A stretch of DNA of 64,000 nt from Halococcus sediminicola. Lineage in GTDB: Archaea > Halobacteriota > Halobacteria > Halobacteriales > Halococcaceae. The stretch covers positions 1-64,000 of the forward strand of contig NZ_BBMP01000022.1 of the NCBI RefSeq assembly GCF_000755245.1. The letters are read 5' to 3'. A program made the translations under genes and the position numbers. Shown in pieces: positions 1 through 64,000 of this stretch. The notes beneath the pieces are model-generated. The model did not search any database, was not told where the DNA came from, and was given only the letters and a program-made list of their open reading frames with translations. The number at the start of each line of letters is the position of its first letter. The stretch's first letter is position 1.

Positions 1-831
1 TGTGTAAAAGAAAAAGGTAAATCCCTCGGTACGGGTGAGACAGTCGAGCAAGAACACCTGCTTGAGCGTGCGCGCGACCGTCTCCTCGAACCCCTCCGGA
101 CCCGCCAACCCGTACTCGAACCCGCGCTCGGTCCGCACCAGCGGCTCCGCACCCGGTACGATCCGCGCACCCAGATAGTACGAAAGCGGCGCGACCACGT
201 AGATCGCATCGTACTCCGGCGGGATCTCGATGGTCACACCCGTTGCGGGTGGTTCCAGTCCCGCCAACTCCAGCGACTCGCCCAGTTCGACTGTCGGTGG
301 GTGTCCCCGCAGCGTGGGATAGGAGCGCTCCGGACTCGTCGTTTTGAGCGCCGACCCGAACGTCGACACCGCCTGCATCATCGCCTCCGGATCCGCTGGC
401 GTCTGCACCGTCACCGCCGGCCGCTCGTGATGCGAGCGCGCGCCGAGCGCCACGTCCGTCCGCTCGCCGAACGCGAAGACCATCTCCTCGGCGTCGGCCT
501 CGATCCGGAGGGAGCTGTCGATTTCGAAATAGAGTTTCACCGGCGCGCTCACCTCCACGGTGTACTCGCCAGCCAGGAGGTCTTCGCTAGCGTGATGTTC
601 GGCGTGGGCCACCACCGTTCCGCTCTCGTCACGGACGTGCACTGACACCACGCTGGGTAGCGCTATCGAATCCGTCCGGATCGAGACGGCGCTGTCGACC
701 GGAAACCGGAACTCCTCGGTGGCGCACGGCTCCGGACTGACCGCTCCCGTCGAGAGCACATATCGGTGGCGCTCTATCGGGTCCACCACCGCCAGTCCAC
801 CCACCGCCCGCTCGAAGAACGCTCCGTCCAT
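1..831 (-). CDS. conserved haloarchaeal protein of unknown function, 3' part missing
   Basis: The window opens inside this gene: reading the minus strand from the ATG at 829-831, 277 codons stay open to position 1 and the C-terminus lies outside. The protein begins MDGAFFERAVGG and is acidic. It shows no signal peptide or membrane segment in the visible part and has several alternating hydrophobic stretches that suggest a beta-rich domain. I recognise no named domain. Reading-frame length and strongly haloarchaeal codon choice support it as real; the function is unknown. It was missed as a complete ORF only because its stop codon is off the edge. Confidence 0.8.
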   Translation of the reverse strand, partial: MDGAFFERAVGGLAVVDPIERHRYVLSTGAVSPEPCATEEFRFPVDSAVSIRTDSIALPSVVSVHVRDESGTVVAHAEHHASEDLLAGEYTVEVSAPVKLYFEIDSSLRIEADAEEMVFAFGERTDVALGARSHHERPAVTVQTPADPEAMMQAVSTFGSALKTTSPERSYPTLRGHPPTVELGESLELAGLEPPATGVTIEIPPEYDAIYVVAPLSYYLGARIVPGAEPLVRTERGFEYGLAGPEGFEETVARTLKQVFLLDCLTRTEGFTFFFYT

Positions 832-1007
832 CAATCGCCGGCTTGGTTCATCGGATACATGGTTGGATTCGTTCGTATTTCGGCTGTATGTGGAGCCTGC
901 GCGATGAAACAAAAAGCTATGCGTTCGACTCACTATACGTTCGCACGAAACGAAAGCGGAGCGACTGTGACTCGAAAATGCCGTACGATCGAGGAGGTGT
1001 CGGGGAG

Positions 1008-1373
1008 CTACAGAACGGTCCCGAGGACGACACCGGTGAGCAACGACAGCAACAGGACTCCGCCGGCCGTCGTGAACGGGATCCGTTCGACGCGGTGGGC
1101 CGGCCGACCCAGCCGCGAGTCAGTTTCGGTCGAGGCGAGCACGATGACGCCGGCGGTGGCGAGGGCGAGGCCGATGACCAGTCCCCAGAGGAAGGTGAGA
1201 CCGGACGCCCCGGCGAGGACGATGGCGACCGCGCGGCTCAGGACGACTCCCGTGCCGGCGATTATCGGCGCGCTCCCGACGACGCTGGCGCGGTCGACCC
1301 TTTCCGTGCTAACCAGGCGATTCGCACCGGCGAACCCCCCCGACGAGCCGGGGCGGCGGTGGCGACGTGACAT
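1008..1373 (-). CDS. small integral membrane protein of unknown function
   Basis: A 121-residue protein if started at the ATG at 1371-1373 (MSRRHRRPG). A longer reading would add 25 residues without membrane character. After a basic N-terminus there are two or three hydrophobic stretches (about residues 35-53, 57-80 and 102-121), the last running to the C-terminus. This fits a small polytopic membrane protein with a cytosolic, positively charged N-terminus. No catalytic motif is visible and I do not recognise the family. It lies between a partial unknown gene and alaX, which is divergent from it. Codon use matches the neighbours. Confidence 0.65.
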   Translation of the reverse strand: MSRRHRRPGSSGGFAGANRLVSTERVDRASVVGSAPIIAGTGVVLSRAVAIVLAGASGLTFLWGLVIGLALATAGVIVLASTETDSRLGRPAHRVERIPFTTAGGVLLLSLLTGVVLGTVL

Positions 1374-1486
1374 ATCTTCAGATTTGAACCCACCATCATA
1401 ATACCCCGTCAGACGCGCGTCAGCCGACGGCTGTGGACGGCCGATCACAGGGGAACAGCCATATCCGTTCGTCCCGATGTCGTCCC

Positions 1487-2212
1487 GTGACCGAGCAACT
1501 CTATCTGCCCGACGAGGAGTACCGCCGCGCGTTCGACGCCCGCGTCACGGACGTCGACGACGCGGATCGAACAGTAGTGCTCGACAGGACGCTCTTTTAC
1601 AAGGAAGGCGGCGGACAGCCACCGGATCACGGCAGCCTCTCGTGGGACAGTGGCGAAGCGCGCGTCGTCGACGTCAGGAAGGACCACGGCGAGATCCGAC
1701 ACACGGTCGAAGGGGACCTCCCGGAGGAGGACATAACTGTGCACGGCGAACTCGACTGGGAACGCCGCCACGCCCATATGCGCTATCACACCGCCCAACA
1801 CGTGGTCTCGAAGGTCGTCCTCGACGAGTACGGCGCGAGCACCGCCGGCAACCAGATATACGCGGACCACGCGCGCATCGACTTCGCGCCGGCCGATTTC
1901 GACGAGCGAGACCTTCGGGACATCGAGGAGCGTGCGAACGCGCTCATCGATCGGGATCTGCCCGTCGAAAAGGCGAACCGCTCGCGGGCGGCGCTCGAAG
2001 CCGAAACGCCCGACGGACGGACGAACCTCGATTTGATTCCCGAGAACGTCGACCCGCTGCGGGCGGTCTCGATCGGCGACATCGATATCTGTCCCTGCGG
2101 CGGCACGCACGTCGACGGCCTCGGCGAACTCGGCGAGTTGGAGATCGTCGAGCGCGCGTCCAAGGGGGCCGACACCGAACGCATCGAGTTCGTCCTCCAC
2201 GACCCCGATTGA
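1487..2212 (+). CDS. alaX: free-standing alanyl-tRNA editing protein AlaX
   Basis: Hydrolyses mischarged Ser- or Gly-tRNA(Ala) in trans, as the editing domain of AlaRS does. About 241 residues from the GTG at 1487-1489; the frame is open to 1433 but the extra 18 residues look non-coding. An N-terminal FYKEGGGQP stretch (about residues 37-45) is typical of AlaRS/AlaX second-class editing domains. The zinc ligands are present: HTAQH at about residues 101-105 and CPCGGTH at about 202-208. There is no aminoacylation domain, so this is not alaS. Length fits the AlaX-M class. It appears monocistronic, with about 200 nt before the next gene. Confidence 0.9.
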   Translation: MTEQLYLPDEEYRRAFDARVTDVDDADRTVVLDRTLFYKEGGGQPPDHGSLSWDSGEARVVDVRKDHGEIRHTVEGDLPEEDITVHGELDWERRHAHMRYHTAQHVVSKVVLDEYGASTAGNQIYADHARIDFAPADFDERDLRDIEERANALIDRDLPVEKANRSRAALEAETPDGRTNLDLIPENVDPLRAVSIGDIDICPCGGTHVDGLGELGELEIVERASKGADTERIEFVLHDPD

Positions 2213-2418
2213 GAATCGATCGCGCCAACCCACACAAAGCTTATTACAACACCATAGCCATCCGAAATCGGAGCCGCCGAGGCTCCGCGCCAGTGGGGGC
2301 GACTCCGTTGCCTGGCATCACCACACCCCTCCCCATCCTCGTCCCCGCTACTTTTCGACCGAGAGCGCGAGCGCCGTGAGTGGGAGGTGTTATGCGGACT
2401 CAACCGCTCGGGACACCA

Positions 2419-3306
2419 ATGCGTGTGCTGGTGACCGGCGCGACGGGCTTCGTCGGCGGGCGACTCGCCTCCACCCTCGCCGCGGCCGGCCACGACCTCA
2501 CCGTCATCACTCGAAACGCCGCGCGCTACGACGGCCCGCCGGCCCGCGTCGTCGAGGGCGACCTGCTCGAGCCGGGAAGCTTCGAGGACGCCTTCGAGGG
2601 CTGTGCGGCGGCGTACTATCTGGTTCACTCGATGGACGCGACCGATTTCGTCGAACGCGACCGCCGTGCGGCGCGGCACTTCGCGCGCGCGGCGAGCGCC
2701 GCCGACTGCTCGCGGGTGATATATCTCGGCGGTCTCGGCCGCGAATCCGACGCGCTCTCGCCACATCTCCGCTCGCGCCACGAGGTCGAGCGGCTGCTCG
2801 GCGCGGGCGAGTACGATTTGACCACCCTCCGAGCGGCGGTCATCGTCGGCGCTGGTGGGGCGAGTTTCGAGATGGTGCGCCAGTTCGTCGCACACCTGCC
2901 CCCGGTGTTCGTCCTGCCACTTCCCACCGGAGTGCGAACGGACTGCCAGCCGATCGCCATCGACGACGTGGTCGGCTATCTCAGCGCGGTGCTCGACGCG
3001 CCCGAGACCCGCGGCAAGTCGTTCGACATCGGCGGTCCGACGGTCCTCACTTACGCCGACCTCCTCCAGCGCACGGCGCGCGCGCACGGCTGCTGGCTGT
3101 TCGTCGCCGGCGTGCCGTGGCTGAACGAGCACGTTTCGGCGCGGTGGCTCGCCCGCCTCACCGACGTCCCCGAGACCGTCGTCGCGCCGCTCATGGAGGG
3201 TCTCGACAACACGGTCGTCGTCAGGGAGGGGGCCATCGACGAGTTCGTCACGGTCGCACACACGCCCATCGACAGGGCGATCGAGCGAGCGATGGCGGGG
3301 ACCTGA
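2419..3306 (+). CDS. atypical SDR-family NAD(P)-binding protein (NDUFA9/NmrA-like)
   Basis: A 295-residue Rossmann protein. The ATG at 2419 is chosen because MRVLVTGATGFVGGRLA begins directly with the dinucleotide-binding motif; upstream GTG 2380 and ATG 2392 only add an unconserved tail. The motif VTGATGFVGG is diagnostic of extended or atypical SDRs. The active-site region has YYLVHSM in place of a clear YxxxK pair, as in NDUFA9/NmrA-like members that bind NAD(P)H without classical dehydrogenase catalysis. Haloarchaeal relatives are annotated as complex I NDUFA9 subunit-like or sugar epimerase-like. It stands alone on the plus strand, converging on purL with only one base between the two ends. 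Substrate unknown. Confidence 0.8.
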   Translation: MRVLVTGATGFVGGRLASTLAAAGHDLTVITRNAARYDGPPARVVEGDLLEPGSFEDAFEGCAAAYYLVHSMDATDFVERDRRAARHFARAASAADCSRVIYLGGLGRESDALSPHLRSRHEVERLLGAGEYDLTTLRAAVIVGAGGASFEMVRQFVAHLPPVFVLPLPTGVRTDCQPIAIDDVVGYLSAVLDAPETRGKSFDIGGPTVLTYADLLQRTARAHGCWLFVAGVPWLNEHVSARWLARLTDVPETVVAPLMEGLDNTVVVREGAIDEFVTVAHTPIDRAIERAMAGT

Positions 3307-3307
3307 A

Positions 3308-5446
3308 TCAGTCCATCGTGTGTTCGAGGGTGGAACGCCGCTCGGCGATTGCATCGGCCGAAACTGACAGTTCGGTCCCGTCGATGGCGAGGTCGAGCCG
3401 CCCCGAATCGGTCGCCGTGCCGAGTTCGTGAACAGGGGCCACCCCGGAGAAGGCCTCACGAACCCCCGCAGGATCCGTCGTCTCGATGACTGCCCGCCCC
3501 GGCTGTTCGTGAAACAGGTGCTCGGCGGCGCTCGCCGAGCCGTCGAGTTCGACTGCTGCGCCCGCATCTCCGGAGATCATCTCGGCGAGCGCCACCGCGA
3601 GACCACCATGACTCACGTCGTGAACGGCGAGCGTTTCCTCACGGTCGGCCACCGCGGCGAGCGTCTCGATTAGCTCGCCCGAGTCCTCGGGCAGCGTCGG
3701 GAAGCGGTCGGTTCCACCCGCGAGTGCGAGATACTGGGAGCCGCCGAGTCCCGTCTCGTGGCCGGCGAGGGCACGGTCGCCGATCACTACGACTGTGCCC
3801 TCGCCCACGAGTTCCGTCGGCGGGGCGTGGTAGCCCTCGCGCGCGCCGACCATCGCGAGCGTCGGCGTCGGTGGAATCGCGCCCGCCGCCGAGTCGTTGT
3901 ACAGCGAGACGTTGCCGCCGACGACCGGCACGGACAAGGTTTCGCACATCTCCGCAAGCCCGTCGACGATGGCCGAGAACCCACCGTAGACGTCGGGTTT
4001 CTCGGGATTGCCGCCGTTGAGGCAGTCGACAGCCGCCAGCGGCGTCGCACCCTTCGCGGCGAGATTCGTGGCGTTTTCGAGCGCGACTGCGCGCGCACCC
4101 TCGTGGGGGTTGGCCGCGGTCCAGTGCGGCTCCGCGCCCACCGAGAGCGCGAGCCCAGTATCGGTCTCGTGGATCGCCAACACGGCGCTGTCGTCGCCCG
4201 GTCCGCGGGCGGTGCGGAGGCCGACCTCGTGGTCGTACTGGCGATAGATCCACTCGCGGCTCGCGGTGTTCGGACTTCGCACCACCTGCTCGAACGCCGT
4301 TTCGAGGTCCGTTGCGGGGAGATTGCGGGTGGGTTCGGTGGGTCGTTCGGCGGGGAGGTCGTTCGCCGGTGCGCCGTCGGCGAGGAACTCCGCCGGGACA
4401 TCCACCACGGTCTCGCCGTCGAACAGGCAGGTGTAGTTCCCCCCAGTTACTTCGCCGATGACCGAACAGCCGAGGTCGAAGCGCGCGGCGATGTCTTCCA
4501 CTCGGTCGGTGTTCTCGGGGGCCACCTCGTAGCACATCCGCTCTTGTGACTCGGCGAGCAGGATTTCGAGCGCGTTCATCCCCGGTTCGCGCTGGTGCAC
4601 GGTTTCGAGATCGATGCGCGCGCCGAGATCGCCCTTGGCGACGAGTTCCGAGGAGGCCCCGCCGAGTCCCGCCGCGCCGAGGTCGCGGGCCGATTCGACG
4701 AGTCCCTCGTCGACGAGAGCCTCGTTGGCTTCGACGAGTCGTTTTTCGGCGTAGGGGTCGCCGACCTGGACGGCGGGGCGGTCCTCGGTCGCGGCGTCCT
4801 CACCCAAATCCTCGCTCGCGAAGCTCGCACCGCCTAATCCATCGCGTCCGGTCGCGTTGCCGACGAGCACGAGTTTGTTCCCGGCGTGCTGAGCCTCGGC
4901 GGTGAGCAGGCGATCGGGCGGGAGAAGTCCGACACAGGCGACGTTGACGAGCGGGTTGCCCTCGTAGCCTTCATGGAAGGCGAGACTGCCGCCGACCGTG
5001 GGAACGCCGATTGCGTTGCCGTAGTCGGCGATCCCCTCAACGACGCCATCGAGGAGGTAGCGCGAGTGTTCGCGGTCGAAGTCACCGAAATACAGCGAAT
5101 CGAGCAGCGCGATCGGATACGCACCCATCGAGAGCGTATCGCGGACGATGCCGCCGACGCCTGTGGCCGCACCGTCGTAGGGGTCGACGTAGGAGGGGTG
5201 GTTGTGGCTCTCGATGCCGAACGTGATGTACAGCTCTTCATTCGGTAGCGTGACCACGGCGGCGTCGTCGCCCGGCCCCATCACCACGTGCTCGCCCTCG
5301 CTCTCGAACGCCGACAGCAGCGGCCGCGAGGAACGGTAGGCACAGTGCTCGCTCCAGAGGTTCTCGAACAGCGCGGTCTCCGCGCGCGTCGGTTCACGGC
5401 CGAGTTCGCGGGTGACGCGATCGCGGTCGTCCGCCGAGAGGGTCAT
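3308..5446 (-). CDS. purL: phosphoribosylformylglycinamidine synthase subunit PurL
   Basis: Catalyses the ATP-dependent amidation of formylglycinamide ribonucleotide in de novo purine synthesis, working with PurQ and PurS. The 712-residue length fits the small archaeal/Bacillus-type PurL. Visible hallmarks are [10 protein letters not shown] (about residues 31-40, with the catalytic His34), GPGDDAAVV (nucleotide and Mg binding), IESHNHPS (about 78-85), and the repeated second half with GPGDDSAVL and GGNVSLYN, reflecting the internally duplicated ATP-binding fold. purS and purQ are not in the window. purE-purK lie about 16 kb away on the same strand, so the pathway genes are dispersed. Confidence 0.97.
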
Positions 5447-5503
5447 TGGCCGCCGTTACGAGCGGGCCATGAAAGCGGTTGTGGATGGCCTCCGCTCGGA
5501 CCC

Positions 5504-5887
5504 TCAGGCGTCCGCCACCGGACCGTCCGCCTCGGTCCACGCCTCGAAGCCGCCGGCGACGTTCGCGACCCCGGACAGCCCCATCTCCTGAGCCGTCTGT
5601 ACAGCGAGTGCCGACCGTCCACCGACCGCACAGTAAAAGAGCAGTTCCTCGTCCGACGCGAACTCCTCGATGTGATAGGGGCTTTCGGGGTCGATGTGGA
5701 ACTCCAACATCCCGCGCGAGGCGTGAATCGCCCCCGGAATCCGTCCGTTCGCATCGAGTTCCGGCGCGTCGCGGACGTCGACGAACACCGCGTCGCCGAG
5801 CCGGTCGATTGCTTGCTCGACCGAATACGTCGTGATTTCGGCGATGGCTTCGGTCAGTAGCTCCTCGTATCCTTTCGTCACCCCCAT
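5504..5887 (-). CDS. single-domain rhodanese-like sulfurtransferase
   Basis: A 127-residue rhodanese domain, started at MGVTKGYEELL (ATG at 5885-5887); a 10-residue upstream extension is possible. VFVDVRDAPEL and the active-site loop FYCAVGGRSALA with Cys86 match catalytic rhodaneses, in which the cysteine carries a persulfide. The C-terminal GGFEAW motif is also present. No membrane or signal segment is seen, so a cytosolic role in sulfur transfer is expected; the acceptor is unknown. It lies just upstream of purL on the same strand with a gap of 57 nt, and is divergent from the PHP gene. Confidence 0.9.
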   Translation of the reverse strand: MGVTKGYEELLTEAIAEITTYSVEQAIDRLGDAVFVDVRDAPELDANGRIPGAIHASRGMLEFHIDPESPYHIEEFASDEELLFYCAVGGRSALAVQTAQEMGLSGVANVAGGFEAWTEADGPVADA

Positions 5888-6065
5888 GTCATGTGAACGG
5901 TTCGTCATTGCTGTCACTACCGACTACATAGCATTTTCAAGTAGATACATCTTTTTTGATATTTTCCGCCACGATTCGAGCACGAATAACTCCCGTTCGA
6001 TGGCCTGCAACCGCCGACGCGACCGATACCGGGGGGTTTTTGCTCCAGCGCCCGAAATCACGCCC

Positions 6066-6749
6066 GTGCTGTCGGCCGAGCTTCACTGTCATTCGGAACT
6101 GTCCTTCGACGGCCGCGACCCCGTCGAACTGCTGCTCTCGCAGGCCGAGGCCGTCGGACTCGACGCGCTCGCGGTGACCGACCACGACGAAATCGACGCC
6201 AGCCTCGCGGCCGCCGAGCGCGCCGCCGACTACGGGCTGGTGGGAATCCCCGGCTCCGAAGTGACGAGCGCCGCCGGCCACGTGCTCGCGCTCGGCATTC
6301 ACGAACGCGTTCCGGCCGGCCTGCCGTTCACCGAGACCATCGAGCACATCCACGAACAAGATGGAATCGCGGTCGTGCCCCATCCCTTCCAGCGCTCGCG
6401 CAGCGGCGTCGCCCCCCACATCACGGACGCGGAACTGGCGAGTGCCGACGCCATCGAGATCTACAACTCGCGGCTCCTGACTGGCCGCTCGAACCGCCGC
6501 GCCGGACGGTTCGCCCGCGCGCACGACCTCCCGATGACCGCCGGCAGCGACGCCCACATCGCCGAGATGGTCGGCCAAGCCGTGACGAACGTCGGCGCGA
6601 CCGAGCGCACGCCCACGGGCGTCCTCGACGGGATTCGGGCGGGTCGGACCGAGGTCATCGGCAAGCGCACGCCGTGGCGCATCAGCCTCCGACAGGCCGG
6701 CGGCGGCGTCAAGCGTCGCATCAAAAGCCGACTCACGAGCCTACTGTAG
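6066..6749 (+). CDS. PHP-domain metal-dependent phosphoesterase
   Basis: A 227-residue PHP domain of the type in 3',5'-nucleoside bisphosphate phosphatases and RNase AM-like enzymes. I place the start at GTG 6066-6068, because VLSAELHCHSELSFDG starts immediately with the metal-binding HxH motif (His7, His9). The in-frame upstream 78 codons run through a divergent promoter region rich in A/T and look non-coding. Further metal ligands are VTDHDEID (about residues 38-44), the VVPHPFQ histidine and GSDAH near the end. The C-terminus is strongly basic, which may favour a nucleic-acid substrate. The actual substrate cannot be read from sequence. Confidence 0.85.
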   Translation: MLSAELHCHSELSFDGRDPVELLLSQAEAVGLDALAVTDHDEIDASLAAAERAADYGLVGIPGSEVTSAAGHVLALGIHERVPAGLPFTETIEHIHEQDGIAVVPHPFQRSRSGVAPHITDAELASADAIEIYNSRLLTGRSNRRAGRFARAHDLPMTAGSDAHIAEMVGQAVTNVGATERTPTGVLDGIRAGRTEVIGKRTPWRISLRQAGGGVKRRIKSRLTSLL

Positions 6750-7217
6750 CTACTCGGCCACCTCGATCGCCTCACACCCGATTTCCATCGTGTCGGCGTC
6801 GACGTCGCTCGCGCGGAGTTCGTCGGACGTGTACCACCGCCACGCCTCGGACCCCGGTTCGTCGTCACCCTCGGGGGCAATCGTCCGATTCCCGACGCGC
6901 GCGAAATACACGTGGTCGACGTGCTGGTGACTCACCCGGCCGTCGGGATGGACGTCGATGTCGTAGAGCATCTGATAGCGCGGTTGTGGTAGCGCCTTCC
7001 CACTAGGCGCGTCGATATTCGGCGAACTACCGGCGAGTTCGGCGTTCAATCCGGTCTCCTCGTGTACCTCGCGCAGGCCCGCCTCGTGAGGGAGTTCGTC
7101 GCGGTCGACGTGCCCGCCCGGCGGGAGGCGAATCCCGAGCGTGGGATGCTCGTGGAGCGCCGTCGCGCCGTCGTTGACGAGATACACTGTTGCCGTGAAA
7201 TGCCGGGTCGTCTCCAT
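6750..7217 (-). CDS. Nudix hydrolase
   Basis: A 155-residue Nudix-fold pyrophosphohydrolase. The Nudix box is complete: GG at about 34-35, then REVHEETGL at residues 49-57 with the catalytic glutamates. The protein has one Nudix domain and no extra substrate domain. The family cleaves nucleoside diphosphates linked to another moiety; the substrate here cannot be assigned. It converges on the PHP gene with no spacer: its stop codon begins at 6750, right after the PHP stop at 6749. Confidence 0.9.
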   Translation of the reverse strand: METTRHFTATVYLVNDGATALHEHPTLGIRLPPGGHVDRDELPHEAGLREVHEETGLNAELAGSSPNIDAPSGKALPQPRYQMLYDIDVHPDGRVSHQHVDHVYFARVGNRTIAPEGDDEPGSEAWRWYTSDELRASDVDADTMEIGCEAIEVAE

Positions 7218-7283
7218 GTTCCGGAGACGATGGCCGTGGCTTTCGGTGTTGTGACCCGTGGCGAACGGGTCGATTGAGCCGTC

Positions 7284-8594
7284 TCAGTCGTCGACCGACG
7301 GCACCGAGGGTTCGTGATCGGTCACCGAGCGGTCGTGGAGGTGGCAGGCCGCCGGTTGCGCGGCGTCGGTGGCCCGGAGTTCGGGATGTTCGCGTTCACA
7401 GACCGTCTCGAATTCGGCGGCCAGAGACCGCTCGGCGGCGTTGAACGCGCCGGCAACGACGCTCTCGATGGCGTCGGCGAGCACCGACTCGGCCGCCGGG
7501 TCGGTGAGCGACTCGGGGATCCCGAACTCATTGCGGATGGCCGTCGCCACCGCCGCGTCGCTCACGGCTTCCTCGTCGGTGGCGTCGCCCTCCGCGACGA
7601 GTACCTCGCGTATCGAACCGGGTTCGACCTGTCGGTTCCCGAGTCGGGTTCTGAAGTCCATCACGCTCCGCCAGTTCTCCTGGTCGAAGTCGTACTCGTC
7701 GGGTTGGATGACCGATGGACAGCGGGTGTGGAACCGACAGCCATCGGGCGGGTCCGCAGGACTCGGCACGTCGCCGACGAGTTCGACACCGCCACCGCGC
7801 TCGCGCGGGTCAGGTGTCGGAATCGACCCCAACAGCGCCTGCGTGTAGGGATGTTGAGGGTCGACGAACACCGTCTCGGTCGGACCGATCTCGACGATCT
7901 CGCCGAGATACATCACCGCGACCCGGTCACATACCTGTCTGATGACGCTCATGTCGTGACTGATGAACAGGATCGCGAGACCGAACTCCCGTTGGATATC
8001 GTCGATGAGACTGAGGATTTCGGCCTGGAGGCTCACGTCGAGTGCGCTCACGGGTTCGTCGGCCACGATGAGGTCGGGGTTGAGCACGAGCGCGCGGGCG
8101 AGCGCGATGCGCTGTTTCTGCCCGCCGGAGAACTCGTGAGGGTAGCGGTTGGCGGCCGTCCGGTCGAGACCGACCCGCTCCAGAGTGTTCCTGACGACCG
8201 CCCGACGGCGTTCGCGGGGCAGTCCGTGCACCCGGAGCGGTTCGGCGACCGACTCGCCGACGGTCATCCGCGGGTCGAAACTCGAATTCGGGTCCTGAAA
8301 CACCATCTGCGCCCGCCGCCGGAACCGCTTCAGTTCGGCCGTGTCGCAGTCACCGAGGTCCGTGCCGTCGAACGTGACCGTGCCGTCGGTCGGCTCCTCG
8401 AACCCGAGCAGCGTCGTTGCGGCCGTCGATTTCCCACACCCGCTCTCGCCGACGAGACCGAGCGTCTCGCCGCGTGCGAGGTCGAAATCGATGCCGTCGA
8501 CGGCACGCACCCGACCGACTTCGCGCCGCAGCACGCCTTCGGTGATCGGGTAGTGTTTCGTCAGGTTCCGAACCGAGAGGAGGTGGTCGGTCAC
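7284..8594 (-). CDS. dppF: peptide/oligopeptide ABC transporter ATPase (DppF/OppF type) with C-terminal insertion
   Basis: ATPase subunit of a peptide-type importer, 436 residues from the GTG at 8592-8594. The GTG overlaps the stop of the preceding ATPase gene (GTGA), which decides the start over the longer frame. Walker A is GESGCGKST (about 49-57), the signature is SGGQKQR, and the Walker B region LIVADEPVSALD follows. The family's C-terminal CRFHTRCP cysteine motif is present. Between it and the terminal ACHLH, where ordinary OppF proteins have roughly 20-30 residues, about 120 acidic, helix-rich residues are inserted. Haloarchaeal DppF proteins often carry such an insert; its role is unknown. 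Last gene of the five-gene operon. Confidence 0.9.
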   Translation of the reverse strand: MTDHLLSVRNLTKHYPITEGVLRREVGRVRAVDGIDFDLARGETLGLVGESGCGKSTAATTLLGFEEPTDGTVTFDGTDLGDCDTAELKRFRRRAQMVFQDPNSSFDPRMTVGESVAEPLRVHGLPRERRRAVVRNTLERVGLDRTAANRYPHEFSGGQKQRIALARALVLNPDLIVADEPVSALDVSLQAEILSLIDDIQREFGLAILFISHDMSVIRQVCDRVAVMYLGEIVEIGPTETVFVDPQHPYTQALLGSIPTPDPRERGGGVELVGDVPSPADPPDGCRFHTRCPSVIQPDEYDFDQENWRSVMDFRTRLGNRQVEPGSIREVLVAEGDATDEEAVSDAAVATAIRNEFGIPESLTDPAAESVLADAIESVVAGAFNAAERSLAAEFETVCEREHPELRATDAAQPAACHLHDRSVTDHEPSVPSVDD

Positions 8595-9625
8595 GGCTTC
8601 CCCCCGTCGGCGTAGCCCGGTTCCTGCGTCTCGTCGGTGATGGTCGAGGCGTCGTAGCCCGGTTGGTAGTAGACACACGAGACGGTGTGACCATCACGCT
8701 CGGTCGGCGTCAGCGGTGGCTGGTCGCCCATCGTACAGTCCTCGATGGCGTGAGGACAGCGGGGATGGAACCGACAGCCCTCGGGCGGGTCGGTCGCGCT
8801 CGGCAGCGTCCCACCGATGGTCTCCACCGCTTTGCCCCGACCGGGAAGGCAGTCGAACAGCGCGCGTGTATAGGGGTGTGACGGCTGCTCGAAGACGTCG
8901 TAGACGTCGCCGTACTCCATCACCTTGCCGGCGTACATCACGACGACGCTATCGGCGACCTCCGCGACGACGCTTAGGTCGTGGGTGATGAGGAGGATCC
9001 CCATGTCGAACTCGTCCTGTAACTCGCCGAGCAGACGGAGGATCTGGGCTTGAATCGTCACGTCGAGCGCCGTCGTGGGTTCGTCGGCGATCAGCAAATC
9101 GGGGTTCGACGCGAGCGCCATCGCGATCACGACGCGCTGTTTCATCCCGCCGGAGAACTCGTGTGGGTAGTCGTCGAAGCGGGCGGGTGCGTCGGGAATA
9201 CCCACCCTGTCGAGGAGTTCGACCGCGTGCTCGCGAGCGGCACGCTTGCCGACGTCGCGATGGAGCCGGATGGCCTCGACGATCTGCCAGCCGACGGTGT
9301 AGACCGGGTTGAGCGCGTCCTGTGGGTTCTGGAAGACGTGACCGACCGACCCCCCACGTATCTCCCGGAGTTCGGACTTGCCCATGCCGAGGATGCTCCG
9401 GCCCTCGAAACGGACGTCACCGTCGGAAATCTCGCCCGGTGGCGACTGGACGAGGCGAGTGATCGACTCGCTCGTGACCGTCTTGCCCGACCCGCTCTCG
9501 CCGACGATACAGACCGTCTCGCCACGCTCGACGGTGAAACTCACGCCATCGACCGCGCGAACGATGCCGTCGTCGGTGTGAAAGCGAGTCGTGAGGTCGT
9601 CGACCGCGAGTAGTGGTTCGGTCAT
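8591..9625 (-). CDS. dppD: peptide/oligopeptide ABC transporter ATPase (DppD/OppD type)
   Basis: First of the two ATPases that power the importer, 344 residues. It starts [15 protein letters not shown], has Walker A GESGSGKT, signature FSGGMKQR, Walker [13 protein letters not shown] and H-loop LITHDLS. The OppD C-terminal extension [14 protein letters not shown], a cysteine pattern that in some relatives binds a [4Fe-4S] cluster, is intact. Its start overlaps the end of the permease gene by 4 nt (ATGA) and its stop overlaps the dppF start, so translation of the operon is coupled. Cytoplasmic, membrane-associated. Confidence 0.93.
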
Positions 9626-10797
9626 TCAGTACGCTCCTGTCGTGGATCGAGTGCGTCCCGCAGTGCGTCGCCGAGGAAGTTGAACGCCATGATGGTCGCG
9701 AACAGGAAGAAGCCCGGGATCGTCGAGATCCACCACGCGCTCGCGAGGTCGCCCCGCCCGGCCGCGATGACCTGCCCCCACGAGGGAACCGTCGGGTCGG
9801 TCAGTCCGAGGAACGAAAAGGACGCCTCGGCGAGGATCAAGACCGGAATGCCGAGCGTTGCCGCCGTGATGACGGTGTTCGAGACGTTCGGCACGAGATG
9901 GCGACGGATGATGTAGCCCGTGTTCGCGCCGGCCCCCTCGGCCGCCCGGAAGTATTCCTCCTCGCGGCGCTGGAGCGCCTCGCTCCTGACGAGGCGGGCG
10001 ATGCCACCCCAGCCGAAGAAGCCGAAGATACCGATGAGCAACACCAGACTCCCCCCGAGGATGTACAACAGTAGTAAGAAGAGGATGAACTGCGGGAAGG
10101 AGATCTGGACGTCGACGTAGCGCATGAGCAGTTCGTCGACGATCCCGCCGAAGTACGCGGCGGTCGTACCGACGACGGTCCCGAGGACGACCTGAATCAG
10201 CATGCCGACGAGCCCGACTTCCATGCTCACGCGCATCCCGAAGACGATCATCTTGAAGATGTCCTTGCCCTCGCCGGTCGTCCCGAGCGGGTGTTCCCAC
10301 GTCCCTTGGCACTGACCGTCGGCGACGGAGCCGACACAGCCCACGGGGACGTCCTGTGAGACGGAGAGGCCGACCGGGGGCTGATACGAAGCGAGCACGT
10401 CGACCGCGGGATAGCCGAGCACCATCGGACCGACGATGCCGACGGCGAGCACACTGAGCAGGAACGCCAGACTCACGACGGCGGCGGTGTTCTTCTTGAA
10501 CTCGCGCCAGTAGTACCGCGTCATCCGCCGGTTGGTGGCGAGCGGGACCACCGCGTAGAAGACTAGTACCAAAAGTGTCAGGACGAACATCCAGTCGGCA
10601 GCGCTGACCGCCGCGAGCCCCGGAATCGACACGATATCGCCGACGGGATCGACGTAGCTGGCTGCGATGAGGACGACGTAGGCGACGAGCGAGGCGACGA
10701 ACGCGAGCGTCCGTTTCGGCATCGACTGGCGGCGCTCGCCGACCGCATCCCAGTCGATCTCCTCGAATCGGTCATCGGGTGAGTGATCCGTCGCCAT
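9622..10797 (-). CDS. dppC: peptide ABC transporter permease (DppC type)
   Basis: Integral membrane permease of 391 residues. The N-terminal 100 residues contain two or more extra hydrophobic segments before the canonical transporter domain, making it longer than typical bacterial DppC (about 300). The region after residue 190 holds the usual permease helices and the EAA-type loop for contact with the ATPase (about EGAGANTGYIIRRHLVPN). Between the first segments and the permease domain is an extracytoplasmic loop with several cysteines (GCVGSVADGQCQ), possibly a disulfide. It overlaps dppB by one base and dppD by four. Confidence 0.92.
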   Translation of the reverse strand: MATDHSPDDRFEEIDWDAVGERRQSMPKRTLAFVASLVAYVVLIAASYVDPVGDIVSIPGLAAVSAADWMFVLTLLVLVFYAVVPLATNRRMTRYYWREFKKNTAAVVSLAFLLSVLAVGIVGPMVLGYPAVDVLASYQPPVGLSVSQDVPVGCVGSVADGQCQGTWEHPLGTTGEGKDIFKMIVFGMRVSMEVGLVGMLIQVVLGTVVGTTAAYFGGIVDELLMRYVDVQISFPQFILFLLLLYILGGSLVLLIGIFGFFGWGGIARLVRSEALQRREEEYFRAAEGAGANTGYIIRRHLVPNVSNTVITAATLGIPVLILAEASFSFLGLTDPTVPSWGQVIAAGRGDLASAWWISTIPGFFLFATIMAFNFLGDALRDALDPRQERTE

Positions 10798-11771
10798 TAT
10801 CGATCACTGAAGTCGATCCGTGGGTCCACCACGGTGTACGCGAGGTCCTGCAGCAGGTTGCCGATGACGCCGATGGTCACGAAGATGAACGTCGTGCCGA
10901 GCACCAGCGCGGTGTCCTGCTGTTCGATGGCGTCGAAGACGAGCCGTCCGAGTCCCGGGATGCCGAAGACCACCTCGACCAGCACCGACGAGGAGATGAG
11001 CAGCGCCAGGACGTCGCCGACGAGGATCGTCGAGAGCGGCACGAGCGCCGGGCGGAAGACGTGACGGAAGGTGATGCGCCGGGAGTCGGCACCCTTCGCG
11101 CGGGCGGTCTTGACGAACGTCGCGCCGACGTATTCGAGCGACTCGGCCCGGGCGTAGCGCATCTGACTCGCCATCGCGCCCGTCGTGAGGACGATTATCG
11201 GGAGCACCAACTGTCTGAGGTTCGACAGCGAGAACGTCGGCAGGTTCGGGTCGAACAGGATGGGAAACCAGCCCAATCCGACGCCGAAAACCAACAGGAG
11301 AACGATGCCGAACCAGAAGTTCGGGATGCTGACGCCGAAGAAGGCGAGGAAGGTCGCGGCGTAGTCGCTTTTGGTGTACTGGTGGGTCGCCGAATACAGG
11401 CCGATGCCCATCCCGAGAATCGTCGAGAGAATCACCGACGGCACGCTGTACATCAGGGTGAACGGATACGCATCGAGTATCGCCGCCGAGACGGGCTGTG
11501 ATCTGGTATCGGACCAGCCCCAGTGGCCGGTGGCGACGTTGCCGACGTAGTTGACGTACCGCTCCCAGACGGGCTTGTCGAGGCCGCGCGCCTGCTTGTA
11601 GGCCTGCGCGGCCGACTGGGTGTCCCCACCCGTCTGGGTCGCCTGGAGTTTCGCCTGTGCGAGCCCCGGGTCCGGCGAGAGCTGGAGGAGACCGAAGGTG
11701 ACGCTCACGATGAGAAAGGCGACCACGACCGCCCAGCCGACCCGCCGGGCGACGTACCACGCCATGCTCAT
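10797..11771 (-). CDS. dppB: peptide ABC transporter permease (DppB type)
   Basis: Integral membrane permease, 324 residues, with the N-terminal helix MSMAWYVARRVGWAVVVAF and a DppB-type periplasmic loop followed by five helices. The EAA loop TARAKGADSRRITFRHV is the ATPase contact. It starts at the ATG at 11769-11771; an internal Met3 start is equally possible. It follows dppA after 51 nt and overlaps dppC by one base. It forms the translocation pore with DppC. Confidence 0.93.
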   Translation of the reverse strand: MSMAWYVARRVGWAVVVAFLIVSVTFGLLQLSPDPGLAQAKLQATQTGGDTQSAAQAYKQARGLDKPVWERYVNYVGNVATGHWGWSDTRSQPVSAAILDAYPFTLMYSVPSVILSTILGMGIGLYSATHQYTKSDYAATFLAFFGVSIPNFWFGIVLLLVFGVGLGWFPILFDPNLPTFSLSNLRQLVLPIIVLTTGAMASQMRYARAESLEYVGATFVKTARAKGADSRRITFRHVFRPALVPLSTILVGDVLALLISSSVLVEVVFGIPGLGRLVFDAIEQQDTALVLGTTFIFVTIGVIGNLLQDLAYTVVDPRIDFSDR

Positions 11772-11822
11772 CGCCGTTCACTCCGTCTCGGTGTGAGTTG
11801 GTCGTTCACGCGTGCTCCGTCA

Positions 11823-13730
11823 TCACTGCTGCTTGAAGCTCCACGTCCAGTCGTTCCAGTTGCCGAGATACGGACTCTCGCCGTCGGGCGGCCCCTGCAC
11901 GGCGTCCTGATAGCCGTAGATGTCCGATCCCATGCTCACGAAGTTGTAGGGCTGTTCCTTGCTGAGTTTGCCGAATATCTCCGCATAGATATTCTGGCGC
12001 TTTTGCTCGTTCGTCGCCGACGACGCCTTGTCGTACAGCGAATCGAAGTCCGCATCGGGATAGTAACCGGTGTAGTTCGCGCTACCTTTCTTCGTAAAGA
12101 AGACGTCGGTGTCGGAGGGCGTGAGCGGATACGTATTCAGGATGACCCCGACCAGCATGTCCCAGGACTGCTGGCTGACCGACTCGTCGCGACCGCCACC
12201 GTTGTAGCCGCCCTTGTTCCACTTCGGCTCGCCGCCGCCCTGATAGCTGTTCGAGAGATACTTGTTCGAAATCGTGTTGAACTTCACCGGATCGATCGAG
12301 ACGTCGATACCGATCTTCCCGTAGGCCTGTTTCATATACTGTGCGAACGTCTTCACCGTGTCGCTCGACGTGGTGATGACGAGGTTGAGCGTCACCTTCC
12401 CGTCCGGCCCAGTGAGCGTATCGCCGTCGTAGCTGTAGTCGGTCCCCGAAAGCGCGCTTTCGAGCTTCGAGCGGGCTTTTTCGGGACCGAACTTCTTTCC
12501 CACGCCCGTCTTTAGCACCTTCGAATCGTCGTACCACTCCGACCACTGGGGCTGGAAGGTGTGGGCGACCTCGGAGTAGCCCCGAAAGATGTTCTCGACG
12601 ACGCTCTTTTTGTCCACTGCGTACGAGAGCGCGCGCCGAACCGACTGCTTGCGGAACGGTTTCCAGCCGTTCTTGCGCTGGTTGTAGAAGATCATCGTCA
12701 GATAGGGCTGTTTGATCTCCTGGACGGTGATCCCCTGGCGGCCTTTGAACTGCTCGACCTTCGCCGCGGCGACACCCGCTTCGGTAATGTCGCCCGACTT
12801 GAGCGCCGAGAGGCGCGTGCTCTGCTCGGGGATGACCTTGTAGGTGTACTGATCGAAGTACGGAACGTCCTGCCAGGCTTTCGGGACGTCGCCGGCGTCG
12901 CGGAGGTAGTAGTTCTCGTTTCGCTTGGCGACGAACTCCGATTCGCGGTTGAGGCGGCCGAAACTGTACGGACCGAGGTTGCCCGAATACGCGACGTTCT
13001 GGATCTCCTTGTCCTTTTTCAGCCCCTCCGCGTCCTTCTTCGGCACGTACTTCTTCACCAGTTCCTTCGGCATACACCACGCGCCCGAGAGGCTCGGCCG
13101 GAGGAGATAGGCGGGGTCGGGCTTCTGGAGGTTGATGTCGAATTTTAGCTTACCTCTCTTCTCGACCGGAATCGGCTTGCCCTCGTCGGTCAGCCAGTCG
13201 CTCTGGCCGGTGAACCCCGACCAGTTCGGCTGTGCCTGAAAGACGTTCTTGATCTGGTAGACCCAGTCTTCGGCGGTCATCTGGCCGTAGCCCGCTCCCC
13301 ACTTGAGGTTCTCGCGGAGCGTCACCGTGTAGGTCCGGTCGTCGTCGGTCGAGACGTCCTTCGCCAGGAGCGGGAATATCTCCTTGTCCTTGGTGATAGT
13401 ATAGGGGTAATCGAGCAGCAGGCGGATGCGGTTGGCCGTCGGCTGGTCGTCGACCTGCAGCCAGTTCATCGTGGTGATCCCGGTCTGGTCGCCGACAATG
13501 TAGTTGCCGCCGACCGTCCGCTTGCCCGACTGGCCTTGCCCACCCGACTGGTTGCCCTGTCCGCCGGAGCCATTCGAGCCGCCACCGTTGCCGCCACCAC
13601 TACCCCCACCCAAACATCCGGCGAGACCGGCCGCGCCGCCGAGACCGAGTGCTTTCAGGAATTTTCGACGGCGGGCGGAGAAGTTCGTCGTTCGTCCATC
13701 GATACCATATCGATTGTTACCGGATGGCAT
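11823..13730 (-). CDS. dppA: peptide ABC transporter substrate-binding lipoprotein (Tat-exported)
   Basis: Solute-binding protein of family 5 (SBP_bac_5), 635 residues from the ATG at 13728-13730. A much longer frame upstream is non-coding, as shown by the signal peptide. The signal carries a twin-arginine stretch (ARRRKFLKALGLGG, residues 19-32) and a lipobox LAGC with Cys39, followed by a Gly/Ser/Asn-rich linker. It is therefore probably Tat-exported and lipid-anchored. The mature part shows the family pattern (WGAGYGQMTAEDWVYQIKNV, later RRALSYAVDK). First gene of the dppABCDF operon. The ligand is likely a peptide, but family members also bind sugars and metals. Confidence 0.93.
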   Translation of the reverse strand: MPSGNNRYGIDGRTTNFSARRRKFLKALGLGGAAGLAGCLGGGSGGGNGGGSNGSGGQGNQSGGQGQSGKRTVGGNYIVGDQTGITTMNWLQVDDQPTANRIRLLLDYPYTITKDKEIFPLLAKDVSTDDDRTYTVTLRENLKWGAGYGQMTAEDWVYQIKNVFQAQPNWSGFTGQSDWLTDEGKPIPVEKRGKLKFDINLQKPDPAYLLRPSLSGAWCMPKELVKKYVPKKDAEGLKKDKEIQNVAYSGNLGPYSFGRLNRESEFVAKRNENYYLRDAGDVPKAWQDVPYFDQYTYKVIPEQSTRLSALKSGDITEAGVAAAKVEQFKGRQGITVQEIKQPYLTMIFYNQRKNGWKPFRKQSVRRALSYAVDKKSVVENIFRGYSEVAHTFQPQWSEWYDDSKVLKTGVGKKFGPEKARSKLESALSGTDYSYDGDTLTGPDGKVTLNLVITTSSDTVKTFAQYMKQAYGKIGIDVSIDPVKFNTISNKYLSNSYQGGGEPKWNKGGYNGGGRDESVSQQSWDMLVGVILNTYPLTPSDTDVFFTKKGSANYTGYYPDADFDSLYDKASSATNEQKRQNIYAEIFGKLSKEQPYNFVSMGSDIYGYQDAVQGPPDGESPYLGNWNDWTWSFKQQ

Positions 13731-13753
13731 GTATTGACTCAGCCACCATCTGC

Positions 13754-13766
13754 ATAAGTATTTTAT
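13754..13766 (-). promoter_or_regulatory. TATA-box-like promoter element for the dpp operon
   Basis: On the minus strand the stretch AAAATACTTAT lies about 25-35 nt before the dppA ATG. That is the distance expected for an archaeal TATA box giving a transcript with little or no leader. The surrounding run is distinctly AT-rich against GC-rich flanks. No transcript data are available. Confidence 0.5.
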
Positions 13767-13883
13767 CCTCCTAGTAGTAAAAAGACGGATAAAGCACCGG
13801 CTCACTCCGGCTCTATGGGAGACCGTCGCGCGGCGGGCGTGCGCTTTCGAAACGCTTAGTGGCGGTGCTCGCCGCTCCCCGGT

Positions 13884-14162
13884 ATGACCGATGCGAGCGT
13901 CGACCCGGCGACGGTCCGGCACGTGGCCGCCCTCGCGCGGGTCGACCTCGACGAGAATGAAGTCGAAAGATTCGCCACGCAGTTCGCCGACGTGCTGGAG
14001 TACTTCGAGACGCTCGACGAAGTCCCCGAAACCGAGTCCGAACCGGACCTCGTGAACGTCCTGCGCACCGACGAGGTCCACGAGGGACTCTCGCAGGCCG
14101 AGGCACTCCGAAACGCACCCGAGACCGAGGACGGCTACTTCGAGGGGCCGCCGGTCGGATGA
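13884..14162 (+). CDS. gatC: Asp-tRNA(Asn)/Glu-tRNA(Gln) amidotransferase subunit C
   Basis: Small stabilising subunit of the GatCAB amidotransferase, which converts Glu-tRNA(Gln) or Asp-tRNA(Asn) to the amidated form. It is 92 residues, the usual size, with the family pattern VRHVAALARVDLDENEVERF near the N-terminus and a C-terminal DGYFEGPPV that would run along GatA. A TATA-like GCTTAG about 27 nt before the ATG suggests a leaderless transcript. The stop overlaps the gatA start by 4 nt (ATGA). gatB is not in the window. Confidence 0.95.
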   Translation: MTDASVDPATVRHVAALARVDLDENEVERFATQFADVLEYFETLDEVPETESEPDLVNVLRTDEVHEGLSQAEALRNAPETEDGYFEGPPVG

Positions 14163-15481
14163 GCGACGCCTTCATCACCCGCACGGACATCGAAAGCGAG
14201 TCGAATGGACCGCTCGACGGCAAGCGGGTCGCCGTCAAGGACAACATCAGTACCGAGGGAATCCGCACGACCTGTGGCTCGGCGATGCTCGCCGAGTACG
14301 TTCCACCGTACGACGCCACCGTCATCGAGCGGCTCAAAGAGGCGGGCGCGACGGTCGTCGGCAAGACCAACATGGACGAGTTCGGGATGGGCACCACCAC
14401 TGAAACCTCGCATTTCGGCCCGACGACGAATCCCGTCGACGAGGAGCGAGTGCCGGGTGGCTCCTCGGGCGGGAGCGCGGCCGCCGTCGCCGCCGGCGAG
14501 GCCGACCTCGCGCTCGGCTCCGATACTGGGGGGTCGGTGCGCTGTCCGGCCGCCTTCTGCGGGGTGGTCGGCATCAAACCCACGTATGGACTCGTCTCCC
14601 GGTACGGTCTCGTCGCCTACGCGAACTCCTTGGAACAGATCGGCCCGCTCGCGCCCACAGTGGAGGGTGCGGCCGGGCTGCTCGACGTCATCGCCGGCCC
14701 GGACGACCGCGACGCGACGACCCGCTCGGAGGGCGCGGGTTCCGAGTACGCGAGCGCCGCCGACGGCGACGTCGCGGGAACTACCATCGGCGTCCTCACG
14801 GACCTCGTCGACGGGGCCGACGAGCGCGTCGCGTCGGTGTTCGAGGAATCGATTGCGGACCTCGAAGACCGGGGAGCCGAGATCCGAGAGATCGAACTCG
14901 AATCGCTCGCCCACGCCGTGGGGGCGTACTACGTCATCGCCATGTCCGAGGCCTCGTCGAATCTCGCACGGTTCGACGGCGTTCGCTACGGGATTTCCGG
15001 CGAGCAAAGCGAGCCGGAGGCTCGTCAGGAAGCGAAGCGGACTGACGGTGAATCGGGCGGGTTCGACGGCGACTGGAACGACGCGTTCGCCCGCGCGCGC
15101 GAGACGGGGTTCGGTCCCGAGGTCAAGCGCCGGATTCTGTTGGGGACCTACGCGCTCTCGGCCGGCTATCACGACAGATACTACCAGAAAGCCCAGGACG
15201 CGCGCGCGTGGATCAAGCAGGACTTCGACCGGGCGCTCGCCGAGGCGGACGTGCTCGCGTCGCCCACGATGCCCGTCCTGCCGCCGAAACTCGGCGCGAG
15301 TCTGGACGACCCGCTCCAGCACTACTTGATGGACGCCAACACGGTACCCGTAAACCTTGCCGATCTGCCGGCGATCTCGGTGCCGGCCGGGACTGCCGAC
15401 GGTCTCCCGGTCGGCGCACAGTTCGTCGGGCCGGCCTTCGGCGAACGGGACGTGATTCGCGCCGCGAGCGCGCTCGAATAG
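14159..15481 (+). CDS. gatA: Asp-tRNA(Asn)/Glu-tRNA(Gln) amidotransferase subunit A
   Basis: Glutaminase subunit of GatCAB, 440 residues. It carries the amidase-signature Ser-cisSer-Lys triad: the lysine in RVAVKDNIS and the two serines in the GGSSGGS and SDTGGSVRCPAAFCG segments. It releases ammonia from glutamine for GatB. Translation is coupled to gatC by ATGA overlap. The two genes form an operon that may read into the downstream blue-copper gene, 15-48 nt away depending on that gene's start. Confidence 0.96.
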   Translation: MSDAFITRTDIESESNGPLDGKRVAVKDNISTEGIRTTCGSAMLAEYVPPYDATVIERLKEAGATVVGKTNMDEFGMGTTTETSHFGPTTNPVDEERVPGGSSGGSAAAVAAGEADLALGSDTGGSVRCPAAFCGVVGIKPTYGLVSRYGLVAYANSLEQIGPLAPTVEGAAGLLDVIAGPDDRDATTRSEGAGSEYASAADGDVAGTTIGVLTDLVDGADERVASVFEESIADLEDRGAEIREIELESLAHAVGAYYVIAMSEASSNLARFDGVRYGISGEQSEPEARQEAKRTDGESGGFDGDWNDAFARARETGFGPEVKRRILLGTYALSAGYHDRYYQKAQDARAWIKQDFDRALAEADVLASPTMPVLPPKLGASLDDPLQHYLMDANTVPVNLADLPAISVPAGTADGLPVGAQFVGPAFGERDVIRAASALE

Positions 15482-15528
15482 CGCGGGCCATCGTAATGTT
15501 CAGTAGCATCGGCCCGATAGGGCCGGAC

Positions 15529-16065
15529 ATGGACGACACCGACGCCGATAGCAGTGTGAGTCGACGCGGCTTTCTCAGGACGGCCGCGGGGACGGCGGCC
15601 GTCGCGGGCGCGAGCGGCACGGCCGCGGCCCAAGAGGGGGGTGGCGGATCGGCCAAGGAGGTCACCGTGGGTCCCGGCGGCGCACTCACCTTCGAACCCG
15701 CGGAACTGACGGTCGCACCCGGCACGCCGGTGAAGTTCGTCTGGGATTCGAGCGGGCACAACGTGAACCCGAGCGAGGGCGACTGGGGCCACCAGCCCAT
15801 CGAGGACCAGGGCTTCAGTTTCACGACCTCGCCCTTCCAGGAAACCGGGACGAACGAGTACGTCTGTACGCCACACGAATCGGCCGGAATGGTCGGCAGT
15901 ATCACGGTCCAGGAAGGCGGTGCCAGCAGCGGGTCCTCCGAACCACCCATCCCCGGCTTCGCCAAAAGCATCGGCGTCGCCGCGACGAGTCTGCTGTTCT
16001 CGACGCTCGGTCTCGCCTACTTCTTCATGCGCTACGGCGGCGACTTCGAGGGCGACGCCGAATAG
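15529..16065 (+). CDS. membrane-anchored halocyanin-type blue copper protein
   Basis: Electron-transfer protein of 178 residues from ATG 15529 (ATG 15496 is an alternative adding 11 residues). The Tat signal SRRGFLRTAAG (residues 11-21) ends near an AQ cleavage site. The plastocyanin-like domain has a complete type I copper site: His77 (SGHNV), Cys113, His116 and Met121 (YVCTPHESAGM). A Gly/Ser linker leads to a C-terminal membrane helix (about 148-167), so the copper domain probably faces outward, anchored at its C-terminus. It lies next to the complex I operon, consistent with respiratory electron transfer, although its redox partners are unknown. Confidence 0.9.
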   Translation: MDDTDADSSVSRRGFLRTAAGTAAVAGASGTAAAQEGGGGSAKEVTVGPGGALTFEPAELTVAPGTPVKFVWDSSGHNVNPSEGDWGHQPIEDQGFSFTTSPFQETGTNEYVCTPHESAGMVGSITVQEGGASSGSSEPPIPGFAKSIGVAATSLLFSTLGLAYFFMRYGGDFEGDAE

Positions 16066-16141
16066 TCGTCGGCGACGCACTCCCCGCCATCGACTCACTT
16101 CCCAACGAACCGCTCGTGGTCGAAAACTCGTCAGGTGGTGA

Positions 16142-16471
16142 TCACTGCTCGTCCCATGTGAGCGTGAACAGGATCCGCTCGCCCTTCGCCGTGAGGCTAT
16201 AGACACGCGTGTCGCCATCGACGAGTAGTTCGACCAGTCCCCGATCGCGTAGTTCCTCGGCCGTCGATTGCGTGTCGCTGACGCCCAGGGTTCCCGATAC
16301 GCCGCGCACACCTTCGATGCTCGGTGCGTCCCTGTCAGCGACATCGGCCGCACTGGCCGGCCCGGCGACGAGTCGTTCAAGCACCGCCGTCCGTTTCGAA
16401 GAATCCTTGATGAACGCGGCCGTCTCGGCGTCGGCTTCGCTCTCTCCGTCGGTTGGTTCCGATGTAGACAT
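16142..16471 (-). CDS. small winged-helix transcriptional regulator
   Basis: A 109-residue DNA-binding protein from the ATG at 16469-16471 (MSTSEPTDGE). Its core (SSKRTAVLERLVAGPASAADVA, then ELRDRGLVELL and YSLTAKGERI) follows the helix-turn-helix plus wing layout of haloarchaeal MarR/ArsR-like regulators. There is no ligand-binding domain. It is downstream of nuoI with about 72 nt between and has its own TATA-like sequence, TTATAC, about 40 nt upstream, so it may be transcribed separately. Target genes unknown. Confidence 0.75.
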   Translation of the reverse strand: MSTSEPTDGESEADAETAAFIKDSSKRTAVLERLVAGPASAADVADRDAPSIEGVRGVSGTLGVSDTQSTAEELRDRGLVELLVDGDTRVYSLTAKGERILFTLTWDEQ

Positions 16472-16543
16472 CTCGTTACACACCCTTCGTTCGCTGGAGC
16501 AACGATTCGATGAGGTATAACTATTCGCCCGCTGTGGAACGGA

Positions 16544-17005
16544 CTACTGGTAGTCGATCTCGCCTTCGCCCTCGCCGATCCACGCTCCGCGATCGGGCTC
16601 TCTGGATTCGAGCGGGTCGATGTCCTTGTACCACGGAACGTTCTTCAACTGCTCTTTGTTGAGCGCGAGGTCGTCCTTCGTATCGCCCGTGAACTCGAAG
16701 TTCTGTGTCAGGAGGATCGCATCCACGGGGCAAACTTCCTCGCAGAGTCGGCAGTAGATGCACTGGCCGATGTGGAGGTTGTATTGTTCGCCGTTTCGCT
16801 GTTCGTCCATCACGATCTGGATGGTGTCGTTCGGGCAGACGTTCTCACACTGGCGACACCAGATGCAGCGCTCCTGTGAGAACTTGTGAACGCCCCTGAA
16901 ACGGGGGCTGACCTCGGGTGCGGTATCGGGGTACTCGACGGTAAAGGTGGAGCCGTCGAGTGCGTGTCTCATCGTCGTCGCCATCGATTTGAGGAGTCCG
17001 ATCAT
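16544..17005 (-). CDS. nuoI: complex I subunit NuoI (two [4Fe-4S] clusters)
   Basis: Ferredoxin-like subunit of the respiratory complex I-like oxidoreductase, 153 residues. Two CxxCxxCxxxCP motifs, Cys47-50-53-57 and Cys82-85-88-92, bind clusters N6a and N6b that pass electrons to NuoB. It is the last recognisable gene of the operon here; the following minus-strand gene is a regulator. In the haloarchaea I know of, nuoJ-K-L-M-N follow nuoI directly, so their absence is notable. Confidence 0.95.
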   Translation of the reverse strand: MIGLLKSMATTMRHALDGSTFTVEYPDTAPEVSPRFRGVHKFSQERCIWCRQCENVCPNDTIQIVMDEQRNGEQYNLHIGQCIYCRLCEEVCPVDAILLTQNFEFTGDTKDDLALNKEQLKNVPWYKDIDPLESREPDRGAWIGEGEGEIDYQ

Positions 17006-17015
17006 GGTTTTGTAG

Positions 17016-18158
17016 TTAGGCGATCACGCCCACGAGGACCGCCGTGAGCACGAGGTTCGCGAAGCTCATCACGAGCAGGCCCTTCCAGCCGATTTCGATC
17101 ATCTGGTCGATGCGAACGCGCGGTATCGCCGAACGCATCCACTGGGTGAACAGATACACCGCGAGGATCTTGATGAGCATCCAAACGATGCCCGGGAGGA
17201 TGGGGCCCGCGGGACCACCCAAAAACAGGGTCGCAACGATTGCGCCCCCGAGGAAGATGTGGAGGAACTCGCCGAGATAAAGAAGCACGAAGTACGCGCC
17301 CGAGTACTCGGTCATGTAGCCCGCCACGAGTTCGCCCGGCGCTTCGGGCGTGTCGAAGGGGTTGCGCCCGACTTCGGCGAGGTTCGCCACCAAGAACAGC
17401 ACAAATGCAAAGGGATTGACGAACGCGAACCACGAGGGGATTGAAACCCCCGCAATCGTCAACAGCGGCTGGCTCTGGGCGGCGACGACCTCGCTCAGTT
17501 GGAGGCTGCCGGTGAACAGCACCACCGACGCCGCTGTGATGACGAGCGGGATCTCGTAGGCGAGGTTCTGTGCGAGCGCGCGCAGCCCCCCGAGGAACGA
17601 GTACTTGTTGTTCGACGAATAGCCGGACATCAAGAGTCCGAGGGAAGCCAGCGAGGAGGCCGCGAAGACGAACACGAAGCCCGTCTCGGGGTCGGCCAAT
17701 TGCAGGCCGCTCCCCAACGGAATTACCGCGAAACCCAAAAGCGCCGAGAACGGCAGCACCATCGGCGCGATGTCGAAGGCCGGGCGGTCGACGCTGTCGG
17801 GGATGATGACCTCCTTCGAGAGCAGTCGTACCGCGTCGGCAACGATGATCAGCAGGCCGAACGGGCCGACCCGGTTGACCGCGATACGGTCGGTGAACGC
17901 GGCCGTTATCTTCCGTTTGCCCCAGATGCCCCCGACGGCGGCCACCGTCAGGAAGATGACGGCGATGATCGTCGCGCCGACGACGCTGAACAGGAACTGC
18001 AAGCCCGGGTCGGGGTTCGGTCCTAACCCCAGCAGCTGGCTCAGGGTTTCGGGGAAGGTCCCGCTGCCACCAGCGCCCGCGGAGGCGTTCGTCGCGTTCG
18101 CCCCGCCGGTGCCGTTGGTCGCGTTACCCGCCTGAAAGAGTATGTCGGACGCGCTCAT
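17016..18158 (-). CDS. nuoH: complex I membrane subunit NuoH
   Basis: Membrane subunit at the junction of peripheral and membrane arms, forming part of the quinone site. It is 380 residues with about eight to nine hydrophobic helices. Conserved loops are present (LGGLRALAQNLAYEIP, NPFDTPEAPGELVAGY, IPRVRIDQMIEIGWK). The N-terminal 40 residues are Gly/Ala/Asn-rich and not conserved. It overlaps nuoCD by 4 nt at its start and is 10 nt before nuoI. Confidence 0.95.
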   Translation of the reverse strand: MSASDILFQAGNATNGTGGANATNASAGAGGSGTFPETLSQLLGLGPNPDPGLQFLFSVVGATIIAVIFLTVAAVGGIWGKRKITAAFTDRIAVNRVGPFGLLIIVADAVRLLSKEVIIPDSVDRPAFDIAPMVLPFSALLGFAVIPLGSGLQLADPETGFVFVFAASSLASLGLLMSGYSSNNKYSFLGGLRALAQNLAYEIPLVITAASVVLFTGSLQLSEVVAAQSQPLLTIAGVSIPSWFAFVNPFAFVLFLVANLAEVGRNPFDTPEAPGELVAGYMTEYSGAYFVLLYLGEFLHIFLGGAIVATLFLGGPAGPILPGIVWMLIKILAVYLFTQWMRSAIPRVRIDQMIEIGWKGLLVMSFANLVLTAVLVGVIA

Positions 18159-19831
18159 CTATCGACCTCACCGAGGACGATGTCGAGGCTCGCCAACGAG
18201 GCGATCAGGTCCGGGACGTACTCGCCGACGGACAGTTCGGGCAGCGTCTGGAGGTTCGAAAACGCCGGACTGCGGATCTTGAACCTGGCCGGCTTGTCGG
18301 TCCCATCGCTGCGGATGTAGATGCCGAGTTCGCCTTTCGCACCCTCGACGGCCCGGTAGATCTCGGCGTCCTCGTCCGGTCTGAGGGTGCGGGGAACGTT
18401 CGACTGGATCTCACGGTCGTCTTCGGGCCAGTCTTCGAGCAGATCCACACACTGGTCGATGATGCGCGCTGACTCCTCGACCTCGCGGAGCCGACAGAGC
18501 ACGCGCGCGTAGTTGTCTCCCTCCTCGGCGGTCACGACGTCCCAGTCGAGTTCGGGGTAATACCCATAGGGATCGTCGCGCCGGAGGTCGTAGTCGACGC
18601 CCGAGGCGCGTGCCACGGGACCGGTCGCCCCGTACGACTTCGCGGTGTCGGCGTCGAGAACCCCGGTATCGACACACCGCAGCTGGAAGATTTCGTTCGA
18701 GGTCAGCAGGTCGTGGTACTCGTCCAGTTTGTGGGGCAGGCCGTCGAGGAAGTCTCGTGTCTTCTCGAAAAACTCCTCGCGCGGTTCGGGCAGGTCCCAC
18801 GCCACGCCACCCAGTCGGAGGTAGTTGAACATCAGCCGCTGACCCGTCAGGTCCTCGAGAATGTTCTCGACGACTTCCCGGTCCCTGAAGGCGTACATGA
18901 ACGTCGCGGTGAACTCGCCGTAGACGTCGAGCGCGAAGGTGCCGACCGCGAGCATGTGCGCCGCGATGCGACAGAGTTCGGCGCTCATCGTCCGAATCAC
19001 CTGGGCGTAGTCGGGCACGTCGAGACCGGCGAGGTCCTCGGCGGTGCGGGCGTACGCCCACTCGTTCAGGATGCCCGCCGAGACGTAGTCCCAGCGATCG
19101 GGGTAGGGCATGATCTCGTGGCGATACTTGCCCTGCTGGGCCATCTGCTCCTCACAGCGGTGGAGGTAGCCGATGTCCGGTGCGACGTGGGCGACCTGCT
19201 CACCGTCGAGCACCGTCTCGATGTGAAGCACGCCGTGGGTCGCCGGGTGGTGCGGTCCGATGTTCAGATACATCGTGTCCGAACCGTCGTCGCGCTCGTC
19301 GTCTTCGAGCGGGTTGGCGTGCGATTCGAGCGTGACGAGTTGGGGTTTCTCCTGGTTGTAGTCCAGCCCCATCGGGTGGCCCTGCCACGTCTCGGGGAGG
19401 AGGATCCGGCGCATGTCGGGGTGGCCCTCGTACTGGATCCCCACGAGGTCGTAGGCTTCGCGCTCGTGCCAGTCGGCGGTCCGATAGACGGGTTCGGCGC
19501 TCTCGCTCACGGGATTGCCCTTCGCCGCCGGCACCACGACCGAGAGTTCCTGCGTGGGGTCGGCGTACTTCTTCAGGTGATAGATGCTCTCGAAGCGGTC
19601 CTCGTACTCCTGTGCGGTGACGTTCGAGCAGTGGTCGAAGCCCGCTTCGTCGCGCAGCGCGAACAGGACGTCCTGCACCTCGTCGGGTCGGATGACGAAC
19701 GCCTCGCAGTTCAGGTGTGTCTCGCGGCTCACCACGCTGTCGCCGAGCAGGTCGGCGAGCGCGTCGTAGTCGAGACCATCGTCGGTGACGCCCACGGTTT
19801 CGGTCCTGTCGGCCGGTCGTTCCAGACTCAT
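18155..19831 (-). CDS. nuoCD: complex I fused subunit NuoCD
   Basis: A 558-residue fusion of the NuoC (30 kDa, about residues 1-170) and NuoD (49 kDa, about 185-558) subunits of the peripheral arm. The NuoC part has YRTADWHEREAYDLVGI. The NuoD part has NIGPHHPATHGVLH near its start and RCEEQMAQQGKY, which contribute to the quinone-binding pocket. The fusion is usual in haloarchaea. ATGA overlaps with nuoB and nuoH show tight translational coupling. Confidence 0.96.
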   Translation of the reverse strand: MSLERPADRTETVGVTDDGLDYDALADLLGDSVVSRETHLNCEAFVIRPDEVQDVLFALRDEAGFDHCSNVTAQEYEDRFESIYHLKKYADPTQELSVVVPAAKGNPVSESAEPVYRTADWHEREAYDLVGIQYEGHPDMRRILLPETWQGHPMGLDYNQEKPQLVTLESHANPLEDDERDDGSDTMYLNIGPHHPATHGVLHIETVLDGEQVAHVAPDIGYLHRCEEQMAQQGKYRHEIMPYPDRWDYVSAGILNEWAYARTAEDLAGLDVPDYAQVIRTMSAELCRIAAHMLAVGTFALDVYGEFTATFMYAFRDREVVENILEDLTGQRLMFNYLRLGGVAWDLPEPREEFFEKTRDFLDGLPHKLDEYHDLLTSNEIFQLRCVDTGVLDADTAKSYGATGPVARASGVDYDLRRDDPYGYYPELDWDVVTAEEGDNYARVLCRLREVEESARIIDQCVDLLEDWPEDDREIQSNVPRTLRPDEDAEIYRAVEGAKGELGIYIRSDGTDKPARFKIRSPAFSNLQTLPELSVGEYVPDLIASLASLDIVLGEVDR

Positions 19832-20520
19832 GGCGAATCGTTCCAGTTGTACCGCATGACGAGCGTGTCCTCGTCGATGTCGTTCGAGAGTTTGTCGACC
19901 AGTTCGTCGCGTTCGAGGTCTCCGAACCGTTCGAGTTCGTACGGTTTGACCGTCACGGGGGCGGACTCACCTTCGGCGATGCGCTCTTGGAGTTTGGCGA
20001 CGCCGTAGATGAGTGCCTCGGGGCGGGGCGGACAGCCCGGCACGTGGATGTCGACGGGAATGACCTCCTCAGCGCCCTTGACGACGTTGTAGCCCTTCTG
20101 GAACGGTCCACCCGAAATGGTGCACGATCCCATCGAGACGACGAACTTGGGTTCGGGCATCTGGTCGTAGACGCGCTTCATCCGCGGGGCGAACTTCGAG
20201 ACGATGGTTCCCGGCACGATGATGACGTCGGCCTGTCTGGGCGAGGCTCTCGGGACCCCGGAGCCGAAGCGGTCGAGGTCGTGTTTCACCGCGTAGGTGT
20301 GCATCATCTCGATGCTGCAACACGCGATGCCGAACTGGAGCATGAACATCGAGGAGCCACGCACCCAGTTCATGAAGGAGTCGAACTTCGTGAGGATGAA
20401 GGGTGACGATCCGAAGGCGTTCCTGAGTTTGGAGTTGAAGCGGCTGTCGGTGCCGCCGCCCATGCGGGCCTCCTGGGTGGTCTGTGCGTCCGCGTTCCGA
20501 AGTTGGTTGTCGCTGCTCAT
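19828..20520 (-). CDS. nuoB: complex I subunit NuoB (terminal [4Fe-4S] cluster N2)
   Basis: Carries cluster N2, the last iron-sulfur centre before quinone. It is 230 residues from the ATG at 20518-20520, which overlaps the nuoA stop. Ligands are the adjacent cysteines in GIACCSIEMM (67-68), Cys133 in MGSCTISGG and Cys163 in VPGCPPRPEA. The first 30 residues are a polar extension. A slightly longer frame upstream is disfavoured by the ATGA overlap. Confidence 0.96.
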   Translation of the reverse strand: MSSDNQLRNADAQTTQEARMGGGTDSRFNSKLRNAFGSSPFILTKFDSFMNWVRGSSMFMLQFGIACCSIEMMHTYAVKHDLDRFGSGVPRASPRQADVIIVPGTIVSKFAPRMKRVYDQMPEPKFVVSMGSCTISGGPFQKGYNVVKGAEEVIPVDIHVPGCPPRPEALIYGVAKLQERIAEGESAPVTVKPYELERFGDLERDELVDKLSNDIDEDTLVMRYNWNDSP

Positions 20521-20918
20521 TGTCGTGTGGTACCGCTCGAACTCTGGCTGTGAATCCACTGCACTGCACCGTTACGCCACGCCCACGCGAGACCGATGAC
20601 GAGTACACCGATGAACACCAGCATCGGCGCGAGCGCCGCCACCAGTCCCGCGCTCTGGACGGCGTCGCGGTAGATGACCGTCCACGGGAAGATCAGTACT
20701 GTTTCGATGTCGAAGACGAGGAACAACAGCGCGACCATGTAGTACTGGATGTTGAACCGAATGCGCGTGTTGCCCGTCGGGACCTCGCCCGACTCGTAGA
20801 CGGCCGATTTTCCCTGCTCGGGGACGCTGGGTCGCAACAGGCTCGACACGACCAGCAACGAGAGCGGGACGGCGATGCCGACGAACGCCAGCGCCCCGAC
20901 GGCGATCCATTGATTCAT
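20517..20918 (-). CDS. nuoA: complex I membrane subunit NuoA
   Basis: Small membrane subunit of 133 residues with three hydrophobic helices (near the N-terminus, around 65-85 and around 95-120). The conserved region FNIQYYMVALLFLVFDIETV is present. The start is the ATG at 20916-20918 (MNQWIAVG). First gene of the operon. A TATA-like ACATAAG sequence about 40 nt upstream on the opposite strand reading (20957-20963) could be the promoter. Confidence 0.94.
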   Translation of the reverse strand: MNQWIAVGALAFVGIAVPLSLLVVSSLLRPSVPEQGKSAVYESGEVPTGNTRIRFNIQYYMVALLFLVFDIETVLIFPWTVIYRDAVQSAGLVAALAPMLVFIGVLVIGLAWAWRNGAVQWIHSQSSSGTTRQ

Positions 20919-21032
20919 GTGATTGGTTGCTCGTGGAACGACTTTGGAGCGCACTCACATAAGGGTTGATTCTTTCCGCCCGGCGTGGCAGTCGGGCGGC
21001 GGTTTCGTCGAACCGAAGAACTGGCCCCATCC

Positions 21033-21458
21033 TCACATCGGCAATCTCGATTGCACCGATTTCGACCCCCGTTCTCGCGCTTCGAAGTCGAGGAGACGGC
21101 GCTTGGTCGCGACGCCGTTGGCTGCCGAGTAGCCTCCGAGACCGCCGTCGCTCCCGACGACGCGGTGACACGGAACGACCAGCGGGACGGGATTGTTCGC
21201 ACACGCTTGCCCCACCGCGACGGGTGCTGTGTCGAGGCGGTCTGTGACCGCGCCGTAGGTGCGCGTTTCCCCGTACGGGACGTCCGACAGCGCGGCCATC
21301 ACCGCGCCAGTCGTTCCTGTCGAGAGGGAGACTGTCAGGTCGAACTCCCGACGGTCGCCGCGCTCGTACTCGCGGACCTGCTCGCGGATGTTGGCCGGTG
21401 ATTCGGCGATGACGGACTCGTCGATCTCGATTGTGCTTTCGAAAATAGCTACGTTCAT
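21033..21458 (-). CDS. ogt: methylated-DNA-protein cysteine methyltransferase
   Basis: Suicide repair enzyme that takes the alkyl group from O6-alkylguanine in DNA. The 141 residues hold the minimal catalytic domain with the acceptor Cys97 in VVPCHRVVGSDG and the preceding PYGETRTYGAV helix-turn-helix region. No N-terminal Ada-type regulatory domain. Monocistronic, 74 nt after... in genome order it lies between nuoA and purE, all on the minus strand but with separate spacers. Confidence 0.93.
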   Translation of the reverse strand: MNVAIFESTIEIDESVIAESPANIREQVREYERGDRREFDLTVSLSTGTTGAVMAALSDVPYGETRTYGAVTDRLDTAPVAVGQACANNPVPLVVPCHRVVGSDGGLGGYSAANGVATKRRLLDFEARERGSKSVQSRLPM

Positions 21459-21557
21459 GATGGGTCGCCGTTCGTGTGCTCCGACACGCCGGTAGAACGG
21501 ATAACCCTTCGCCGCAAACCGAAACTGATCGACGGTGTACGACTGGGAACGGTCGTC

Positions 21558-22166
21558 TCAGTCCCCTCTCCGAAATCCTTCGATGCCCTGTTCGTGGAGG
21601 TCCCGCGAAACCCCCGCGACCTCCGTTTCGAGATTCTCGTGATAGTCGACCAACCGCTCGGCCAGTTCCTCGTGGTCGGTGGCGAGGGTCTGGACCGCCG
21701 ACAGGCCGGCGTTGAACGACTTGCCTGCATCCACGGCGACGATGGGCGCACCGGTCGGCATCCCGATGACCGAATCGACCGACTTCTCCTGTACGGGGAC
21801 GCCGATGACGGGTACGGGAAAGGCAATCGATGCGGTCATGTTCGGCAGGTCGGCAGACTTCCCGCCCGCTCCCGCGATGATGACTGAAATTCCGCGCTCG
21901 CGCGCGGTCTCGGCGTAGGCGTACATCAGATCGGGCGTGCGGTGAGCCGAAACCACGTATGATTCGAAGGAAAAGCGACTCTCAACCCCGTCGCCCGTAT
22001 CCTCCGCGAATCCGAGTTCGGTGAGCGCCTCGTAGGCTCCCGACATGGTGTCGAGGTCCGAGTCCGATCCCATGACGATGCCCACGTCGGGCGTCTCCAC
22101 GGGCGGGCTGTCCGTCGCTGCCTCGGCTCGTAGCTCGTCGATGAGGTCGTCGATGTCGGTGGTCAT
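21558..22166 (-). CDS. purE: N5-carboxyaminoimidazole ribonucleotide mutase PurE
   Basis: Isomerises N5-CAIR to CAIR in purine synthesis. It is 202 residues: an acidic extension of about 26 residues precedes the domain, which starts VGIVMGSDSDLDTM. The substrate-binding SAHRTPD and GAGGKSADLP motifs are present. It overlaps purK by 4 nt (ATGA) and is downstream of it. The C-terminus is longer than in bacterial PurE, which is common in haloarchaea. Confidence 0.96.
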   Translation of the reverse strand: MTTDIDDLIDELRAEAATDSPPVETPDVGIVMGSDSDLDTMSGAYEALTELGFAEDTGDGVESRFSFESYVVSAHRTPDLMYAYAETARERGISVIIAGAGGKSADLPNMTASIAFPVPVIGVPVQEKSVDSVIGMPTGAPIVAVDAGKSFNAGLSAVQTLATDHEELAERLVDYHENLETEVAGVSRDLHEQGIEGFRRGD

Positions 22167-23314
22167 GGATCGAACGTCCAGTGTGTACGCAGTTCGCGGG
22201 CGTCGGCGAGCAGTTCGTCGGTGTCGGCGCGGTCGTCGGTGAGCGTGACGTGACCCATCTTCCGGAGCGGGCGCGCCTCGCGCTTGCCGTACCAGTGGAG
22301 GTTGGCCGCGGGCGTCGAAAGTATCCCTTCGATCCCGTCGAGCGCCGCCGGTGTCGGCTCTGAAACGTCGCCGAGGAGGTTCTTCGTCACCGTCCGCCCG
22401 CGCCGGTCGGTCGCGCCGAGCGGCCAGCCGAGCACCGCCCGGACGTGATTTTCGAACTGGGAGGTCCGCGCGCCCTCGATGGTCCAGTGGCCCGAATTGT
22501 GGGGCCGGGGTGCGATCTCGTTGACCGAGATTTCGCCATCCGTTTCAAATAGTTCGATGCCGAAGACGCCGCGGCCCTCCATCAGATCAAGCACCTCGCG
22601 GGCAACGGCTTTCGCGCGCTCGCGGATGTCCTCGGGGACGCGCGCCGGCACGACCGTCTCGCGCAGGATCTCCTCCTCGTGGACGTTCTCGCCGGGCGTG
22701 AACACCCGTTTTTCACTATCGCCGCGGACGCCGATGACCGAGAGTTCGCGCTCGAAGGGAACGAATTCCTCGACCATCGCTTTCCCCTCGACCTGCTCGA
22801 AGGCCGTCTCGACGCCGCCCGACGATTCGATGGGAACGTTCCCGCGACCGTCGTAGCCTCCTTCCCGTGCTTTGAGCATCGCCGGATAGCCGAGTTCTTG
22901 GAGCGCCTCGTGGAGTTCGGCGACGCTTCCGACTGGGCGGAACTCGGGCACCGGGATCCCGGCCTCCCGAAGGCGGCGCTTCTGGACGAGTTTGTCCTGA
23001 ATCATCCGGAGAGTGTCGGGCGCGGGGTGGATGGGAATATCGTGGTTCTCGCCGGCGCGTTCGAGCGCGTCGGGATCGGCGAGTTCGATCTCGTAGGTGA
23101 GCACGTCCGCGCGCTCGGCAAGGGCGTCGATGGTATCGAAATCGTCGAATTCTCCCCGAACGGAGTCGCGCACGACCGGTGCGGCCGGCGGGTCCGGCGT
23201 CGGGTCACTCACGACGAGGTCGACGCCGAGCGGCGCGGCGGCCTCGCCGAGCATCCGTCCCAACTGGCCGCCGCCGACTACCCCCACGACCGGTCCGTCA
23301 GCGGTGAGTTGCAT
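22163..23314 (-). CDS. purK: N5-carboxyaminoimidazole ribonucleotide synthetase PurK
   Basis: ATP-grasp enzyme that carboxylates AIR to N5-CAIR with bicarbonate. It is 383 residues, starting MQLTADGPVVGVVGGGQLGRM with the characteristic GGGQLGRM loop. The ATP-grasp signature runs through YPAMLKAREGGYDGRG and VNEIAPRPHNSGHW. The purK-purE pair supplies CAIR for the next steps; the neighbours do not include other pathway genes. Confidence 0.96.
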   Translation of the reverse strand: MQLTADGPVVGVVGGGQLGRMLGEAAAPLGVDLVVSDPTPDPPAAPVVRDSVRGEFDDFDTIDALAERADVLTYEIELADPDALERAGENHDIPIHPAPDTLRMIQDKLVQKRRLREAGIPVPEFRPVGSVAELHEALQELGYPAMLKAREGGYDGRGNVPIESSGGVETAFEQVEGKAMVEEFVPFERELSVIGVRGDSEKRVFTPGENVHEEEILRETVVPARVPEDIRERAKAVAREVLDLMEGRGVFGIELFETDGEISVNEIAPRPHNSGHWTIEGARTSQFENHVRAVLGWPLGATDRRGRTVTKNLLGDVSEPTPAALDGIEGILSTPAANLHWYGKREARPLRKMGHVTLTDDRADTDELLADARELRTHWTFDP

Positions 23315-23338
23315 GCCGGCGGTTTTCGACTCGCGCGC

Positions 23339-25051
23339 TTAAGGATTGCTTTGCTCGGTCGCGTTCCGCGACAGCCGGCTCTCGTCGACGAAGAACGTCG
23401 TGTTGGTTTTGGCGGTGTCTTGCGTCCGCAGCACGTACGCCCGCTCGTCGTAGCCCTCCAGATTGGCTGCGAGGAACTCGCTATCGGTGCTCAGCCCGAT
23501 GACGACAGGAGGATTGCTCTCGTTCAGTCGGTCTTCGAACGCCGACGGGTCCCGTGCACACGAGACGTTCATATCGTGTGCGTCCATGTACCACGGTAGC
23601 GGGAGGAGGTTGAACCACTCCGAGCATTTCGGCTCCCGACTCCCGGAGGTGTTCGAGACGAGAAAATCGCCGTAGAGTAGGACATCCGTGCCTCGATTCG
23701 TCGCGCTCACGGCGGCCATGTCCTCGATCGTGGGTCGAAGATCGTCGGCCGGTTGGGCGTACTGGACGAGTGCGTTCGACTCGGACTGGTCATCGAGATA
23801 GACGTTCTCCACCCCGATATAGCCCATTTGGCCGACGACCAGTAGGGCGATGACGAGCGCCGCGGCGACCGCCGGCCGGTGGTCGTGGGCGAGCGCCGTC
23901 GTTCCCCGTTCGTAGAGCACGGCAGCGCCGGTCGCCGCCGGCAGCATGAGCGGAACGACCGCGTGGACGGTCGCCCACGGGGCCATGATGTCGGTGATGA
24001 TGGGATAGCCGAGGACGCTCACGAACCCCCAATAGAAGGCGAAGGCGACGAGGTCGCGGGGGTTCTCCGAGTAGCGGTCGACGAGGAAGCCGACCAGCGC
24101 GAGCACGAGAAGTGCGCCCGACCCGACGACGAGCGTCTCGACGAGGTCGCCGAGATAGGGCAGGTAGGCGTGGTCCTGGCTGTCGCCGCTCACCCACTGG
24201 GTGAAAAAGGCGTTCCACGAGCCGACCGTCGCCTCGCCGACCACCGCCGGCAGCAGCGTGGGGTCGGCGAGCAGTTTGTCGAACCCCGGCCCGCCATCCG
24301 CGCCCGTCCGCGGCGCGTAGAAGTACACCACGACGACGAGGAACTCGACGACCGCGAGCAGGACGTGAGGAATCCACGCGCGCAGGGCCGGCCCGAGGGT
24401 CTTGATGCGGTTGCGTGCCGCCGCTCGTGGGTCGAACCACAGCCCGCGCTCGACGAGCAGCCGGTGGTCGACCAACAAAACGAGTGCGCCGAGCCACGTC
24501 ACGAGATAGACGAGGACGTTCTCCTTGGTGGTGAACGCGAGCGCGAGCGCGACGACGCCCAAATGGACGTACCGCGGCCGGTGGGTGTCAAGCGCGCGGA
24601 TCAAAAACCCGAGCGCGAACAGCATGAACACCGCCAGCGGCAGGTCGCTGCGCATGAACCGCGAGTAGTAGAGCAGGATTGGGTCCACGGCGAGAAACAG
24701 GGCGAACGCGACCGTTTCGGCCCCCGAAAGCCGCTTGCGGAAGAGCAGCGCTGCGAGCGGTAGCGCCGCGCCGAGCAGCGCGACCACCAGCCGCATCGTG
24801 AAGTCGTTCGCCCCCACCAACTCGAAGACGAGGTGGTTCACCTGCTGGAGGAACGGGCCGTGGATGATGGGCTGGTACTCGAAGGTACCGGTGTCGGCAT
24901 AGTTCAGCACCCAGTAGGCGACGCGCGCCTCGTCCCAGTGAGCGATGCGGTCGCCGAGGAAGGCGATTCGGGCAACGAATCCGAAGAAGGCGATGGCGAC
25001 GACGGCGAGCGTGACGCGGCGGCCGCGAGCATTGCCGCCGGTCGATTCCAT
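23339..25051 (-). CDS. Agl23-like polytopic membrane protein (TIGR03663-type, glycosyltransferase 39-like)
   Basis: About 570 residues from the ATG at 25049-25051 (MESTGGNARGRR); an upstream ATG at 25090 would add 13. The N-terminal half has about ten membrane helices, with IAHWDEARVAYWVLNYA just after helix 1, which holds the acidic residues that GT-C enzymes place in their first outer loop. The C-terminal 150 residues form a soluble outward-facing domain. It matches the haloarchaeal TIGR03663 group, named flippase activity-associated Agl23 in protein N-glycosylation. Involvement in lipid-linked oligosaccharide handling is inferred from the family. It is about 19 kb from the polysaccharide locus. 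Confidence 0.75.
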   Translation of the reverse strand: MESTGGNARGRRVTLAVVAIAFFGFVARIAFLGDRIAHWDEARVAYWVLNYADTGTFEYQPIIHGPFLQQVNHLVFELVGANDFTMRLVVALLGAALPLAALLFRKRLSGAETVAFALFLAVDPILLYYSRFMRSDLPLAVFMLFALGFLIRALDTHRPRYVHLGVVALALAFTTKENVLVYLVTWLGALVLLVDHRLLVERGLWFDPRAAARNRIKTLGPALRAWIPHVLLAVVEFLVVVVYFYAPRTGADGGPGFDKLLADPTLLPAVVGEATVGSWNAFFTQWVSGDSQDHAYLPYLGDLVETLVVGSGALLVLALVGFLVDRYSENPRDLVAFAFYWGFVSVLGYPIITDIMAPWATVHAVVPLMLPAATGAAVLYERGTTALAHDHRPAVAAALVIALLVVGQMGYIGVENVYLDDQSESNALVQYAQPADDLRPTIEDMAAVSATNRGTDVLLYGDFLVSNTSGSREPKCSEWFNLLPLPWYMDAHDMNVSCARDPSAFEDRLNESNPPVVIGLSTDSEFLAANLEGYDERAYVLRTQDTAKTNTTFFVDESRLSRNATEQSNP

Positions 25052-25125
25052 ACCCGGTGAGGGTTGCGGCGCGGTTAGGAGGCTTTCCATTCGTCTTCGG
25101 CTGGCTTTGAGTCGCTCGTGTGGAG

Positions 25126-25971
25126 TCAGTCCGACTCGCAGGGGTTCGTGACGATGGAAAGGAACTCACGAATGATCTCGACGACGAACTCGGGGTTGTC
25201 GACGTGTGAGTTGTGGCCAGCGTTCGGTATCCGACGGACTTCGGCGACGGGAATCGCATCAGCCATGTATTCCGCGTGGGGAGCCGCGACCTCGCTCTCA
25301 CGCTCGCCATACAGTAGAAGTGACGGAACAGTAATCTCGGAGTGGTCGACCGATTCGAACGGATACGACCGAAGCACGTCGTGTATTTTCCGCATCTCCT
25401 CGTCTTCCATGTCGGGAAAGTTCGCGACATGGTCGCCCTGAATCCGCTCGGCTTTTTCGAGAGTCCCGGTTTCGTCCGGGTCATCTCTCCACTCGTAGTA
25501 CCGATACAGCGACTCCATAACACGGTCCGGATTGACGAGGGGAGACAACAGCTCCGCAAGTTTCGGAAACAGTCGGCGTTCGACCCATTCACCGCGCAGT
25601 ATTTCCGGCGTTCTGGTTCCCAAGGTGCAGAGAGCGGCGATGGTTTCCGGCGATTCGGCCGCGTACATCTGTGCGACCATTCCACCCATCGAGAGGCCAC
25701 AAAGCACCGGCCGGTCGAGGTCGAGAGCTTCGATAAGCGCACTAAGGTCGTCGGAAAACAGTCCTATCGTGTACGAGGCGCGCTCGGAACCACCAGTCCG
25801 GCCGTGACCTCGCATGTCGTAAGTGATGACTCGGTAGTCACTGGCGAGCGGTGTGGCCTGTTCAGCCCAGAGACGATGGTCGCTCGTCGCACCGTGGAGA
25901 AACACGATTGGCGGCCCCTCTCCGTACTCCTCATAGTACGTTCGAATCCCGTTCGTCCGAACGGTCGGCAT
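25126..25971 (-). CDS. alpha/beta hydrolase
   Basis: A 281-residue alpha/beta-hydrolase of the esterase/haloperoxidase/BioH-like type. The oxyanion region is VFLHGATSDHRLW, the nucleophile elbow GLSMGG has Ser94, and the catalytic histidine lies in NAGHNSHVD near the end. The acid residue after strand 7 is probably in LLYGERESE. No signal peptide, so cytosolic. Substrate unknown. GC appears a little lower than in neighbouring genes. Confidence 0.88.
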   Translation of the reverse strand: MPTVRTNGIRTYYEEYGEGPPIVFLHGATSDHRLWAEQATPLASDYRVITYDMRGHGRTGGSERASYTIGLFSDDLSALIEALDLDRPVLCGLSMGGMVAQMYAAESPETIAALCTLGTRTPEILRGEWVERRLFPKLAELLSPLVNPDRVMESLYRYYEWRDDPDETGTLEKAERIQGDHVANFPDMEDEEMRKIHDVLRSYPFESVDHSEITVPSLLLYGERESEVAAPHAEYMADAIPVAEVRRIPNAGHNSHVDNPEFVVEIIREFLSIVTNPCESD

Positions 25972-26135
25972 GCCAATCGATGGCAGGCAATCAATTATTT
26001 TTCTTCCGGTTGTCCTCAGTAGTTGAAGACCGACGCTCAGACATGGGACATCTATCGTGCCATGTCATCACAGTACTGTCTATGTGTCTAGCGTGTAGAT
26101 CTTAATCCATGCCCCGGATGGTGATGAGTGAAGCG

Positions 26136-26723
26136 ATGAACCGACGAACATTCGTCAAGACGGCAGGTATCGGCGGGGCAGCCACACTGGTCGGCGTCGG
26201 ACTGTTCGGCGACAGGGCGGCCGCGGCAAGCGACACGAGTTTCACGGCGACGAACCCGGAGATTTCGACCAGCGACGGCACCATCTCCTCGGTGTACATC
26301 GCGCCGACGGGGACCGTCGAGTGGCACAACTTCGACGAATCAGTCGAGCGGTTGCGCATCAGCTTCGATTCGAAGGTCGACGGCGGGCAGTTCGAGACCG
26401 TGGTCGACGAGACGCTCGCGCTCCCGAAGGGGGACGACACACGCGGGCAGTCGGGGAAGTTCGACTATCAGGACGTGACCGACCGCATCACGCTCTATTC
26501 GGGAGCAAAGGCAAATCGGTTCGAACAGGACGCCGACGGCGAGGAGAAATCGACGCCCGTCTCCGTCCGCGTGCGCATTACGCTCTTGAACGCCGCGGGC
26601 GAGAAGGCCGACCCGGCCGCGAAGGCGTCCCTCTCGGCGACGGCCACGTTCGAGATCGTCGTCGGGAACAAGGGCGCGAGCGCGACGGCATCGGGCGCGG
26701 CGAACCCGGGAATCGAGGCGTAA
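26136..26723 (+). CDS. Tat-exported protein of unknown function
   Basis: About 195 residues when started at ATG 26136 (MNRRTFVKTAGIGG), which begins with a textbook Tat signal cleaved near ALA-type AAAAS. Upstream ATGs at 26109 and 26124 lie at or before the predicted transcription start, judging from a TATA-like CTTAAT around 26100. The mature part is beta-rich (VEWHNFDESVERLRISFD) with no recognised catalytic motif. Secreted or loosely surface-bound; single-gene unit. Similar Tat proteins of unknown function are frequent in haloarchaea. Confidence 0.75.
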   Translation: MNRRTFVKTAGIGGAATLVGVGLFGDRAAAASDTSFTATNPEISTSDGTISSVYIAPTGTVEWHNFDESVERLRISFDSKVDGGQFETVVDETLALPKGDDTRGQSGKFDYQDVTDRITLYSGAKANRFEQDADGEEKSTPVSVRVRITLLNAAGEKADPAAKASLSATATFEIVVGNKGASATASGAANPGIEA

Positions 26724-26801
26724 CCGGCGCTGTTTGACGCCGATTTTGCGGCGGCGCTCCCGGAGCGGTAGGCCTTTGGCGCGCGCTCTGCATCCGAACG
26801 T

Positions 26802-27206
26802 ATGCCCAGTATCGGATTGGTGGTCGCGCAGTTCTACGGTGAACTGGCGGCCGAAATGGAGCAGCACGCGCGCGAGGCCGCCGCCGAGCGCGGGGCCGAG
26901 ATAGCCGAGATGATCCCGGTGCCCGGCGCGTACGACACGCCGCTGGCGGCCGACCGCCTCGCCCGAAAAGATGGTATCGACGCCGTGGCGGCCCTCGGCG
27001 CGATCGTTTCTGGGGACACCGACCACGACCAAGTCATCGCCGACGCAGCCGCACAGGGACTCACATCTGTGAGTCTCGACCGCGACAAACCCGTGGCCTT
27101 CGGCGTCCTCGGACCGGGAATGAGCGGCGCGGAGGCCCGCGAGCGCGTCGAGTACGGGGCGCGCGCCGTCGAGAGCGCGCTCGACCAACTGGAGGCGCTG
27201 GCATGA
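26802..27206 (+). CDS. ribH: 6,7-dimethyl-8-ribityllumazine synthase
   Basis: Penultimate enzyme of riboflavin synthesis, condensing the pyrimidine with dihydroxybutanone phosphate. It is 134 residues, starting MPSIGLVVAQFYGELA. The substrate loop VPGAYDTPLA (40-49) and catalytic segment GAIVSGDTDHDQV with His75 are present. In most bacteria the latter reads RGxTxHF; the variation is usual in archaea. It overlaps the next gene by 4 nt (ATGA). Confidence 0.92.
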   Translation: MPSIGLVVAQFYGELAAEMEQHAREAAAERGAEIAEMIPVPGAYDTPLAADRLARKDGIDAVAALGAIVSGDTDHDQVIADAAAQGLTSVSLDRDKPVAFGVLGPGMSGAEARERVEYGARAVESALDQLEALA

Positions 27207-28351
27207 GCATGACCTTCGCCGGGCGCGTCGAGCGCGTCGAACCGAGCGCGACGCTCGCCATCAGCCAGGCAGCGGGCGAACTCGAAGCCGAGGGCGCGGA
27301 CGTGGTCGATTTGAGCGTCGGCGAACCCGACTTCCCCACGCCCGAGAACATCGTCGAGGCGGGCAAGGACGCGATGGACGCCGGCCACACGGGCTACACT
27401 ACCTCCAACGGCATCGTCGAACTCCGGAAGGCGATCGCCGCGAAGCTCGACGACGATGGACTCGATTACTCGGCGGATGAAATCATCGTCACGCCCGGTG
27501 CCAAACAGGCCCTGTTCGAGACGTTCCAGACGCTGATCGACGACGGCGACGAGGTCTGCCTGCTCGATCCTGCCTGGGTCTCCTACGAGGCGATGGCGAA
27601 ACTCGCCGGCGGCTCGCTCTCGCGGGTGGACCTCGCGGCCCACGACTTCCAGCTCGAACCCGCACTCGACGACCTCGCCGAGAACGTCTCGGACGACACG
27701 GAACTCCTCGTGGTGAACTCGCCGTCGAACCCCACCGGTGCCGTCTATTCGGACGCGGCACTCGACGGCGTCCGCGATCTTGCGGTCGAGCACGACATCA
27801 CTGTGATTTCCGACGAGATCTACAAGGAGATCACGTACGGCGTCGAGCCGCGGAGTTTGGGAACGCTCGACGGGATGGGCGAGCGAACGGTCACGATCAA
27901 CGGCTTCTCGAAGGCCTACTCGATGACCGGCTGGCGGCTCGGCTATCTCGCCGCGCCCGAAGAGATGATCGACCAGAGCGGGAAGATCCAGTCGCACTCG
28001 GTCTCGTCGGCGACGAACTTCGTCCAGCACGCCGGTGTCGAGGCGCTCGAAAACACCTCTCGTGCCGTGGCCCAGATGACTGAGGCCTTCGAGGAGCGCC
28101 GCGACCTGCTGGTCGGGTTGCTGGGCGAGCACGATATCGACGTCTCGAAGCCGGAGGGGGCGTTCTACATGATGGTGCCCGTCGACGAAAACGACCAGCA
28201 GTGGTGTGAGGAAGCCATCGAGGAGGCCCACGTCGCGACGGTACCCGGAAGCGCGTTCGGCACGCCCGGCTACGCCCGGTTTTCCTACGCGAACAGCCAG
28301 GAACGGCTTCGGGAAGCGGTCGAGCGGCTCGCCGACGCGGACCTGTTCTAG
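27203..28351 (+). CDS. class I/II pyridoxal-phosphate aminotransferase (aspartate aminotransferase-like)
   Basis: Fold type I aminotransferase, 382 residues. The PLP lysine is Lys237 in NGFSKAYSMTGWRLGY; NSPSNPTGAV (172-181) and SDEIYKEITY (203-212) are the other PLP contacts. It resembles archaeal AspC-type enzymes with broad substrates. Its coupling to ribH is conserved in some haloarchaea but does not define a substrate. It ends 4 nt inside the convergent MFS gene. Confidence 0.92.
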   Translation: MSMTFAGRVERVEPSATLAISQAAGELEAEGADVVDLSVGEPDFPTPENIVEAGKDAMDAGHTGYTTSNGIVELRKAIAAKLDDDGLDYSADEIIVTPGAKQALFETFQTLIDDGDEVCLLDPAWVSYEAMAKLAGGSLSRVDLAAHDFQLEPALDDLAENVSDDTELLVVNSPSNPTGAVYSDAALDGVRDLAVEHDITVISDEIYKEITYGVEPRSLGTLDGMGERTVTINGFSKAYSMTGWRLGYLAAPEEMIDQSGKIQSHSVSSATNFVQHAGVEALENTSRAVAQMTEAFEERRDLLVGLLGEHDIDVSKPEGAFYMMVPVDENDQQWCEEAIEEAHVATVPGSAFGTPGYARFSYANSQERLREAVERLADADLF

Positions 28352-29631
28352 TCCTGTCCAGCCGCCTGCGGGCCGCTTGCTGGTTTCGAACCGGTCGTGA
28401 GCGTCTCCTGGACCTGCGAGTAGACCAGTAGCGCACCGAGACCGGCGAGGACGGCCCCGAAGGCGAAGGGCACGACGTACCCGAAGCTCACGAGATAGCC
28501 CGCGATGAGCGGGCCGATGGCCGTCCCGAGCGTGAACGCCATCGTCAGTACCGAGAACGTCGTCCCGGAGTTGCTCGAATCGGCGAGATCGCCCGCGAGC
28601 GCGAAGCCGGGCGCGAAGGCCGTCGCGGCCGCCGCACCCTGGACGAGGCGTGTCGCGATCATCGCTAGCGGCGTCGTCACCAACCCCTGTGCGAGCGTCG
28701 CCGGGACGAGAACGGCCAGCCCGCCGACGATGAACGGCTTGCGCCCGTATTTGTCGCTCGCCCTGCCGATGGGCGTCTGTAAGAACACCTGTGCGACGAT
28801 GAACACCGAGAACTCGATACCGAACAGCTGTGCGCCCTGTCCGAGGTGCTCGTTGATCCGGCCTTGGAGCGGTTCGAGCAGGGCGATACCGATCGCCACC
28901 GACAGCAGTGCCAGCCCGAGCGCGAACACGGGGTCGATCAGGCTGTCGTGGTCGTGGTCGAAGATGCTGACCCCGATGTCGCCTTTCGATGCGTCGGCGT
29001 TCTGTTCGTCGGGATGGGGGTCCTCGACGAGAGCCAACAGCAGTACGGCACCGACCAGCGCGCCGAGCGACGCGATGTAAAAGGCCGCCTCGAAGCCCGT
29101 CATGTCCAGCCCCAGCACGGTGTAGGGACCGCCGTTGACGACGACGCCGGCCAGAATCGGCCCGGCGGCGAAACCGACGAACCGAAAGGTGTTGAACAGC
29201 CCCATATCCCCGCCACGCGAGGCGTCGTCGGTGAACTCGTTCACCAGCGCGACCGTCGCGGGAATCGTGATCGCCACCCCGATACCCTGTAACCCGCGAA
29301 TGACGATCATGGCAGCGTAACTGTCGGCCAGCGAGTAGACGAAGTTTGCGAACGTGAGGATCACCAGTCCGGCGATGATGAAGAGCCGCCGCTTGGCCGT
29401 TCGATCCGAGAGATAGCCCGCGATCGGCTGGAGGATGGTACTCAGGAAGCCAAAGGCCGACAGGATGATACCCGTGATCAGCGCGACGCTCAATCCGAAC
29501 GTCTGTCCGGAGATGACGCCGCTGCTGATGTACAGCGGGAGGACGATTATCAGAAACGAGTTGCCGATGGAGTCGGCCATCCGGGCGAACGCCAGTGCGA
29601 ATATCCGCCTGTCCGTGTCGAACAGGCTCAC
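28348..29631 (-). CDS. MFS transporter, drug-exporter type
   Basis: A 427-residue major facilitator with about 12 membrane helices. The loop 2-3 motif is GYLSDRTAKRR, and its counterpart in the second half is GRASDKYGRKP. A central cytosolic loop (about 200-230) is acidic. This is the DHA1-like drug:H+ antiporter layout. The substrate is unknown. It converges on the aminotransferase and is followed upstream by another MFS gene on the same strand; the two are not close in sequence. Confidence 0.9.
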   Translation of the reverse strand: MSLFDTDRRIFALAFARMADSIGNSFLIIVLPLYISSGVISGQTFGLSVALITGIILSAFGFLSTILQPIAGYLSDRTAKRRLFIIAGLVILTFANFVYSLADSYAAMIVIRGLQGIGVAITIPATVALVNEFTDDASRGGDMGLFNTFRFVGFAAGPILAGVVVNGGPYTVLGLDMTGFEAAFYIASLGALVGAVLLLALVEDPHPDEQNADASKGDIGVSIFDHDHDSLIDPVFALGLALLSVAIGIALLEPLQGRINEHLGQGAQLFGIEFSVFIVAQVFLQTPIGRASDKYGRKPFIVGGLAVLVPATLAQGLVTTPLAMIATRLVQGAAAATAFAPGFALAGDLADSSNSGTTFSVLTMAFTLGTAIGPLIAGYLVSFGYVVPFAFGAVLAGLGALLVYSQVQETLTTGSKPASGPQAAGQD

Positions 29632-29749
29632 GGGTTCACGCTCACGTCACTCGCCACGTCGGCCATCACACTCGCTGTCTCCGGCGGTTCGATCATAACT
29701 GACTGTTCGGTTAGTCAGCCGGATAAACGTTCGGATGCGACCTTCGGAG

Positions 29750-31048
29750 TCAGTCGCTCGGTGCGGGACAGCCCGTGGGTGCCGGCTCGACGGTGTAGAG
29801 TACAACGAACACACCTGTGGAGAGCACGATGAATCCGGCGGCGGTGAAGAAGGCGGTGAACACCGAGGTGGCGTCCCAGAGTGCGCCGACGGTGAAGGGA
29901 CCGACCACTTCACCGACCTTCCACGCGACCGAGCGCAGCGAGAGGCTCGCGGCGACGGCGTCGAACGCCTCGCCCTCCTCGACGAACAGCGCCATGCTCG
30001 CGGGCAGGCGGAGGCTGTCGGCGACGCCGATGACCGCGTAGGCCGCAAAGAGCACGAAGAAGGCCGGTGCGAGCGTCACCGATCGGCCGAAGGCTGCGAG
30101 CGAAACGCTGGGAAGCACCGCTCCGGCGCTCCCCGCAAAGGGAACCATCGCCGTCCCGAGCGCGTAGGTGAGCGCACCGGCAACGACGAACTGGTGTTTG
30201 TGGCCCACCCGGTCAGTGTAGCTGCCCACCACTCCCTGGAGGAGTGATTTCGTGAGTTTCCCACCCGCGAGGATGCCGCCGACCATCAGCGGGTTCATGC
30301 CGAACTCGGTGTGGGCGTAGATGGGCAGGAAGATGATGACCGCCATCTTGCCGAAGCCGAAACCTAGTCGAAAGACCACGAGCGCGCGGACCGCCGCGCG
30401 GTCGAGCAGCGTTCTGAGTGTCTCGATACCCGTGGCCTCCTCGGGGTCGGTCGCTCCCCCTGGATTGTCCCGGAGGAAGGCGAGCACGGCGAGCGTCGCC
30501 AGAATCGTCACCAGCGAGAGCACCGCGTAGGTAAGCGTGAAGCCGTAGACGAAGAGGAGAAAACCCCCGACGAGGTCGCCAGCGAGGCTCGAAAACGCCG
30601 TCACCTGATTGTAGGTACCGAGCCAGCGCCCCCTCTCAGTGCTGGGGCTGAGTTCGCCCACGACCGCCGAGCCGGTGATCCAGAGCACGCTCGCGCCGGC
30701 ACCCTGCACGATGCGGACGAGGATGACGTCGGTGGCGCTACCGACGAGCGCGAACCCGACGAACGCGAGGACGTTGATTCCCAGTCCGGCGACGAGAAAG
30801 CGCTTGGCGTTGTGCGTATCGACGGCGCGACCGAGCGGCAGGACGATGAGCAACTGGACGAGTGCGAACGCCGTGCCGAACAGGCCCTCCATCGTCCCGG
30901 AGGTCCCGAAGACGTCGGCGTACAGCGCGAGCGCGATGAGGATGGTCGAGAACGCCTGCGAGCGGGCGAAAGCGGTACTGGCGAGGGCGACGAACTCGCG
31001 ATTTCTGAAGAGGCTCAGCGAACCTCCGGCGGACTGCGACACTACCAC
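29750..31048 (-). CDS. MFS transporter
   Basis: A 432-residue major facilitator with about 12 helices. Signature loops are LPLGRAVDTHNAKRFL in the first half and GSYTDRVGHKHQF in the second. A TERGRWLGTYNQ motif precedes helix 5. Substrate unknown; drug or metabolite export is likely. Probably a separate transcription unit, since 118 nt lie between it and the downstream MFS gene. Confidence 0.9.
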   Translation of the reverse strand: MVVSQSAGGSLSLFRNREFVALASTAFARSQAFSTILIALALYADVFGTSGTMEGLFGTAFALVQLLIVLPLGRAVDTHNAKRFLVAGLGINVLAFVGFALVGSATDVILVRIVQGAGASVLWITGSAVVGELSPSTERGRWLGTYNQVTAFSSLAGDLVGGFLLFVYGFTLTYAVLSLVTILATLAVLAFLRDNPGGATDPEEATGIETLRTLLDRAAVRALVVFRLGFGFGKMAVIIFLPIYAHTEFGMNPLMVGGILAGGKLTKSLLQGVVGSYTDRVGHKHQFVVAGALTYALGTAMVPFAGSAGAVLPSVSLAAFGRSVTLAPAFFVLFAAYAVIGVADSLRLPASMALFVEEGEAFDAVAASLSLRSVAWKVGEVVGPFTVGALWDATSVFTAFFTAAGFIVLSTGVFVVLYTVEPAPTGCPAPSD

Positions 31049-31171
31049 GGAATCGCCGTCGAAGGTTCAAAAATCCATCCGTTCGACCCGTCTTCGGACG
31101 GTTTTCTCACGCGAATAAGACACATGGAAACTCGCTAACGAATAGGGATTCGTTGGTAATTGCGGCCCGCC

Positions 31172-31411
31172 GCCGCGGCCGGGCGGCCGCGGTGCGGTTT
31201 GCGGTTGCGGTGCGGTTCCTCGGTGGATGAAGGGCGAGCACCCATTAGGGTGCGAGGGCTTCTGCGGTGCGGTAGCATCAGTGTCCGCGCGAACGGAGTG
31301 AATGCGGTTCACCGCGAACGAGCGAAGCGAGTGAGCGGGAGTTTTTAGTCCAGGTTTTTGCGACGAGTGGTGGCCGACCGCAGGGAGGGCACCCGAGGAG
31401 TAAAAAAGTGG
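31172..31411 (+). repeat. long intergenic repeat, copy A (inverted with respect to copy B)
   Basis: This stretch fills most of the 370-nt gap between an MFS gene and the HD gene and shows no coding potential. It shares blocks with the minus strand of 33347-33650: GCGGTTCCTCGG-GGATGAAGG, GAGGGCTTCTGCGGT, GTGTCCGCGCGA, GCGGTTCACCGCGA, GAGCGGGAGTTTTTAG, TTTTTGCGA-GAGTGGTG and a final GCACCCGA followed by AGTAAAAA. Between blocks are short GCGAACGAAGTGA-like words. The AGTAAAAA end lies 8 nt past the 3' end of the HD gene, so from that gene's viewpoint the element begins with a T-tract that could terminate transcription. Confidence 0.8.
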
Positions 31412-31418
31412 AGGTTGG

Positions 31419-32237
31419 TTAGAGCTCGACCCGTTCGACGAGGCGCTCGTTCGGCTCGCGGGTGGTGACGGCGACGATGCGCACGTCGTCTTCGAGACCG
31501 GAGTCGGTGATTTTCGCCTTGAGGAGGGAATCGACCTGATAGACGCCGGCGGCGTCGGTCATCTCGATTTCGACCACCACGGGGATGTCGTCGCCGGAGC
31601 GGAGGGTCACCTCGCGGATGGCCTGACTGGAGACGGTGTTGATGCCGCGGCCACCCTGCTCGTAGGGGCGGCGCGAGCGGCCGTGTTCCATGTCGAGGGC
31701 GTCCGAGATCCTGACGACGCCGGCTTCGAGCGTGAGCGGGTTCTCGGGGGTGTGGTGACAGAGGATCGCGTGGAGCACCTCGCCCTTGAGTCGGACGCGC
31801 TCTGCGACGTCGTACCAGCCGAAGTCGGGCAGGAGGCGGTCGAGCACGTCGGCGGCGAGCGGGATCGAGTAGTAGGGATGGTCCGTTCGGTGGACGACGT
31901 GGCCGATGTCGTGCAGCGTCGCGGCCAGCGCGATGATGACCGGTTCGTCGGCCTCGGCGAGTCCGTGGTCGGCCGCACCGTTGAACGTGACGCCACCGGC
32001 CTTGAGCAGATCGTAGAGACAGAGCGCGCGATTGCGAACGATCGAGACGTGTTTCGCGCCGTGGTCGTTGTAGCGCTTTCTGGTGACCGGATTCACGTTC
32101 TGGGCGTCGAGGTACGCCTGAATCTCGGGGTCCGATTCCACCGTTTCGAGCACTTCGTTGAGCCGCTCGTCGGGAAAGGCGTGCTCGGCGTTCGGGTCGT
32201 ACACTCGGCCGTTACTCGCGTTGTCGGCATCGCTCAT
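31419..32237 (-). CDS. HD-domain metal-dependent phosphohydrolase
   Basis: A 272-residue HD-superfamily protein. The metal ligands are visible as NDHGAKHV (His59), the HD doublet in LHDIGHVVH (His109-Asp110) and the later HAILCHH. About 75 residues after the HD domain form a beta-rich C-terminal domain (IPVVVEIEMTDAAGVYQV). The family hydrolyses phosphate esters of nucleotides or signalling molecules; the substrate here is unknown. Its stop is 8 nt from repeat copy A. Confidence 0.88.
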   Translation of the reverse strand: MSDADNASNGRVYDPNAEHAFPDERLNEVLETVESDPEIQAYLDAQNVNPVTRKRYNDHGAKHVSIVRNRALCLYDLLKAGGVTFNGAADHGLAEADEPVIIALAATLHDIGHVVHRTDHPYYSIPLAADVLDRLLPDFGWYDVAERVRLKGEVLHAILCHHTPENPLTLEAGVVRISDALDMEHGRSRRPYEQGGRGINTVSSQAIREVTLRSGDDIPVVVEIEMTDAAGVYQVDSLLKAKITDSGLEDDVRIVAVTTREPNERLVERVEL

Positions 32238-32276
32238 GGGGTGAGGTGGGTGGCCGTGGGGAAAACCGATTGGGTC

Positions 32277-32756
32277 TCAGGCCGCGTTGCGAGCGGCTTC
32301 CTCGATTTCGTCGTAGTCGGGTTCGACGCCGGGGTCCTCGGAGGTCCACGAGTAGGTGATGTCACCGTCGCCGTCGACGACGAACACCGCGCGCTGTGCC
32401 ACCTCGTCGATGCCCAACTCCTCGAAGCCCATCGTCGCGCCGTAGGCATCGACGATGTCGTGGTTCGCGTCACTGATGAAGTCGAATTCGAGACTATTGT
32501 CCTCACGGAAGGCGTTGAGCGCGAACGGCGAGTCGACGCTGATGCCGTAGATTCGCGCGCCGGCGTCGTGGAAGTCCGCGAGACGCTCCTGGAAGGTGTT
32601 CATCTCACCGGTACAGACGCTCGAAAAGGCTCCCGGGAAGAAGGCCAGCACGAGCGGAGCCTCGTCGAGGCGCTCGGAGAGCGCGAACGTCTCGCCGAGG
32701 TCGCCGTTTGCGAGCGGTGCGGTGAAGTCGGGCGCTGAGTCGCCGTCTGAAACCAT
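32277..32756 (-). CDS. one-cysteine peroxiredoxin (AhpE/BCP-like)
   Basis: Thiol peroxidase of 159 residues from the ATG at 32754-32756. The active-site motif PGAFSSVCTGE has the peroxidatic Cys48. No second cysteine occurs anywhere in the protein, so it must be recycled by an external thiol. The thioredoxin fold pattern (APDFTAPLANGDLGETF, later GISVDSPFALNAF) is intact. Cytosolic. It lies 39 nt upstream of the HD gene on the same strand. Confidence 0.93.
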   Translation of the reverse strand: MVSDGDSAPDFTAPLANGDLGETFALSERLDEAPLVLAFFPGAFSSVCTGEMNTFQERLADFHDAGARIYGISVDSPFALNAFREDNSLEFDFISDANHDIVDAYGATMGFEELGIDEVAQRAVFVVDGDGDITYSWTSEDPGVEPDYDEIEEAARNAA

Positions 32757-32905
32757 GTGCCCGTCGGTCGGTCCCGACCGATCAAGACGCTTGTGCTCGC
32801 CGTATCGCGGCCCGGTCAGTGAGCCGAGCACGTGCCTGCCCGTCCGAAACGGCCGTCTCGGTGAGCAAAAAGACTATAATGAACACATCGTAAGCTACAG
32901 TCACG

Positions 32906-33232
32906 ATGACTGGACTATCGCTGCTGCAGATCCCGGGCATTCCCGGCGGGCCGGAGGTGTTGATCATCCTCGTGATCATCGTCCTCCTGTTCGGCGCGAA
33001 CAAGATCCCACAGCTCGCGGGCGCACTCGGTCAGGCTCGCGGCGAGTTCGACAAGGGCCGTCAGGAAATCGAAGAGGAACTCGACGACATGCAAGAGAGC
33101 AACGTCGACGCCGAATCGGGCACGTCAAGCGAATCGACCACCACGACCGCCAGCGACTCACAGACCGGCGACGTCGAGTACGAGTCACCCGAAGTCGAGG
33201 AACGCAACACCGAAGTCGAGAGCAACCAGTAA
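32906..33232 (+). CDS. tatA: Tat translocase pore subunit TatA/E
   Basis: A 108-residue TatA/E-type protein. One N-terminal membrane helix (about residues 16-32) is followed by the hinge FGANKIPQLAGALGQA and an amphipathic acidic helix, then a disordered Ser/Thr/Glu tail. It builds the protein-conducting assembly that exports folded, twin-arginine proteins such as the secreted ones in this window. A TATA-like ACTATAATG at about 32872-32880 suggests a very short leader. tatC is not in the window. Confidence 0.95.
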   Translation: MTGLSLLQIPGIPGGPEVLIILVIIVLLFGANKIPQLAGALGQARGEFDKGRQEIEEELDDMQESNVDAESGTSSESTTTTASDSQTGDVEYESPEVEERNTEVESNQ

Positions 33233-33270
33233 CACAACGGTTTTTCCGCCCCGCCTCGCTACTCTCGCCG

Positions 33271-33343
33271 GGGCGTGTGGCCTAGCGGACAGGGCGAGAG
33301 GTTCCTAACCTCTAGACCGCGGGTTCGAATCCCGTCACGCCCG
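33271..33343 (+). tRNA. tRNA-Arg (anticodon CCU)
   Basis: A complete cloverleaf of 73 nt: acceptor GGGCGTG pairs with CACGCCC, the D-arm stem is GCCT/GGGC, the anticodon stem AGAGG/CCTCT encloses loop TTCCTAA, the variable loop is AGACC, and the T-arm is GCGGG-TTCGAAT-CCCGT. The loop gives anticodon CCT (CCU in RNA), reading AGG arginine codons. CCA is not encoded. No intron. A T-rich TTTTTAC follows 8 nt downstream, where repeat copy B begins. Confidence 0.95.
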
Positions 33344-33346
33344 AGT

Positions 33347-33650
33347 ACCTTTTTACTTCGTCGGGTGCGCTCGTTTCACTCGCGCACCACTCCTCGCAAA
33401 AAGCTACGCTAAAAACTCCCGCTCGCGCCTACGACGCTCGCGGTGAACCGCGCTCGTTTCACTCGCGCGGACACGGCCGCCATCGCACCGACCGCAGAAG
33501 CCCTCACTCGCTGCGCTCACGGCTCACTGTGTTCGCCGTTCGCATGGCGGCGCTTCACTTCGTTCGCGCCGCCCGCCGCTCGTTCGCCCTTCATCCGCCG
33601 AGGAACCGCTCCCGCACCGCCACCGCGCCGCGACCGCCACAGCGGCCGCG
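33347..33650 (-). repeat. long intergenic repeat, copy B (inverted with respect to copy A)
   Basis: Fills the 310-nt gap between tRNA-Arg and the metallo-beta-lactamase gene. Read on the minus strand it follows copy A block by block but is about 60 nt longer, with an added stretch of GCGAACGAAGTGAAGCGCCG-like words that can fold (for example the arms CGGCGC and GCGCCG around 33551-33575). It has no convincing gene. Its T-tract end abuts the 3' end of tRNA-Arg, the same placement relative to a gene end as copy A. Confidence 0.8.
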
Positions 33651-33653
33651 CCC

Positions 33654-34634
33654 TCACGCCTCGACCGCCGGAAACAGCTCGTCGAGGTCGGGGTCGGTAT
33701 CGAACAGTCGATACTCGGTTTCGGTCCGCTCGGCGACGCCATGGGACGTGAGATGTTCCAGATGGGCGTAGGCCTCGCCCGGCCCGTGGAGGATGTGAAT
33801 CGCCGAAAGATCGCCGAACAGGTGTGCGCTCACGGTCCACGCGCTCGCCGGGCCATGCTCCGAGAGCACGTCCAGAACGTTCGCGGTGCGCTCGCGGTGG
33901 TGGACGATGATGTCGCGTGCGCGGCCCGCCGGGTCGTCGATGGGGTCGCGGTGACCGGGCCACGCACGGGCGAATCCCGCGTCGACGATGCGCTCCAGCG
34001 TGTCGAGATAGCGGGCGAGCGGGCGCTCGACGCGCACGTCAGCCCCGCCGACGTTCGGCGTGTAGTGGGGCAACAGCGCATCGCCCGAGAGCAGTTCGCG
34101 GCCGTCAGTGCCGTCGAAGACGTAGCCCGTGAGACCGGCGGCGTGGCCCGGTAGATACAGCGCTTCGAGGTCGCCCTCCGGCGTGTCGAAACGATCGCCG
34201 CCTTCGAACGGTTCGACGGTCGGCGGCGTTCCATGCGTGCTCTCCTCCAAGAAATCGAGCAGTTCCGCGCGCGGGTCGGCTGGCATCCCCCACTCGTCGA
34301 GCAGTTCGCGCTGGCGTGCGTCCATCGCCTCCCACGCTCCGTCCTCGCGGGCGATGAGCGGCGCGTCGGCGGCGTGTGCGCGGACCGTCGCGCCGCTTGC
34401 ATCCTGAAGTTCGCCCGCCAGCCCCGCGTGGTCGCCGTGCCAGTGAGTGAGGAGGATCTGGTCGATGTCCTGAATGTCCACACCGCAGTCGGCGAGTCCC
34501 TCCTCCAGTTGCTCACGCGTCTCGGGCGTCGCCACGCCGGTATCGACCAGTGTGGGCGCGTCCGAATCCGCGCCGAAGACGTAGGCGTTGTTCAGCCCCT
34601 CGAAGACGGTATTTTCGAGCCTGATGCGCTCCAT
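33654..34634 (-). CDS. metallo-beta-lactamase-fold hydrolase
   Basis: A 326-residue protein with the dinuclear-metal motif THWHGDH (His64, His66, Asp68, His69), later metal ligands in PGHAAG and WPGHRD, and a C-terminal winged-helix-like region (about 235-326). This matches the hydroxyacylglutathione hydrolase/LACTB2-like group. It is cytosolic. The substrate is not determinable; glyoxalase-II- or RNase-like activities occur among relatives. Its stop adjoins repeat copy B. Confidence 0.9.
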   Translation of the reverse strand: MERIRLENTVFEGLNNAYVFGADSDAPTLVDTGVATPETREQLEEGLADCGVDIQDIDQILLTHWHGDHAGLAGELQDASGATVRAHAADAPLIAREDGAWEAMDARQRELLDEWGMPADPRAELLDFLEESTHGTPPTVEPFEGGDRFDTPEGDLEALYLPGHAAGLTGYVFDGTDGRELLSGDALLPHYTPNVGGADVRVERPLARYLDTLERIVDAGFARAWPGHRDPIDDPAGRARDIIVHHRERTANVLDVLSEHGPASAWTVSAHLFGDLSAIHILHGPGEAYAHLEHLTSHGVAERTETEYRLFDTDPDLDELFPAVEA

Positions 34635-34723
34635 CTATCGCCACGCTCCGTGCATACCCCGGCTACTGGACGGGCGATACATACCACTCGCGGTCGACGG
34701 TCGTCACTCGAATCGAAGGGTAG

Positions 34724-35746
34724 TCAGTCGTCGCCGGCGGCGCGCGAGGCCGATCGCTCGCGCAGTTCATCGGACACCGCCGGCACGTCGTCGGCCGTGA
34801 TCTCGCCCGCCGCTTCGAGCTCATCGAGACTCATCGGGAACCGGCGGAGGTCGTAGTGGATGTCGATGCCCGCCTTGGCTCCCTGTCCCATCGCTACCGG
34901 GATCTGGTTGTGGCCGGGCACGAGGTCGCCAACCGCATAGACGCCCGCAGCGGAGGTGTTGCCGTGGTCGTCGACGTTCACGGTTCCGTCGTCGTTGACC
35001 TCACAGCCCAACCCGCGGGCGAGGCCGTTGTTGTACTCGGAGCCGTACATCGCGAATCCACCCTTGTACTCGCGGCGCTCGCCACTTTCGAACTCGAACC
35101 CGCCGAGCCACGACGAATCCTCCTCGTCGGAAAATTTCGAATCGATCTCGCTTTCGACGATATCGACCGGGTGCGCCCGAAGCTGGCGGTCAGTCTCGTC
35201 GGACCACTCGGGGTCGTGGCCCCGCAGCAGGAGGTCGACGTCGTCGGTGAAGTTGAGCATGATCATCGCTACATGAGCTGCTGACTCGCCGTGGCCCATC
35301 ACGTACACCGATTCGTCGACGAACATGTACGCATCGCAGTGCAGACAGTAGTGGAGACCCCGGCCCGTACGGGGCAGCGGCGGGTCGGGATGGGTGTCGG
35401 AAAAGCCGGTGGCGAGCACCACGCGGTCGGCGAACAGTTCGGAGTCGTTGGTTTCGAGGCGGAACGCGCGCTCGTCGTCCACCCGCTCGGCGTCGGTCAC
35501 GAACGTCTGGCGATAGTCGGTGCCGTAGCCCTCCAACTGTTCGATGGCGGTTTGCAGGAACTCGTTGCCGCTCACGTTCTCGGTGACACCGATGACGTTG
35601 TGCGTATCGCGCATCATCGCGGCGCGACCGCCGCCACGATTGAGCACGACCGTATCGTGGCCGAGTCTGGTGGTATAGAGCGCTGCGGTCAGTCCCGCCG
35701 GTCCGCCGCCGATGACCGCCACGTCGTAGTCCGCGCTGTCGTCCAT
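34724..35746 (-). CDS. FAD/NAD(P)-dependent oxidoreductase, thioredoxin-reductase-like
   Basis: A 340-residue flavoprotein from the ATG at 35744-35746; a longer frame upstream is non-coding. The FAD motif is VAVIGGGPAGLTAALY near the N-terminus, the second nucleotide-binding site is VYVMGHGESAAH, and the FAD-closing motif GVYAVGDLVPGHNQIPVAMGQG is near residue 285. A CLHC motif sits in HYCLHCDAY at the place of the thioredoxin-reductase redox cysteines. About 40 extra residues form a polar C-terminal tail. Haloarchaea carry several such paralogs; the electron acceptor is unknown. Confidence 0.88.
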   Translation of the reverse strand: MDDSADYDVAVIGGGPAGLTAALYTTRLGHDTVVLNRGGGRAAMMRDTHNVIGVTENVSGNEFLQTAIEQLEGYGTDYRQTFVTDAERVDDERAFRLETNDSELFADRVVLATGFSDTHPDPPLPRTGRGLHYCLHCDAYMFVDESVYVMGHGESAAHVAMIMLNFTDDVDLLLRGHDPEWSDETDRQLRAHPVDIVESEIDSKFSDEEDSSWLGGFEFESGERREYKGGFAMYGSEYNNGLARGLGCEVNDDGTVNVDDHGNTSAAGVYAVGDLVPGHNQIPVAMGQGAKAGIDIHYDLRRFPMSLDELEAAGEITADDVPAVSDELRERSASRAAGDD

Positions 35747-35862
35747 ATACTCACTAGTACTGCCGCGAGACGGATAACGAATGTGGTCCATGCGCACAAC
35801 ACCGCACGTCGGCAGGGCACGAGCCGTCGTTCGGTCCGACAGTCTATTCGTCCCAGGGGACG

Positions 35863-36816
35863 ATGGCTCACGAAACGATGAGTGAGCGCCCGGAAAGCGG
35901 GGATGGCACACCCGAGGAGGCGAAGCGACGCGTGGTCATGAACCCCGTGAGCGGCGGCGGCGACCACGCCCCGACGGTCCGACGACTGGCCGAGCGACAC
36001 GGCTACTCGGTTGTCGAGACCGAGGCGGCGGGCGACGGGGCCACCCTCGCGCGGGCGGCCGCGGCCGACGGCGTTGAGGTGCTCGCGGCGTGCGGCGGCG
36101 ACGGCACCGTCCAGGAGGTCGTGGAGGGACTCGTCGAGGCCGACGCGCTCGAAAGCGTGCGTTTCGGCGTCGTTCCGGCCGGCACGGCGAACATCTTCGC
36201 GGGCGACATCGGGGTGCGAGGCATCGAGCACGGTTTCGAACTGCTCGAAGAGGGAGAAGTGCGCGACATCGACGTCGGCTTCGCCGACGGGGTGCCGTTC
36301 ATCAAGTCCTGCATCGCCGGGCTGACCGCCGACACGAGCGCAGCGACCACCTCGGACATGAAGGAGCGCTTCGGACCCCTTGCCTTCGTCATCACGGGCG
36401 TCCAGCAGGCGACGAACTTCGAGGGGCTTGCCCTCGATATCGACGCCGACACGACCGAGGGCGAGCAGACGTGGTCGGGCGAGGCGCTCTGCGTGCTCGT
36501 CGGCAACGCCCGCCGGTTCGCCAAGGAACTCGGGCAAGCCAACGTCGAAGACGGGCTGTTCGACGTGACGCTCATCGAGCAGATGCCGCCGAGCGAGGCG
36601 GTCGCCGAGGCCATCGCTCAACAACTACTGGGTCTCGACACCGAGCACGTGACGCGGCTCAAAGCCGAGCGGATCGACATCGAGAGCCGAACTGGTACTG
36701 TCGACTTCAGCCTCGACGGCGAGATCTACAGCCGCGACCGCCTCACGCTCGCCGTGCGGCCGGCGGCGCTGTCGGTCTGTGTCGGCCCGGAGTACGACCG
36801 CGCGCCGACGGAGTAA
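35863..36816 (+). CDS. diacylglycerol kinase-fold lipid kinase (YegS/DgkB-like)
   Basis: About 317 residues from ATG 35863; ATG 35878 is equally plausible and removes five residues. The nucleotide-binding motifs NPVSGGG (27-33) and CGGDGTVQEV (77-86, with GGDGT) and the substrate-side GVVPAGTANIFA are typical of the DAGK catalytic family. It phosphorylates a lipid or sphingoid-like substrate in bacteria; in archaea the substrate may be an isoprenoid lipid. No membrane segment. Its start overlaps nothing; it is divergent from the flavoprotein. Confidence 0.88.
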   Translation: MAHETMSERPESGDGTPEEAKRRVVMNPVSGGGDHAPTVRRLAERHGYSVVETEAAGDGATLARAAAADGVEVLAACGGDGTVQEVVEGLVEADALESVRFGVVPAGTANIFAGDIGVRGIEHGFELLEEGEVRDIDVGFADGVPFIKSCIAGLTADTSAATTSDMKERFGPLAFVITGVQQATNFEGLALDIDADTTEGEQTWSGEALCVLVGNARRFAKELGQANVEDGLFDVTLIEQMPPSEAVAEAIAQQLLGLDTEHVTRLKAERIDIESRTGTVDFSLDGEIYSRDRLTLAVRPAALSVCVGPEYDRAPTE

Positions 36817-36847
36817 TCCTCCCTGTTCGAGCCGGCTTCCGAACCGG

Positions 36848-37411
36848 TCAGCGCCCGAGCGTGTGGAACTCCTCGTTCGGGCGCATGTCCGCGAAGTTCG
36901 CCATCCGATTGGAGAGGTTGTAGTAGGCCGTGACGCTGGCGATGTCCCACGCCGCCTTCTCGGAGAAACCGACCTCGTGCAGGCGCTCGATGTCGCTCGA
37001 ATCGACCTTCCCGGGCGATTCGGTGAGTTTGACCGCGACGTCGAGCATCGTCCGATGAGTCTCCGAGAGGTCCGCAGTGCGGTGGTTGGCCGCGAGCTGG
37101 TCGGCCAAGTATGGATCGTCGGCGTAGATCCTGAGGAGTGCGCCGTGGGCGACGATACAGTAATAACAGTCGTTCGCGCCGCTGACGGCGACGATGATCA
37201 TCTCGATCTCCTCGCGTTCCAGCGCAGTGTTCTCGACCAGCGCGTCGTGATAGGCGAAGAAGGCCCGGAAGTGCGAGGGACGGTAGGCGAAGGCTGGGAA
37301 CACGTTGGGGGTGAAACCCGCGTCCTCGGTCTCCGTCTCGATGCGGTCGCGCACGTCCTCGGGGAGGTCCTCGACATCCGGTACCGGGAACTCGCCCATC
37401 GGCTCGCTCAT
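36848..37411 (-). CDS. AhpD-like carboxymuconolactone decarboxylase-family protein
   Basis: A 187-residue all-helical protein with the redox motif CYYCIVAH (Cys82, Cys85, His89) of AhpD-type peroxidase-related enzymes. The two cysteines form the disulfide active site. Long hydrophobic stretches are buried helices, not membrane segments. A role in peroxide or electrophile defence is inferred. Starts MSEPMGEFPVP; downstream Met5 is an alternative. Confidence 0.88.
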   Translation of the reverse strand: MSEPMGEFPVPDVEDLPEDVRDRIETETEDAGFTPNVFPAFAYRPSHFRAFFAYHDALVENTALEREEIEMIIVAVSGANDCYYCIVAHGALLRIYADDPYLADQLAANHRTADLSETHRTMLDVAVKLTESPGKVDSSDIERLHEVGFSEKAAWDIASVTAYYNLSNRMANFADMRPNEEFHTLGR

Positions 37412-37466
37412 GGGTGATGGGCGGCAGGCTGAGGTTTAGCTCTTTGGGGCCGGTGACGCGAGTCGC

Positions 37467-37607
37467 CTACGACCACGTGTCGAGCCAGCGGTTGAGCACG
37501 AAGAGGAGTCCGTAGCCGACGAGTCCGACGACGAATATCGTCGCGGGGATGACGAACGGCCCGAAGGTTCGAACGAGGGTCTCGACGAGCGCCGCCAACC
37601 CATCCAT
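37467..37607 (-). CDS. 46-residue single-span membrane protein
   Basis: This gene is too short for a standard ORF cutoff. The ATG at 37605-37607 opens 46 codons ending in TAG at 37467-37469. The protein begins MDGLAALVETLVRTFG, has one strong membrane helix (IPATIFVVGLVGYGLLFVL, about residues 20-38) and ends RWLDTWS. The positional codon bias (third-position G/C) fits a real gene and the overlapping longer frame is an Arg-rich shadow. Function unknown; small one-helix proteins often assist membrane complexes. Confidence 0.65.
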   Translation of the reverse strand: MDGLAALVETLVRTFGPFVIPATIFVVGLVGYGLLFVLNRWLDTWS

Positions 37608-37662
37608 GAACGAAGGTGGGACGCCGACGGGTTAACTCCACCCTTCGCGTGGCGACCGTGAA

Positions 37663-37914
37663 CTAGATCTCGTCCTGTTCGTTGAGCTGTTCGATGACGT
37701 CGTCGACGAAGCTCTCGGGGGTTTCGTACGGGAAGTTCCCGCCCGAGAGCTTCGTGTTGAGCTCCATCGCCGTCATCGAGAAATCGCCGGACTCGAATTT
37801 CGTCGATGGGCCGTTCGGCAGCGCGGGCACGAGGTCCATCGGACTCGAAATCGGGTAATCCGCGTTCTCGAAGGCGTCGATCATCTGCTCTCTGAGTTCG
37901 GCTTCGTCTGCCAT
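37663..37914 (-). CDS. MTH865-like small protein
   Basis: An 83-residue acidic protein from the ATG at 37912-37914 (MADEAELREQM). The sequence (AFENADYPISSPMDLVPALP, then FESGDFSMTAMEL and NFPYETPESFVDDVIEQL) matches my recollection of the MTH865-like family of small archaeal EF-hand-like fold proteins. No calcium loop is obvious. Function unknown. Monocistronic or downstream of the NagD-type gene, 84 nt away. Confidence 0.78.
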   Translation of the reverse strand: MADEAELREQMIDAFENADYPISSPMDLVPALPNGPSTKFESGDFSMTAMELNTKLSGGNFPYETPESFVDDVIEQLNEQDEI

Positions 37915-37998
37915 ACTCCCGCTGTTCACGGACTGTTGGGAAAAACGTTCGGGAACTGCCGACCTGTTGGCGAGGATTGTCGGCACAGCCGGCGTGCG

Positions 37999-38781
37999 TC
38001 AGCGGTTGAGCACCCGCTCGACGTCGCCGAGCGAATCGAGGACGTGGTCCGGCTCGATGTCGCTCGCGGCGAGCAGCGCTCTATTGGTGGTGCCGGTGAG
38101 CACGAGCGCGGTCTCCAGCCCGCCGCGTGCGCCCATCGCGATGTCGGTGTCGAGACGGTCGCCGACGACGAGACAGTCCTCGGGCGCGGCATCGAACCCC
38201 GAGAGCGCGGCCGTAAGCGCCCGTTCTCCGGGTTTGCCGACCACGATGTCCGGCTCGCGCTCGGCGACGCCCGCGATGGCGTTGATGATGGCTCCCGACC
38301 CCGGCACCGCTCCGCCTTCGGTCGGAATCGTCACATCGGGGTCGGTGCCGACGAACGTCGCGTCCGCTTCGAGCGCACGCAGGCCGTCGGTCATGTCGTC
38401 GTAGTCGAACCCGCGCGTGTAGGAGGCGACGAGCACGTCGCACGCTTCGGGGTCGTCCGTCAGCGTGAGGTCCGCTCTTTCAAACTGTGCGCGCAGTCCC
38501 GACGAGCCAACGAGGAAGATCCGATCGTCGGCGTGTTCGGCGGCGAGGTAGTCGACGGTGACGGTGGCGGCCGACTCGATTTCCTCGGGAGCGACCGACA
38601 GGCCCATCCCCTGAAGGCGGTCGGCGAACTCCGTCCGGGACTTCGTCGGGTTGTTCGAGAAAAAGCAGACATCGTATCCGGCGTCGCGGAGCGCTTTGAT
38701 GCCGCGGCGAGCGCCTGGCACCGGCGAATCGCCGCGGTACACTGTCCCGTCGAGGTCGACGATCGCGCCGCGAGAGGGCAT
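37999..38781 (-). CDS. HAD-superfamily phosphatase, NagD/PGP type
   Basis: A 260-residue HAD hydrolase. Motif I is VDLDGTVYRG with nucleophile Asp9 and acid/base Asp11, motif II is FFSNNPTKS, and motif IV is VGDRLDTDIAMG. The C2-type cap lies between. The relatives NagD, p-nitrophenylphosphatase and phosphoglycolate phosphatase have broad phosphate-ester specificity. Cytosolic. It marks the left edge of the accessory island: the DNA beyond 38800 is visibly less GC-rich. Confidence 0.9.
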   Translation of the reverse strand: MPSRGAIVDLDGTVYRGDSPVPGARRGIKALRDAGYDVCFFSNNPTKSRTEFADRLQGMGLSVAPEEIESAATVTVDYLAAEHADDRIFLVGSSGLRAQFERADLTLTDDPEACDVLVASYTRGFDYDDMTDGLRALEADATFVGTDPDVTIPTEGGAVPGSGAIINAIAGVAEREPDIVVGKPGERALTAALSGFDAAPEDCLVVGDRLDTDIAMGARGGLETALVLTGTTNRALLAASDIEPDHVLDSLGDVERVLNR

Positions 38782-38939
38782 GCGCTCACTACGGACGAGG
38801 GTGGGTAAATCCCGTCGTTTCGTCCACTGGGCTCACGAGGGGCGAACGAGCGGTTCGTCAGCAACCAGCACTGGCTGAAGTACTTTCGTATTGTCGGCAG
38901 CAGCGAGGGAACTTGCCCGAAGTATTATGTCCGAGGGAA

Positions 38940-38978
38940 CATACACACTCGTAGTTCCGCTGGAGACACACCTCCAGC
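38940..38978 (+). promoter_or_regulatory. hairpin and possible origin-recognition-like box before orc1
   Basis: Just upstream of the orc1 start lies CTGGAGACACACCTCCAG, a 6-bp hairpin with a 6-nt loop. It overlaps GTTCCGCTGGAGACAC, which loosely resembles the TTCC-TGGAAAC core of archaeal origin recognition boxes. A TATA-like AGTATTATG is at about 38921-38929, and GAGGGAAC occurs twice in 38904-38940. A weak pattern match only. Confidence 0.3.
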
Positions 38979-40208
38979 ATGATTTCAAAAATGGGTAAAT
39001 ATGACGACCTCTTCGAGGAGACAGCGCCCGATGACAGTGTCTTTGCTGATAAGGGTGTACTCGACCCGCTCGCCGATCCCGATGCGGTCATCGGGCGCGA
39101 AGAGCAAGAGCATACGTTGGCAACGCTTCTGAACGGCGTAAATGAGGGATACCTCCCAACGACGGTTTCGGTCTATGGGCCGCCCGGAACGGGCAAGACG
39201 CTTACGACCCGGCGGGTCTGTACGGAGTTTGCCGCTCGCACGGAGATGGTGGCCGCCGAGTACGTGAATCTCAAAGAGTGTCGAACCCTATTCAGTGTCG
39301 CCAACGAGATCCACCTCGAACTCACCGGTGAGAAAAAGCAGGCCTACGAGGGTCTCGATGGTGTCTTCGAGGGTATTTGGGCGGCTCTGGAAGACTATCC
39401 CGAGTGGACGGTTCTCATCTTAGACGAGATCGATCACATCAAACACGATTCGAACTACGATCCGAACAACTTTTTCTACCGACTGTTGCGCGGCGAGGGC
39501 AAACTCGAACGGAACATTCGACTTTCAGTGTGGCCCTGCTCGAACGAACTCCTGAACGTCGATCTCCGGCTCGACTCGCGGGTTCGAAGCGCAATGGGTG
39601 GCGAAGAGGTGTTCTTTCCGCCGTACTCCTATCACGACCTCATGAGAATTCTCCCACCACGGATAGAGACAGCATTTCGTGACGGCGCCCTCACCGATGC
39701 GGTATTGACTGAGGGAAGCCGGCTGGCAGCGAACCGCTGGGGCGACGCTCGGAAAGCACTGACCTTGTTTCGACAAGCTGGGGAGACGGCCGACGAACGC
39801 GGGGCTACACGGGTCACCGAATCCGACCTCAAGACCAGTTTAAATACGACCGAGCGGGACGCCGTTCTTGAGAAGCTGGTCTTGCTCCCCCAAAATCACT
39901 TTCTGGTGTTAGTGGCGATCACTGGAACCAAACGGGGGGATGAAATCGTACAACCGATCGAAATGACACAGATCGAGGCGTTTTTGCAGAATGAGCAGGT
40001 ACCTGATGAGCTTCAGTTCGGTGCTCGAGCGATCCGTGAACTCGTGACCGACTTAGACACGATGGGGCTGGTCGAGACATGGATTGAATCTCGCGGACGC
40101 GGCGGGCGAGTAAAGCAAATCGAGACAGCCTTCGACCCCAAGTGGGTACGAGCAGCCTCTTCTCAGTACACGGCGAGTACAGCGGGTGAAGTCAATGAGG
40201 ACGCTTGA
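38979..40208 (+). CDS. orc1: Orc1/Cdc6-family replication initiator
   Basis: AAA+ replication initiator of 409 residues, starting MISKMGKYDDLF (Met5 at 38991 is an alternative). Walker A GPPGTGKT is at 67-74, Walker B LILDEID at 146-152, and a sensor/arginine region SRVRS is at 200-204. The C-terminal winged-helix DNA-binding domain covers about 300-400. Haloarchaea carry several orc1 paralogs, many next to replication origins or on plasmids. This one is in a less GC-rich island beside unknown genes, so it may serve an accessory or integrated replicon. Which origin it binds is unknown. Confidence 0.93.
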   Translation: MISKMGKYDDLFEETAPDDSVFADKGVLDPLADPDAVIGREEQEHTLATLLNGVNEGYLPTTVSVYGPPGTGKTLTTRRVCTEFAARTEMVAAEYVNLKECRTLFSVANEIHLELTGEKKQAYEGLDGVFEGIWAALEDYPEWTVLILDEIDHIKHDSNYDPNNFFYRLLRGEGKLERNIRLSVWPCSNELLNVDLRLDSRVRSAMGGEEVFFPPYSYHDLMRILPPRIETAFRDGALTDAVLTEGSRLAANRWGDARKALTLFRQAGETADERGATRVTESDLKTSLNTTERDAVLEKLVLLPQNHFLVLVAITGTKRGDEIVQPIEMTQIEAFLQNEQVPDELQFGARAIRELVTDLDTMGLVETWIESRGRGGRVKQIETAFDPKWVRAASSQYTASTAGEVNEDA

Positions 40209-40663
40209 GATCGGATATCCTGTGCCATTGAGCACCGTAGTGGAAAACTGCTCCTTCACTCATTGCAACCTGATGCACTAATTTGCTGCCAGTTAGGAAT
40301 AAACAGAGTAACGACCTGAAAGGTCGTCACTGCTGTCTATGACTCAGCAACAGTCGGTGCGTATAACGCAGTATGAACCCTCGCGCTAGTCGTGACGACC
40401 GTGTGGAGACAACCCGCCACCGTTATTCACTGACAGGAAGAATTTCAGACCACTCGTATGGACCACGACGATAACGGTATCATCGTATGAGTGTACACAG
40501 ATGTTGGCGTACCGAGTCTAGCGGATACTGATGCACGTTCACATTCACTCCGGTAACCGAAGCCTTTCTTCCCTTCTTCCAATAGCACTATCATGCGGAA
40601 TCGTGTGGGATCGACAGGGGATCGTTTTGCAACCAGATTAACGACCGCGGGAGGAAGTCATAG
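40209..40663 (+). other. 455-nt non-coding stretch after orc1
   Basis: No convincing gene on either strand. Features seen: a hairpin ACGACCT-GAA-AGGTCGT at about 40310-40326 that could act as a terminator or factor site, an isolated TAGTGGAAAACTG near 40239 that only loosely recalls an origin recognition box core, and a purine-rich GGGAGGAAG about 8-17 nt before the next ATG that could be a Shine-Dalgarno sequence. Relatively AT-rich. It could hold origin sequences, but no repeat set that would prove it is visible. Confidence 0.5.
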
Positions 40664-40930
40664 ATGACTCCCTTGAAAGACGAGGGAACGCCATCCGAAC
40701 GCAAGGTAATCCTTGATACGCTAGCCGGCCGAATCCACGAAATCGACGATCGACTTGATCAGTTAGATCCTGAGCTCGATGACACAGAAGCACAACGATT
40801 ACAGATCAGGTGGACCCGAACACTTGGGTATCTCGCAGGCCAATACCGCAAACTCATGAAAGATACCGATATCGATGAGATGGAAGAGGATATAGAATTA
40901 CTCCAGCAGATATCAAAAGCAAACCAATGA
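40664..40930 (+). CDS. 88-residue helical protein of unknown function
   Basis: A highly charged, helix-forming protein starting MTPLKDEGTPSERKV. The pattern IHEIDDRLDQLDPELDD and the later EMEEDIELLQQIS suggest coiled coil. A good ribosome-binding sequence precedes the ATG. It overlaps the next gene by 4 nt (ATGA), showing that the pair is translated together. I do not recognise the family. Base composition is lower in GC than the chromosome around it, as in the rest of the island. Confidence 0.7.
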   Translation: MTPLKDEGTPSERKVILDTLAGRIHEIDDRLDQLDPELDDTEAQRLQIRWTRTLGYLAGQYRKLMKDTDIDEMEEDIELLQQISKANQ

Positions 40931-41646
40931 CCAAGCGAAGCGTTGAGACTGACTTAGATGACTTAAGCGAGGCCATGCTGGATGATCTAGACGCTAAATC
41001 TCGTGTCGCCCTGTTGTTGAAAGCGAGAGAAGACAACCGCGATAGATGGGAAGAACGGTTACTCGAAACCATTCCGACGACCGTATACCGGGGGAAGGAC
41101 CCGGAATACAAACGTCGAGCACAACTACTACACATGATAGCAAAGACAGTATTCACCAATCTCTACACGACGTTCCTCGAATTTGAACTCGTCAAGAGTC
41201 AGAATACTTCTCACGCTCTTCAAGTACTTCTTACGGCCTCGGATGACGACGCGATCCATCCCAATGTATCCCCGGAAAACGAGATGTCTCCGTCCGAACT
41301 ATTCATCAGCCTCTATATCAACTTTTACGCCTGCAAGCGCTTTGCACGTCAAATCGTCGGAGTAGATCTTGAGACGTGGTTAGCGAGTCGCCCCGCGGGG
41401 CAACAAGTGGTGGCAGTAGTAGAGGAAACCTTAGAAACGGAATCAGAGTATTTTGAAGCGGAATCCCAAGACCTTCCCGAGATCTCGGGTGATAATTTCG
41501 ATCTCTCCAGGGAAGATCTGCCCGAGAAGTTACCGAAGAACCCACTCGACCGATATGCATTGGATCGGTATGACAGTATGAAAGAAACATTCGAAGAGCA
41601 ATTCGAAACGAGTCCGCTGCAGACGGGCCATCTCGGTTTGAAGTAG
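40927..41646 (+). CDS. 239-residue protein of unknown function, coupled to the preceding gene
   Basis: An acidic protein (MTKRSVETDLDDLSEAML) with an N-terminal helical, charged region (about 1-60) and a central, more hydrophobic region (KTVFTNLYTTFLEFELVK, then FISLYINFYACKRFARQIV) that is more likely a buried helical core than a membrane anchor. The C-terminal 80 residues are low-complexity and acidic. No catalytic motif is recognisable. The 4-nt overlap with the upstream gene and their position next to orc1 suggest that the pair forms one functional unit, perhaps for maintenance of an accessory replicon or for a virus-derived function; this is inference. Confidence 0.7.
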   Translation: MTKRSVETDLDDLSEAMLDDLDAKSRVALLLKAREDNRDRWEERLLETIPTTVYRGKDPEYKRRAQLLHMIAKTVFTNLYTTFLEFELVKSQNTSHALQVLLTASDDDAIHPNVSPENEMSPSELFISLYINFYACKRFARQIVGVDLETWLASRPAGQQVVAVVEETLETESEYFEAESQDLPEISGDNFDLSREDLPEKLPKNPLDRYALDRYDSMKETFEEQFETSPLQTGHLGLK

Positions 41647-42286
41647 CTCTCCATTCATTCATGTATAGTTCACTACACACCAAGCATGGGCCCAGAACTT
41701 CCGAGCCATCCTGTGACTTTGGTGGCTACAGTGACAATCAAAAATTAAGATATGATTAAGTATTTTATTCCAGAAATTTATAATTTGATAGTTCCTCGAG
41801 TAACAACTCCGGGGCGGGCGACACTCGGATGTGTGATCGGATATCCGAATCGGCCAGACAAGTTGATGTTCTTTTTTACTAATGCGTAGTGGCCAATCAA
41901 ATTCGAATTTCGCGGGCGAGATGCCCTGATAACAGTTGGTTACCACGGCTCTCGCGCTCGAACGACTCTATGCGTATTGGATTCGGTTGTGTTCTTATCG
42001 GTTACGCGCTCGCCATCACAATCTCCGCAAGAAACAGTACGTAATAGTCGAATTTGTCCGTTCCCTCGTGAATCTCCGACCGGTGCGTCGTTCGTCCTCA
42101 GCTTCAAGTGTTTCAACGCGGATAAACAGTGGGCGATCAGGTCAGACGATGCGTGCTCGGTCGGTCCGGTTGGTTCGGTACCGGTGGCTCTATCAGAGGT
42201 CATGAACGAAATGGGCTCTCGATTTCAGCAGAGGTATCGCCAGCGGAGAGATCCAACTTTCACCGCTGTGGTATCGGACACGCGAT
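41647..42286 (+). other. 640-nt AT-rich stretch without a convincing gene
   Basis: Two overlapping candidate frames exist (about 41977-42381 on plus and 41940-42203 on minus, the latter with CGDC). Both are Ser/Arg- or Thr-rich without a recognisable domain, and neither has convincing codon bias. The first 250 nt are among the most AT-rich of the window (around 41740-41800). The stretch may be decayed coding DNA or regulatory DNA of the island. No transposase remnant or tRNA is seen. Confidence 0.45.
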
Positions 42287-42634
42287 TCATCGACTGTCAC
42301 CCGTCCTGGGACCGCGCTCGTCGAGTATCCCGATGCCACACAGCGTTAGATAGTGTGACTGATGAGCAACATCGGCGGTGAGTGCGAGCCGCGCCTCGGC
42401 CAGCCACTCATAATATCCGCAGGTAGCGTGTTCGACTGTTCGACGGTCACACCCTCTACAGTAGAGGCGCGTGACGGACACCGGCTGCTCGCCAGCGCGG
42501 CGGTAAGCGTAGACGGTCACCGTACTTCCTTCGCCGAGTGCAGTCTTACACTGTTGACAGAGCGCAGTTTCGCCGGTACCGACGCTCCAGCCGGTGAGAG
42601 CCTGTTCGACCGCAGCGGTCCCATCAGCACTCAT
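42287..42634 (-). CDS. small zinc-ribbon-type haloarchaeal protein
   Basis: A 115-residue protein with two cysteine pairs, CQQC (26-29) and CRGC (59-62), spaced as in a zinc ribbon, and a conserved-looking aromatic segment ATCGYYEWLAEARLAL. I recall similar small proteins in haloarchaeal plasmids and islands, all of unknown function. It is the last gene of a three-gene minus-strand set joined by ATGA overlaps (42631-42634 here). DNA- or RNA-binding by the ribbon is possible but not shown. Confidence 0.7.
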   Translation of the reverse strand: MSADGTAAVEQALTGWSVGTGETALCQQCKTALGEGSTVTVYAYRRAGEQPVSVTRLYCRGCDRRTVEHATCGYYEWLAEARLALTADVAHQSHYLTLCGIGILDERGPRTGDSR

Positions 42635-42813
42635 TCGCCATCACCCCAGAGTGAACTGGAACGCGTGGTTCGGGCGGTCGTTGGGGTATCTGTAGATGAT
42701 CCAATCCGCCTACAGATACCATGCTCGCGGCTCCCATCGGGAGTGCCGCTCTCGCCGTAGGAACGATCGGTGATCGCGAAGACAGACGAACCACACGTAC
42801 ACCAGAGAGTCAT
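42631..42813 (-). CDS. 60-residue cysteine-containing small protein
   Basis: A short frame starting MTLWCTCGSSVFAITD with an N-terminal CxC. It overlaps both neighbours by 4 nt, with ATGA at each end; such a double overlap is unlikely by chance and is the main reason to accept it. The C-terminal half is Ser/Thr/Arg-rich and probably disordered. No known family. Confidence 0.5.
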   Translation of the reverse strand: MTLWCTCGSSVFAITDRSYGESGTPDGSREHGICRRIGSSTDTPTTARTTRSSSLWGDGE

Positions 42814-43175
42814 TCCTGGCCCTCGTGATGTTCAGCATACGAAACGGCTGTCCGCGCTCGTTCCGGACTTTTGCGAGAGAGCCAGCGACCGTTCTCGAAC
42901 GCACGCTCGATATCGGCGTCATGGTAGTTCGCGTCGGCGAGCTGCGAGCGAACAGCGTCCTCGTTGGCGACGTCAAGGATGAACAGTGGGACATCGCCGT
43001 CGTAGCGTTGGCTGTCCGATGTCTGTTCGAAGCATTCACAGAAGATCACCGTCGCGCCGGCACAGACGACTGGCGTCGCAGTATCGAGATAGAGCATTCG
43101 CTTGGCTTGCTGGCCGGTGATCGATGCAACTCGTTGGTCGGCAGCTTCAAGGCTGCCGTGTGTCTCTATGGACAT
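42810..43175 (-). CDS. 121-residue haloarchaeal protein of unknown function
   Basis: First gene of the three-gene set. Starts MSIETHGSLEAADQRV; the central VVCAGATVIFCECFEQ holds three cysteines that could bind metal, followed by VPLFILDVANEDAVRSQL. I do not recognise a named domain. A TATA-like CTTCTAAACG about 20 nt before the ATG suggests a leaderless transcript. The long plus-strand frame across it is a shadow. Confidence 0.68.
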   Translation of the reverse strand: MSIETHGSLEAADQRVASITGQQAKRMLYLDTATPVVCAGATVIFCECFEQTSDSQRYDGDVPLFILDVANEDAVRSQLADANYHDADIERAFENGRWLSRKSPERARTAVSYAEHHEGQE

Positions 43176-43380
43176 GGGCTTGCGACAGATCGTTTAGAAG
43201 CCCACGGTCGGGCGCTCCTATCGCCCGGCCATGATTTCTATGGCCCCGCGAACTTCTCACTGGTAGTTCAATCTGCGGGCACTTAATGTTTTGTGAACCA
43301 CGTTTCGTTCGGTCAATTCATAAATCACATGTCGTAGTAGCACGAATGTTCTTGTAGTGGCACTAGCTAACCAAATACCA

Positions 43381-43596
43381 ATGGAGCCACGGTTGAATGA
43401 CACCGACCAGGCCATCCTCCGTGAGATTCAAGATAATGGCCGAGCAACGACGACACTGATCGGTGAGGTGGTCGGTGTATCCCGTACATATGCCGCCAAT
43501 CGAATTCGAAGAATGCGCGAACACGGTTTCCTAACGGAAGTCGCACCAAATCTGTACAATATTACTGAGAAGGGCCGTGATGCACTGGATGAGTAG
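43381..43596 (+). CDS. winged-helix DNA-binding protein
   Basis: A 71-residue protein from ATG 43381 (MEPRLNDTDQAILREI). An upstream in-frame GTG at 43357 adds eight residues, but the family begins at MEPRL. Helix-turn-helix LIGEVVGVSRTYAANRIRRM is followed by a wing (LTEVAPNLYNITEKGR). Many haloarchaea carry this small MarR/LexA-like type regulator next to mobile or accessory genes. It may control the divergent three-gene set; this is inference from position. Confidence 0.83.
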   Translation: MEPRLNDTDQAILREIQDNGRATTTLIGEVVGVSRTYAANRIRRMREHGFLTEVAPNLYNITEKGRDALDE

Positions 43597-43769
43597 CTTA
43601 ACTACTGCACTTGTCCTAGTTCCGGTTTGATATTTTGAGGGTATTCTTACATCTGCACGAATCACAATCAAAATGTATGTGTTAGACTGTCCCTATACAA
43701 GTATAGAAGTCACAGGGGTTGGAGATCTTTAGCTGGCTTCTGTATTTCTTGTCCACAACAAAATGGTTG

Positions 43770-44753
43770 CTACGAAGAACGAACGAGCGGTTCGTACCAC
43801 TCGGAGTTGTCTCGATACCACTCGATGAACTTCCCCACGCCGCTGCGGATGTCCTCGGTCGGTTCGTAGCCGAGCACGTCCGCCGCCTTCGAGACGTCCG
43901 CGTGGGTGTGTTCGGCGTCGCCGGCCTGGCGCTCGCCGTACTCAATGTCGAGGTCGGGGGCGATCGCGTCGCGGATGACCTCCGCGAGCGTTTGGATGTC
44001 CACGTTGTCGGTGCTGCCGATGTTCATGACCTCGCCATCGGCGGCGTCGGTCTCCAAGAGTGTGGCGTTCGCGCGAACGATGTCGTCGATGTAGGTGAAG
44101 TCCCGGGTTTGCGAGCCGTCGCCGTAGACGACGGGCGGTTCGTCGTTCATGCACCGCGAGACGAAGTTCGAGATGGCCATGTTCGGGCGCATACGTGGGC
44201 CGTAGACGGTGAAGTATCGGAGCGCCACAGTAGGAATATCGTAGAGGTCGCCGTAGACACGAACGTAGCTCTCGGCGGCGAGTTTCGAGACGCCGTACGG
44301 ACTCACCGGGGTGGTGGGATGCTCCTCGTCGTAGGGGAGATAAGAGGGTTTGCCGTAGACCGACGACGAACTGGCGAAGACGATACGCTCGATGGACGAA
44401 TCACGGGCGGCATCGAGCACGTTAAGCGTTCCCTCGACGTTGATGTCGTCCACGCGCCGAGGATTTGCGACGCTGGCCCGGACGCCGGCCTGTGCGGCCT
44501 GATGAAAAACGAACTCGGCGTCCGCCACGAGGTCGGCGACGAGTTCGCTATCACGGACGTCACCCTCGACGAGTTCGTAGGTGCCGTCGCCCTCGGTGGC
44601 CGCCTCGCGCGCGACGTCGATGGTGCGGCGCTTGATGTCGGTGTCGTAGAAGGGTTCAAGGCTGTCGAGGACGACGACATCGTGACCATCGCGGACGAAC
44701 GATTCGGCGAGATGGCCGCCGATGAAGCCCGCGCCGCCGGTGACGAGTATCAT
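43770..44753 (-). CDS. NAD-dependent epimerase/dehydratase (GalE/GAE type)
   Basis: Extended SDR enzyme acting on a nucleotide sugar, 327 residues. The NAD motif is TGGAGFIGG at the N-terminus and the catalytic pair is YGVSK, with SSSSVYG just before. PNMAISNFVSRCM and DFTYIDDIV are typical of UDP-glucose/UDP-glucuronate 4-epimerases and related dehydratases. It is the left end of the polysaccharide locus. Its product would feed the glycosyltransferases; which sugar is unknown. Confidence 0.9.
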   Translation of the reverse strand: MILVTGGAGFIGGHLAESFVRDGHDVVVLDSLEPFYDTDIKRRTIDVAREAATEGDGTYELVEGDVRDSELVADLVADAEFVFHQAAQAGVRASVANPRRVDDINVEGTLNVLDAARDSSIERIVFASSSSVYGKPSYLPYDEEHPTTPVSPYGVSKLAAESYVRVYGDLYDIPTVALRYFTVYGPRMRPNMAISNFVSRCMNDEPPVVYGDGSQTRDFTYIDDIVRANATLLETDAADGEVMNIGSTDNVDIQTLAEVIRDAIAPDLDIEYGERQAGDAEHTHADVSKAADVLGYEPTEDIRSGVGKFIEWYRDNSEWYEPLVRSS

Positions 44754-44854
44754 TTCCTCGAACCAGTCAGACGACCGGCTAAAGCGTACCGAATCTCCGG
44801 CGAGAGCGCTCGCTCATCGAATCGCTTTTGGGCCGTCTGGGACCACCGACGGCA

Positions 44855-45970
44855 ATGCGCATCCTCAGAGTCGCCCAGAAGACCTACCCGGAGGTCGTCG
44901 GCGGCGGCACCTACCACGTCCACGCGATGAGCCGCGATCAGGCCGCGATGGGCCACGATGTAACTGTGCTCACCATCGGCGACGGCCAGCGCCGTGAGGA
45001 ACGGGCCGGCTACACACTCCTTCGGCGGCCAGCGACCACCGAAGCACTCGGCAACAGCATCTCCGCGGGGGTCGCACGATTCCTCCGAAAAGCCGACGAC
45101 TACGACGTGATACACGCCCACTCACACCTCTATTTCTCGACGAATCTCGCGGCGCTCAAACGACGGCTCGATTCGACCCCACTGGCGATCACCAACCACG
45201 GACTCTACTCACAGTCGGCCCCCGAGTGGGTCTTTCGCTGGTATCTCCGCACGCTCGGCCGCGCGACCTTCGACAGCGCTGACGCCGTATTCTGCTATAC
45301 CGAGACCGACGCCGACCGACTCCGCGAGTTCGGCGTCGGAGCACCGATTCAGGTGGTCCCGAATGGCATCGATACTGACCGTTTCTCGCCCGAAGGAGCC
45401 GAAAGCGACCGGGTCACGGGCGATCCCGCGGTGCTGTTCGTCGGCCGACTGGTCGAGGGGAAACGACCGGGTGACGCGCTGGCGGCGATCGAGCGGGTTC
45501 GAGAATCCCATCCCGGGGCGCGGCTTCACTTCGCCGGTCGAGGACCGTTGCGGGCGGATCTCAAACGGCGCGTCGTCGAGCGTGGACTCGGTGACACAGT
45601 AGCGTTCCTCGGCGAGGTTCCCCACGAGGAGATGCCGGGCCTCTATCGTGGCGCGGACCTCTTCGTACTTCCGAGCCGCGCGGAAGGACTCCCGCGAACA
45701 GTATTAGAGGCGCTCTCGACGGGGACGCCGGTCGTGACGAGCGACCTCGCGCAGTTAGGACCGATCGTCGACGGGGCCGGCACCACCGTGCCTGTGGGAG
45801 ATTGGAAGGGATTCGCCGACGCGCTCGACGAACTGGCCTCGGCCCCAGAACGCCGCAGGACGTGCGGCGAGCGCGGGCGCGAGCGGGTGGTCGCCGAACA
45901 CGCATGGAGCGACACGGTCGCACGGACGACGGCCCGACTGGAGGCACTCTGTGGGAACAACCATCGGTGA
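44855..45970 (+). CDS. glycosyltransferase family 4 (GT-B)
   Basis: A 371-residue retaining GT-B enzyme from ATG 44855 (MRILRVAQKTYPEVVGGGTY), which opens with the typical strand and GGG loop. The nucleotide-sugar site shows ADLFVLPSRAEGLPRTVLEAL with the paired glutamates. It is divergent from the epimerase and convergent with the protease-GH26 fusion. Probably adds a sugar to a lipid-linked or protein-linked glycan. Donor unknown. Confidence 0.92.
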   Translation: MRILRVAQKTYPEVVGGGTYHVHAMSRDQAAMGHDVTVLTIGDGQRREERAGYTLLRRPATTEALGNSISAGVARFLRKADDYDVIHAHSHLYFSTNLAALKRRLDSTPLAITNHGLYSQSAPEWVFRWYLRTLGRATFDSADAVFCYTETDADRLREFGVGAPIQVVPNGIDTDRFSPEGAESDRVTGDPAVLFVGRLVEGKRPGDALAAIERVRESHPGARLHFAGRGPLRADLKRRVVERGLGDTVAFLGEVPHEEMPGLYRGADLFVLPSRAEGLPRTVLEALSTGTPVVTSDLAQLGPIVDGAGTTVPVGDWKGFADALDELASAPERRRTCGERGRERVVAEHAWSDTVARTTARLEALCGNNHR

Positions 45971-46031
45971 GCCGACCGCGTCAGTCGGCGGTCGATGATT
46001 CGAATGCCCCATTTCGGCGTTTGGACCCGAT

Positions 46032-49000
46032 TCAGTCGTCGCTGATCCGCTCAACGGCGGCCGATTCTGTCGCCGTGCCGGCGGCGCTCGCGTACGTATC
46101 GACCGTCGTTCGGTAGGCGCTGTAGGCGTTGGCCTGCCGTCCGTTGTGGGCGACCGTCTCGGTGCCACGCACACCGTTGAAGACCGCCCAGTCGGTCTCT
46201 TTGTCCTCGTTGAACCAACACCACATGTCGACGCCTCGATTTTCGAAGTACGTGATCGCGTCCCGAATCCATTCACCTTTGCGCTGTGGGTCGTGTCCGA
46301 CACCCACCTTCGACGAGGAAGCGAACTCCGCGACACAGACTCGTTTGTCCCCGAAACCGGTGAGCCTGTCGAGCATGTCACCGTAGATGCTGTCGGGCGA
46401 CTGCCAGCTCGACCAGTCTTTGCTGCGACCCCAGTTGTAGCCGTCGAGACTCAACCAGTCGACGTACCGGCTGCCCGGATACAGTTGTTCGGCCGTGTAG
46501 GAGCCGATGTCCTCGGCGTTCACACACCACATCCACTGGAGGTCGTCGCCGACGCTCTGTCGGTCGAATCGGTTGTGGACACGACGCCACATCTCGATGT
46601 AGCTTCGCGGGCTAGAATCGCCAACGGTCGGTGCCCACGGATACCAGTCGCCGTTCATCTCGTGGGCAAATCGGAGATACGCCCGTCGGTCGTTCGATCC
46701 GGCGAGGGCGTCCCGCAATCGGCCCGCCCAGCGGTCGATATATCGGTCGTGCTCGCCGTTCCCAATTCGGACCTCGATGTCGTTCGGCGTGGTGCTGGCG
46801 AGGCTCTCGATGTAGGCATCGTACTCGTTGCGTTCGACGAGCGACTGCGTGTCGACCGAGGCGGTCCGTGCGCCGGGCGTGTACGGCTCCCACGTGATCA
46901 GCGGCGTTCGGCCGGCGTTCCAAATTCGCGGGAGGATTCGGTCGAACAGCCAGTTCATGTGGCCTTCGTCGGGGTTCCACGGCACGAACAGGTTCTGGAC
47001 GGCGTAGGGGGTGTTCTGCCAGCCCTCCATACGGTCGATAGTGTCGAAGTTCGCATCGCTGAGTCCACTGTAAACCCCAATATCCATATTTCCTGTAGTG
47101 CCTGTTCGTTTGCCATTGAGATAGGCGGTCGCCTCACCATCGATGTCGAGATCCGCGAGTTCACCCGAGAACTTGTAGCTGTCCCGACCGCCACGTCCGA
47201 CCTGTCCGGTGGCGGTCGATCCTCGCATCTCGTCGGTGGCGTCGATGGTAGCCCCGTTGGCCCCGGTACGTTTGAGCGTCCCGCTCGTCGAAAACGAGTA
47301 CTCGGCCATGGAGCCAGTCCCCACGATGGTCAGGACGTTGTCGAGGTAGTCGTCGGGGTCGATGCGCTCGCCGTTGAGATAGGCCGTGGCGTCGCCGTCG
47401 ATGTCGAAGACCACGAGGACGCCCGAGAACTTGTAGCTATCGCGGCCACCGTCGCCGACCCGCCCCGTCGCGGTCGACCCCCACTGCTCGTCGCTGGAGT
47501 TGATCGACGCATCGTTAGCACCTGTCGATTTGAGCGTCCCGCTGCTTGCAAGCGTGTACTCCGCCCCGGAGCCACCCCCCTCGATAGTCACGACGTTGTC
47601 GAGGTAGTCGTCGGGATCGATCCGCTCGCCATTGAGATATACAGTAGCGTCGCCGTCGACGTCGAGCACCACGAGCGCGCCCGAAAACTTGTAGCTGTCC
47701 CGGCCGCCACCGCCGACCTGTCCGGTGGCGGTCGACCCCCACTGCTCGTCGTTGGAGTCGATGCTCGCGCCGTTCGCTCCCGTGGAGTTGAGCGTCCCGC
47801 TGCTCGCGAGTGTGTACTCCGCTACAGAACCGCTCCCCTCGATCGTCACGACATTATCGAAATATTCGTCGGGATCGATGCGTTCGCCGTTGAGGTAGGC
47901 AGTAGTATCACCACTCACATCGAGTGCGACGAGTGCACCGGAGAACTTGTAGCTGTCACGACCGCCACCGCCGACCTGCCCCCGCACGGTCGACCCCCAC
48001 TGCTCGTCGTTGGAGTCGATACTCGCGCCGTTGGCTCCCGTTGATTTGAGCGTTCCGCTGCTCGCGAGCGTGTACTCGTCGACCGAGCCACTTCCTTCGA
48101 TTGTCAACACGTTGTCGAGGTAGTCGTCGGGGTCGATCCGCTCGCCGTTGAGGTAGGCGGTCGCGTCGCCGTCGATGTCGAAGGCGACGAGTGCGCCCGA
48201 GAACTTGTAACTATCTGTATCCCCACCGTCGACCCGTCCGGTCGCAGTCGATCCCCAGCGGTCGCTGTCGAAGTCGATTGTGGCGCCGTTCGCTCCGGTA
48301 TATTTGAGCGTCCCGCTCGTTGCGAGCGTGTACTCGTCGACGGATCCATCCCCCTCAATGGTCAGCACGTTGTTCGGATATTCGTCAGGATCGATGCGAT
48401 CGCCATTAAGGGTAGCGATGGCATTCCTTTCGAGATCCAAAGCGACGAGTTCACCCGAAAAATCGTAGTTGTCGCGGTCTCCATCGCTAACCAGTCCAGC
48501 AGCGACCGATTCCCAGCGAGTATCGTTATCGTCAGTTGAGGTCGTTTTGCCGGAACGGCTTCGAAGCCGGCCGGATGCCGAGAGCAGATAGCGTGCTCGC
48601 CTTCCAGTGCCTTCAATTGATACCGTGTTTCCGAGTTCTCCGCCGACAGCGCTCGTATCGACCCGGCCCACTCCCTGTTCGGCGCTCGACAGCCTCACGT
48701 CCACCGCAGTACTCAACAATCGTTCGCGCAGGTCCGTGTTCGAGAGATCCTGTTCCGAAAGCACCAACGCTGCGACCCCCGAAACGACCGGCGCTGCCAT
48801 CGAAGTCCCGGAAAGCGTCTCGTAGCCGTCGTCGGTCCACGTCGAGAGCACGTTCGTCCCCGGTGCGGCGAGATCTATTTCCGGGCCCCGATTGGAATAG
48901 GATGCGAGACTGCCGTCGGGGTCAAGCGCTGAGACGGCTAGGCACTCGTCGTAGGCGGCAGGATAGTCGACCGAACCGCCGTAGTCGTTGCCCGCAGCGG

Positions 49001-49820
49001 CGACGAGCAACACGCCCTGTTCGTGCGCATAGGAAACCGCCGTCTGGAGCGTTTCGGTGAATCCACCGCCGAGCGAGAGGTTGATGACGTCCGCACCGTT
49101 GTCCGCGGCCCACTGGATGCCGTCGGCGACATCGGCGGTGTAGCCCGACCCACTCTTGTCGAGCACGCGGACACCGAGCAGCGTCGCGTTGCTGATGCCG
49201 GCGATACCGATTTCGTTGTCGGTCCCGGCAGCCACGATGCCGGCGACGTGCGTTCCGTGCTGTTCGTCCGCGAGCGAGTCGGGATACGGCTCGTCATCAT
49301 CATCGACGAAGTCACGTCCGCGGCCGTCGGCAGCGGTGGCTTCGAGATCGGGATGGTCGTACTTGATACCCTCGTCGACGACCGCAATCGTTACGTCACC
49401 ATCACCGAACGTGGTGTCCCACGCTGCCGGTGCGTTCACCATCTCGGGGGCGTACTGGTCGCCGAATCGCGGGTCGTTCGGAACGGTGAGGGTCTCGTAG
49501 ATGGCATTCGGTTCGGCGTACTCGACGCCCGGACGGGAGGCGACGGTGCTGGCGACGTTGACCGTCGCGGTCGCCGAAGCACGCTCGGGTAGCTCGGCTC
49601 TGACGTAGCCGAGTGTATCGTTCTTCCCGATGATTCGGGCGTCGGACGGCAACGCGCGCTGGGCCGTCTGCTCCGCGTTCACGGACGAAGCGACACCAAC
49701 GAGGATTTCCTCTCGCCTCCCTCGCTGGGCGGTTGCGGTCTCCGCCGAGCCGGAAAGCACCCCGATCGCCCCCGCAACTTTCAAGAACTCTCGTCTGTCG
49801 AACGATGGCGTATCAGGCAT
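46032..49820 (-). CDS. Tat-exported fusion: subtilisin-type protease, six 86-residue repeats, GH26-type glycoside hydrolase
   Basis: 1262 residues. A Tat signal (FDRREFLKVAG, residues 7-17) is followed by an I9-like propeptide (about 35-115) and a complete S8 domain (about 118-395): Asp149 in VVDEG, His188 in EQHGTH, Asn278 in AAAGN and Ser340 in SGTSMAAP. Six repeats with an exact 86-residue period follow (about 399-906). The C-terminal domain (about 911-1240) has FAHEMNGDWYPWA with the likely acid/base Glu1054 and VAEFASS with the likely nucleophile Glu1165, the hallmarks of GH26 beta-mannanase/lichenase-type enzymes. A TATA box at -27 predicts a leaderless mRNA. The protein is secreted and embedded in a polysaccharide locus; its natural substrate is unknown. 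Confidence 0.9.
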   Translation of the reverse strand: MPDTPSFDRREFLKVAGAIGVLSGSAETATAQRGRREEILVGVASSVNAEQTAQRALPSDARIIGKNDTLGYVRAELPERASATATVNVASTVASRPGVEYAEPNAIYETLTVPNDPRFGDQYAPEMVNAPAAWDTTFGDGDVTIAVVDEGIKYDHPDLEATAADGRGRDFVDDDDEPYPDSLADEQHGTHVAGIVAAGTDNEIGIAGISNATLLGVRVLDKSGSGYTADVADGIQWAADNGADVINLSLGGGFTETLQTAVSYAHEQGVLLVAAAGNDYGGSVDYPAAYDECLAVSALDPDGSLASYSNRGPEIDLAAPGTNVLSTWTDDGYETLSGTSMAAPVVSGVAALVLSEQDLSNTDLRERLLSTAVDVRLSSAEQGVGRVDTSAVGGELGNTVSIEGTGRRARYLLSASGRLRSRSGKTTSTDDNDTRWESVAAGLVSDGDRDNYDFSGELVALDLERNAIATLNGDRIDPDEYPNNVLTIEGDGSVDEYTLATSGTLKYTGANGATIDFDSDRWGSTATGRVDGGDTDSYKFSGALVAFDIDGDATAYLNGERIDPDDYLDNVLTIEGSGSVDEYTLASSGTLKSTGANGASIDSNDEQWGSTVRGQVGGGGRDSYKFSGALVALDVSGDTTAYLNGERIDPDEYFDNVVTIEGSGSVAEYTLASSGTLNSTGANGASIDSNDEQWGSTATGQVGGGGRDSYKFSGALVVLDVDGDATVYLNGERIDPDDYLDNVVTIEGGGSGAEYTLASSGTLKSTGANDASINSSDEQWGSTATGRVGDGGRDSYKFSGVLVVFDIDGDATAYLNGERIDPDDYLDNVLTIVGTGSMAEYSFSTSGTLKRTGANGATIDATDEMRGSTATGQVGRGGRDSYKFSGELADLDIDGEATAYLNGKRTGTTGNMDIGVYSGLSDANFDTIDRMEGWQNTPYAVQNLFVPWNPDEGHMNWLFDRILPRIWNAGRTPLITWEPYTPGARTASVDTQSLVERNEYDAYIESLASTTPNDIEVRIGNGEHDRYIDRWAGRLRDALAGSNDRRAYLRFAHEMNGDWYPWAPTVGDSSPRSYIEMWRRVHNRFDRQSVGDDLQWMWCVNAEDIGSYTAEQLYPGSRYVDWLSLDGYNWGRSKDWSSWQSPDSIYGDMLDRLTGFGDKRVCVAEFASSSKVGVGHDPQRKGEWIRDAITYFENRGVDMWCWFNEDKETDWAVFNGVRGTETVAHNGRQANAYSAYRTTVDTYASAAGTATESAAVERISDD
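47103..48626 (-). repeat. six tandem 258-bp (86-residue) in-frame repeats
   Basis: The motif SGxLVxLDxxGDATAYLNGERIDP starts at residues 455, 541, 627, 713, 799 and 885, and the motif VLTIEGxGS at 485, 571, 657, 743 and 829 with a diverged version at 401. The spacing is 86 residues every time. The middle copies are nearly identical and the outer copies more diverged, as expected from unequal crossing-over. Each unit looks like a small beta-sandwich of the type found attached to many secreted haloarchaeal enzymes. Confidence 0.9.
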
Positions 49821-49838
49821 AGTTCAAGCAGATATCTT

Positions 49839-49853
49839 TGCACAATAAATCTT
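49839..49853 (-). promoter_or_regulatory. TATA box of the protease-GH26 gene
   Basis: On the minus strand, AAAGATTTATTGTGC has its TTTATT core about 27 nt from the ATG at 49818-49820. That is the distance for an archaeal promoter giving a leaderless transcript. The flanks are AT-rich. Confidence 0.6.
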
Positions 49854-49971
49854 TGTGTTGCTGTAATTAACAGATCAGAAACAAGTGGCGTGTTCGTGAA
49901 CGTCAGAACTGGATGGGTACCGACGACAGGCCACACAGTCCGATTACTGGGTCAAAGGTTGTCCCGACGAT

Positions 49972-51315
49972 TCAGTCTCGATAGCCGAGGGCCTGAAGTC
50001 GCTCCTCGACACCGGGTTGGGCTTTGATGTCGGGGATAGTGATGTCCGCCGAGGTGCGCTCGATTGCCTCGAAGCGCGCGTCGAGTTGGCGCTCGAACTC
50101 CTCGACCGTGTCCGGATTGGTGTCGGCGACGTCCTCGGTTTCTCCGGGGTCGCTATCGAGATCGTACAGTAGTTTTTGGTCAGTCATGCCATCGTAGAGG
50201 AACTTCCAGCCCTCGGTTCTGAATCCGAAGCGAAGCGCCGATTCGCCACGAACCTGTTTTTCGGTGACGACCGCATCGAACGAGGGCGATTCGTCGTTTC
50301 GGAGCAGCGGAAGTAGTGACTCGCCAACCATGCGGTGTTCCATCTCCTTGGAGAGGGATGCACCGGCGAGGTCGAGTGCTGTTGGGAGGATATCCACACA
50401 GCGAACGAGGTCGTCAATCCGTCGAGGCTGGTCGATGTCCGCTCCATCCGGGAAGGACATTAAGAGCGGGACGTGCGTGAGTTCGTCGTGAGGGAGATTG
50501 CTATGGCCGTAGTCGTCGTGTTCGTAGAACTCATCACCGTGGTCGCCAACGACGACGATGAGCGTGTTGTCGAGATGGCCACGCCAGTCGAGTCGCCCGA
50601 GGAATTTCCCGAGTTCGGCGTCAAAATATTCGACTTCCTTTCGATAGTTCGTTCGTAGTTCTCGATGTTCGGCGTCGGTAATCTCGTGTGGAGAGGTGAC
50701 GGCTGCCTTTCGCCAGAGGCGCTCGGCGCGGAACTTGTTCCGGTAGGTGAACTCGCCGCCTGGCAGATAGGGGCCATGAACGTCCATGTACTGTGTCCAG
50801 AGGAACCACGGTTCCGGCGCTGCCTCGGTCCATGCGTCGAGCCGTTCGTTCGTCTGCGGGCTGGGCATGTAGGGAGTCCGCCGGAGTAACCGAACGAACT
50901 TGTTGGCATATCTGAGGAAGTCATCAGGTGCGTATTCGAGCAGGCCGTCGCTCTCGAACGGCAGGATGTTTTCCTCGAAGGTGTCGAAGCCCTTGTCGAA
51001 GTTCCAGAGCCGCGAAACGTATGGGTTCGAGTGTATTGCCCCGGTAGTGTAACCGTTCCGTTTGAACTGTTCGGCGAACGTCGGCTGGTTCTCCTCGATA
51101 TACCGATGCCCGCCGTATTCGAGCGGGTAGCGACCAGTGAGCATCGCTGTCATTGAGGGGGCAGTACTGATACCCTGTGAATAGCAGTTCTCGAAGACGA
51201 TGCCATCGTCGGCGAGGCGGTCGAGCGTTGGCGTGTCGTACGATTCGTCGCCGAGCACGGCATCGCAGCGCAGCGAATCCACGACCAAGAACAGCACGTT
51301 CGGAGACTGGTTCAT
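49972..51315 (-). CDS. sulfatase/alkaline-phosphatase-superfamily enzyme with threonine at the active site
   Basis: A 447-residue enzyme from the ATG at 51313-51315 (GTG 51321 is an alternative). N-terminal LFLVVDSLRCD carries metal ligand Asp13. QGISTAPSMTAMLTGRYP has Thr51 in the place where sulfatases carry the formylglycine-forming Cys or Ser (C/S-x-P-x-R). Later metal sites are VVVGDHGDEFYEHDDYGH. A threonine nucleophile is typical of phosphoglycerol and phospho-transferases, so transfer or hydrolysis of a phosphoester is as likely as sulfate removal. No signal peptide is seen. It is last of a four-gene minus-strand unit. Confidence 0.85.
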   Translation of the reverse strand: MNQSPNVLFLVVDSLRCDAVLGDESYDTPTLDRLADDGIVFENCYSQGISTAPSMTAMLTGRYPLEYGGHRYIEENQPTFAEQFKRNGYTTGAIHSNPYVSRLWNFDKGFDTFEENILPFESDGLLEYAPDDFLRYANKFVRLLRRTPYMPSPQTNERLDAWTEAAPEPWFLWTQYMDVHGPYLPGGEFTYRNKFRAERLWRKAAVTSPHEITDAEHRELRTNYRKEVEYFDAELGKFLGRLDWRGHLDNTLIVVVGDHGDEFYEHDDYGHSNLPHDELTHVPLLMSFPDGADIDQPRRIDDLVRCVDILPTALDLAGASLSKEMEHRMVGESLLPLLRNDESPSFDAVVTEKQVRGESALRFGFRTEGWKFLYDGMTDQKLLYDLDSDPGETEDVADTNPDTVEEFERQLDARFEAIERTSADITIPDIKAQPGVEERLQALGYRD

Positions 51316-51405
51316 GGGCACTACTCCAAGTCCGTAGTTATAGGACTTGCTGAGTCAAACGAGGTTTCCAAGTAAGTTGTGCGAATGGCTGACCACTCAT
51401 GTGTA

Positions 51406-52626
51406 TCAAGCGATATCGGTCGTTGATGGGGCGTTGCCGGTACTCAATCGTCGTCGAACGGCAGAGAGGCCGACAACTGCAAGAAGGATGATGACAGGTA
51501 CGAACTGGATACGACGGCGAAAGGCCGCACCGCCGTTCATTTCGATGATTGAATAGGCTAGGATACCCGCGGTGAGAAACGCAACGAGAACACTCGCTGA
51601 GGGAGGGAGGCTGTGTGGATGGGCCCTGAACAGCCGCCATGCACCGTAGGCAGCGAGCAGGCAGACGCTAAGCAGGAGCCAGCCGCTCATCCCGGCCAGC
51701 AGGTCGATCACGCTGTTGACATCCCACGGCATCGGCGCGGCGAGAAAATAGAGCACTTTGAGCGGCGCAAACAGGACGACATCGATCCATGTATCATAGT
51801 GCAACCACGTCAGATATGCCGATCCGCCGTGTGCGCGAACGTGAGCATAGGCATCAAGCGTAGCCGGGGACAATCCATCGTCGTTTCGAGGGCCGATGAA
51901 CGCTCCGAGTTGCGTGACCGCTCCAATCACACCAACGACTCCCACAACAGCTACGGCAGCGAGCGCACGGGTGTACTCGTGGTAGCGAACCCCTGTTGCC
52001 ACCACGAACGCGATACCGATAATGAGGAGTGTCTCCGGGCGGAGCGCCCACAGCAGCCGTGCGACGACGAGAAGGAGCATACCCCCACCTGCAAGTCGGC
52101 GCATGTCTGTGGGAGATTCCGCCCACCACACCGCAATCCAGATGGCAATGAGGACTGGCACCACGACGAGTATCTCGCGCATGAGGACGACGGACCGATA
52201 GATCACGGACGGCCAGAACGTCGTGACGGCGACCGCAAGGAGCGACCACGGCGTATCGAGACCGATTTCACGGGCGAGAAGCCACGTCACATAGCCGAGT
52301 CCGGTGGCATAAGTGGCGATAGCGATTCTACCGGCGATCGGACTATCGCCAAGAAGGACGTAAAACGGCGCGAGGAGATAGGCGACGAGCGTTCGCATTT
52401 CGTTATGTTTGCTCATCTCGGGTGCAAGATCGGGCATCGGCGTGAGAAACTGACCGCCACGCCACGCATCCGCGAGAACGGTCGCACGAGCGTGGAAGTC
52501 GGGTGCAATGGCCACCTGAGCGAACAGCCCCAACGAATTATCGAAAAATATGATTGCAATTCGAAAAACCAATCCAACAACGAGAATCGCCCAAAGCGCT
52601 CGTGGAGGTCGTGTCAGCGATTTCAT
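51406..52626 (-). CDS. polytopic membrane glycosyltransferase-like protein (GT-C type)
   Basis: About 406 residues from the ATG at 52624-52626; ATGs at 52650 or 52692 are possible. Ten or more membrane helices. After the first helix an outer loop contains APDFHARATVLADAWRGG with an acidic residue, as in GT39/ArnT-like enzymes that use lipid-linked sugars. The middle helices include VLMREILVVVPVLIAIWIAV. It is between the Wzy-like gene and the sulfatase-like gene on the same strand. Substrate unknown. Confidence 0.7.
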   Translation of the reverse strand: MKSLTRPPRALWAILVVGLVFRIAIIFFDNSLGLFAQVAIAPDFHARATVLADAWRGGQFLTPMPDLAPEMSKHNEMRTLVAYLLAPFYVLLGDSPIAGRIAIATYATGLGYVTWLLAREIGLDTPWSLLAVAVTTFWPSVIYRSVVLMREILVVVPVLIAIWIAVWWAESPTDMRRLAGGGMLLLVVARLLWALRPETLLIIGIAFVVATGVRYHEYTRALAAVAVVGVVGVIGAVTQLGAFIGPRNDDGLSPATLDAYAHVRAHGGSAYLTWLHYDTWIDVVLFAPLKVLYFLAAPMPWDVNSVIDLLAGMSGWLLLSVCLLAAYGAWRLFRAHPHSLPPSASVLVAFLTAGILAYSIIEMNGGAAFRRRIQFVPVIILLAVVGLSAVRRRLSTGNAPSTTDIA

Positions 52627-52727
52627 AGTAATTGGCAGCATTGGATTCATCAAAATGGTTCCGAAATGTGGCTCGGTGTTTGAAACCAGCAATGCACACA
52701 GTTGACATATTTGTGCCCGGAAATAAT

Positions 52728-53936
52728 TTATCGAAAGCTAAACTCCACCTGTCGGCTTTCGGTCGACAACTGCGTATACCCAACGAGCAGTGCCCCAAGT
52801 ATCGAAAGCAAACTGAGTCCGAAAATCGTCATTCCTGCGAATAATTCCAAGGTGAGAAATACTGAAAGCAGTAGAAATCCGAACAACGTTTCGCGTTGAA
52901 CGGTTGGAAACCCAATGACAACAACGATGGTAGTGAGGGCGAGATACGCCCCACCACCGAGAACGCCACTTATCAGAAACATACGGAGGTAGCTATTGTG
53001 AGTTGCGTTCACCGAACTTTCCATGTAGTTGTCCAGCACGGCGACATCGCGTCCGGGACCCCATCCGATCACCGGTCGGTCACGTATGGCTTCGTATGCT
53101 GCGGTCCAGAGTGCGCGACGGCCGCTGAGGTCGACGTTTGTAATGGCGCGCGGACCAGGAACGACACCAAACATCATTCCAAAACTGACGACGACGGCGA
53201 GCGCACCGACTGCCACGAGCAGGGCCATCGCGGCCGGACCAAAGAGGCGGTAGACGACATACAATCCAGCGGCAACGACGAGTGCAAGCAGCGCCGCCCG
53301 CCCACCGGCGAGGACCGCACCGAGGGCGTTCAGACCGACCAACCCGGCAGCCAGCGGCGTGTACGAGCGAGTGTATCTCGCCCCAGCGGCGATCGCCCCC
53401 ATTGCAGCGAGACCCGAGAGGTGATTCGGGTTCTTGAACACCGATGTCGGGGTATTTAACACGACGCCGAGCAGTTCGAGGTTCGTGTGCCACGGTGAAA
53501 TCATAACTCCGACAATTCCGTAGCTACCAACCAACACCGTCGGGAGAGCAATCAGGACGAACGCCCCCGCGGTGTAGGCGAGAACATCATGAAAAGTAGC
53601 CCGGTCGACAGTCGCCGGAACGACGAAGAGGTTGATGCCGGTAATCACGGTGAACGCCCCGAGACGAAGCAGGCCCGCTCTGGTCGGGTCGAGCGCCGTC
53701 GTGAGCGCGAACACCGCCCAAATCAACAGCACCATCGGGACAACTGCCCAGTGATAGATAACCGCGAAGCGGTCTGTGACGACGAGCGCGCCGACGAACA
53801 GCACGTACACGGCGAGAACGACGATGTAGCCGATCATGCTTGGTACGAGCGAAGAGAGGGTAAGCGACGCTGCGAGTATGATTAACAACGTCCAAAGAAC
53901 ATTATTGTCAACCGTGTTTTTCGTGTTCAATTCCAT
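52728..53936 (-). CDS. O-antigen ligase/Wzy-type polysaccharide polymerase
   Basis: A 402-residue membrane protein with about 11-12 helices and the O-antigen-ligase (Wzy_C) signature: GRRALWTAAYEAIRDRP, then GWGPGRD and the histidine in NATHNSYLRMFLISGVLG in a long outer loop. These proteins join lipid-linked glycan units to each other or to an acceptor on the outside face of the membrane. Its start overlaps the end of the GT4 gene by 10 nt, which is tight coupling. Confidence 0.88.
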   Translation of the reverse strand: MELNTKNTVDNNVLWTLLIILAASLTLSSLVPSMIGYIVVLAVYVLFVGALVVTDRFAVIYHWAVVPMVLLIWAVFALTTALDPTRAGLLRLGAFTVITGINLFVVPATVDRATFHDVLAYTAGAFVLIALPTVLVGSYGIVGVMISPWHTNLELLGVVLNTPTSVFKNPNHLSGLAAMGAIAAGARYTRSYTPLAAGLVGLNALGAVLAGGRAALLALVVAAGLYVVYRLFGPAAMALLVAVGALAVVVSFGMMFGVVPGPRAITNVDLSGRRALWTAAYEAIRDRPVIGWGPGRDVAVLDNYMESSVNATHNSYLRMFLISGVLGGGAYLALTTIVVVIGFPTVQRETLFGFLLLSVFLTLELFAGMTIFGLSLLSILGALLVGYTQLSTESRQVEFSFR

Positions 53937-55039
53937 AGTAGTTGTTCATAAACTGCCAACGTTTCACGCGCCGTTCGCTCCCACGAGAACTCCTGATAGC
54001 GCTGCTGGCCACGCTCACGTAGACACTCGCGCAGCGATTGCGAGGTCAGTACGCGCTCTAGTGCATCGGCGAGGTCGTTTCTGTTCGTTGGATCAATATA
54101 AACGCCGGCGTCGCCGACGACCTCGGGAATCGAGGTCCGGTCGGAGGCGATGACAGGCGTTCCATGAGCCATCGCTTCGAGCGGCGGCAACCCGAATCCC
54201 TCGTAGAGTGAGGGATACACGAACGCAGTAGCGTGTGCGTACAGCGCCGCCAGCGTCTCGTCGTCGACTCGACCAAGAAATTCGACATCGTTTCGGTATG
54301 GTTCGGGTATTCGCTCCCGCAGTTCCGTGAGGCTGTTGCCGTACTCTGCCCCGGCGATAGCCAGTTTCGCGGCCGTTTCGCCGGTTCGAGAACGGAGTTC
54401 GATATAGGCGTCCACGAGTGTTTCGAGGTTTTTGTGCGGGCGCAGCGAACCAACGAAGAACAGATACGGACCGTCGATTGGCGGCGACTCGTCGGTAGCA
54501 GTCTGTATGCCACCGGGACCGTGCGGAACGACCGTGATTTTCCCGCCGTCGATGCCGAACTCCGAGACGATATCAGAACGAGCATGATCCGAGACAGCAA
54601 GAATGTGATCCGCGGAACGCACGCTCCGGCGGATCATGGAGGTGATGTATCGATGTTTGAGAGTCCCCAGACCGCGAAAGTACGAGGGGAAGTGGACGTA
54701 TTTCAAATCGTGAACAGTGACAAGTGACTGTCCGCGAACGAACAGCGGCAGATACGATGACAGCGCATGAAACAGGTCGTACTCGAACGAATGTCTGAGG
54801 AAGTATAACTGTCGTCGAGGTCCGACACCCCTGATGTCGGCCGGGGTTATGGTGACGTTCTCCTGGTTCGACCAGTGAGAGATGTTCCAGTTCCGCTTGT
54901 CTGCTGGTGGAGCGATGATCTCGAATCGAAGCCGTTCAGCCATCGGTAGCAACGCATCCAGGAGTTCATAGGCGTATCGACCCGCTCCGGAGACTCCTCC
55001 GCCGAGAGGGCTCGCATCGATGAGAACGGATCGTGACAT
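53927..55039 (-). CDS. glycosyltransferase family 4
   Basis: A 370-residue GT-B enzyme from the ATG at 55037-55039 (MSRSVLIDASPLGGGVSGAGRY), which begins with the family's first loop. The donor site shows VYPSLYEGFGLPPLEAMAHGTPV. It resembles mannosyltransferases of the GT4 family; the donor cannot be named. It is the first gene of a unit with the Wzy-like gene (10-nt overlap), the GT-C-like gene and the sulfatase-like gene. Confidence 0.92.
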   Translation of the reverse strand: MSRSVLIDASPLGGGVSGAGRYAYELLDALLPMAERLRFEIIAPPADKRNWNISHWSNQENVTITPADIRGVGPRRQLYFLRHSFEYDLFHALSSYLPLFVRGQSLVTVHDLKYVHFPSYFRGLGTLKHRYITSMIRRSVRSADHILAVSDHARSDIVSEFGIDGGKITVVPHGPGGIQTATDESPPIDGPYLFFVGSLRPHKNLETLVDAYIELRSRTGETAAKLAIAGAEYGNSLTELRERIPEPYRNDVEFLGRVDDETLAALYAHATAFVYPSLYEGFGLPPLEAMAHGTPVIASDRTSIPEVVGDAGVYIDPTNRNDLADALERVLTSQSLRECLRERGQQRYQEFSWERTARETLAVYEQLLWN

Positions 55040-55071
55040 AGCAGATTCGATAGCCACGGTTGTCAGCACAC

Positions 55072-55083
55072 AGTTTTATACTA
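55072..55083 (+). promoter_or_regulatory. TATA-like element in the divergent spacer
   Basis: GTTTTATACTAT lies in the 124-nt spacer between the divergent GT4 gene and the AP-superfamily gene. It is well placed for a transcript of the plus-strand gene with a leader of about 50-60 nt, and could overlap signals of the minus-strand unit. Confidence 0.4.
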
Positions 55084-55163
55084 TTTCATTTTCTCGGTTG
55101 AAGTCTCAGCACGGCCGATGAACCGACCACAACCCTCATTTCATTCCCATGTAATTCAGCAGC

Positions 55164-56084
55164 ATGAACACTCGTACACGGTTGCGCCGGGCGCTCGACA
55201 ATCCGATGCTCTTTCTCCGTCAGATAAACCGACTCTACCACCGACGGTTCGGCCGCCGCGGCCACAACACCGACGGTATCGATATCTTCGCGGAGGACTG
55301 GGACACTCTCTGTATCCTCGACGCCTGTCGGTACGATATGTTCGCGCGCTGTTCGAAACTACCGGGCCAACTCGAACGCCGACAGTCGAGAGGGTCAGCG
55401 ACCACTGAGTTCCTCACAGCGAACCTCGACGGCCGTGACCTCACGGACACCGTGTACGTGACTGCCAACCCACAGCTCTACCAGAATCGGGAGTCGATAG
55501 CCGTCGACTTCCACGACGTGATTCACGTCTGGCGCGAGGAGGGCTGGGACGAGGAATATGGTACCGTGCTCCCTGAGACCGTCACCGAGTACGCGCTGCG
55601 TGCGGCGGAAAAGTATCCGGACAAGCGCCTCGTAGTCCACTACATGCAGCCCCACTACCCGTTCATCGACTCGGAGACCGACTTCGACAAGGGCCACCTC
55701 ACCGGTGCGCGACAGGAGAACGTCTGGAACCAGTTGCTGCTGGGAACGCTCGCCGCCGAGCGCGAGGATGTCTGGCGCATCTACGAGGCGAACCTGGAGC
55801 GCGCGCTGCCACACGTCGAAACACTGCTAAGGAATCTCGAGGGGAAGACGGTCGTCACGGCCGACCACGGCAACATGGTGGGTGAGCGCGCGTTCCCATT
55901 GCCGATCCGCGAGTGGGGCCATCCCCGTGGTATCTACACTCCGGAACTGGTGTCGGTGCCGTGGCTGGTCCACGAATCCGGCCCGCGCCGAGAGATACGG
56001 GCCGACGACGCCGAAGTCCAGTCCGAGCAGGTAACCGATGAGGTAGTCGCCGACCGCCTGCGCCAGCTCGGCTACGCCGAATAA
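55164..56084 (+). CDS. alkaline-phosphatase-superfamily protein (paralog 1)
   Basis: A 306-residue protein, starting MNTRTRLRRALDNPM. The first metal motif is TLCILDACRYD with Asp53; the nucleophile region RGSATTEFL has Thr80, aligned with Thr51 of the sulfatase-like protein. VVHYMQPHYPF and VVTADHGNMVGE complete the metal site. No membrane segment or signal peptide, so presumably cytosolic. It is closely similar in layout to the gene at 60030-61007. Haloarchaea keep such proteins in surface-glycan loci. Substrate unknown, perhaps a phosphorylated or sulfated glycan precursor. Confidence 0.82.
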   Translation: MNTRTRLRRALDNPMLFLRQINRLYHRRFGRRGHNTDGIDIFAEDWDTLCILDACRYDMFARCSKLPGQLERRQSRGSATTEFLTANLDGRDLTDTVYVTANPQLYQNRESIAVDFHDVIHVWREEGWDEEYGTVLPETVTEYALRAAEKYPDKRLVVHYMQPHYPFIDSETDFDKGHLTGARQENVWNQLLLGTLAAEREDVWRIYEANLERALPHVETLLRNLEGKTVVTADHGNMVGERAFPLPIREWGHPRGIYTPELVSVPWLVHESGPRREIRADDAEVQSEQVTDEVVADRLRQLGYAE

Positions 56085-56138
56085 TGCGATAGGTTCACGA
56101 CGCCACTCGGGCCCATCCAGCGAAATCGAGAGAAAGGG

Positions 56139-56870
56139 CTATCGCTCCGGAGCCGACTGTTCGGCTCGCTCACTCCACTTCTCCCGTGCAGCGCGGAGGT
56201 GAGCCGGCGTGTTTATCTCGTGGCGCTCGTCGTCATCGACACGAATCGGTTTCGAGGGCACGTTCTCGAAGATTATCGGGAACCAGTCGTTCTCCTCGCC
56301 GTCGAGGATTTCGATGGCTCGCTCGCGGTGGGCGGCGTTGAGCACGAACAGACCGACCTCCTGATGGCCTTCGATGGCCCCGTACTCGGTGATGACATCC
56401 TCGTCGTTCCAGCGCACGGCGGTCATCTCGTCTTGGATGCCCTCCACCACGCCGACGCCGCTGAAGCCGTCGTCACGGAGGTCGTTCTCGTAGGTCTGCA
56501 CAATATCATCGATAATCGACTCTGTGAACACCACGTCGCCACACACCAGCAGTACGTCCTCGTCGTCGATGCGTTCGAGCGCCGTGCGCGCCGTGTAGCT
56601 GTTCTCGGTCGTCGCCCACTCGTCGATGACTACGAACTCCACGTCGGTGTCCGCAGCGATATCACCCGTGTCGAAGGCCGATTCCGGCGCAGTGTCGTCG
56701 TCGAAGCCGTGTCCGAGTACGACCGTGATTCGATCGCAATGCGGGGCGAGACGAGTGAGTTGGTGTTCGTAGAGCGGGCGTCCGCTGACTTCCAGGAAGA
56801 GTTTCGGCAGTTCAGCGGTTCGTTCACCCATCCTCGACCCCTCACCGGCAGCCAGCACTATCGCTTCCAT
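56139..56870 (-). CDS. sugar-phosphate/alditol-phosphate nucleotidyltransferase
   Basis: Single-domain nucleotidyltransferase of 243 residues. It begins MEAIVLAAGEGSRMGE with the GxGxRMG loop, then LPKLFLEVSGRPLYEHQL, as in LicC-type and IspD-like cytidylyl- or uridylyltransferases. No second domain, so it is not a typical glucose-1-phosphate enzyme. A CDP- or UDP-activated product would fit the CDP-glycerol-type transferase nearby. Nucleotide specificity cannot be read from sequence. Confidence 0.85.
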   Translation of the reverse strand: MEAIVLAAGEGSRMGERTAELPKLFLEVSGRPLYEHQLTRLAPHCDRITVVLGHGFDDDTAPESAFDTGDIAADTDVEFVVIDEWATTENSYTARTALERIDDEDVLLVCGDVVFTESIIDDIVQTYENDLRDDGFSGVGVVEGIQDEMTAVRWNDEDVITEYGAIEGHQEVGLFVLNAAHRERAIEILDGEENDWFPIIFENVPSKPIRVDDDERHEINTPAHLRAAREKWSERAEQSAPER

Positions 56871-57030
56871 GCGTCCACAAACGAGGCCTGCCGGATAGGG
56901 ATTTCTATAGGGGGTTACCAGAACAATCCATAGTTTTTCGCGAATCCCTCCAGTAGTTGGGAGATACAGAGGCTGTATTCAGCAAAGTGTTCATATAGAC
57001 TCAGGGCTGGGTAATCGGATATTTTGCAAT

Positions 57031-57045
57031 AACGAAATATATTAC
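57031..57045 (+). promoter_or_regulatory. TATA box of the UDP-GlcNAc 2-epimerase-like gene
   Basis: AACGAAATATATTAC has its AATATATT core about 30 nt before the ATG at 57069. The C/G-A-A-A-rich bases just upstream resemble a TFB recognition element. A leaderless or nearly leaderless transcript is predicted. Confidence 0.6.
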
Positions 57046-57068
57046 CCGGTTCCTCGAAAGTCAGCACT

Positions 57069-58442
57069 ATGGATGCGTCCCCGACGATCTACGAAGATCG
57101 CCTCGCCACGCAGATGGATCGTGACGATTTCGTTCTCGCGGTTGTGACAGCGACGAAGCCAGACTTCTACAAACAGGCGCCGGTCGTCGCCGCCGCCGAC
57201 GCCAACAACCTCCCCTGCTTCGTGATCCACACCGGTCAGCACTACGACGACGTACTCGGCCACGGTCTCGAAGAATATGGTCTCGAACCCTACATCGCGG
57301 CCGACTTCGGCATCCGGGGTGATCTGAGCCAGAAGACCGCCGAGATGATGCTTGCGGTCAAGAAACTGGCAGTGAAGCTCAACGAATGGTCCAATACGAC
57401 CGTTCTCCCGATGGTCCACGGAGACACCCACGCCGCGGCCATTTTCCCACAGGCATGGATGTTCGCCACAAATCAGCAGGTCGCGCACAACGAGGCCGGT
57501 CTCCGTGGAATGGCGCCAGCCTACGAGACGACTGCCGACCCCGAAGCGGTCATCAGGGAACAGTGGGACGGCGAATGGCATGTCGAGCGGACCGAGCCAT
57601 TCCCCGAACAGTACGATACCTTCATCGGCTCCGCGGCCTCGATCTACCAATTCGCGCCCATCGAATTGAACCGCGAGCATCTCGAACGCGAGGGCTACCC
57701 CAACGAGGTGGACGGTCAAGAGCGCATTCCGGTGGTTGGCAATTCGGTGGTTGATGCCATTGAGATGAAAAGCACCCAGGATGGGGAAAGCGTCTTCGAC
57801 GTTTACCCCGCACTGGAGGCGCGCGACGACTGGATTCGCGTTGACATCCACCGTCGGGCGAACCTTCTACCCGAGCGATTCACTGCTATCGTCGAGGGCG
57901 TAATCGGCCTCGTCGAGCGCGGCTACAACGTCAACTTCGTCGAGTTGACCGCCACCGAGCAAGCCCTGCGCAACTACGGATACCGCGATCGCCTTCAGCG
58001 ATTGGCTGATGAGCGCGAAAACTTCCTTTTCACTGGGCTTTGGAAGAAGCACGCCCATGTCTACGAATTTCTCACCTCTGGGCAATGTCTCGCCGAGTTC
58101 ACTGACTCCGGGAGCATGCAGGAAGAACTCAACCATATCGAGGAGGCACTTTGCCTCACTGCCCGCTTCAACACCGACCGCCCGGAAACAGTTTTCAACG
58201 CAAACACGAACCTCCTTGTTCCGCCAACCGATGGTGAGTTCGTTACCGACATGATCACCCACATCGCCGAGACGGACGCAGTACGTGAACGCATGCACTC
58301 GGGCGAGAAGCTCTACGGTAGCAACGTGGGCGAACGCATCGTCGAGTTCCTCAAAACCCACAACAATGACCGGGTCTTTGACTGGACTCACGAGCGGCTC
58401 GGCTTTGAAGCCGGTGGCGATTCCGAGTTTGAGTATCTGTGA
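57069..58442 (+). CDS. UDP-N-acetylglucosamine 2-epimerase-like enzyme (WecB family)
   Basis: A 457-residue GT-B-fold epimerase. CFVIHTGQHYDDVL near the N-terminus, MVHGDTHAAAIFPQ and QVAHNEAGLRG carry the conserved His/Glu/Asp of non-hydrolysing UDP-GlcNAc 2-epimerases. The N-terminal and C-terminal parts are longer than in WecB (about 370), with about 60 extra residues. The product, UDP-ManNAc, is a precursor of many surface polysaccharides; whether this enzyme makes it or a relative is not proven. Confidence 0.82.
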   Translation: MDASPTIYEDRLATQMDRDDFVLAVVTATKPDFYKQAPVVAAADANNLPCFVIHTGQHYDDVLGHGLEEYGLEPYIAADFGIRGDLSQKTAEMMLAVKKLAVKLNEWSNTTVLPMVHGDTHAAAIFPQAWMFATNQQVAHNEAGLRGMAPAYETTADPEAVIREQWDGEWHVERTEPFPEQYDTFIGSAASIYQFAPIELNREHLEREGYPNEVDGQERIPVVGNSVVDAIEMKSTQDGESVFDVYPALEARDDWIRVDIHRRANLLPERFTAIVEGVIGLVERGYNVNFVELTATEQALRNYGYRDRLQRLADERENFLFTGLWKKHAHVYEFLTSGQCLAEFTDSGSMQEELNHIEEALCLTARFNTDRPETVFNANTNLLVPPTDGEFVTDMITHIAETDAVRERMHSGEKLYGSNVGERIVEFLKTHNNDRVFDWTHERLGFEAGGDSEFEYL

Positions 58443-58662
58443 ATTCTCGTTCTATACATCATCCAACGTGTAGATTGGTCTGAATCAGCAAAGATACCTG
58501 TGCAAGATGTTCCCTGTATCTCGCACACCGATTTTCAACAAGTCGGGTATATGTAACGTAGAAATTCCGGTGACCACTGCTAATTCTTGTATCAAAGCCG
58601 TTTACAGCGAGGACAGCGGTCAAAAACGGCGTTACGGGCGCACTCTATCTTGTCACCAATAC

Positions 58663-59955
58663 TCACGGTATCCGATCATGCTCGGCGACGGATGTATCGC
58701 TTGGTTCGGACGAAGCGAATTGTCGGCAGACGGTTGCCGATCGATTTACGTCCGGCAACTGCATGAATCGGTTTCGCACCGCTTCGCGCTCGGCGGCATA
58801 CTCGTCGTCAGTGAGGACGGCTTCGAGGGACGAACACAGTTCCTCGAAATCGCTGGCGATTGGGCCGGGCGTGACCGTCTCGTAGTCGAGATAGAACCCG
58901 CGCTCCGAGCGATAATCGTCCAGATCGAACGGGTAGAACACGATGGGTTTGTCGAGAAGCAGGTAATCGAAATATACCGAGGAGTAGTCGGTGATCAGTG
59001 CGTCGGTCTCGGGCAGAATCGAGTAGGCGTCCGCCGTCCCCGGTAGCGGCACGAGCCTGTCGAACGCCGTGAAATCGGTGTCTAAACGTTCACTCGGGTG
59101 GAGCTTCACCAGCAAGTAAGCGTCGATTCTTCGGAGGAATTCGTCGAGCATCGAGAGGTCGAGGTGGTCAAGGACGTACTCCTCTGTGGCGGCATGGTAC
59201 GTAGGCAGATAGAGGAGTACGTCGCTTTCTGAAGGGAGCGAAGCGAGCATCTCACGCACGCGCTCGTCGGCCGCGAGACCAGGCACCGCTTCACCGTCCA
59301 CGAGCGCGTCGTTCCGTGGGTAGCCGGTAACGACGACTCGTTCGGGGTCGAACCGGAAAGCCGAGACGAACGGCTCGATCATCGCCTCGCTCGTTACCGT
59401 GAAGTAGCTATACCGGTCCGTGATGGCGCGCTTGCAGCGCTGAAGTAGTCGCCATGGGAGCGAACCGGTTCCGTAACCGTGGTCCCAACCGAGCTGTTTC
59501 AGCGCGACGCCGTGCCAGAGTCCCACGACAGTGGCCCCACCACAGCACCACCTGTTCACGTCCGCGACGCCGTGGCTGACGAACACGAGTTCGGCCCGGA
59601 GATTGAGGTAAGTTCCGCGGGCCGAGTGGGCGTGATAGGCCTCGTAGCCGTGTGAGTCGAGTTCCGCGACCAGTTCGTTGTCCTTTGCGAGCCAGACCGG
59701 CCGCACGTTCGGACACGATTCGAGGACGTGGAGATAGAGGTGTTTCGAGTTGTCGAGGAACGCTTCGCCACCGCGCGCGCCGAACACCCACAGCCGTTCG
59801 TCCCGCGGCCAGACCAGCGAGCAGACGAACAGCACCCCGAAGAAGAGGAACGTTCCGGCGGTTCGAACGTACGAGTGTCCCGCCCGCAACCACAGGAGTA
59901 GTCTCGATAGCCAGCCATTGTCCGCCGACCCGTCAGGACCTCTCGTGAGAGCCAT
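58663..59955 (-). CDS. CDP-glycerol glycerophosphotransferase-family protein (TagB/TagF-like)
   Basis: A 430-residue peripheral-membrane-type transferase of the family that builds polyol-phosphate polymers in bacteria (teichoic acids). AELVFVSHGVADVNRW and GLWHGVALKQLGWD are the family's signature histidine region; the second half has LITDYSSVYFDYLLLDKP and HPSERLDTDF. One or two N-terminal hydrophobic segments could anchor it. In archaea the polymer is not established. It is flanked by AP-superfamily and nucleotidyltransferase genes. Confidence 0.88.
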   Translation of the reverse strand: MALTRGPDGSADNGWLSRLLLWLRAGHSYVRTAGTFLFFGVLFVCSLVWPRDERLWVFGARGGEAFLDNSKHLYLHVLESCPNVRPVWLAKDNELVAELDSHGYEAYHAHSARGTYLNLRAELVFVSHGVADVNRWCCGGATVVGLWHGVALKQLGWDHGYGTGSLPWRLLQRCKRAITDRYSYFTVTSEAMIEPFVSAFRFDPERVVVTGYPRNDALVDGEAVPGLAADERVREMLASLPSESDVLLYLPTYHAATEEYVLDHLDLSMLDEFLRRIDAYLLVKLHPSERLDTDFTAFDRLVPLPGTADAYSILPETDALITDYSSVYFDYLLLDKPIVFYPFDLDDYRSERGFYLDYETVTPGPIASDFEELCSSLEAVLTDDEYAAEREAVRNRFMQLPDVNRSATVCRQFASSEPSDTSVAEHDRIP

Positions 59956-60029
59956 CTTCTGATGAGTATCGGAAGTAACAGTATAGGAGCATCGAAAGAG
60001 TATTCAACGACAGAACTGAGTCGCGTTGT

Positions 60030-61007
60030 ATGGAAACCCCACCGAGGCGCTGGCTCCGCGAGTCGGCTGAAGAGACGTGGCGAGAGTACCAAAAGAACGG
60101 TCTTGCCGGTGCTAGCCACGGATTGACGAACGCGTGGCAGGATTTCTTCGTCCAGATGAACCGCCAGTACGTCCAGCGGCGCGGAAATCCCGGTGATTCG
60201 ATCTACAGCCGCGACTGGGACGTAATGCTCGTCCTCGACGACACGCGCGTCGACATCATGCACGAGGTCGCCGACGAGTACGACTTCATCACAGGAATCG
60301 ATACGTTCCGCTCGCTCGGAAGCAAATCTCCCGACTGGATGGAGCGAAACTTCGACGACGACCACCCGAAGGAGACGGCCCGAACAGCCTACGTGACCGG
60401 CAATCCTCATTCGCGGATGTTCGATGGCTCGGAATTCGCGTTCTTCGATGAGGTCTGGCGGTATGCATGGGACGAGGACCTCGACACCATTCCGGCCCGC
60501 GCACTCACCGACCGTGCGGTTGAGACGTGGCGAGGGCGCAGCGAGGAAATGGACCGGATGGTCGTCCACTACATGCAGCCACACGACCCGTTCGTGCCGG
60601 ACGCGGAACTCGGCACGTACGGCGGCGTCGATTCGTTCGGCCGGGAGGGATTCGGGAACCTTTGGTCACTGACGGGCTATACGGTCCCACGCGAGCGGGT
60701 CTGGCAGGCCTACCGCGACAACCTGCGATACGTCCTCGACGATGTCGCATTGCTGTTGGAGAACCTCGACGCCGAGCGGGTAGTCATCACGGCCGACCAC
60801 GGCCACGCCGCCGGCGAACTCGGTCTGTGGGGCCATCCATCCGATTTACTCCTGCCGTGTGTGCGGGAGGTCCCGTGGGTCGAAGCCAGCGCGGTCGATA
60901 GGGGGACACATGAACCGAGCCTCGAGCGACCCGACGACATCGCGGCGACCGACGCCGACGAGGCGGTGGTCCGCGACCGACTCCGCGACCTCGGCTACGC
61001 CGAATAG
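60030..61007 (+). CDS. alkaline-phosphatase-superfamily protein (paralog 2)
   Basis: A 325-residue paralog of the gene at 55164-56084. The metal motif VMLVLDDTRVD has Asp70; the nucleophile region SLGSKSPDWM has Ser100 in place of Thr80 of paralog 1. VVHYMQPHDPF and VVITADHGHAAGELGLWGHP match. Both proteins end with LRxLGYAE. Soluble, no signal peptide. The pair brackets the nucleotidyltransferase, epimerase and CDP-glycerol transferase genes. Substrate unknown. Confidence 0.82.
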   Translation: METPPRRWLRESAEETWREYQKNGLAGASHGLTNAWQDFFVQMNRQYVQRRGNPGDSIYSRDWDVMLVLDDTRVDIMHEVADEYDFITGIDTFRSLGSKSPDWMERNFDDDHPKETARTAYVTGNPHSRMFDGSEFAFFDEVWRYAWDEDLDTIPARALTDRAVETWRGRSEEMDRMVVHYMQPHDPFVPDAELGTYGGVDSFGREGFGNLWSLTGYTVPRERVWQAYRDNLRYVLDDVALLLENLDAERVVITADHGHAAGELGLWGHPSDLLLPCVREVPWVEASAVDRGTHEPSLERPDDIAATDADEAVVRDRLRDLGYAE

Positions 61008-61067
61008 CCACCAGCAATAGCCTCTACCTGTGGCCCCGACGTTCATCCTCGTCGTCCGCTTGTCGGC

Positions 61068-62006
61068 TCAGTCGGCCGAGGGGCTGACACAGTACTGTTC
61101 GTAGAGGCCGCCCGCGGCGCGCGCGAGTTTGCTGGCGTAATCGAACGCGTAGAACGCGGCCGTCTCGTGGGGCGTCGGGTCGGTGGCGTCGGTGAGTCGC
61201 GCATAGAAGCCCTGTGGTCGCAATGGGAGGAATTGTCTCGGATGGAGCGGGTGTGCGCTCTCGGCGTGTTCGGGGTGATAGCGCCGGAGTTCGACGGCAC
61301 CCCGGCCGATGCGGAACTGCTTTTTCAGCCACGGCCGCAGCGTCTCGCGCGCCGGATGGTACATCGTGATTTCCGGCTCGAAGTGTTGATCGAATCCGGC
61401 CTCGTGGACGCGCTTGCCGAACTCCCCATCGGCCTGTGAGCTGATTCGGGCATCGAAGAGGCCGACGGCATCGAAGACCTCCTGTGTGGTCGTCAGACAG
61501 CCAGTCTGCACGAAGTTCCGCTCGCGGAGGTAGCGCTCGACGGGGAACCCACGCAGGAGGCTGTCGTACCGGGCGGTCCACGTCACACACTCCGTATAGG
61601 TCGCCATCTCACAGCCGGCGTAGTCCCAGCCGTGCTCGCGGTGTGAGGCCGCGAGCGATTCGAGCCAATCGGCGCGCACGGTCATGTCGGCGTCGATGAA
61701 CGCGATGAGCGACCCGCGTGCGTTGCGAATCCCCTCGTTGCGGGCGGCGTAGGAACCTTGCACCTCGTTCTCGACGAGCAGCGTGACGAGATCTGGATAG
61801 CGCTCGCAGTAGGTCTCGATGACGTCGCGGGTGCTGTCGGTAGAGCCGTTGTCCACGGCGAGGACCTCGTACTCGTCGGTCGGATAGGTCTGTCCGGTGA
61901 CGGATTCGAGTGTCAGCCGAATGCCCTCGGGGTCGTTGTACACCGGAATAATGACCGAAAGGGTCGGCTCGCGCGCTGTTGCGTGGTCTGTGTGGCTCAC
62001 TTTCAT
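61068..62006 (-). CDS. glycosyltransferase family 2 (GT-A)
   Basis: A 312-residue GT-A enzyme: SVIIPVYNDPEGIRLTLES, AVDNGSTDSTRDVIET and the DxD region LIAFIDADMTV. A later ISSQADGEFGKRVHEAGF motif is the acceptor-side ED region. It has no obvious membrane helix. Donor and acceptor unknown; a chain-extending enzyme in the locus is likely. Confidence 0.9.
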   Translation of the reverse strand: MKVSHTDHATAREPTLSVIIPVYNDPEGIRLTLESVTGQTYPTDEYEVLAVDNGSTDSTRDVIETYCERYPDLVTLLVENEVQGSYAARNEGIRNARGSLIAFIDADMTVRADWLESLAASHREHGWDYAGCEMATYTECVTWTARYDSLLRGFPVERYLRERNFVQTGCLTTTQEVFDAVGLFDARISSQADGEFGKRVHEAGFDQHFEPEITMYHPARETLRPWLKKQFRIGRGAVELRRYHPEHAESAHPLHPRQFLPLRPQGFYARLTDATDPTPHETAAFYAFDYASKLARAAGGLYEQYCVSPSAD

Positions 62007-62113
62007 AGAGGAGCGCCACCCGCTCGCCTAAAACCGTCGATTGGCAGCCGAGTCCCCCTCGCCGAACGACGCGGCGACAGTTCGTGCGATTCGCTTGAGA
62101 TCCGCCAGTCGCA

Positions 62114-63313
62114 CTATACCAGTTCCGCGTATAGCGCCTCCAGACGGTCATTGAGGTCCTCGATGTCGAAGTTATCACGGACGTACGACCGTCCGGCAGC
62201 ACCGAGTGTGGCGCGTGCGGAGGGATCGTTTGCCAGTTGTTCCAGTCGGTCGATTATCGTCTGCGTGTCCCGTGGCGGCACGAGCAGGGCGGAGTCGTCG
62301 GGAGAGACTGCTTCCGGGATGCCACCGACGTTCGAGGCCACAATCGGGAGTTCGCTCGCTTGGGCTTCGAGGAGGACCCGCCCGAATCCCTCCTCCAGAC
62401 TCGGGAGCAAAAACACGTCGGCGGAGTGCAGTTCGTCGATGACGCCCGTCTGGTCCATCGGCCCGCAAAGCGTAACGACGTCGCCGACATCGTTCTCCCG
62501 AATCAGTTCTCGTAACTCGTCTTCCAGCGAGCCGCCACCGACGATTCGATACCGAACGTCGACGTTCTTGAGACGCTTCGAGAGTTCGTTGGCCGCTAAA
62601 ACACCGTATTCGAGTCCCTTCGCCTCGTGGAGCCGGGCAACCGTGAGAATCGTGAGTACATCCGAATCGTGCGTCCGGTCGTCCGGTTGAAACCGATCAG
62701 GGTCGATACCCACGTGGTGAACGCGAACGATATCAGGGTCGGCACCGAACTCAATGAGTCGCTCCCGCGTGTACTGGGTGTTCGCCAAAATGCAATCGGC
62801 ACGGTCGAAGAGATGGGTATATATCTGTTCTCCGTGCTCGTCGGCCTGCCTGATGCCCCAGCCGTGAAAACTCACAACGAACGCATCACACGCTCCGACC
62901 TGAGCGAACCGTGCGGCTCGTCGTCCCACTGGTCCGAAGTGGGCGTGCAACACGTCCAAGTCGGCCTGTGAGATACGGTGCGCCCGATAGGCGAATCGCC
63001 CTGCCTCCAGCACACCACGTTCTCGGGCGATTTGGACGATGATACCGAGATTCTCCGGTGAATTCACAGCAAGCGCAGCCGTGTTCGCGGCCGTTTTGAA
63101 CAGAGCAATCGGAAGCGAATCGGGGGTGTCCACGTACGTAGTCCGGTCGAGAATGCCGTACTCCTGAATTGCGGGATGTTGCACCGAGCCGCTGGCCGGC
63201 AGCAGCGAGAAAACGGACACGTCGTGGTCCCTGTCGACCATGCCCGTGATATGATCTAGAACGAATGTCTCTGATATTTTTGGAAAGGAGTTCGTCATTA
63301 TTCCGATTCTCAT
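62114..63313 (-). CDS. glycosyltransferase family 4
   Basis: A 399-residue GT-B enzyme from ATG 63311-63313 (MRIGIMTNSFPKISETFV). The motif NSFPKISETFVLDHI marks the WcaL/colanic-acid-type branch of GT4. The donor site is LPSLEEGFGRVLLEAQASELP. It is on the same strand as the GT2 gene, 107 nt away, and next to the pyruvyl transferase. Confidence 0.92.
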   Translation of the reverse strand: MRIGIMTNSFPKISETFVLDHITGMVDRDHDVSVFSLLPASGSVQHPAIQEYGILDRTTYVDTPDSLPIALFKTAANTAALAVNSPENLGIIVQIARERGVLEAGRFAYRAHRISQADLDVLHAHFGPVGRRAARFAQVGACDAFVVSFHGWGIRQADEHGEQIYTHLFDRADCILANTQYTRERLIEFGADPDIVRVHHVGIDPDRFQPDDRTHDSDVLTILTVARLHEAKGLEYGVLAANELSKRLKNVDVRYRIVGGGSLEDELRELIRENDVGDVVTLCGPMDQTGVIDELHSADVFLLPSLEEGFGRVLLEAQASELPIVASNVGGIPEAVSPDDSALLVPPRDTQTIIDRLEQLANDPSARATLGAAGRSYVRDNFDIEDLNDRLEALYAELV

Positions 63314-63430
63314 TGGCAAGGCAGTTCCGTCCGATACACTTCAGTCTGCTGTATTGTTGTATCGGGCTTGCTGTGGCTGGAGAACACGAACTCAAGCCTA
63401 TCCGTTCATACCATCCGACCGTCACTATGC

Positions 63431-64000
63431 TCAATCGCTCAGACAGGCGTCATCGAGGAGTCGGAAGTTCCTCTCGGCGGTCCGCCGGAGTTCATCGCGG
63501 TTCGCTATCGAGCCGAATTCGACGGGGATGGACGTGTGTGGTCGATATGAGGGAACGCCAACGCGATCGGCGAGCGACGACACCTTGGGTTCGTAGGCGA
63601 TTGCCAACGCCGGCGTCTCACAGATGACTGCGAACACCAGTGAGTGATACCGCGTTGCGACCATCCGGTCGACGGCGCTCACCCGTTCGAGTGTCTTTTT
63701 CACGGAGAACTCGTACGGCAGGACCTCGATGTCGAGATGCTCGTGTGCGAAGGTCTCGTCCTTCTCGTGAAACGGGATGAACACCGGGTCATCGAGTTCC
63801 TCACAGAGTCGGGTGATGGTTTCCAGATATCGCTCCCGTGCATTGTCGAAATCCGTCACATCGTCGTAATCAAAGTAATACGACATGACGTCCGGATCCA
63901 GATGGAACCACCGCCTGAAGTTGACGCCCGTTCGTCCGGTCGAGGGCACGTCCGGGTCGTGACGGATCAGCGTCGGGCAGGCGGTGACGTGAATATCGCC
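63431..64000 (-). CDS. polysaccharide pyruvyl transferase family protein, 5' part missing
   Basis: Only the C-terminal 189 codons are inside the window; the frame stays open to position 64000, so the N-terminus lies beyond it. The segment ATRYHSLVFAVICETPALAI and the preceding VKKTLERVSAVDRMV match the C-terminal half of CsaB/WcaK-type transferases that add pyruvate ketals to sugars. A pyruvylated glycan would carry extra negative charge. Upstream genes cannot be seen. Confidence 0.85.
   Translation of the reverse strand, partial: GDIHVTACPTLIRHDPDVPSTGRTGVNFRRWFHLDPDVMSYYFDYDDVTDFDNARERYLETITRLCEELDDPVFIPFHEKDETFAHEHLDIEVLPYEFSVKKTLERVSAVDRMVATRYHSLVFAVICETPALAIAYEPKVSSLADRVGVPSYRPHTSIPVEFGSIANRDELRRTAERNFRLLDDACLSD

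Follow-up and report, generated by a model that had tools for sequence, protein, structure and literature searches.

The window analysed here, a 64,000-nucleotide stretch of Halococcus sediminicola DNA, contains an uninterrupted open reading frame with an ATG start, encoding a protein of 1262 amino acids in which a subtilase (S8) domain, six repeats and a glycoside hydrolase family 26 (GH26) domain follow a Tat signal and a prodomain. This single secreted chain, proposed in a first-pass annotation, is supported by the Pfam matches to S8 and GH26 and by a Tat motif which is conserved in the orthologues. Seven Halococcus genomes carry the same open frame, uninterrupted between the domains, which rules out a frameshift or an artefact of assembly. 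The order S8-repeats-GH26 had been regarded as without described precedent, and a limited literature search on S8-GH26 fusions likewise found no description of it. The fused gene lies at one end of a Wzx/Wzy-type surface-polysaccharide cluster and occupies the same place in most of the seven genomes.

Table 1. Position and assignment of the fused gene, its domains and predicted catalytic residues, and the surrounding polysaccharide genes.
Feature	Position	Strand	Basis
Whole gene, 1262 aa: Tat signal, prodomain, S8 subtilase, six 86-aa repeats, GH26	46032..49820	-	Single frame in seven Halococcus genomes
Tat signal peptide, aa 1-32 (SFDRREFLKVAG...TATA), no lipobox Cys	49725..49820	-	Sequence; kept in orthologues
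N-terminal prodomain (fervidolysin-type), aa 33-112	49485..49724	-	Weak Pfam PF22148 match
S8 subtilase catalytic domain, aa 113-390	48651..49484	-	Pfam E 3e-63; alignment to AK.1 protease/thermitase
S8 residue D149	49374-49376	-	
S8 residue H188	49257-49259	-	
S8 residue N278	48987-48989	-	
S8 residue S340	48801-48803	-	
Repeat unit 1, degenerate, aa 399-484	48369..48626	-	Identity comparison
Repeat units 2-6, aa 485-910, period 86 aa (258 nt)	47091..48368	-	Array of the beta-helix gene matches at 90% aa identity
GH26 catalytic domain, aa 911-1240	46101..47090	-	Pfam, orthologues, Lic26A alignment, Foldseek
Predicted acid/base E1054	46659-46661	-	Lic26A alignment
Predicted nucleophile E1165	46326-46328	-	Lic26A alignment
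NAD-dependent sugar epimerase, conserved flank	43770..44753	-	Pfam; syntenic, 82-91% identical in G001, G002, G003, G009
GT4 glycosyltransferase, conserved flank	44828..45970	+	Pfam; syntenic, 74-85% identical
Sulfatase (PF00884), adjoining gene in cluster	49972..51321	-	Pfam; 81-83% identical near fused gene in G001, G003
Wzy_C/O-antigen-ligase-type polymerase, bracketed cluster	52728..53936	-	Pfam
Glyphos_transf (TagF/TagB-like) gene, cluster	58663..59955	-	Pfam

The prodomain gave a Pfam score of 19.3 bits (E 0.0016), below the cutoff of 21, and is followed by a Peptidase_S8 (PF00082) match at amino acids 142-385. The catalytic triad was indeed intact, since D149, H188 and S340, together with the oxyanion residue N278, aligned to the catalytic residues of the AK.1 protease and thermitase and were kept in the seven orthologues. 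With these residues in an S8 fold, the domain is assigned on its sequence to peptidase family S8. It shares 57% identity with a free halolysin-like paralogue from the same genome and, like the secreted haloarchaeal S8 proteases known as halolysins (SptA, HlyR4, Nep), it combines Tat export, a prodomain and a full-triad core. However, the halolysin subgroup is marked by a C-terminal extension of about 120 amino acids with two conserved cysteines after the catalytic domain (PMC3158780). This extension is missing here, and acidic, cysteine-free repeats come directly after the S8 domain, followed by GH26. The S8 part thus falls outside the halolysin subgroup, and the plan of a protease with a small C-terminal domain, to which the chain had been compared, does not fit it.

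The C-terminal domain, an intact barrel, belongs to family GH26, as indicated by a Glyco_hydro_26 (PF02156) match at amino acids 1048-1129, which scored 34.7 bits (cutoff 20.2) with E 1.6e-8, by the alignment with Lic26A of Clostridium thermocellum and by Foldseek, whose top matches were GH26 structures. The HEMNG motif and the second conserved Glu noticed earlier correspond to E1054 and E1165 (VAEF), which aligned with the HEANG and AEFAS motifs of Lic26A. The AF2 model of the domain was moderate (pLDDT 61, pTM 0.66). Lic26A, a beta-1,3-1,4-glucanase (lichenase) and the GH26 module of 'Endoglucanase H' (PDB 2bv9, 2vi0, 2cip), was the nearest PDB sequence (E 9e-29, versus 5e-6 or weaker for mannanases) and was far closer in Foldseek (2.6e-18, TM 0.74 by target, versus about 1e-9 for mannanases); the DGYNWG and KETDW stretches are also common to both. 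The two domains nevertheless share only about 28% identity, and the archaeal one is Tat-exported, joined to S8 and repeats, and devoid of cellulosome context. The nearest relative is the lichenase, and an assignment to the beta-1,4-mannanases was rejected on both sequence and fold. Read from this nearest solved relative only, the specificity would be that of a predicted lichenase-type enzyme. The haloarchaeal GH26 group to which it belongs is probably 'clade I' of PMC10963439, whose members are described there as having very low similarity to proven mannanases; in the accessible part of that account neither a protease fusion nor a linkage to synthases is reported.

The six repeats have anchors at residues 449, 535, 621, 707, 793 and 879, and the period previously given as exact is 86 residues each time. 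Their sequences are not exact copies, since units 2-6 share 70-83% nucleotide identity among one another and unit 1 only 52-55%. The module has no Pfam family, a BBL5 match below the cutoff being treated as chance. Its model was all-beta (pLDDT 77.5) and its best PDB match was a cellulose-binding domain, but at E 0.024 and a TM of only 0.23-0.33; no PDB or viral match was below 1e-3, which leaves the repeat with no confident structural relative. The idea of Halococcus-specific repeats was rejected, because the module occurs across 46 of 58 genera of Halobacteria (96 of 145 genomes). The same repeats are carried by a Tat beta-helix gene (contig C22:67313-70348) at the opposite end of the cluster, which is thus bracketed by the two genes. 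Haloarchaeal Tat beta-helix proteins share this C-terminal 80-86-aa module with the fused chain, nearly identically in the case of the neighbour, but their N-terminal part is a beta-helix-like domain, with neither S8 nor GH26. Within each of three species the two bracket arrays are homogenised (64-90% amino-acid identity), an effect not seen with orthologues or with unlinked repeat copies, which were searched by tblastn as a control.

The interior of the cluster is variable between species, most glycosyltransferases having distant or no counterparts, while the identity of the GH26 domain between species remains at 71-79%, an indication of a common polymer. This contrast weighs against a rather unlikely reading in which the same enzyme acts on the variable polymer of the adjoining cluster, as a capsule or exopolysaccharide (EPS) depolymerase setting chain length or releasing polymer. 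That several species have the fused gene as the last one of the Wzx/Wzy cluster would suit such a role, as would the homogenised arrays, as if both bracket genes tracked one local species-specific polymer; yet in genomes G005 and G007 the S8-less version sits elsewhere in the genome.

Halolysins are secreted in general, and the fused enzyme might likewise digest external glycoproteins and beta-glucans as food. In haloarchaea that use mannan, catabolic islands encode Tat-exported GH26 enzymes, but these belong to a separate, mannanase clade (PMC10963439). The 43.7-67 kb cluster yielded no gene for a sugar transporter, an oligosaccharide hydrolase or sugar catabolism, so that a scavenging operon was rejected, and related GH26 genes lie beside synthases, which makes a nutritional role distinctly improbable. 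A haloarchaeal halolysin can also free an antagonistic peptide from its precursor (PMC12893001), and the protease could by analogy release an effector attacking the coats of other cells. We consider this antagonism or defence highly improbable, and the corresponding suggestion of the first-pass annotation is not supported: no toxin-like part, immunity gene or defence context was seen, the position of the fused gene in a biosynthesis locus is stable, and close relatives lack the protease.

In bacterial cellulose export systems, the hydrolase BcsZ is encoded beside the synthase BcsA. A comparable arrangement was found for the GH26 relatives, although with another hydrolase family. Outside Halococcus, a PF13632 GT2 gene lies within 3 kb at 23 of 28 loci of this haloarchaeal GH26 group (22 of 26 genomes), whereas with about two PF13632 genes per genome the chance proximity is about 0.4% per locus; the neighbours were confirmed as GT2 synthases. 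Among the other Halococcus GH26 copies, 18 of 26 are also near such a gene, and synthase adjacency was seen at 41 of 54 loci having neither S8 nor repeats. In contrast, none of the seven S8-fused genes has a PF13632 synthase beside it, and the synthase-hydrolase pair is therefore a feature of the GH26 relatives and not of the fused gene itself. The proximity of a processive GT2 synthase at 23 of 28 loci points to a self-made glycan rather than to food or weapons and, since the GH26 relatives adjoin genes building sugar polymers, the cell's own coat is the most likely target.

Within the haloarchaeal sample, the fused architecture is confined to Halococcus. The GH26 group is expanded in this genus, with 3-7 copies in 9/9 genomes drawn versus 26/382 other genomes, and its presence in other haloarchaeal genera implies that it is not wall-specific. 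For GH26b (L019, 1048 aa), the open frame reaches too far, and the actual start is probably near the GH26 part. In the GH26 tree the S8-fused genes form a clade (99/98), sister to repeat-GH26 forms and with a synthase-linked copy as nearest paralogue; a single origin of the fusion is well supported by this tree and weakly by the S8 tree (63/89). The GH26 domain may thus descend from a hydrolase working beside a processive GT2 synthase, as BcsZ does beside BcsA, with the repeats gained next and the protease later, in one Halococcus lineage.

The Halococcus wall is a glucose-rich, sulfated heteropolysaccharide without an S-layer (PMC13321033; PMC4187196), for which there is no molecular structure (PMC4187196). 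We propose, with confidence about evenly balanced, that the fused protein is a secreted, polymer-tethered enzyme remodelling the surface polysaccharide of its own cell, in the wall, the matrix or both. Surface glycan turnover, as first suggested, is probably correct in view of the conserved active-site residues and of a secreted two-enzyme chain encoded in a polysaccharide locus. The folded chain would be exported by Tat and the prodomain removed, the subtilase maturing as in halolysins. The six beta-rich repeats are predicted to form a stalk holding the enzyme in the surface polymer, where GH26 would cut at an internal beta-linkage. The glycan cut, made by the cell itself and containing glucose, would most likely resemble a beta-1,3/1,4-glucan and not mannan. 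Finally, the subtilase may cut an envelope protein part, or trim its own chain and thereby release or inactivate the hydrolase.

The S8 domain could alternatively be nothing but a built-in maturation device, self-cleavage freeing GH26 or repeats-GH26 with no external protein target. The full triad and prodomain, the acidic, cysteine-free repeat region and the self-activation of the halolysin SptA (PMC6085418) are in agreement with this possibility, which we hold to be somewhat doubtful. The S8 part is dispensable, as Tat-repeats-GH26 without S8 occurs in three Halococcus genomes, so that the hydrolase can do without release by S8; G005 and G006 keep this form, and maturation of the hydrolase is therefore independent of S8. 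Self-maturation is compatible with remodelling of the cell's own polysaccharide and bears on its last step only.

The chemistry of the Halococcus wall was described around 1979-1982 and, as far as we could find in the literature, no enzyme making, cutting or splitting this polysaccharide is known; publications on S8-GH26 fusions, Halococcus wall genes and haloarchaeal GH26 in EPS yielded nothing beyond the works cited. As a bolder and quite tentative extension, Halococcus would build and split its rigid, S-layer-free wall by a GT2-synthase/GH26-hydrolase system, the fused protein being a dedicated two-headed wall hydrolase that cuts both glycan and peptide, a logic comparable to that of bifunctional peptidoglycan hydrolases. 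It would be tethered by repeats recombining with the other bracket gene, and the bracket genes and cluster would form an exchangeable surface-coat cassette. Taken together, these data provide a repeat-gene pair which brackets a surface-polysaccharide cluster and whose two arrays stay similar to each other in each species, a candidate function for a large group of haloarchaeal GH26 proteins and, in the same genomes, concrete candidates for wall enzymes: the genus-conserved S8-repeats-GH26 enzyme and the GT2-GH26 synthase-hydrolase pair.

The first-pass annotation had read a subtilase (S8), repeats and a GH26 glycoside hydrolase in one secreted chain, and the gene is indeed a single open frame of 1262 amino acids in which Pfam finds both enzymes, the C-terminal domain aligning with the GH26 profile above its cutoff. 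Alignment with AK.1 protease and thermitase showed D149, H188, N278 and S340 to be the counterparts of their catalytic residues, leaving the Asp149/His188/Ser340 triad intact as first described, and E1054 and E1165, previously noted as HEMNG and a second conserved Glu, match the HEANG and AEFAS motifs of Lic26A, a lichenase of Clostridium thermocellum. Between the two enzymes lie six repeats. Earlier called exact, they are so in spacing (86 aa, without indels) but not in sequence, units 2-6 being 70-83% identical to one another in nucleotides and unit 1 being degenerate.

Features on contig C22, which carries the window, and in related loci (L018, locus adjoining the window)
Feature	Position	Detail
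S8-repeats-GH26 gene	46032-49820 (-)	1262 aa
Fervidolysin-type prodomain	aa 36-105	Pfam match, sub-threshold
Peptidase_S8	aa 142-385	Pfam E 3e-63
Glyco_hydro_26	aa 1048-1129 (best stretch)	Pfam 34.7 bits, cutoff 20.2
Polysaccharide cluster	43.8-67.2 kb	epimerase, GT4, [S8-repeats-GH26 gene], sulfatase, membrane protein, Wzy_C, GT4, sulfatase-like, nucleotidyltransferase, UDP-GlcNAc 2-epimerase-like, Glyphos_transf, sulfatase-like, GT2, GT4, pyruvyltransferase, Wzx flippase, sulfatase-like
Sulfatase/sulfatase-like genes	49972-51321; 55164-56084; 60030-61007; L018:2142-3200	
CDP-glycerol glycerophosphotransferase-like (TagF/TagB)	58663-59955	Pfam E 7e-70
Tat beta-helix gene	C22:67313-70348 (L018:3313-6348), same strand as fused gene	six repeats
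Orc1/Cdc6 replication initiator	38979-40208	Cdc6_lid E 1.6e-15
Two unknown genes	40664-41646	after Orc1/Cdc6
PF13632 gene	C22:453976 (pair 453976-455906; L019, L020 hold both pairs)	GH26 neighbour 455160
PF13632 gene	C22:611055 (group 611055-613919)	GH26 neighbours 612286, 613179
Tandem beta-helix-repeat genes, G005	L089:1-6500 (G005:C1)	beside Wzx flippase, away from G005 GH26 gene

The fusion is real and genus-bound. Unbroken by frameshift or stop, the Tat-S8-repeats-GH26 frame was recovered in seven Halococcus genomes (G000, the window's own, G001-G004, G008 and G009) and in none outside Halococcus among 391 Halobacteria genomes; the longest frame with GH26 outside that genus was 655 aa, without S8. 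The window's sugar epimerase and GT4 genes recur next to it in G001, G002, G003 and G009. G005 and G006 carry Tat-repeats-GH26 without S8, as probably does G007, in which the repeat part of the GH26 gene is broken across three frames. In the GH26 tree the S8-fused forms make one clade (support 99/98). It joins the repeat forms that lack S8 at 100/100, and the closest paralogue is a Halococcus copy linked to a synthase; the S8 tree is weakly compatible with one origin of the fused S8 (63/89).

The best solved relative of the GH26 domain is Lic26A (sequence E 9e-29 vs 4.5e-6 and weaker for the next group, other GH26 and mannanases). A structure search with an AlphaFold2 model of moderate quality (pLDDT 61, pTM 0.66) also placed Lic26A entries first (E 2.6e-18, TM 0.74 by target), with mannanases at about 1e-9. 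According to a published survey, haloarchaea have a clade of over 100 GH26 proteins whose homology to proven mannanases is very low and which may merit a family of its own (PMC10963439); we take the Halococcus domain to belong to it. Because Lic26A is closest and the clade is distant from mannanases, a beta-mannanase label should not be transferred to this domain, and a beta-1,3/1,4-glucan is the better guess for the predicted substrate.

Outside Halococcus this GH26 occurs in 26/382 genomes, mostly as one copy; all nine Halococcus genomes sampled hold 3-7 copies each. At 23 of the 28 loci in those 26 genomes (22/26 by genome), a gene of the processive GT2 synthase family PF13632 lies within 3 kb. 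With about two PF13632 genes per genome, chance gives about 0.4% per locus and a binomial figure of 5e-50, which ignores shared ancestry, although the pattern spans many genera. Eight neighbours checked, seven outside Halococcus and one in the window's genome, are cellulose/chitin-synthase-like GT2 synthases of ~490-610 aa. Both PF13632 genes of the window's genome adjoin GH26 (L019, L020), and none of the seven S8-fused genes is so linked. Haloarchaeal Lic26-like GH26 and GT2 synthase genes make up a synthase-hydrolase pair conserved in archaea (other examples are L090-L101).

The repeat module occurs across the haloarchaea (96/145 genomes, 46/58 genera) and is C-terminal in most proteins examined, several of them beta-helix-like. 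It has no Pfam family, is predicted to be all-beta (pLDDT 77.5), and structure searches returned no confident relative. The Tat beta-helix gene at the other cluster end matches units 2-6 of the fused gene one-to-one and in register (79-90% nucleotide identity). The same pair, again on one strand, brackets a 17-20 kb cluster in G009 (L085/L029) and G004 (L088/L025). Within the three species the bracketing arrays are 90, 64 and 64% alike in amino acids, with common periods of 86, 80 and 85; the corresponding identities are 33-46% for unlinked repeats within a genome and 36-56% for arrays of other species. In these three species the two linked genes show concerted evolution, whether their direct repeats recombine across the cluster, selection for one polymer acts on both genes, or the two causes combine. 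G005 has tandem beta-helix-repeat genes elsewhere (table).

The fused gene does sit in a polysaccharide locus, with Wzy_C, a Wzx flippase and glycosyltransferases, and the cluster yielded no genes for catabolism or transport. Halococcus has no S-layer; its envelope is a sulfated heteropolysaccharide in which glucose, mannose, galactose, amino sugars and uronic acids occur. Three domains make it up, linked in part by N-glycyl-glucosaminyl bridges, and no molecular structure is known (PMC13321033; PMC4187196). The cluster of this sulfated-wall genus holds four sulfatase or sulfatase-like genes, three of which fall short of Pfam's cutoff and may instead encode other enzymes that transfer phospho or sulfo groups. 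Its TagF/TagB-like gene, in an archaeal setting, hints at a teichoic-acid-like phosphodiester polymer; phosphate is present in the wall (PMC4187196). The Orc1/Cdc6 gene probably marks a replication origin beside the cluster.

Modules of each of these kinds are known. The domain order is new, no description having been found in the searchable literature, as first supposed; within the same limits, neither the linkage of haloarchaeal GH26 genes to synthases nor the homogenisation of the bracketing arrays seems to have been reported before. The chain would be exported by Tat, its prodomain removed and the subtilase matured, by analogy with halolysins, and the repeats may tether the enzyme. Given the synthase linkage, the genus expansion and the locus, GH26 would cut a self-made beta-glycan. 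S8 may cut either an envelope protein or its own chain. Remodelling of a self-made glycan is our preferred reading of the protein's role, and we give it an even chance. Since the GH26 domain is 71-79% conserved whereas the cluster interior varies, its target would more likely be a common polymer than a variable one.
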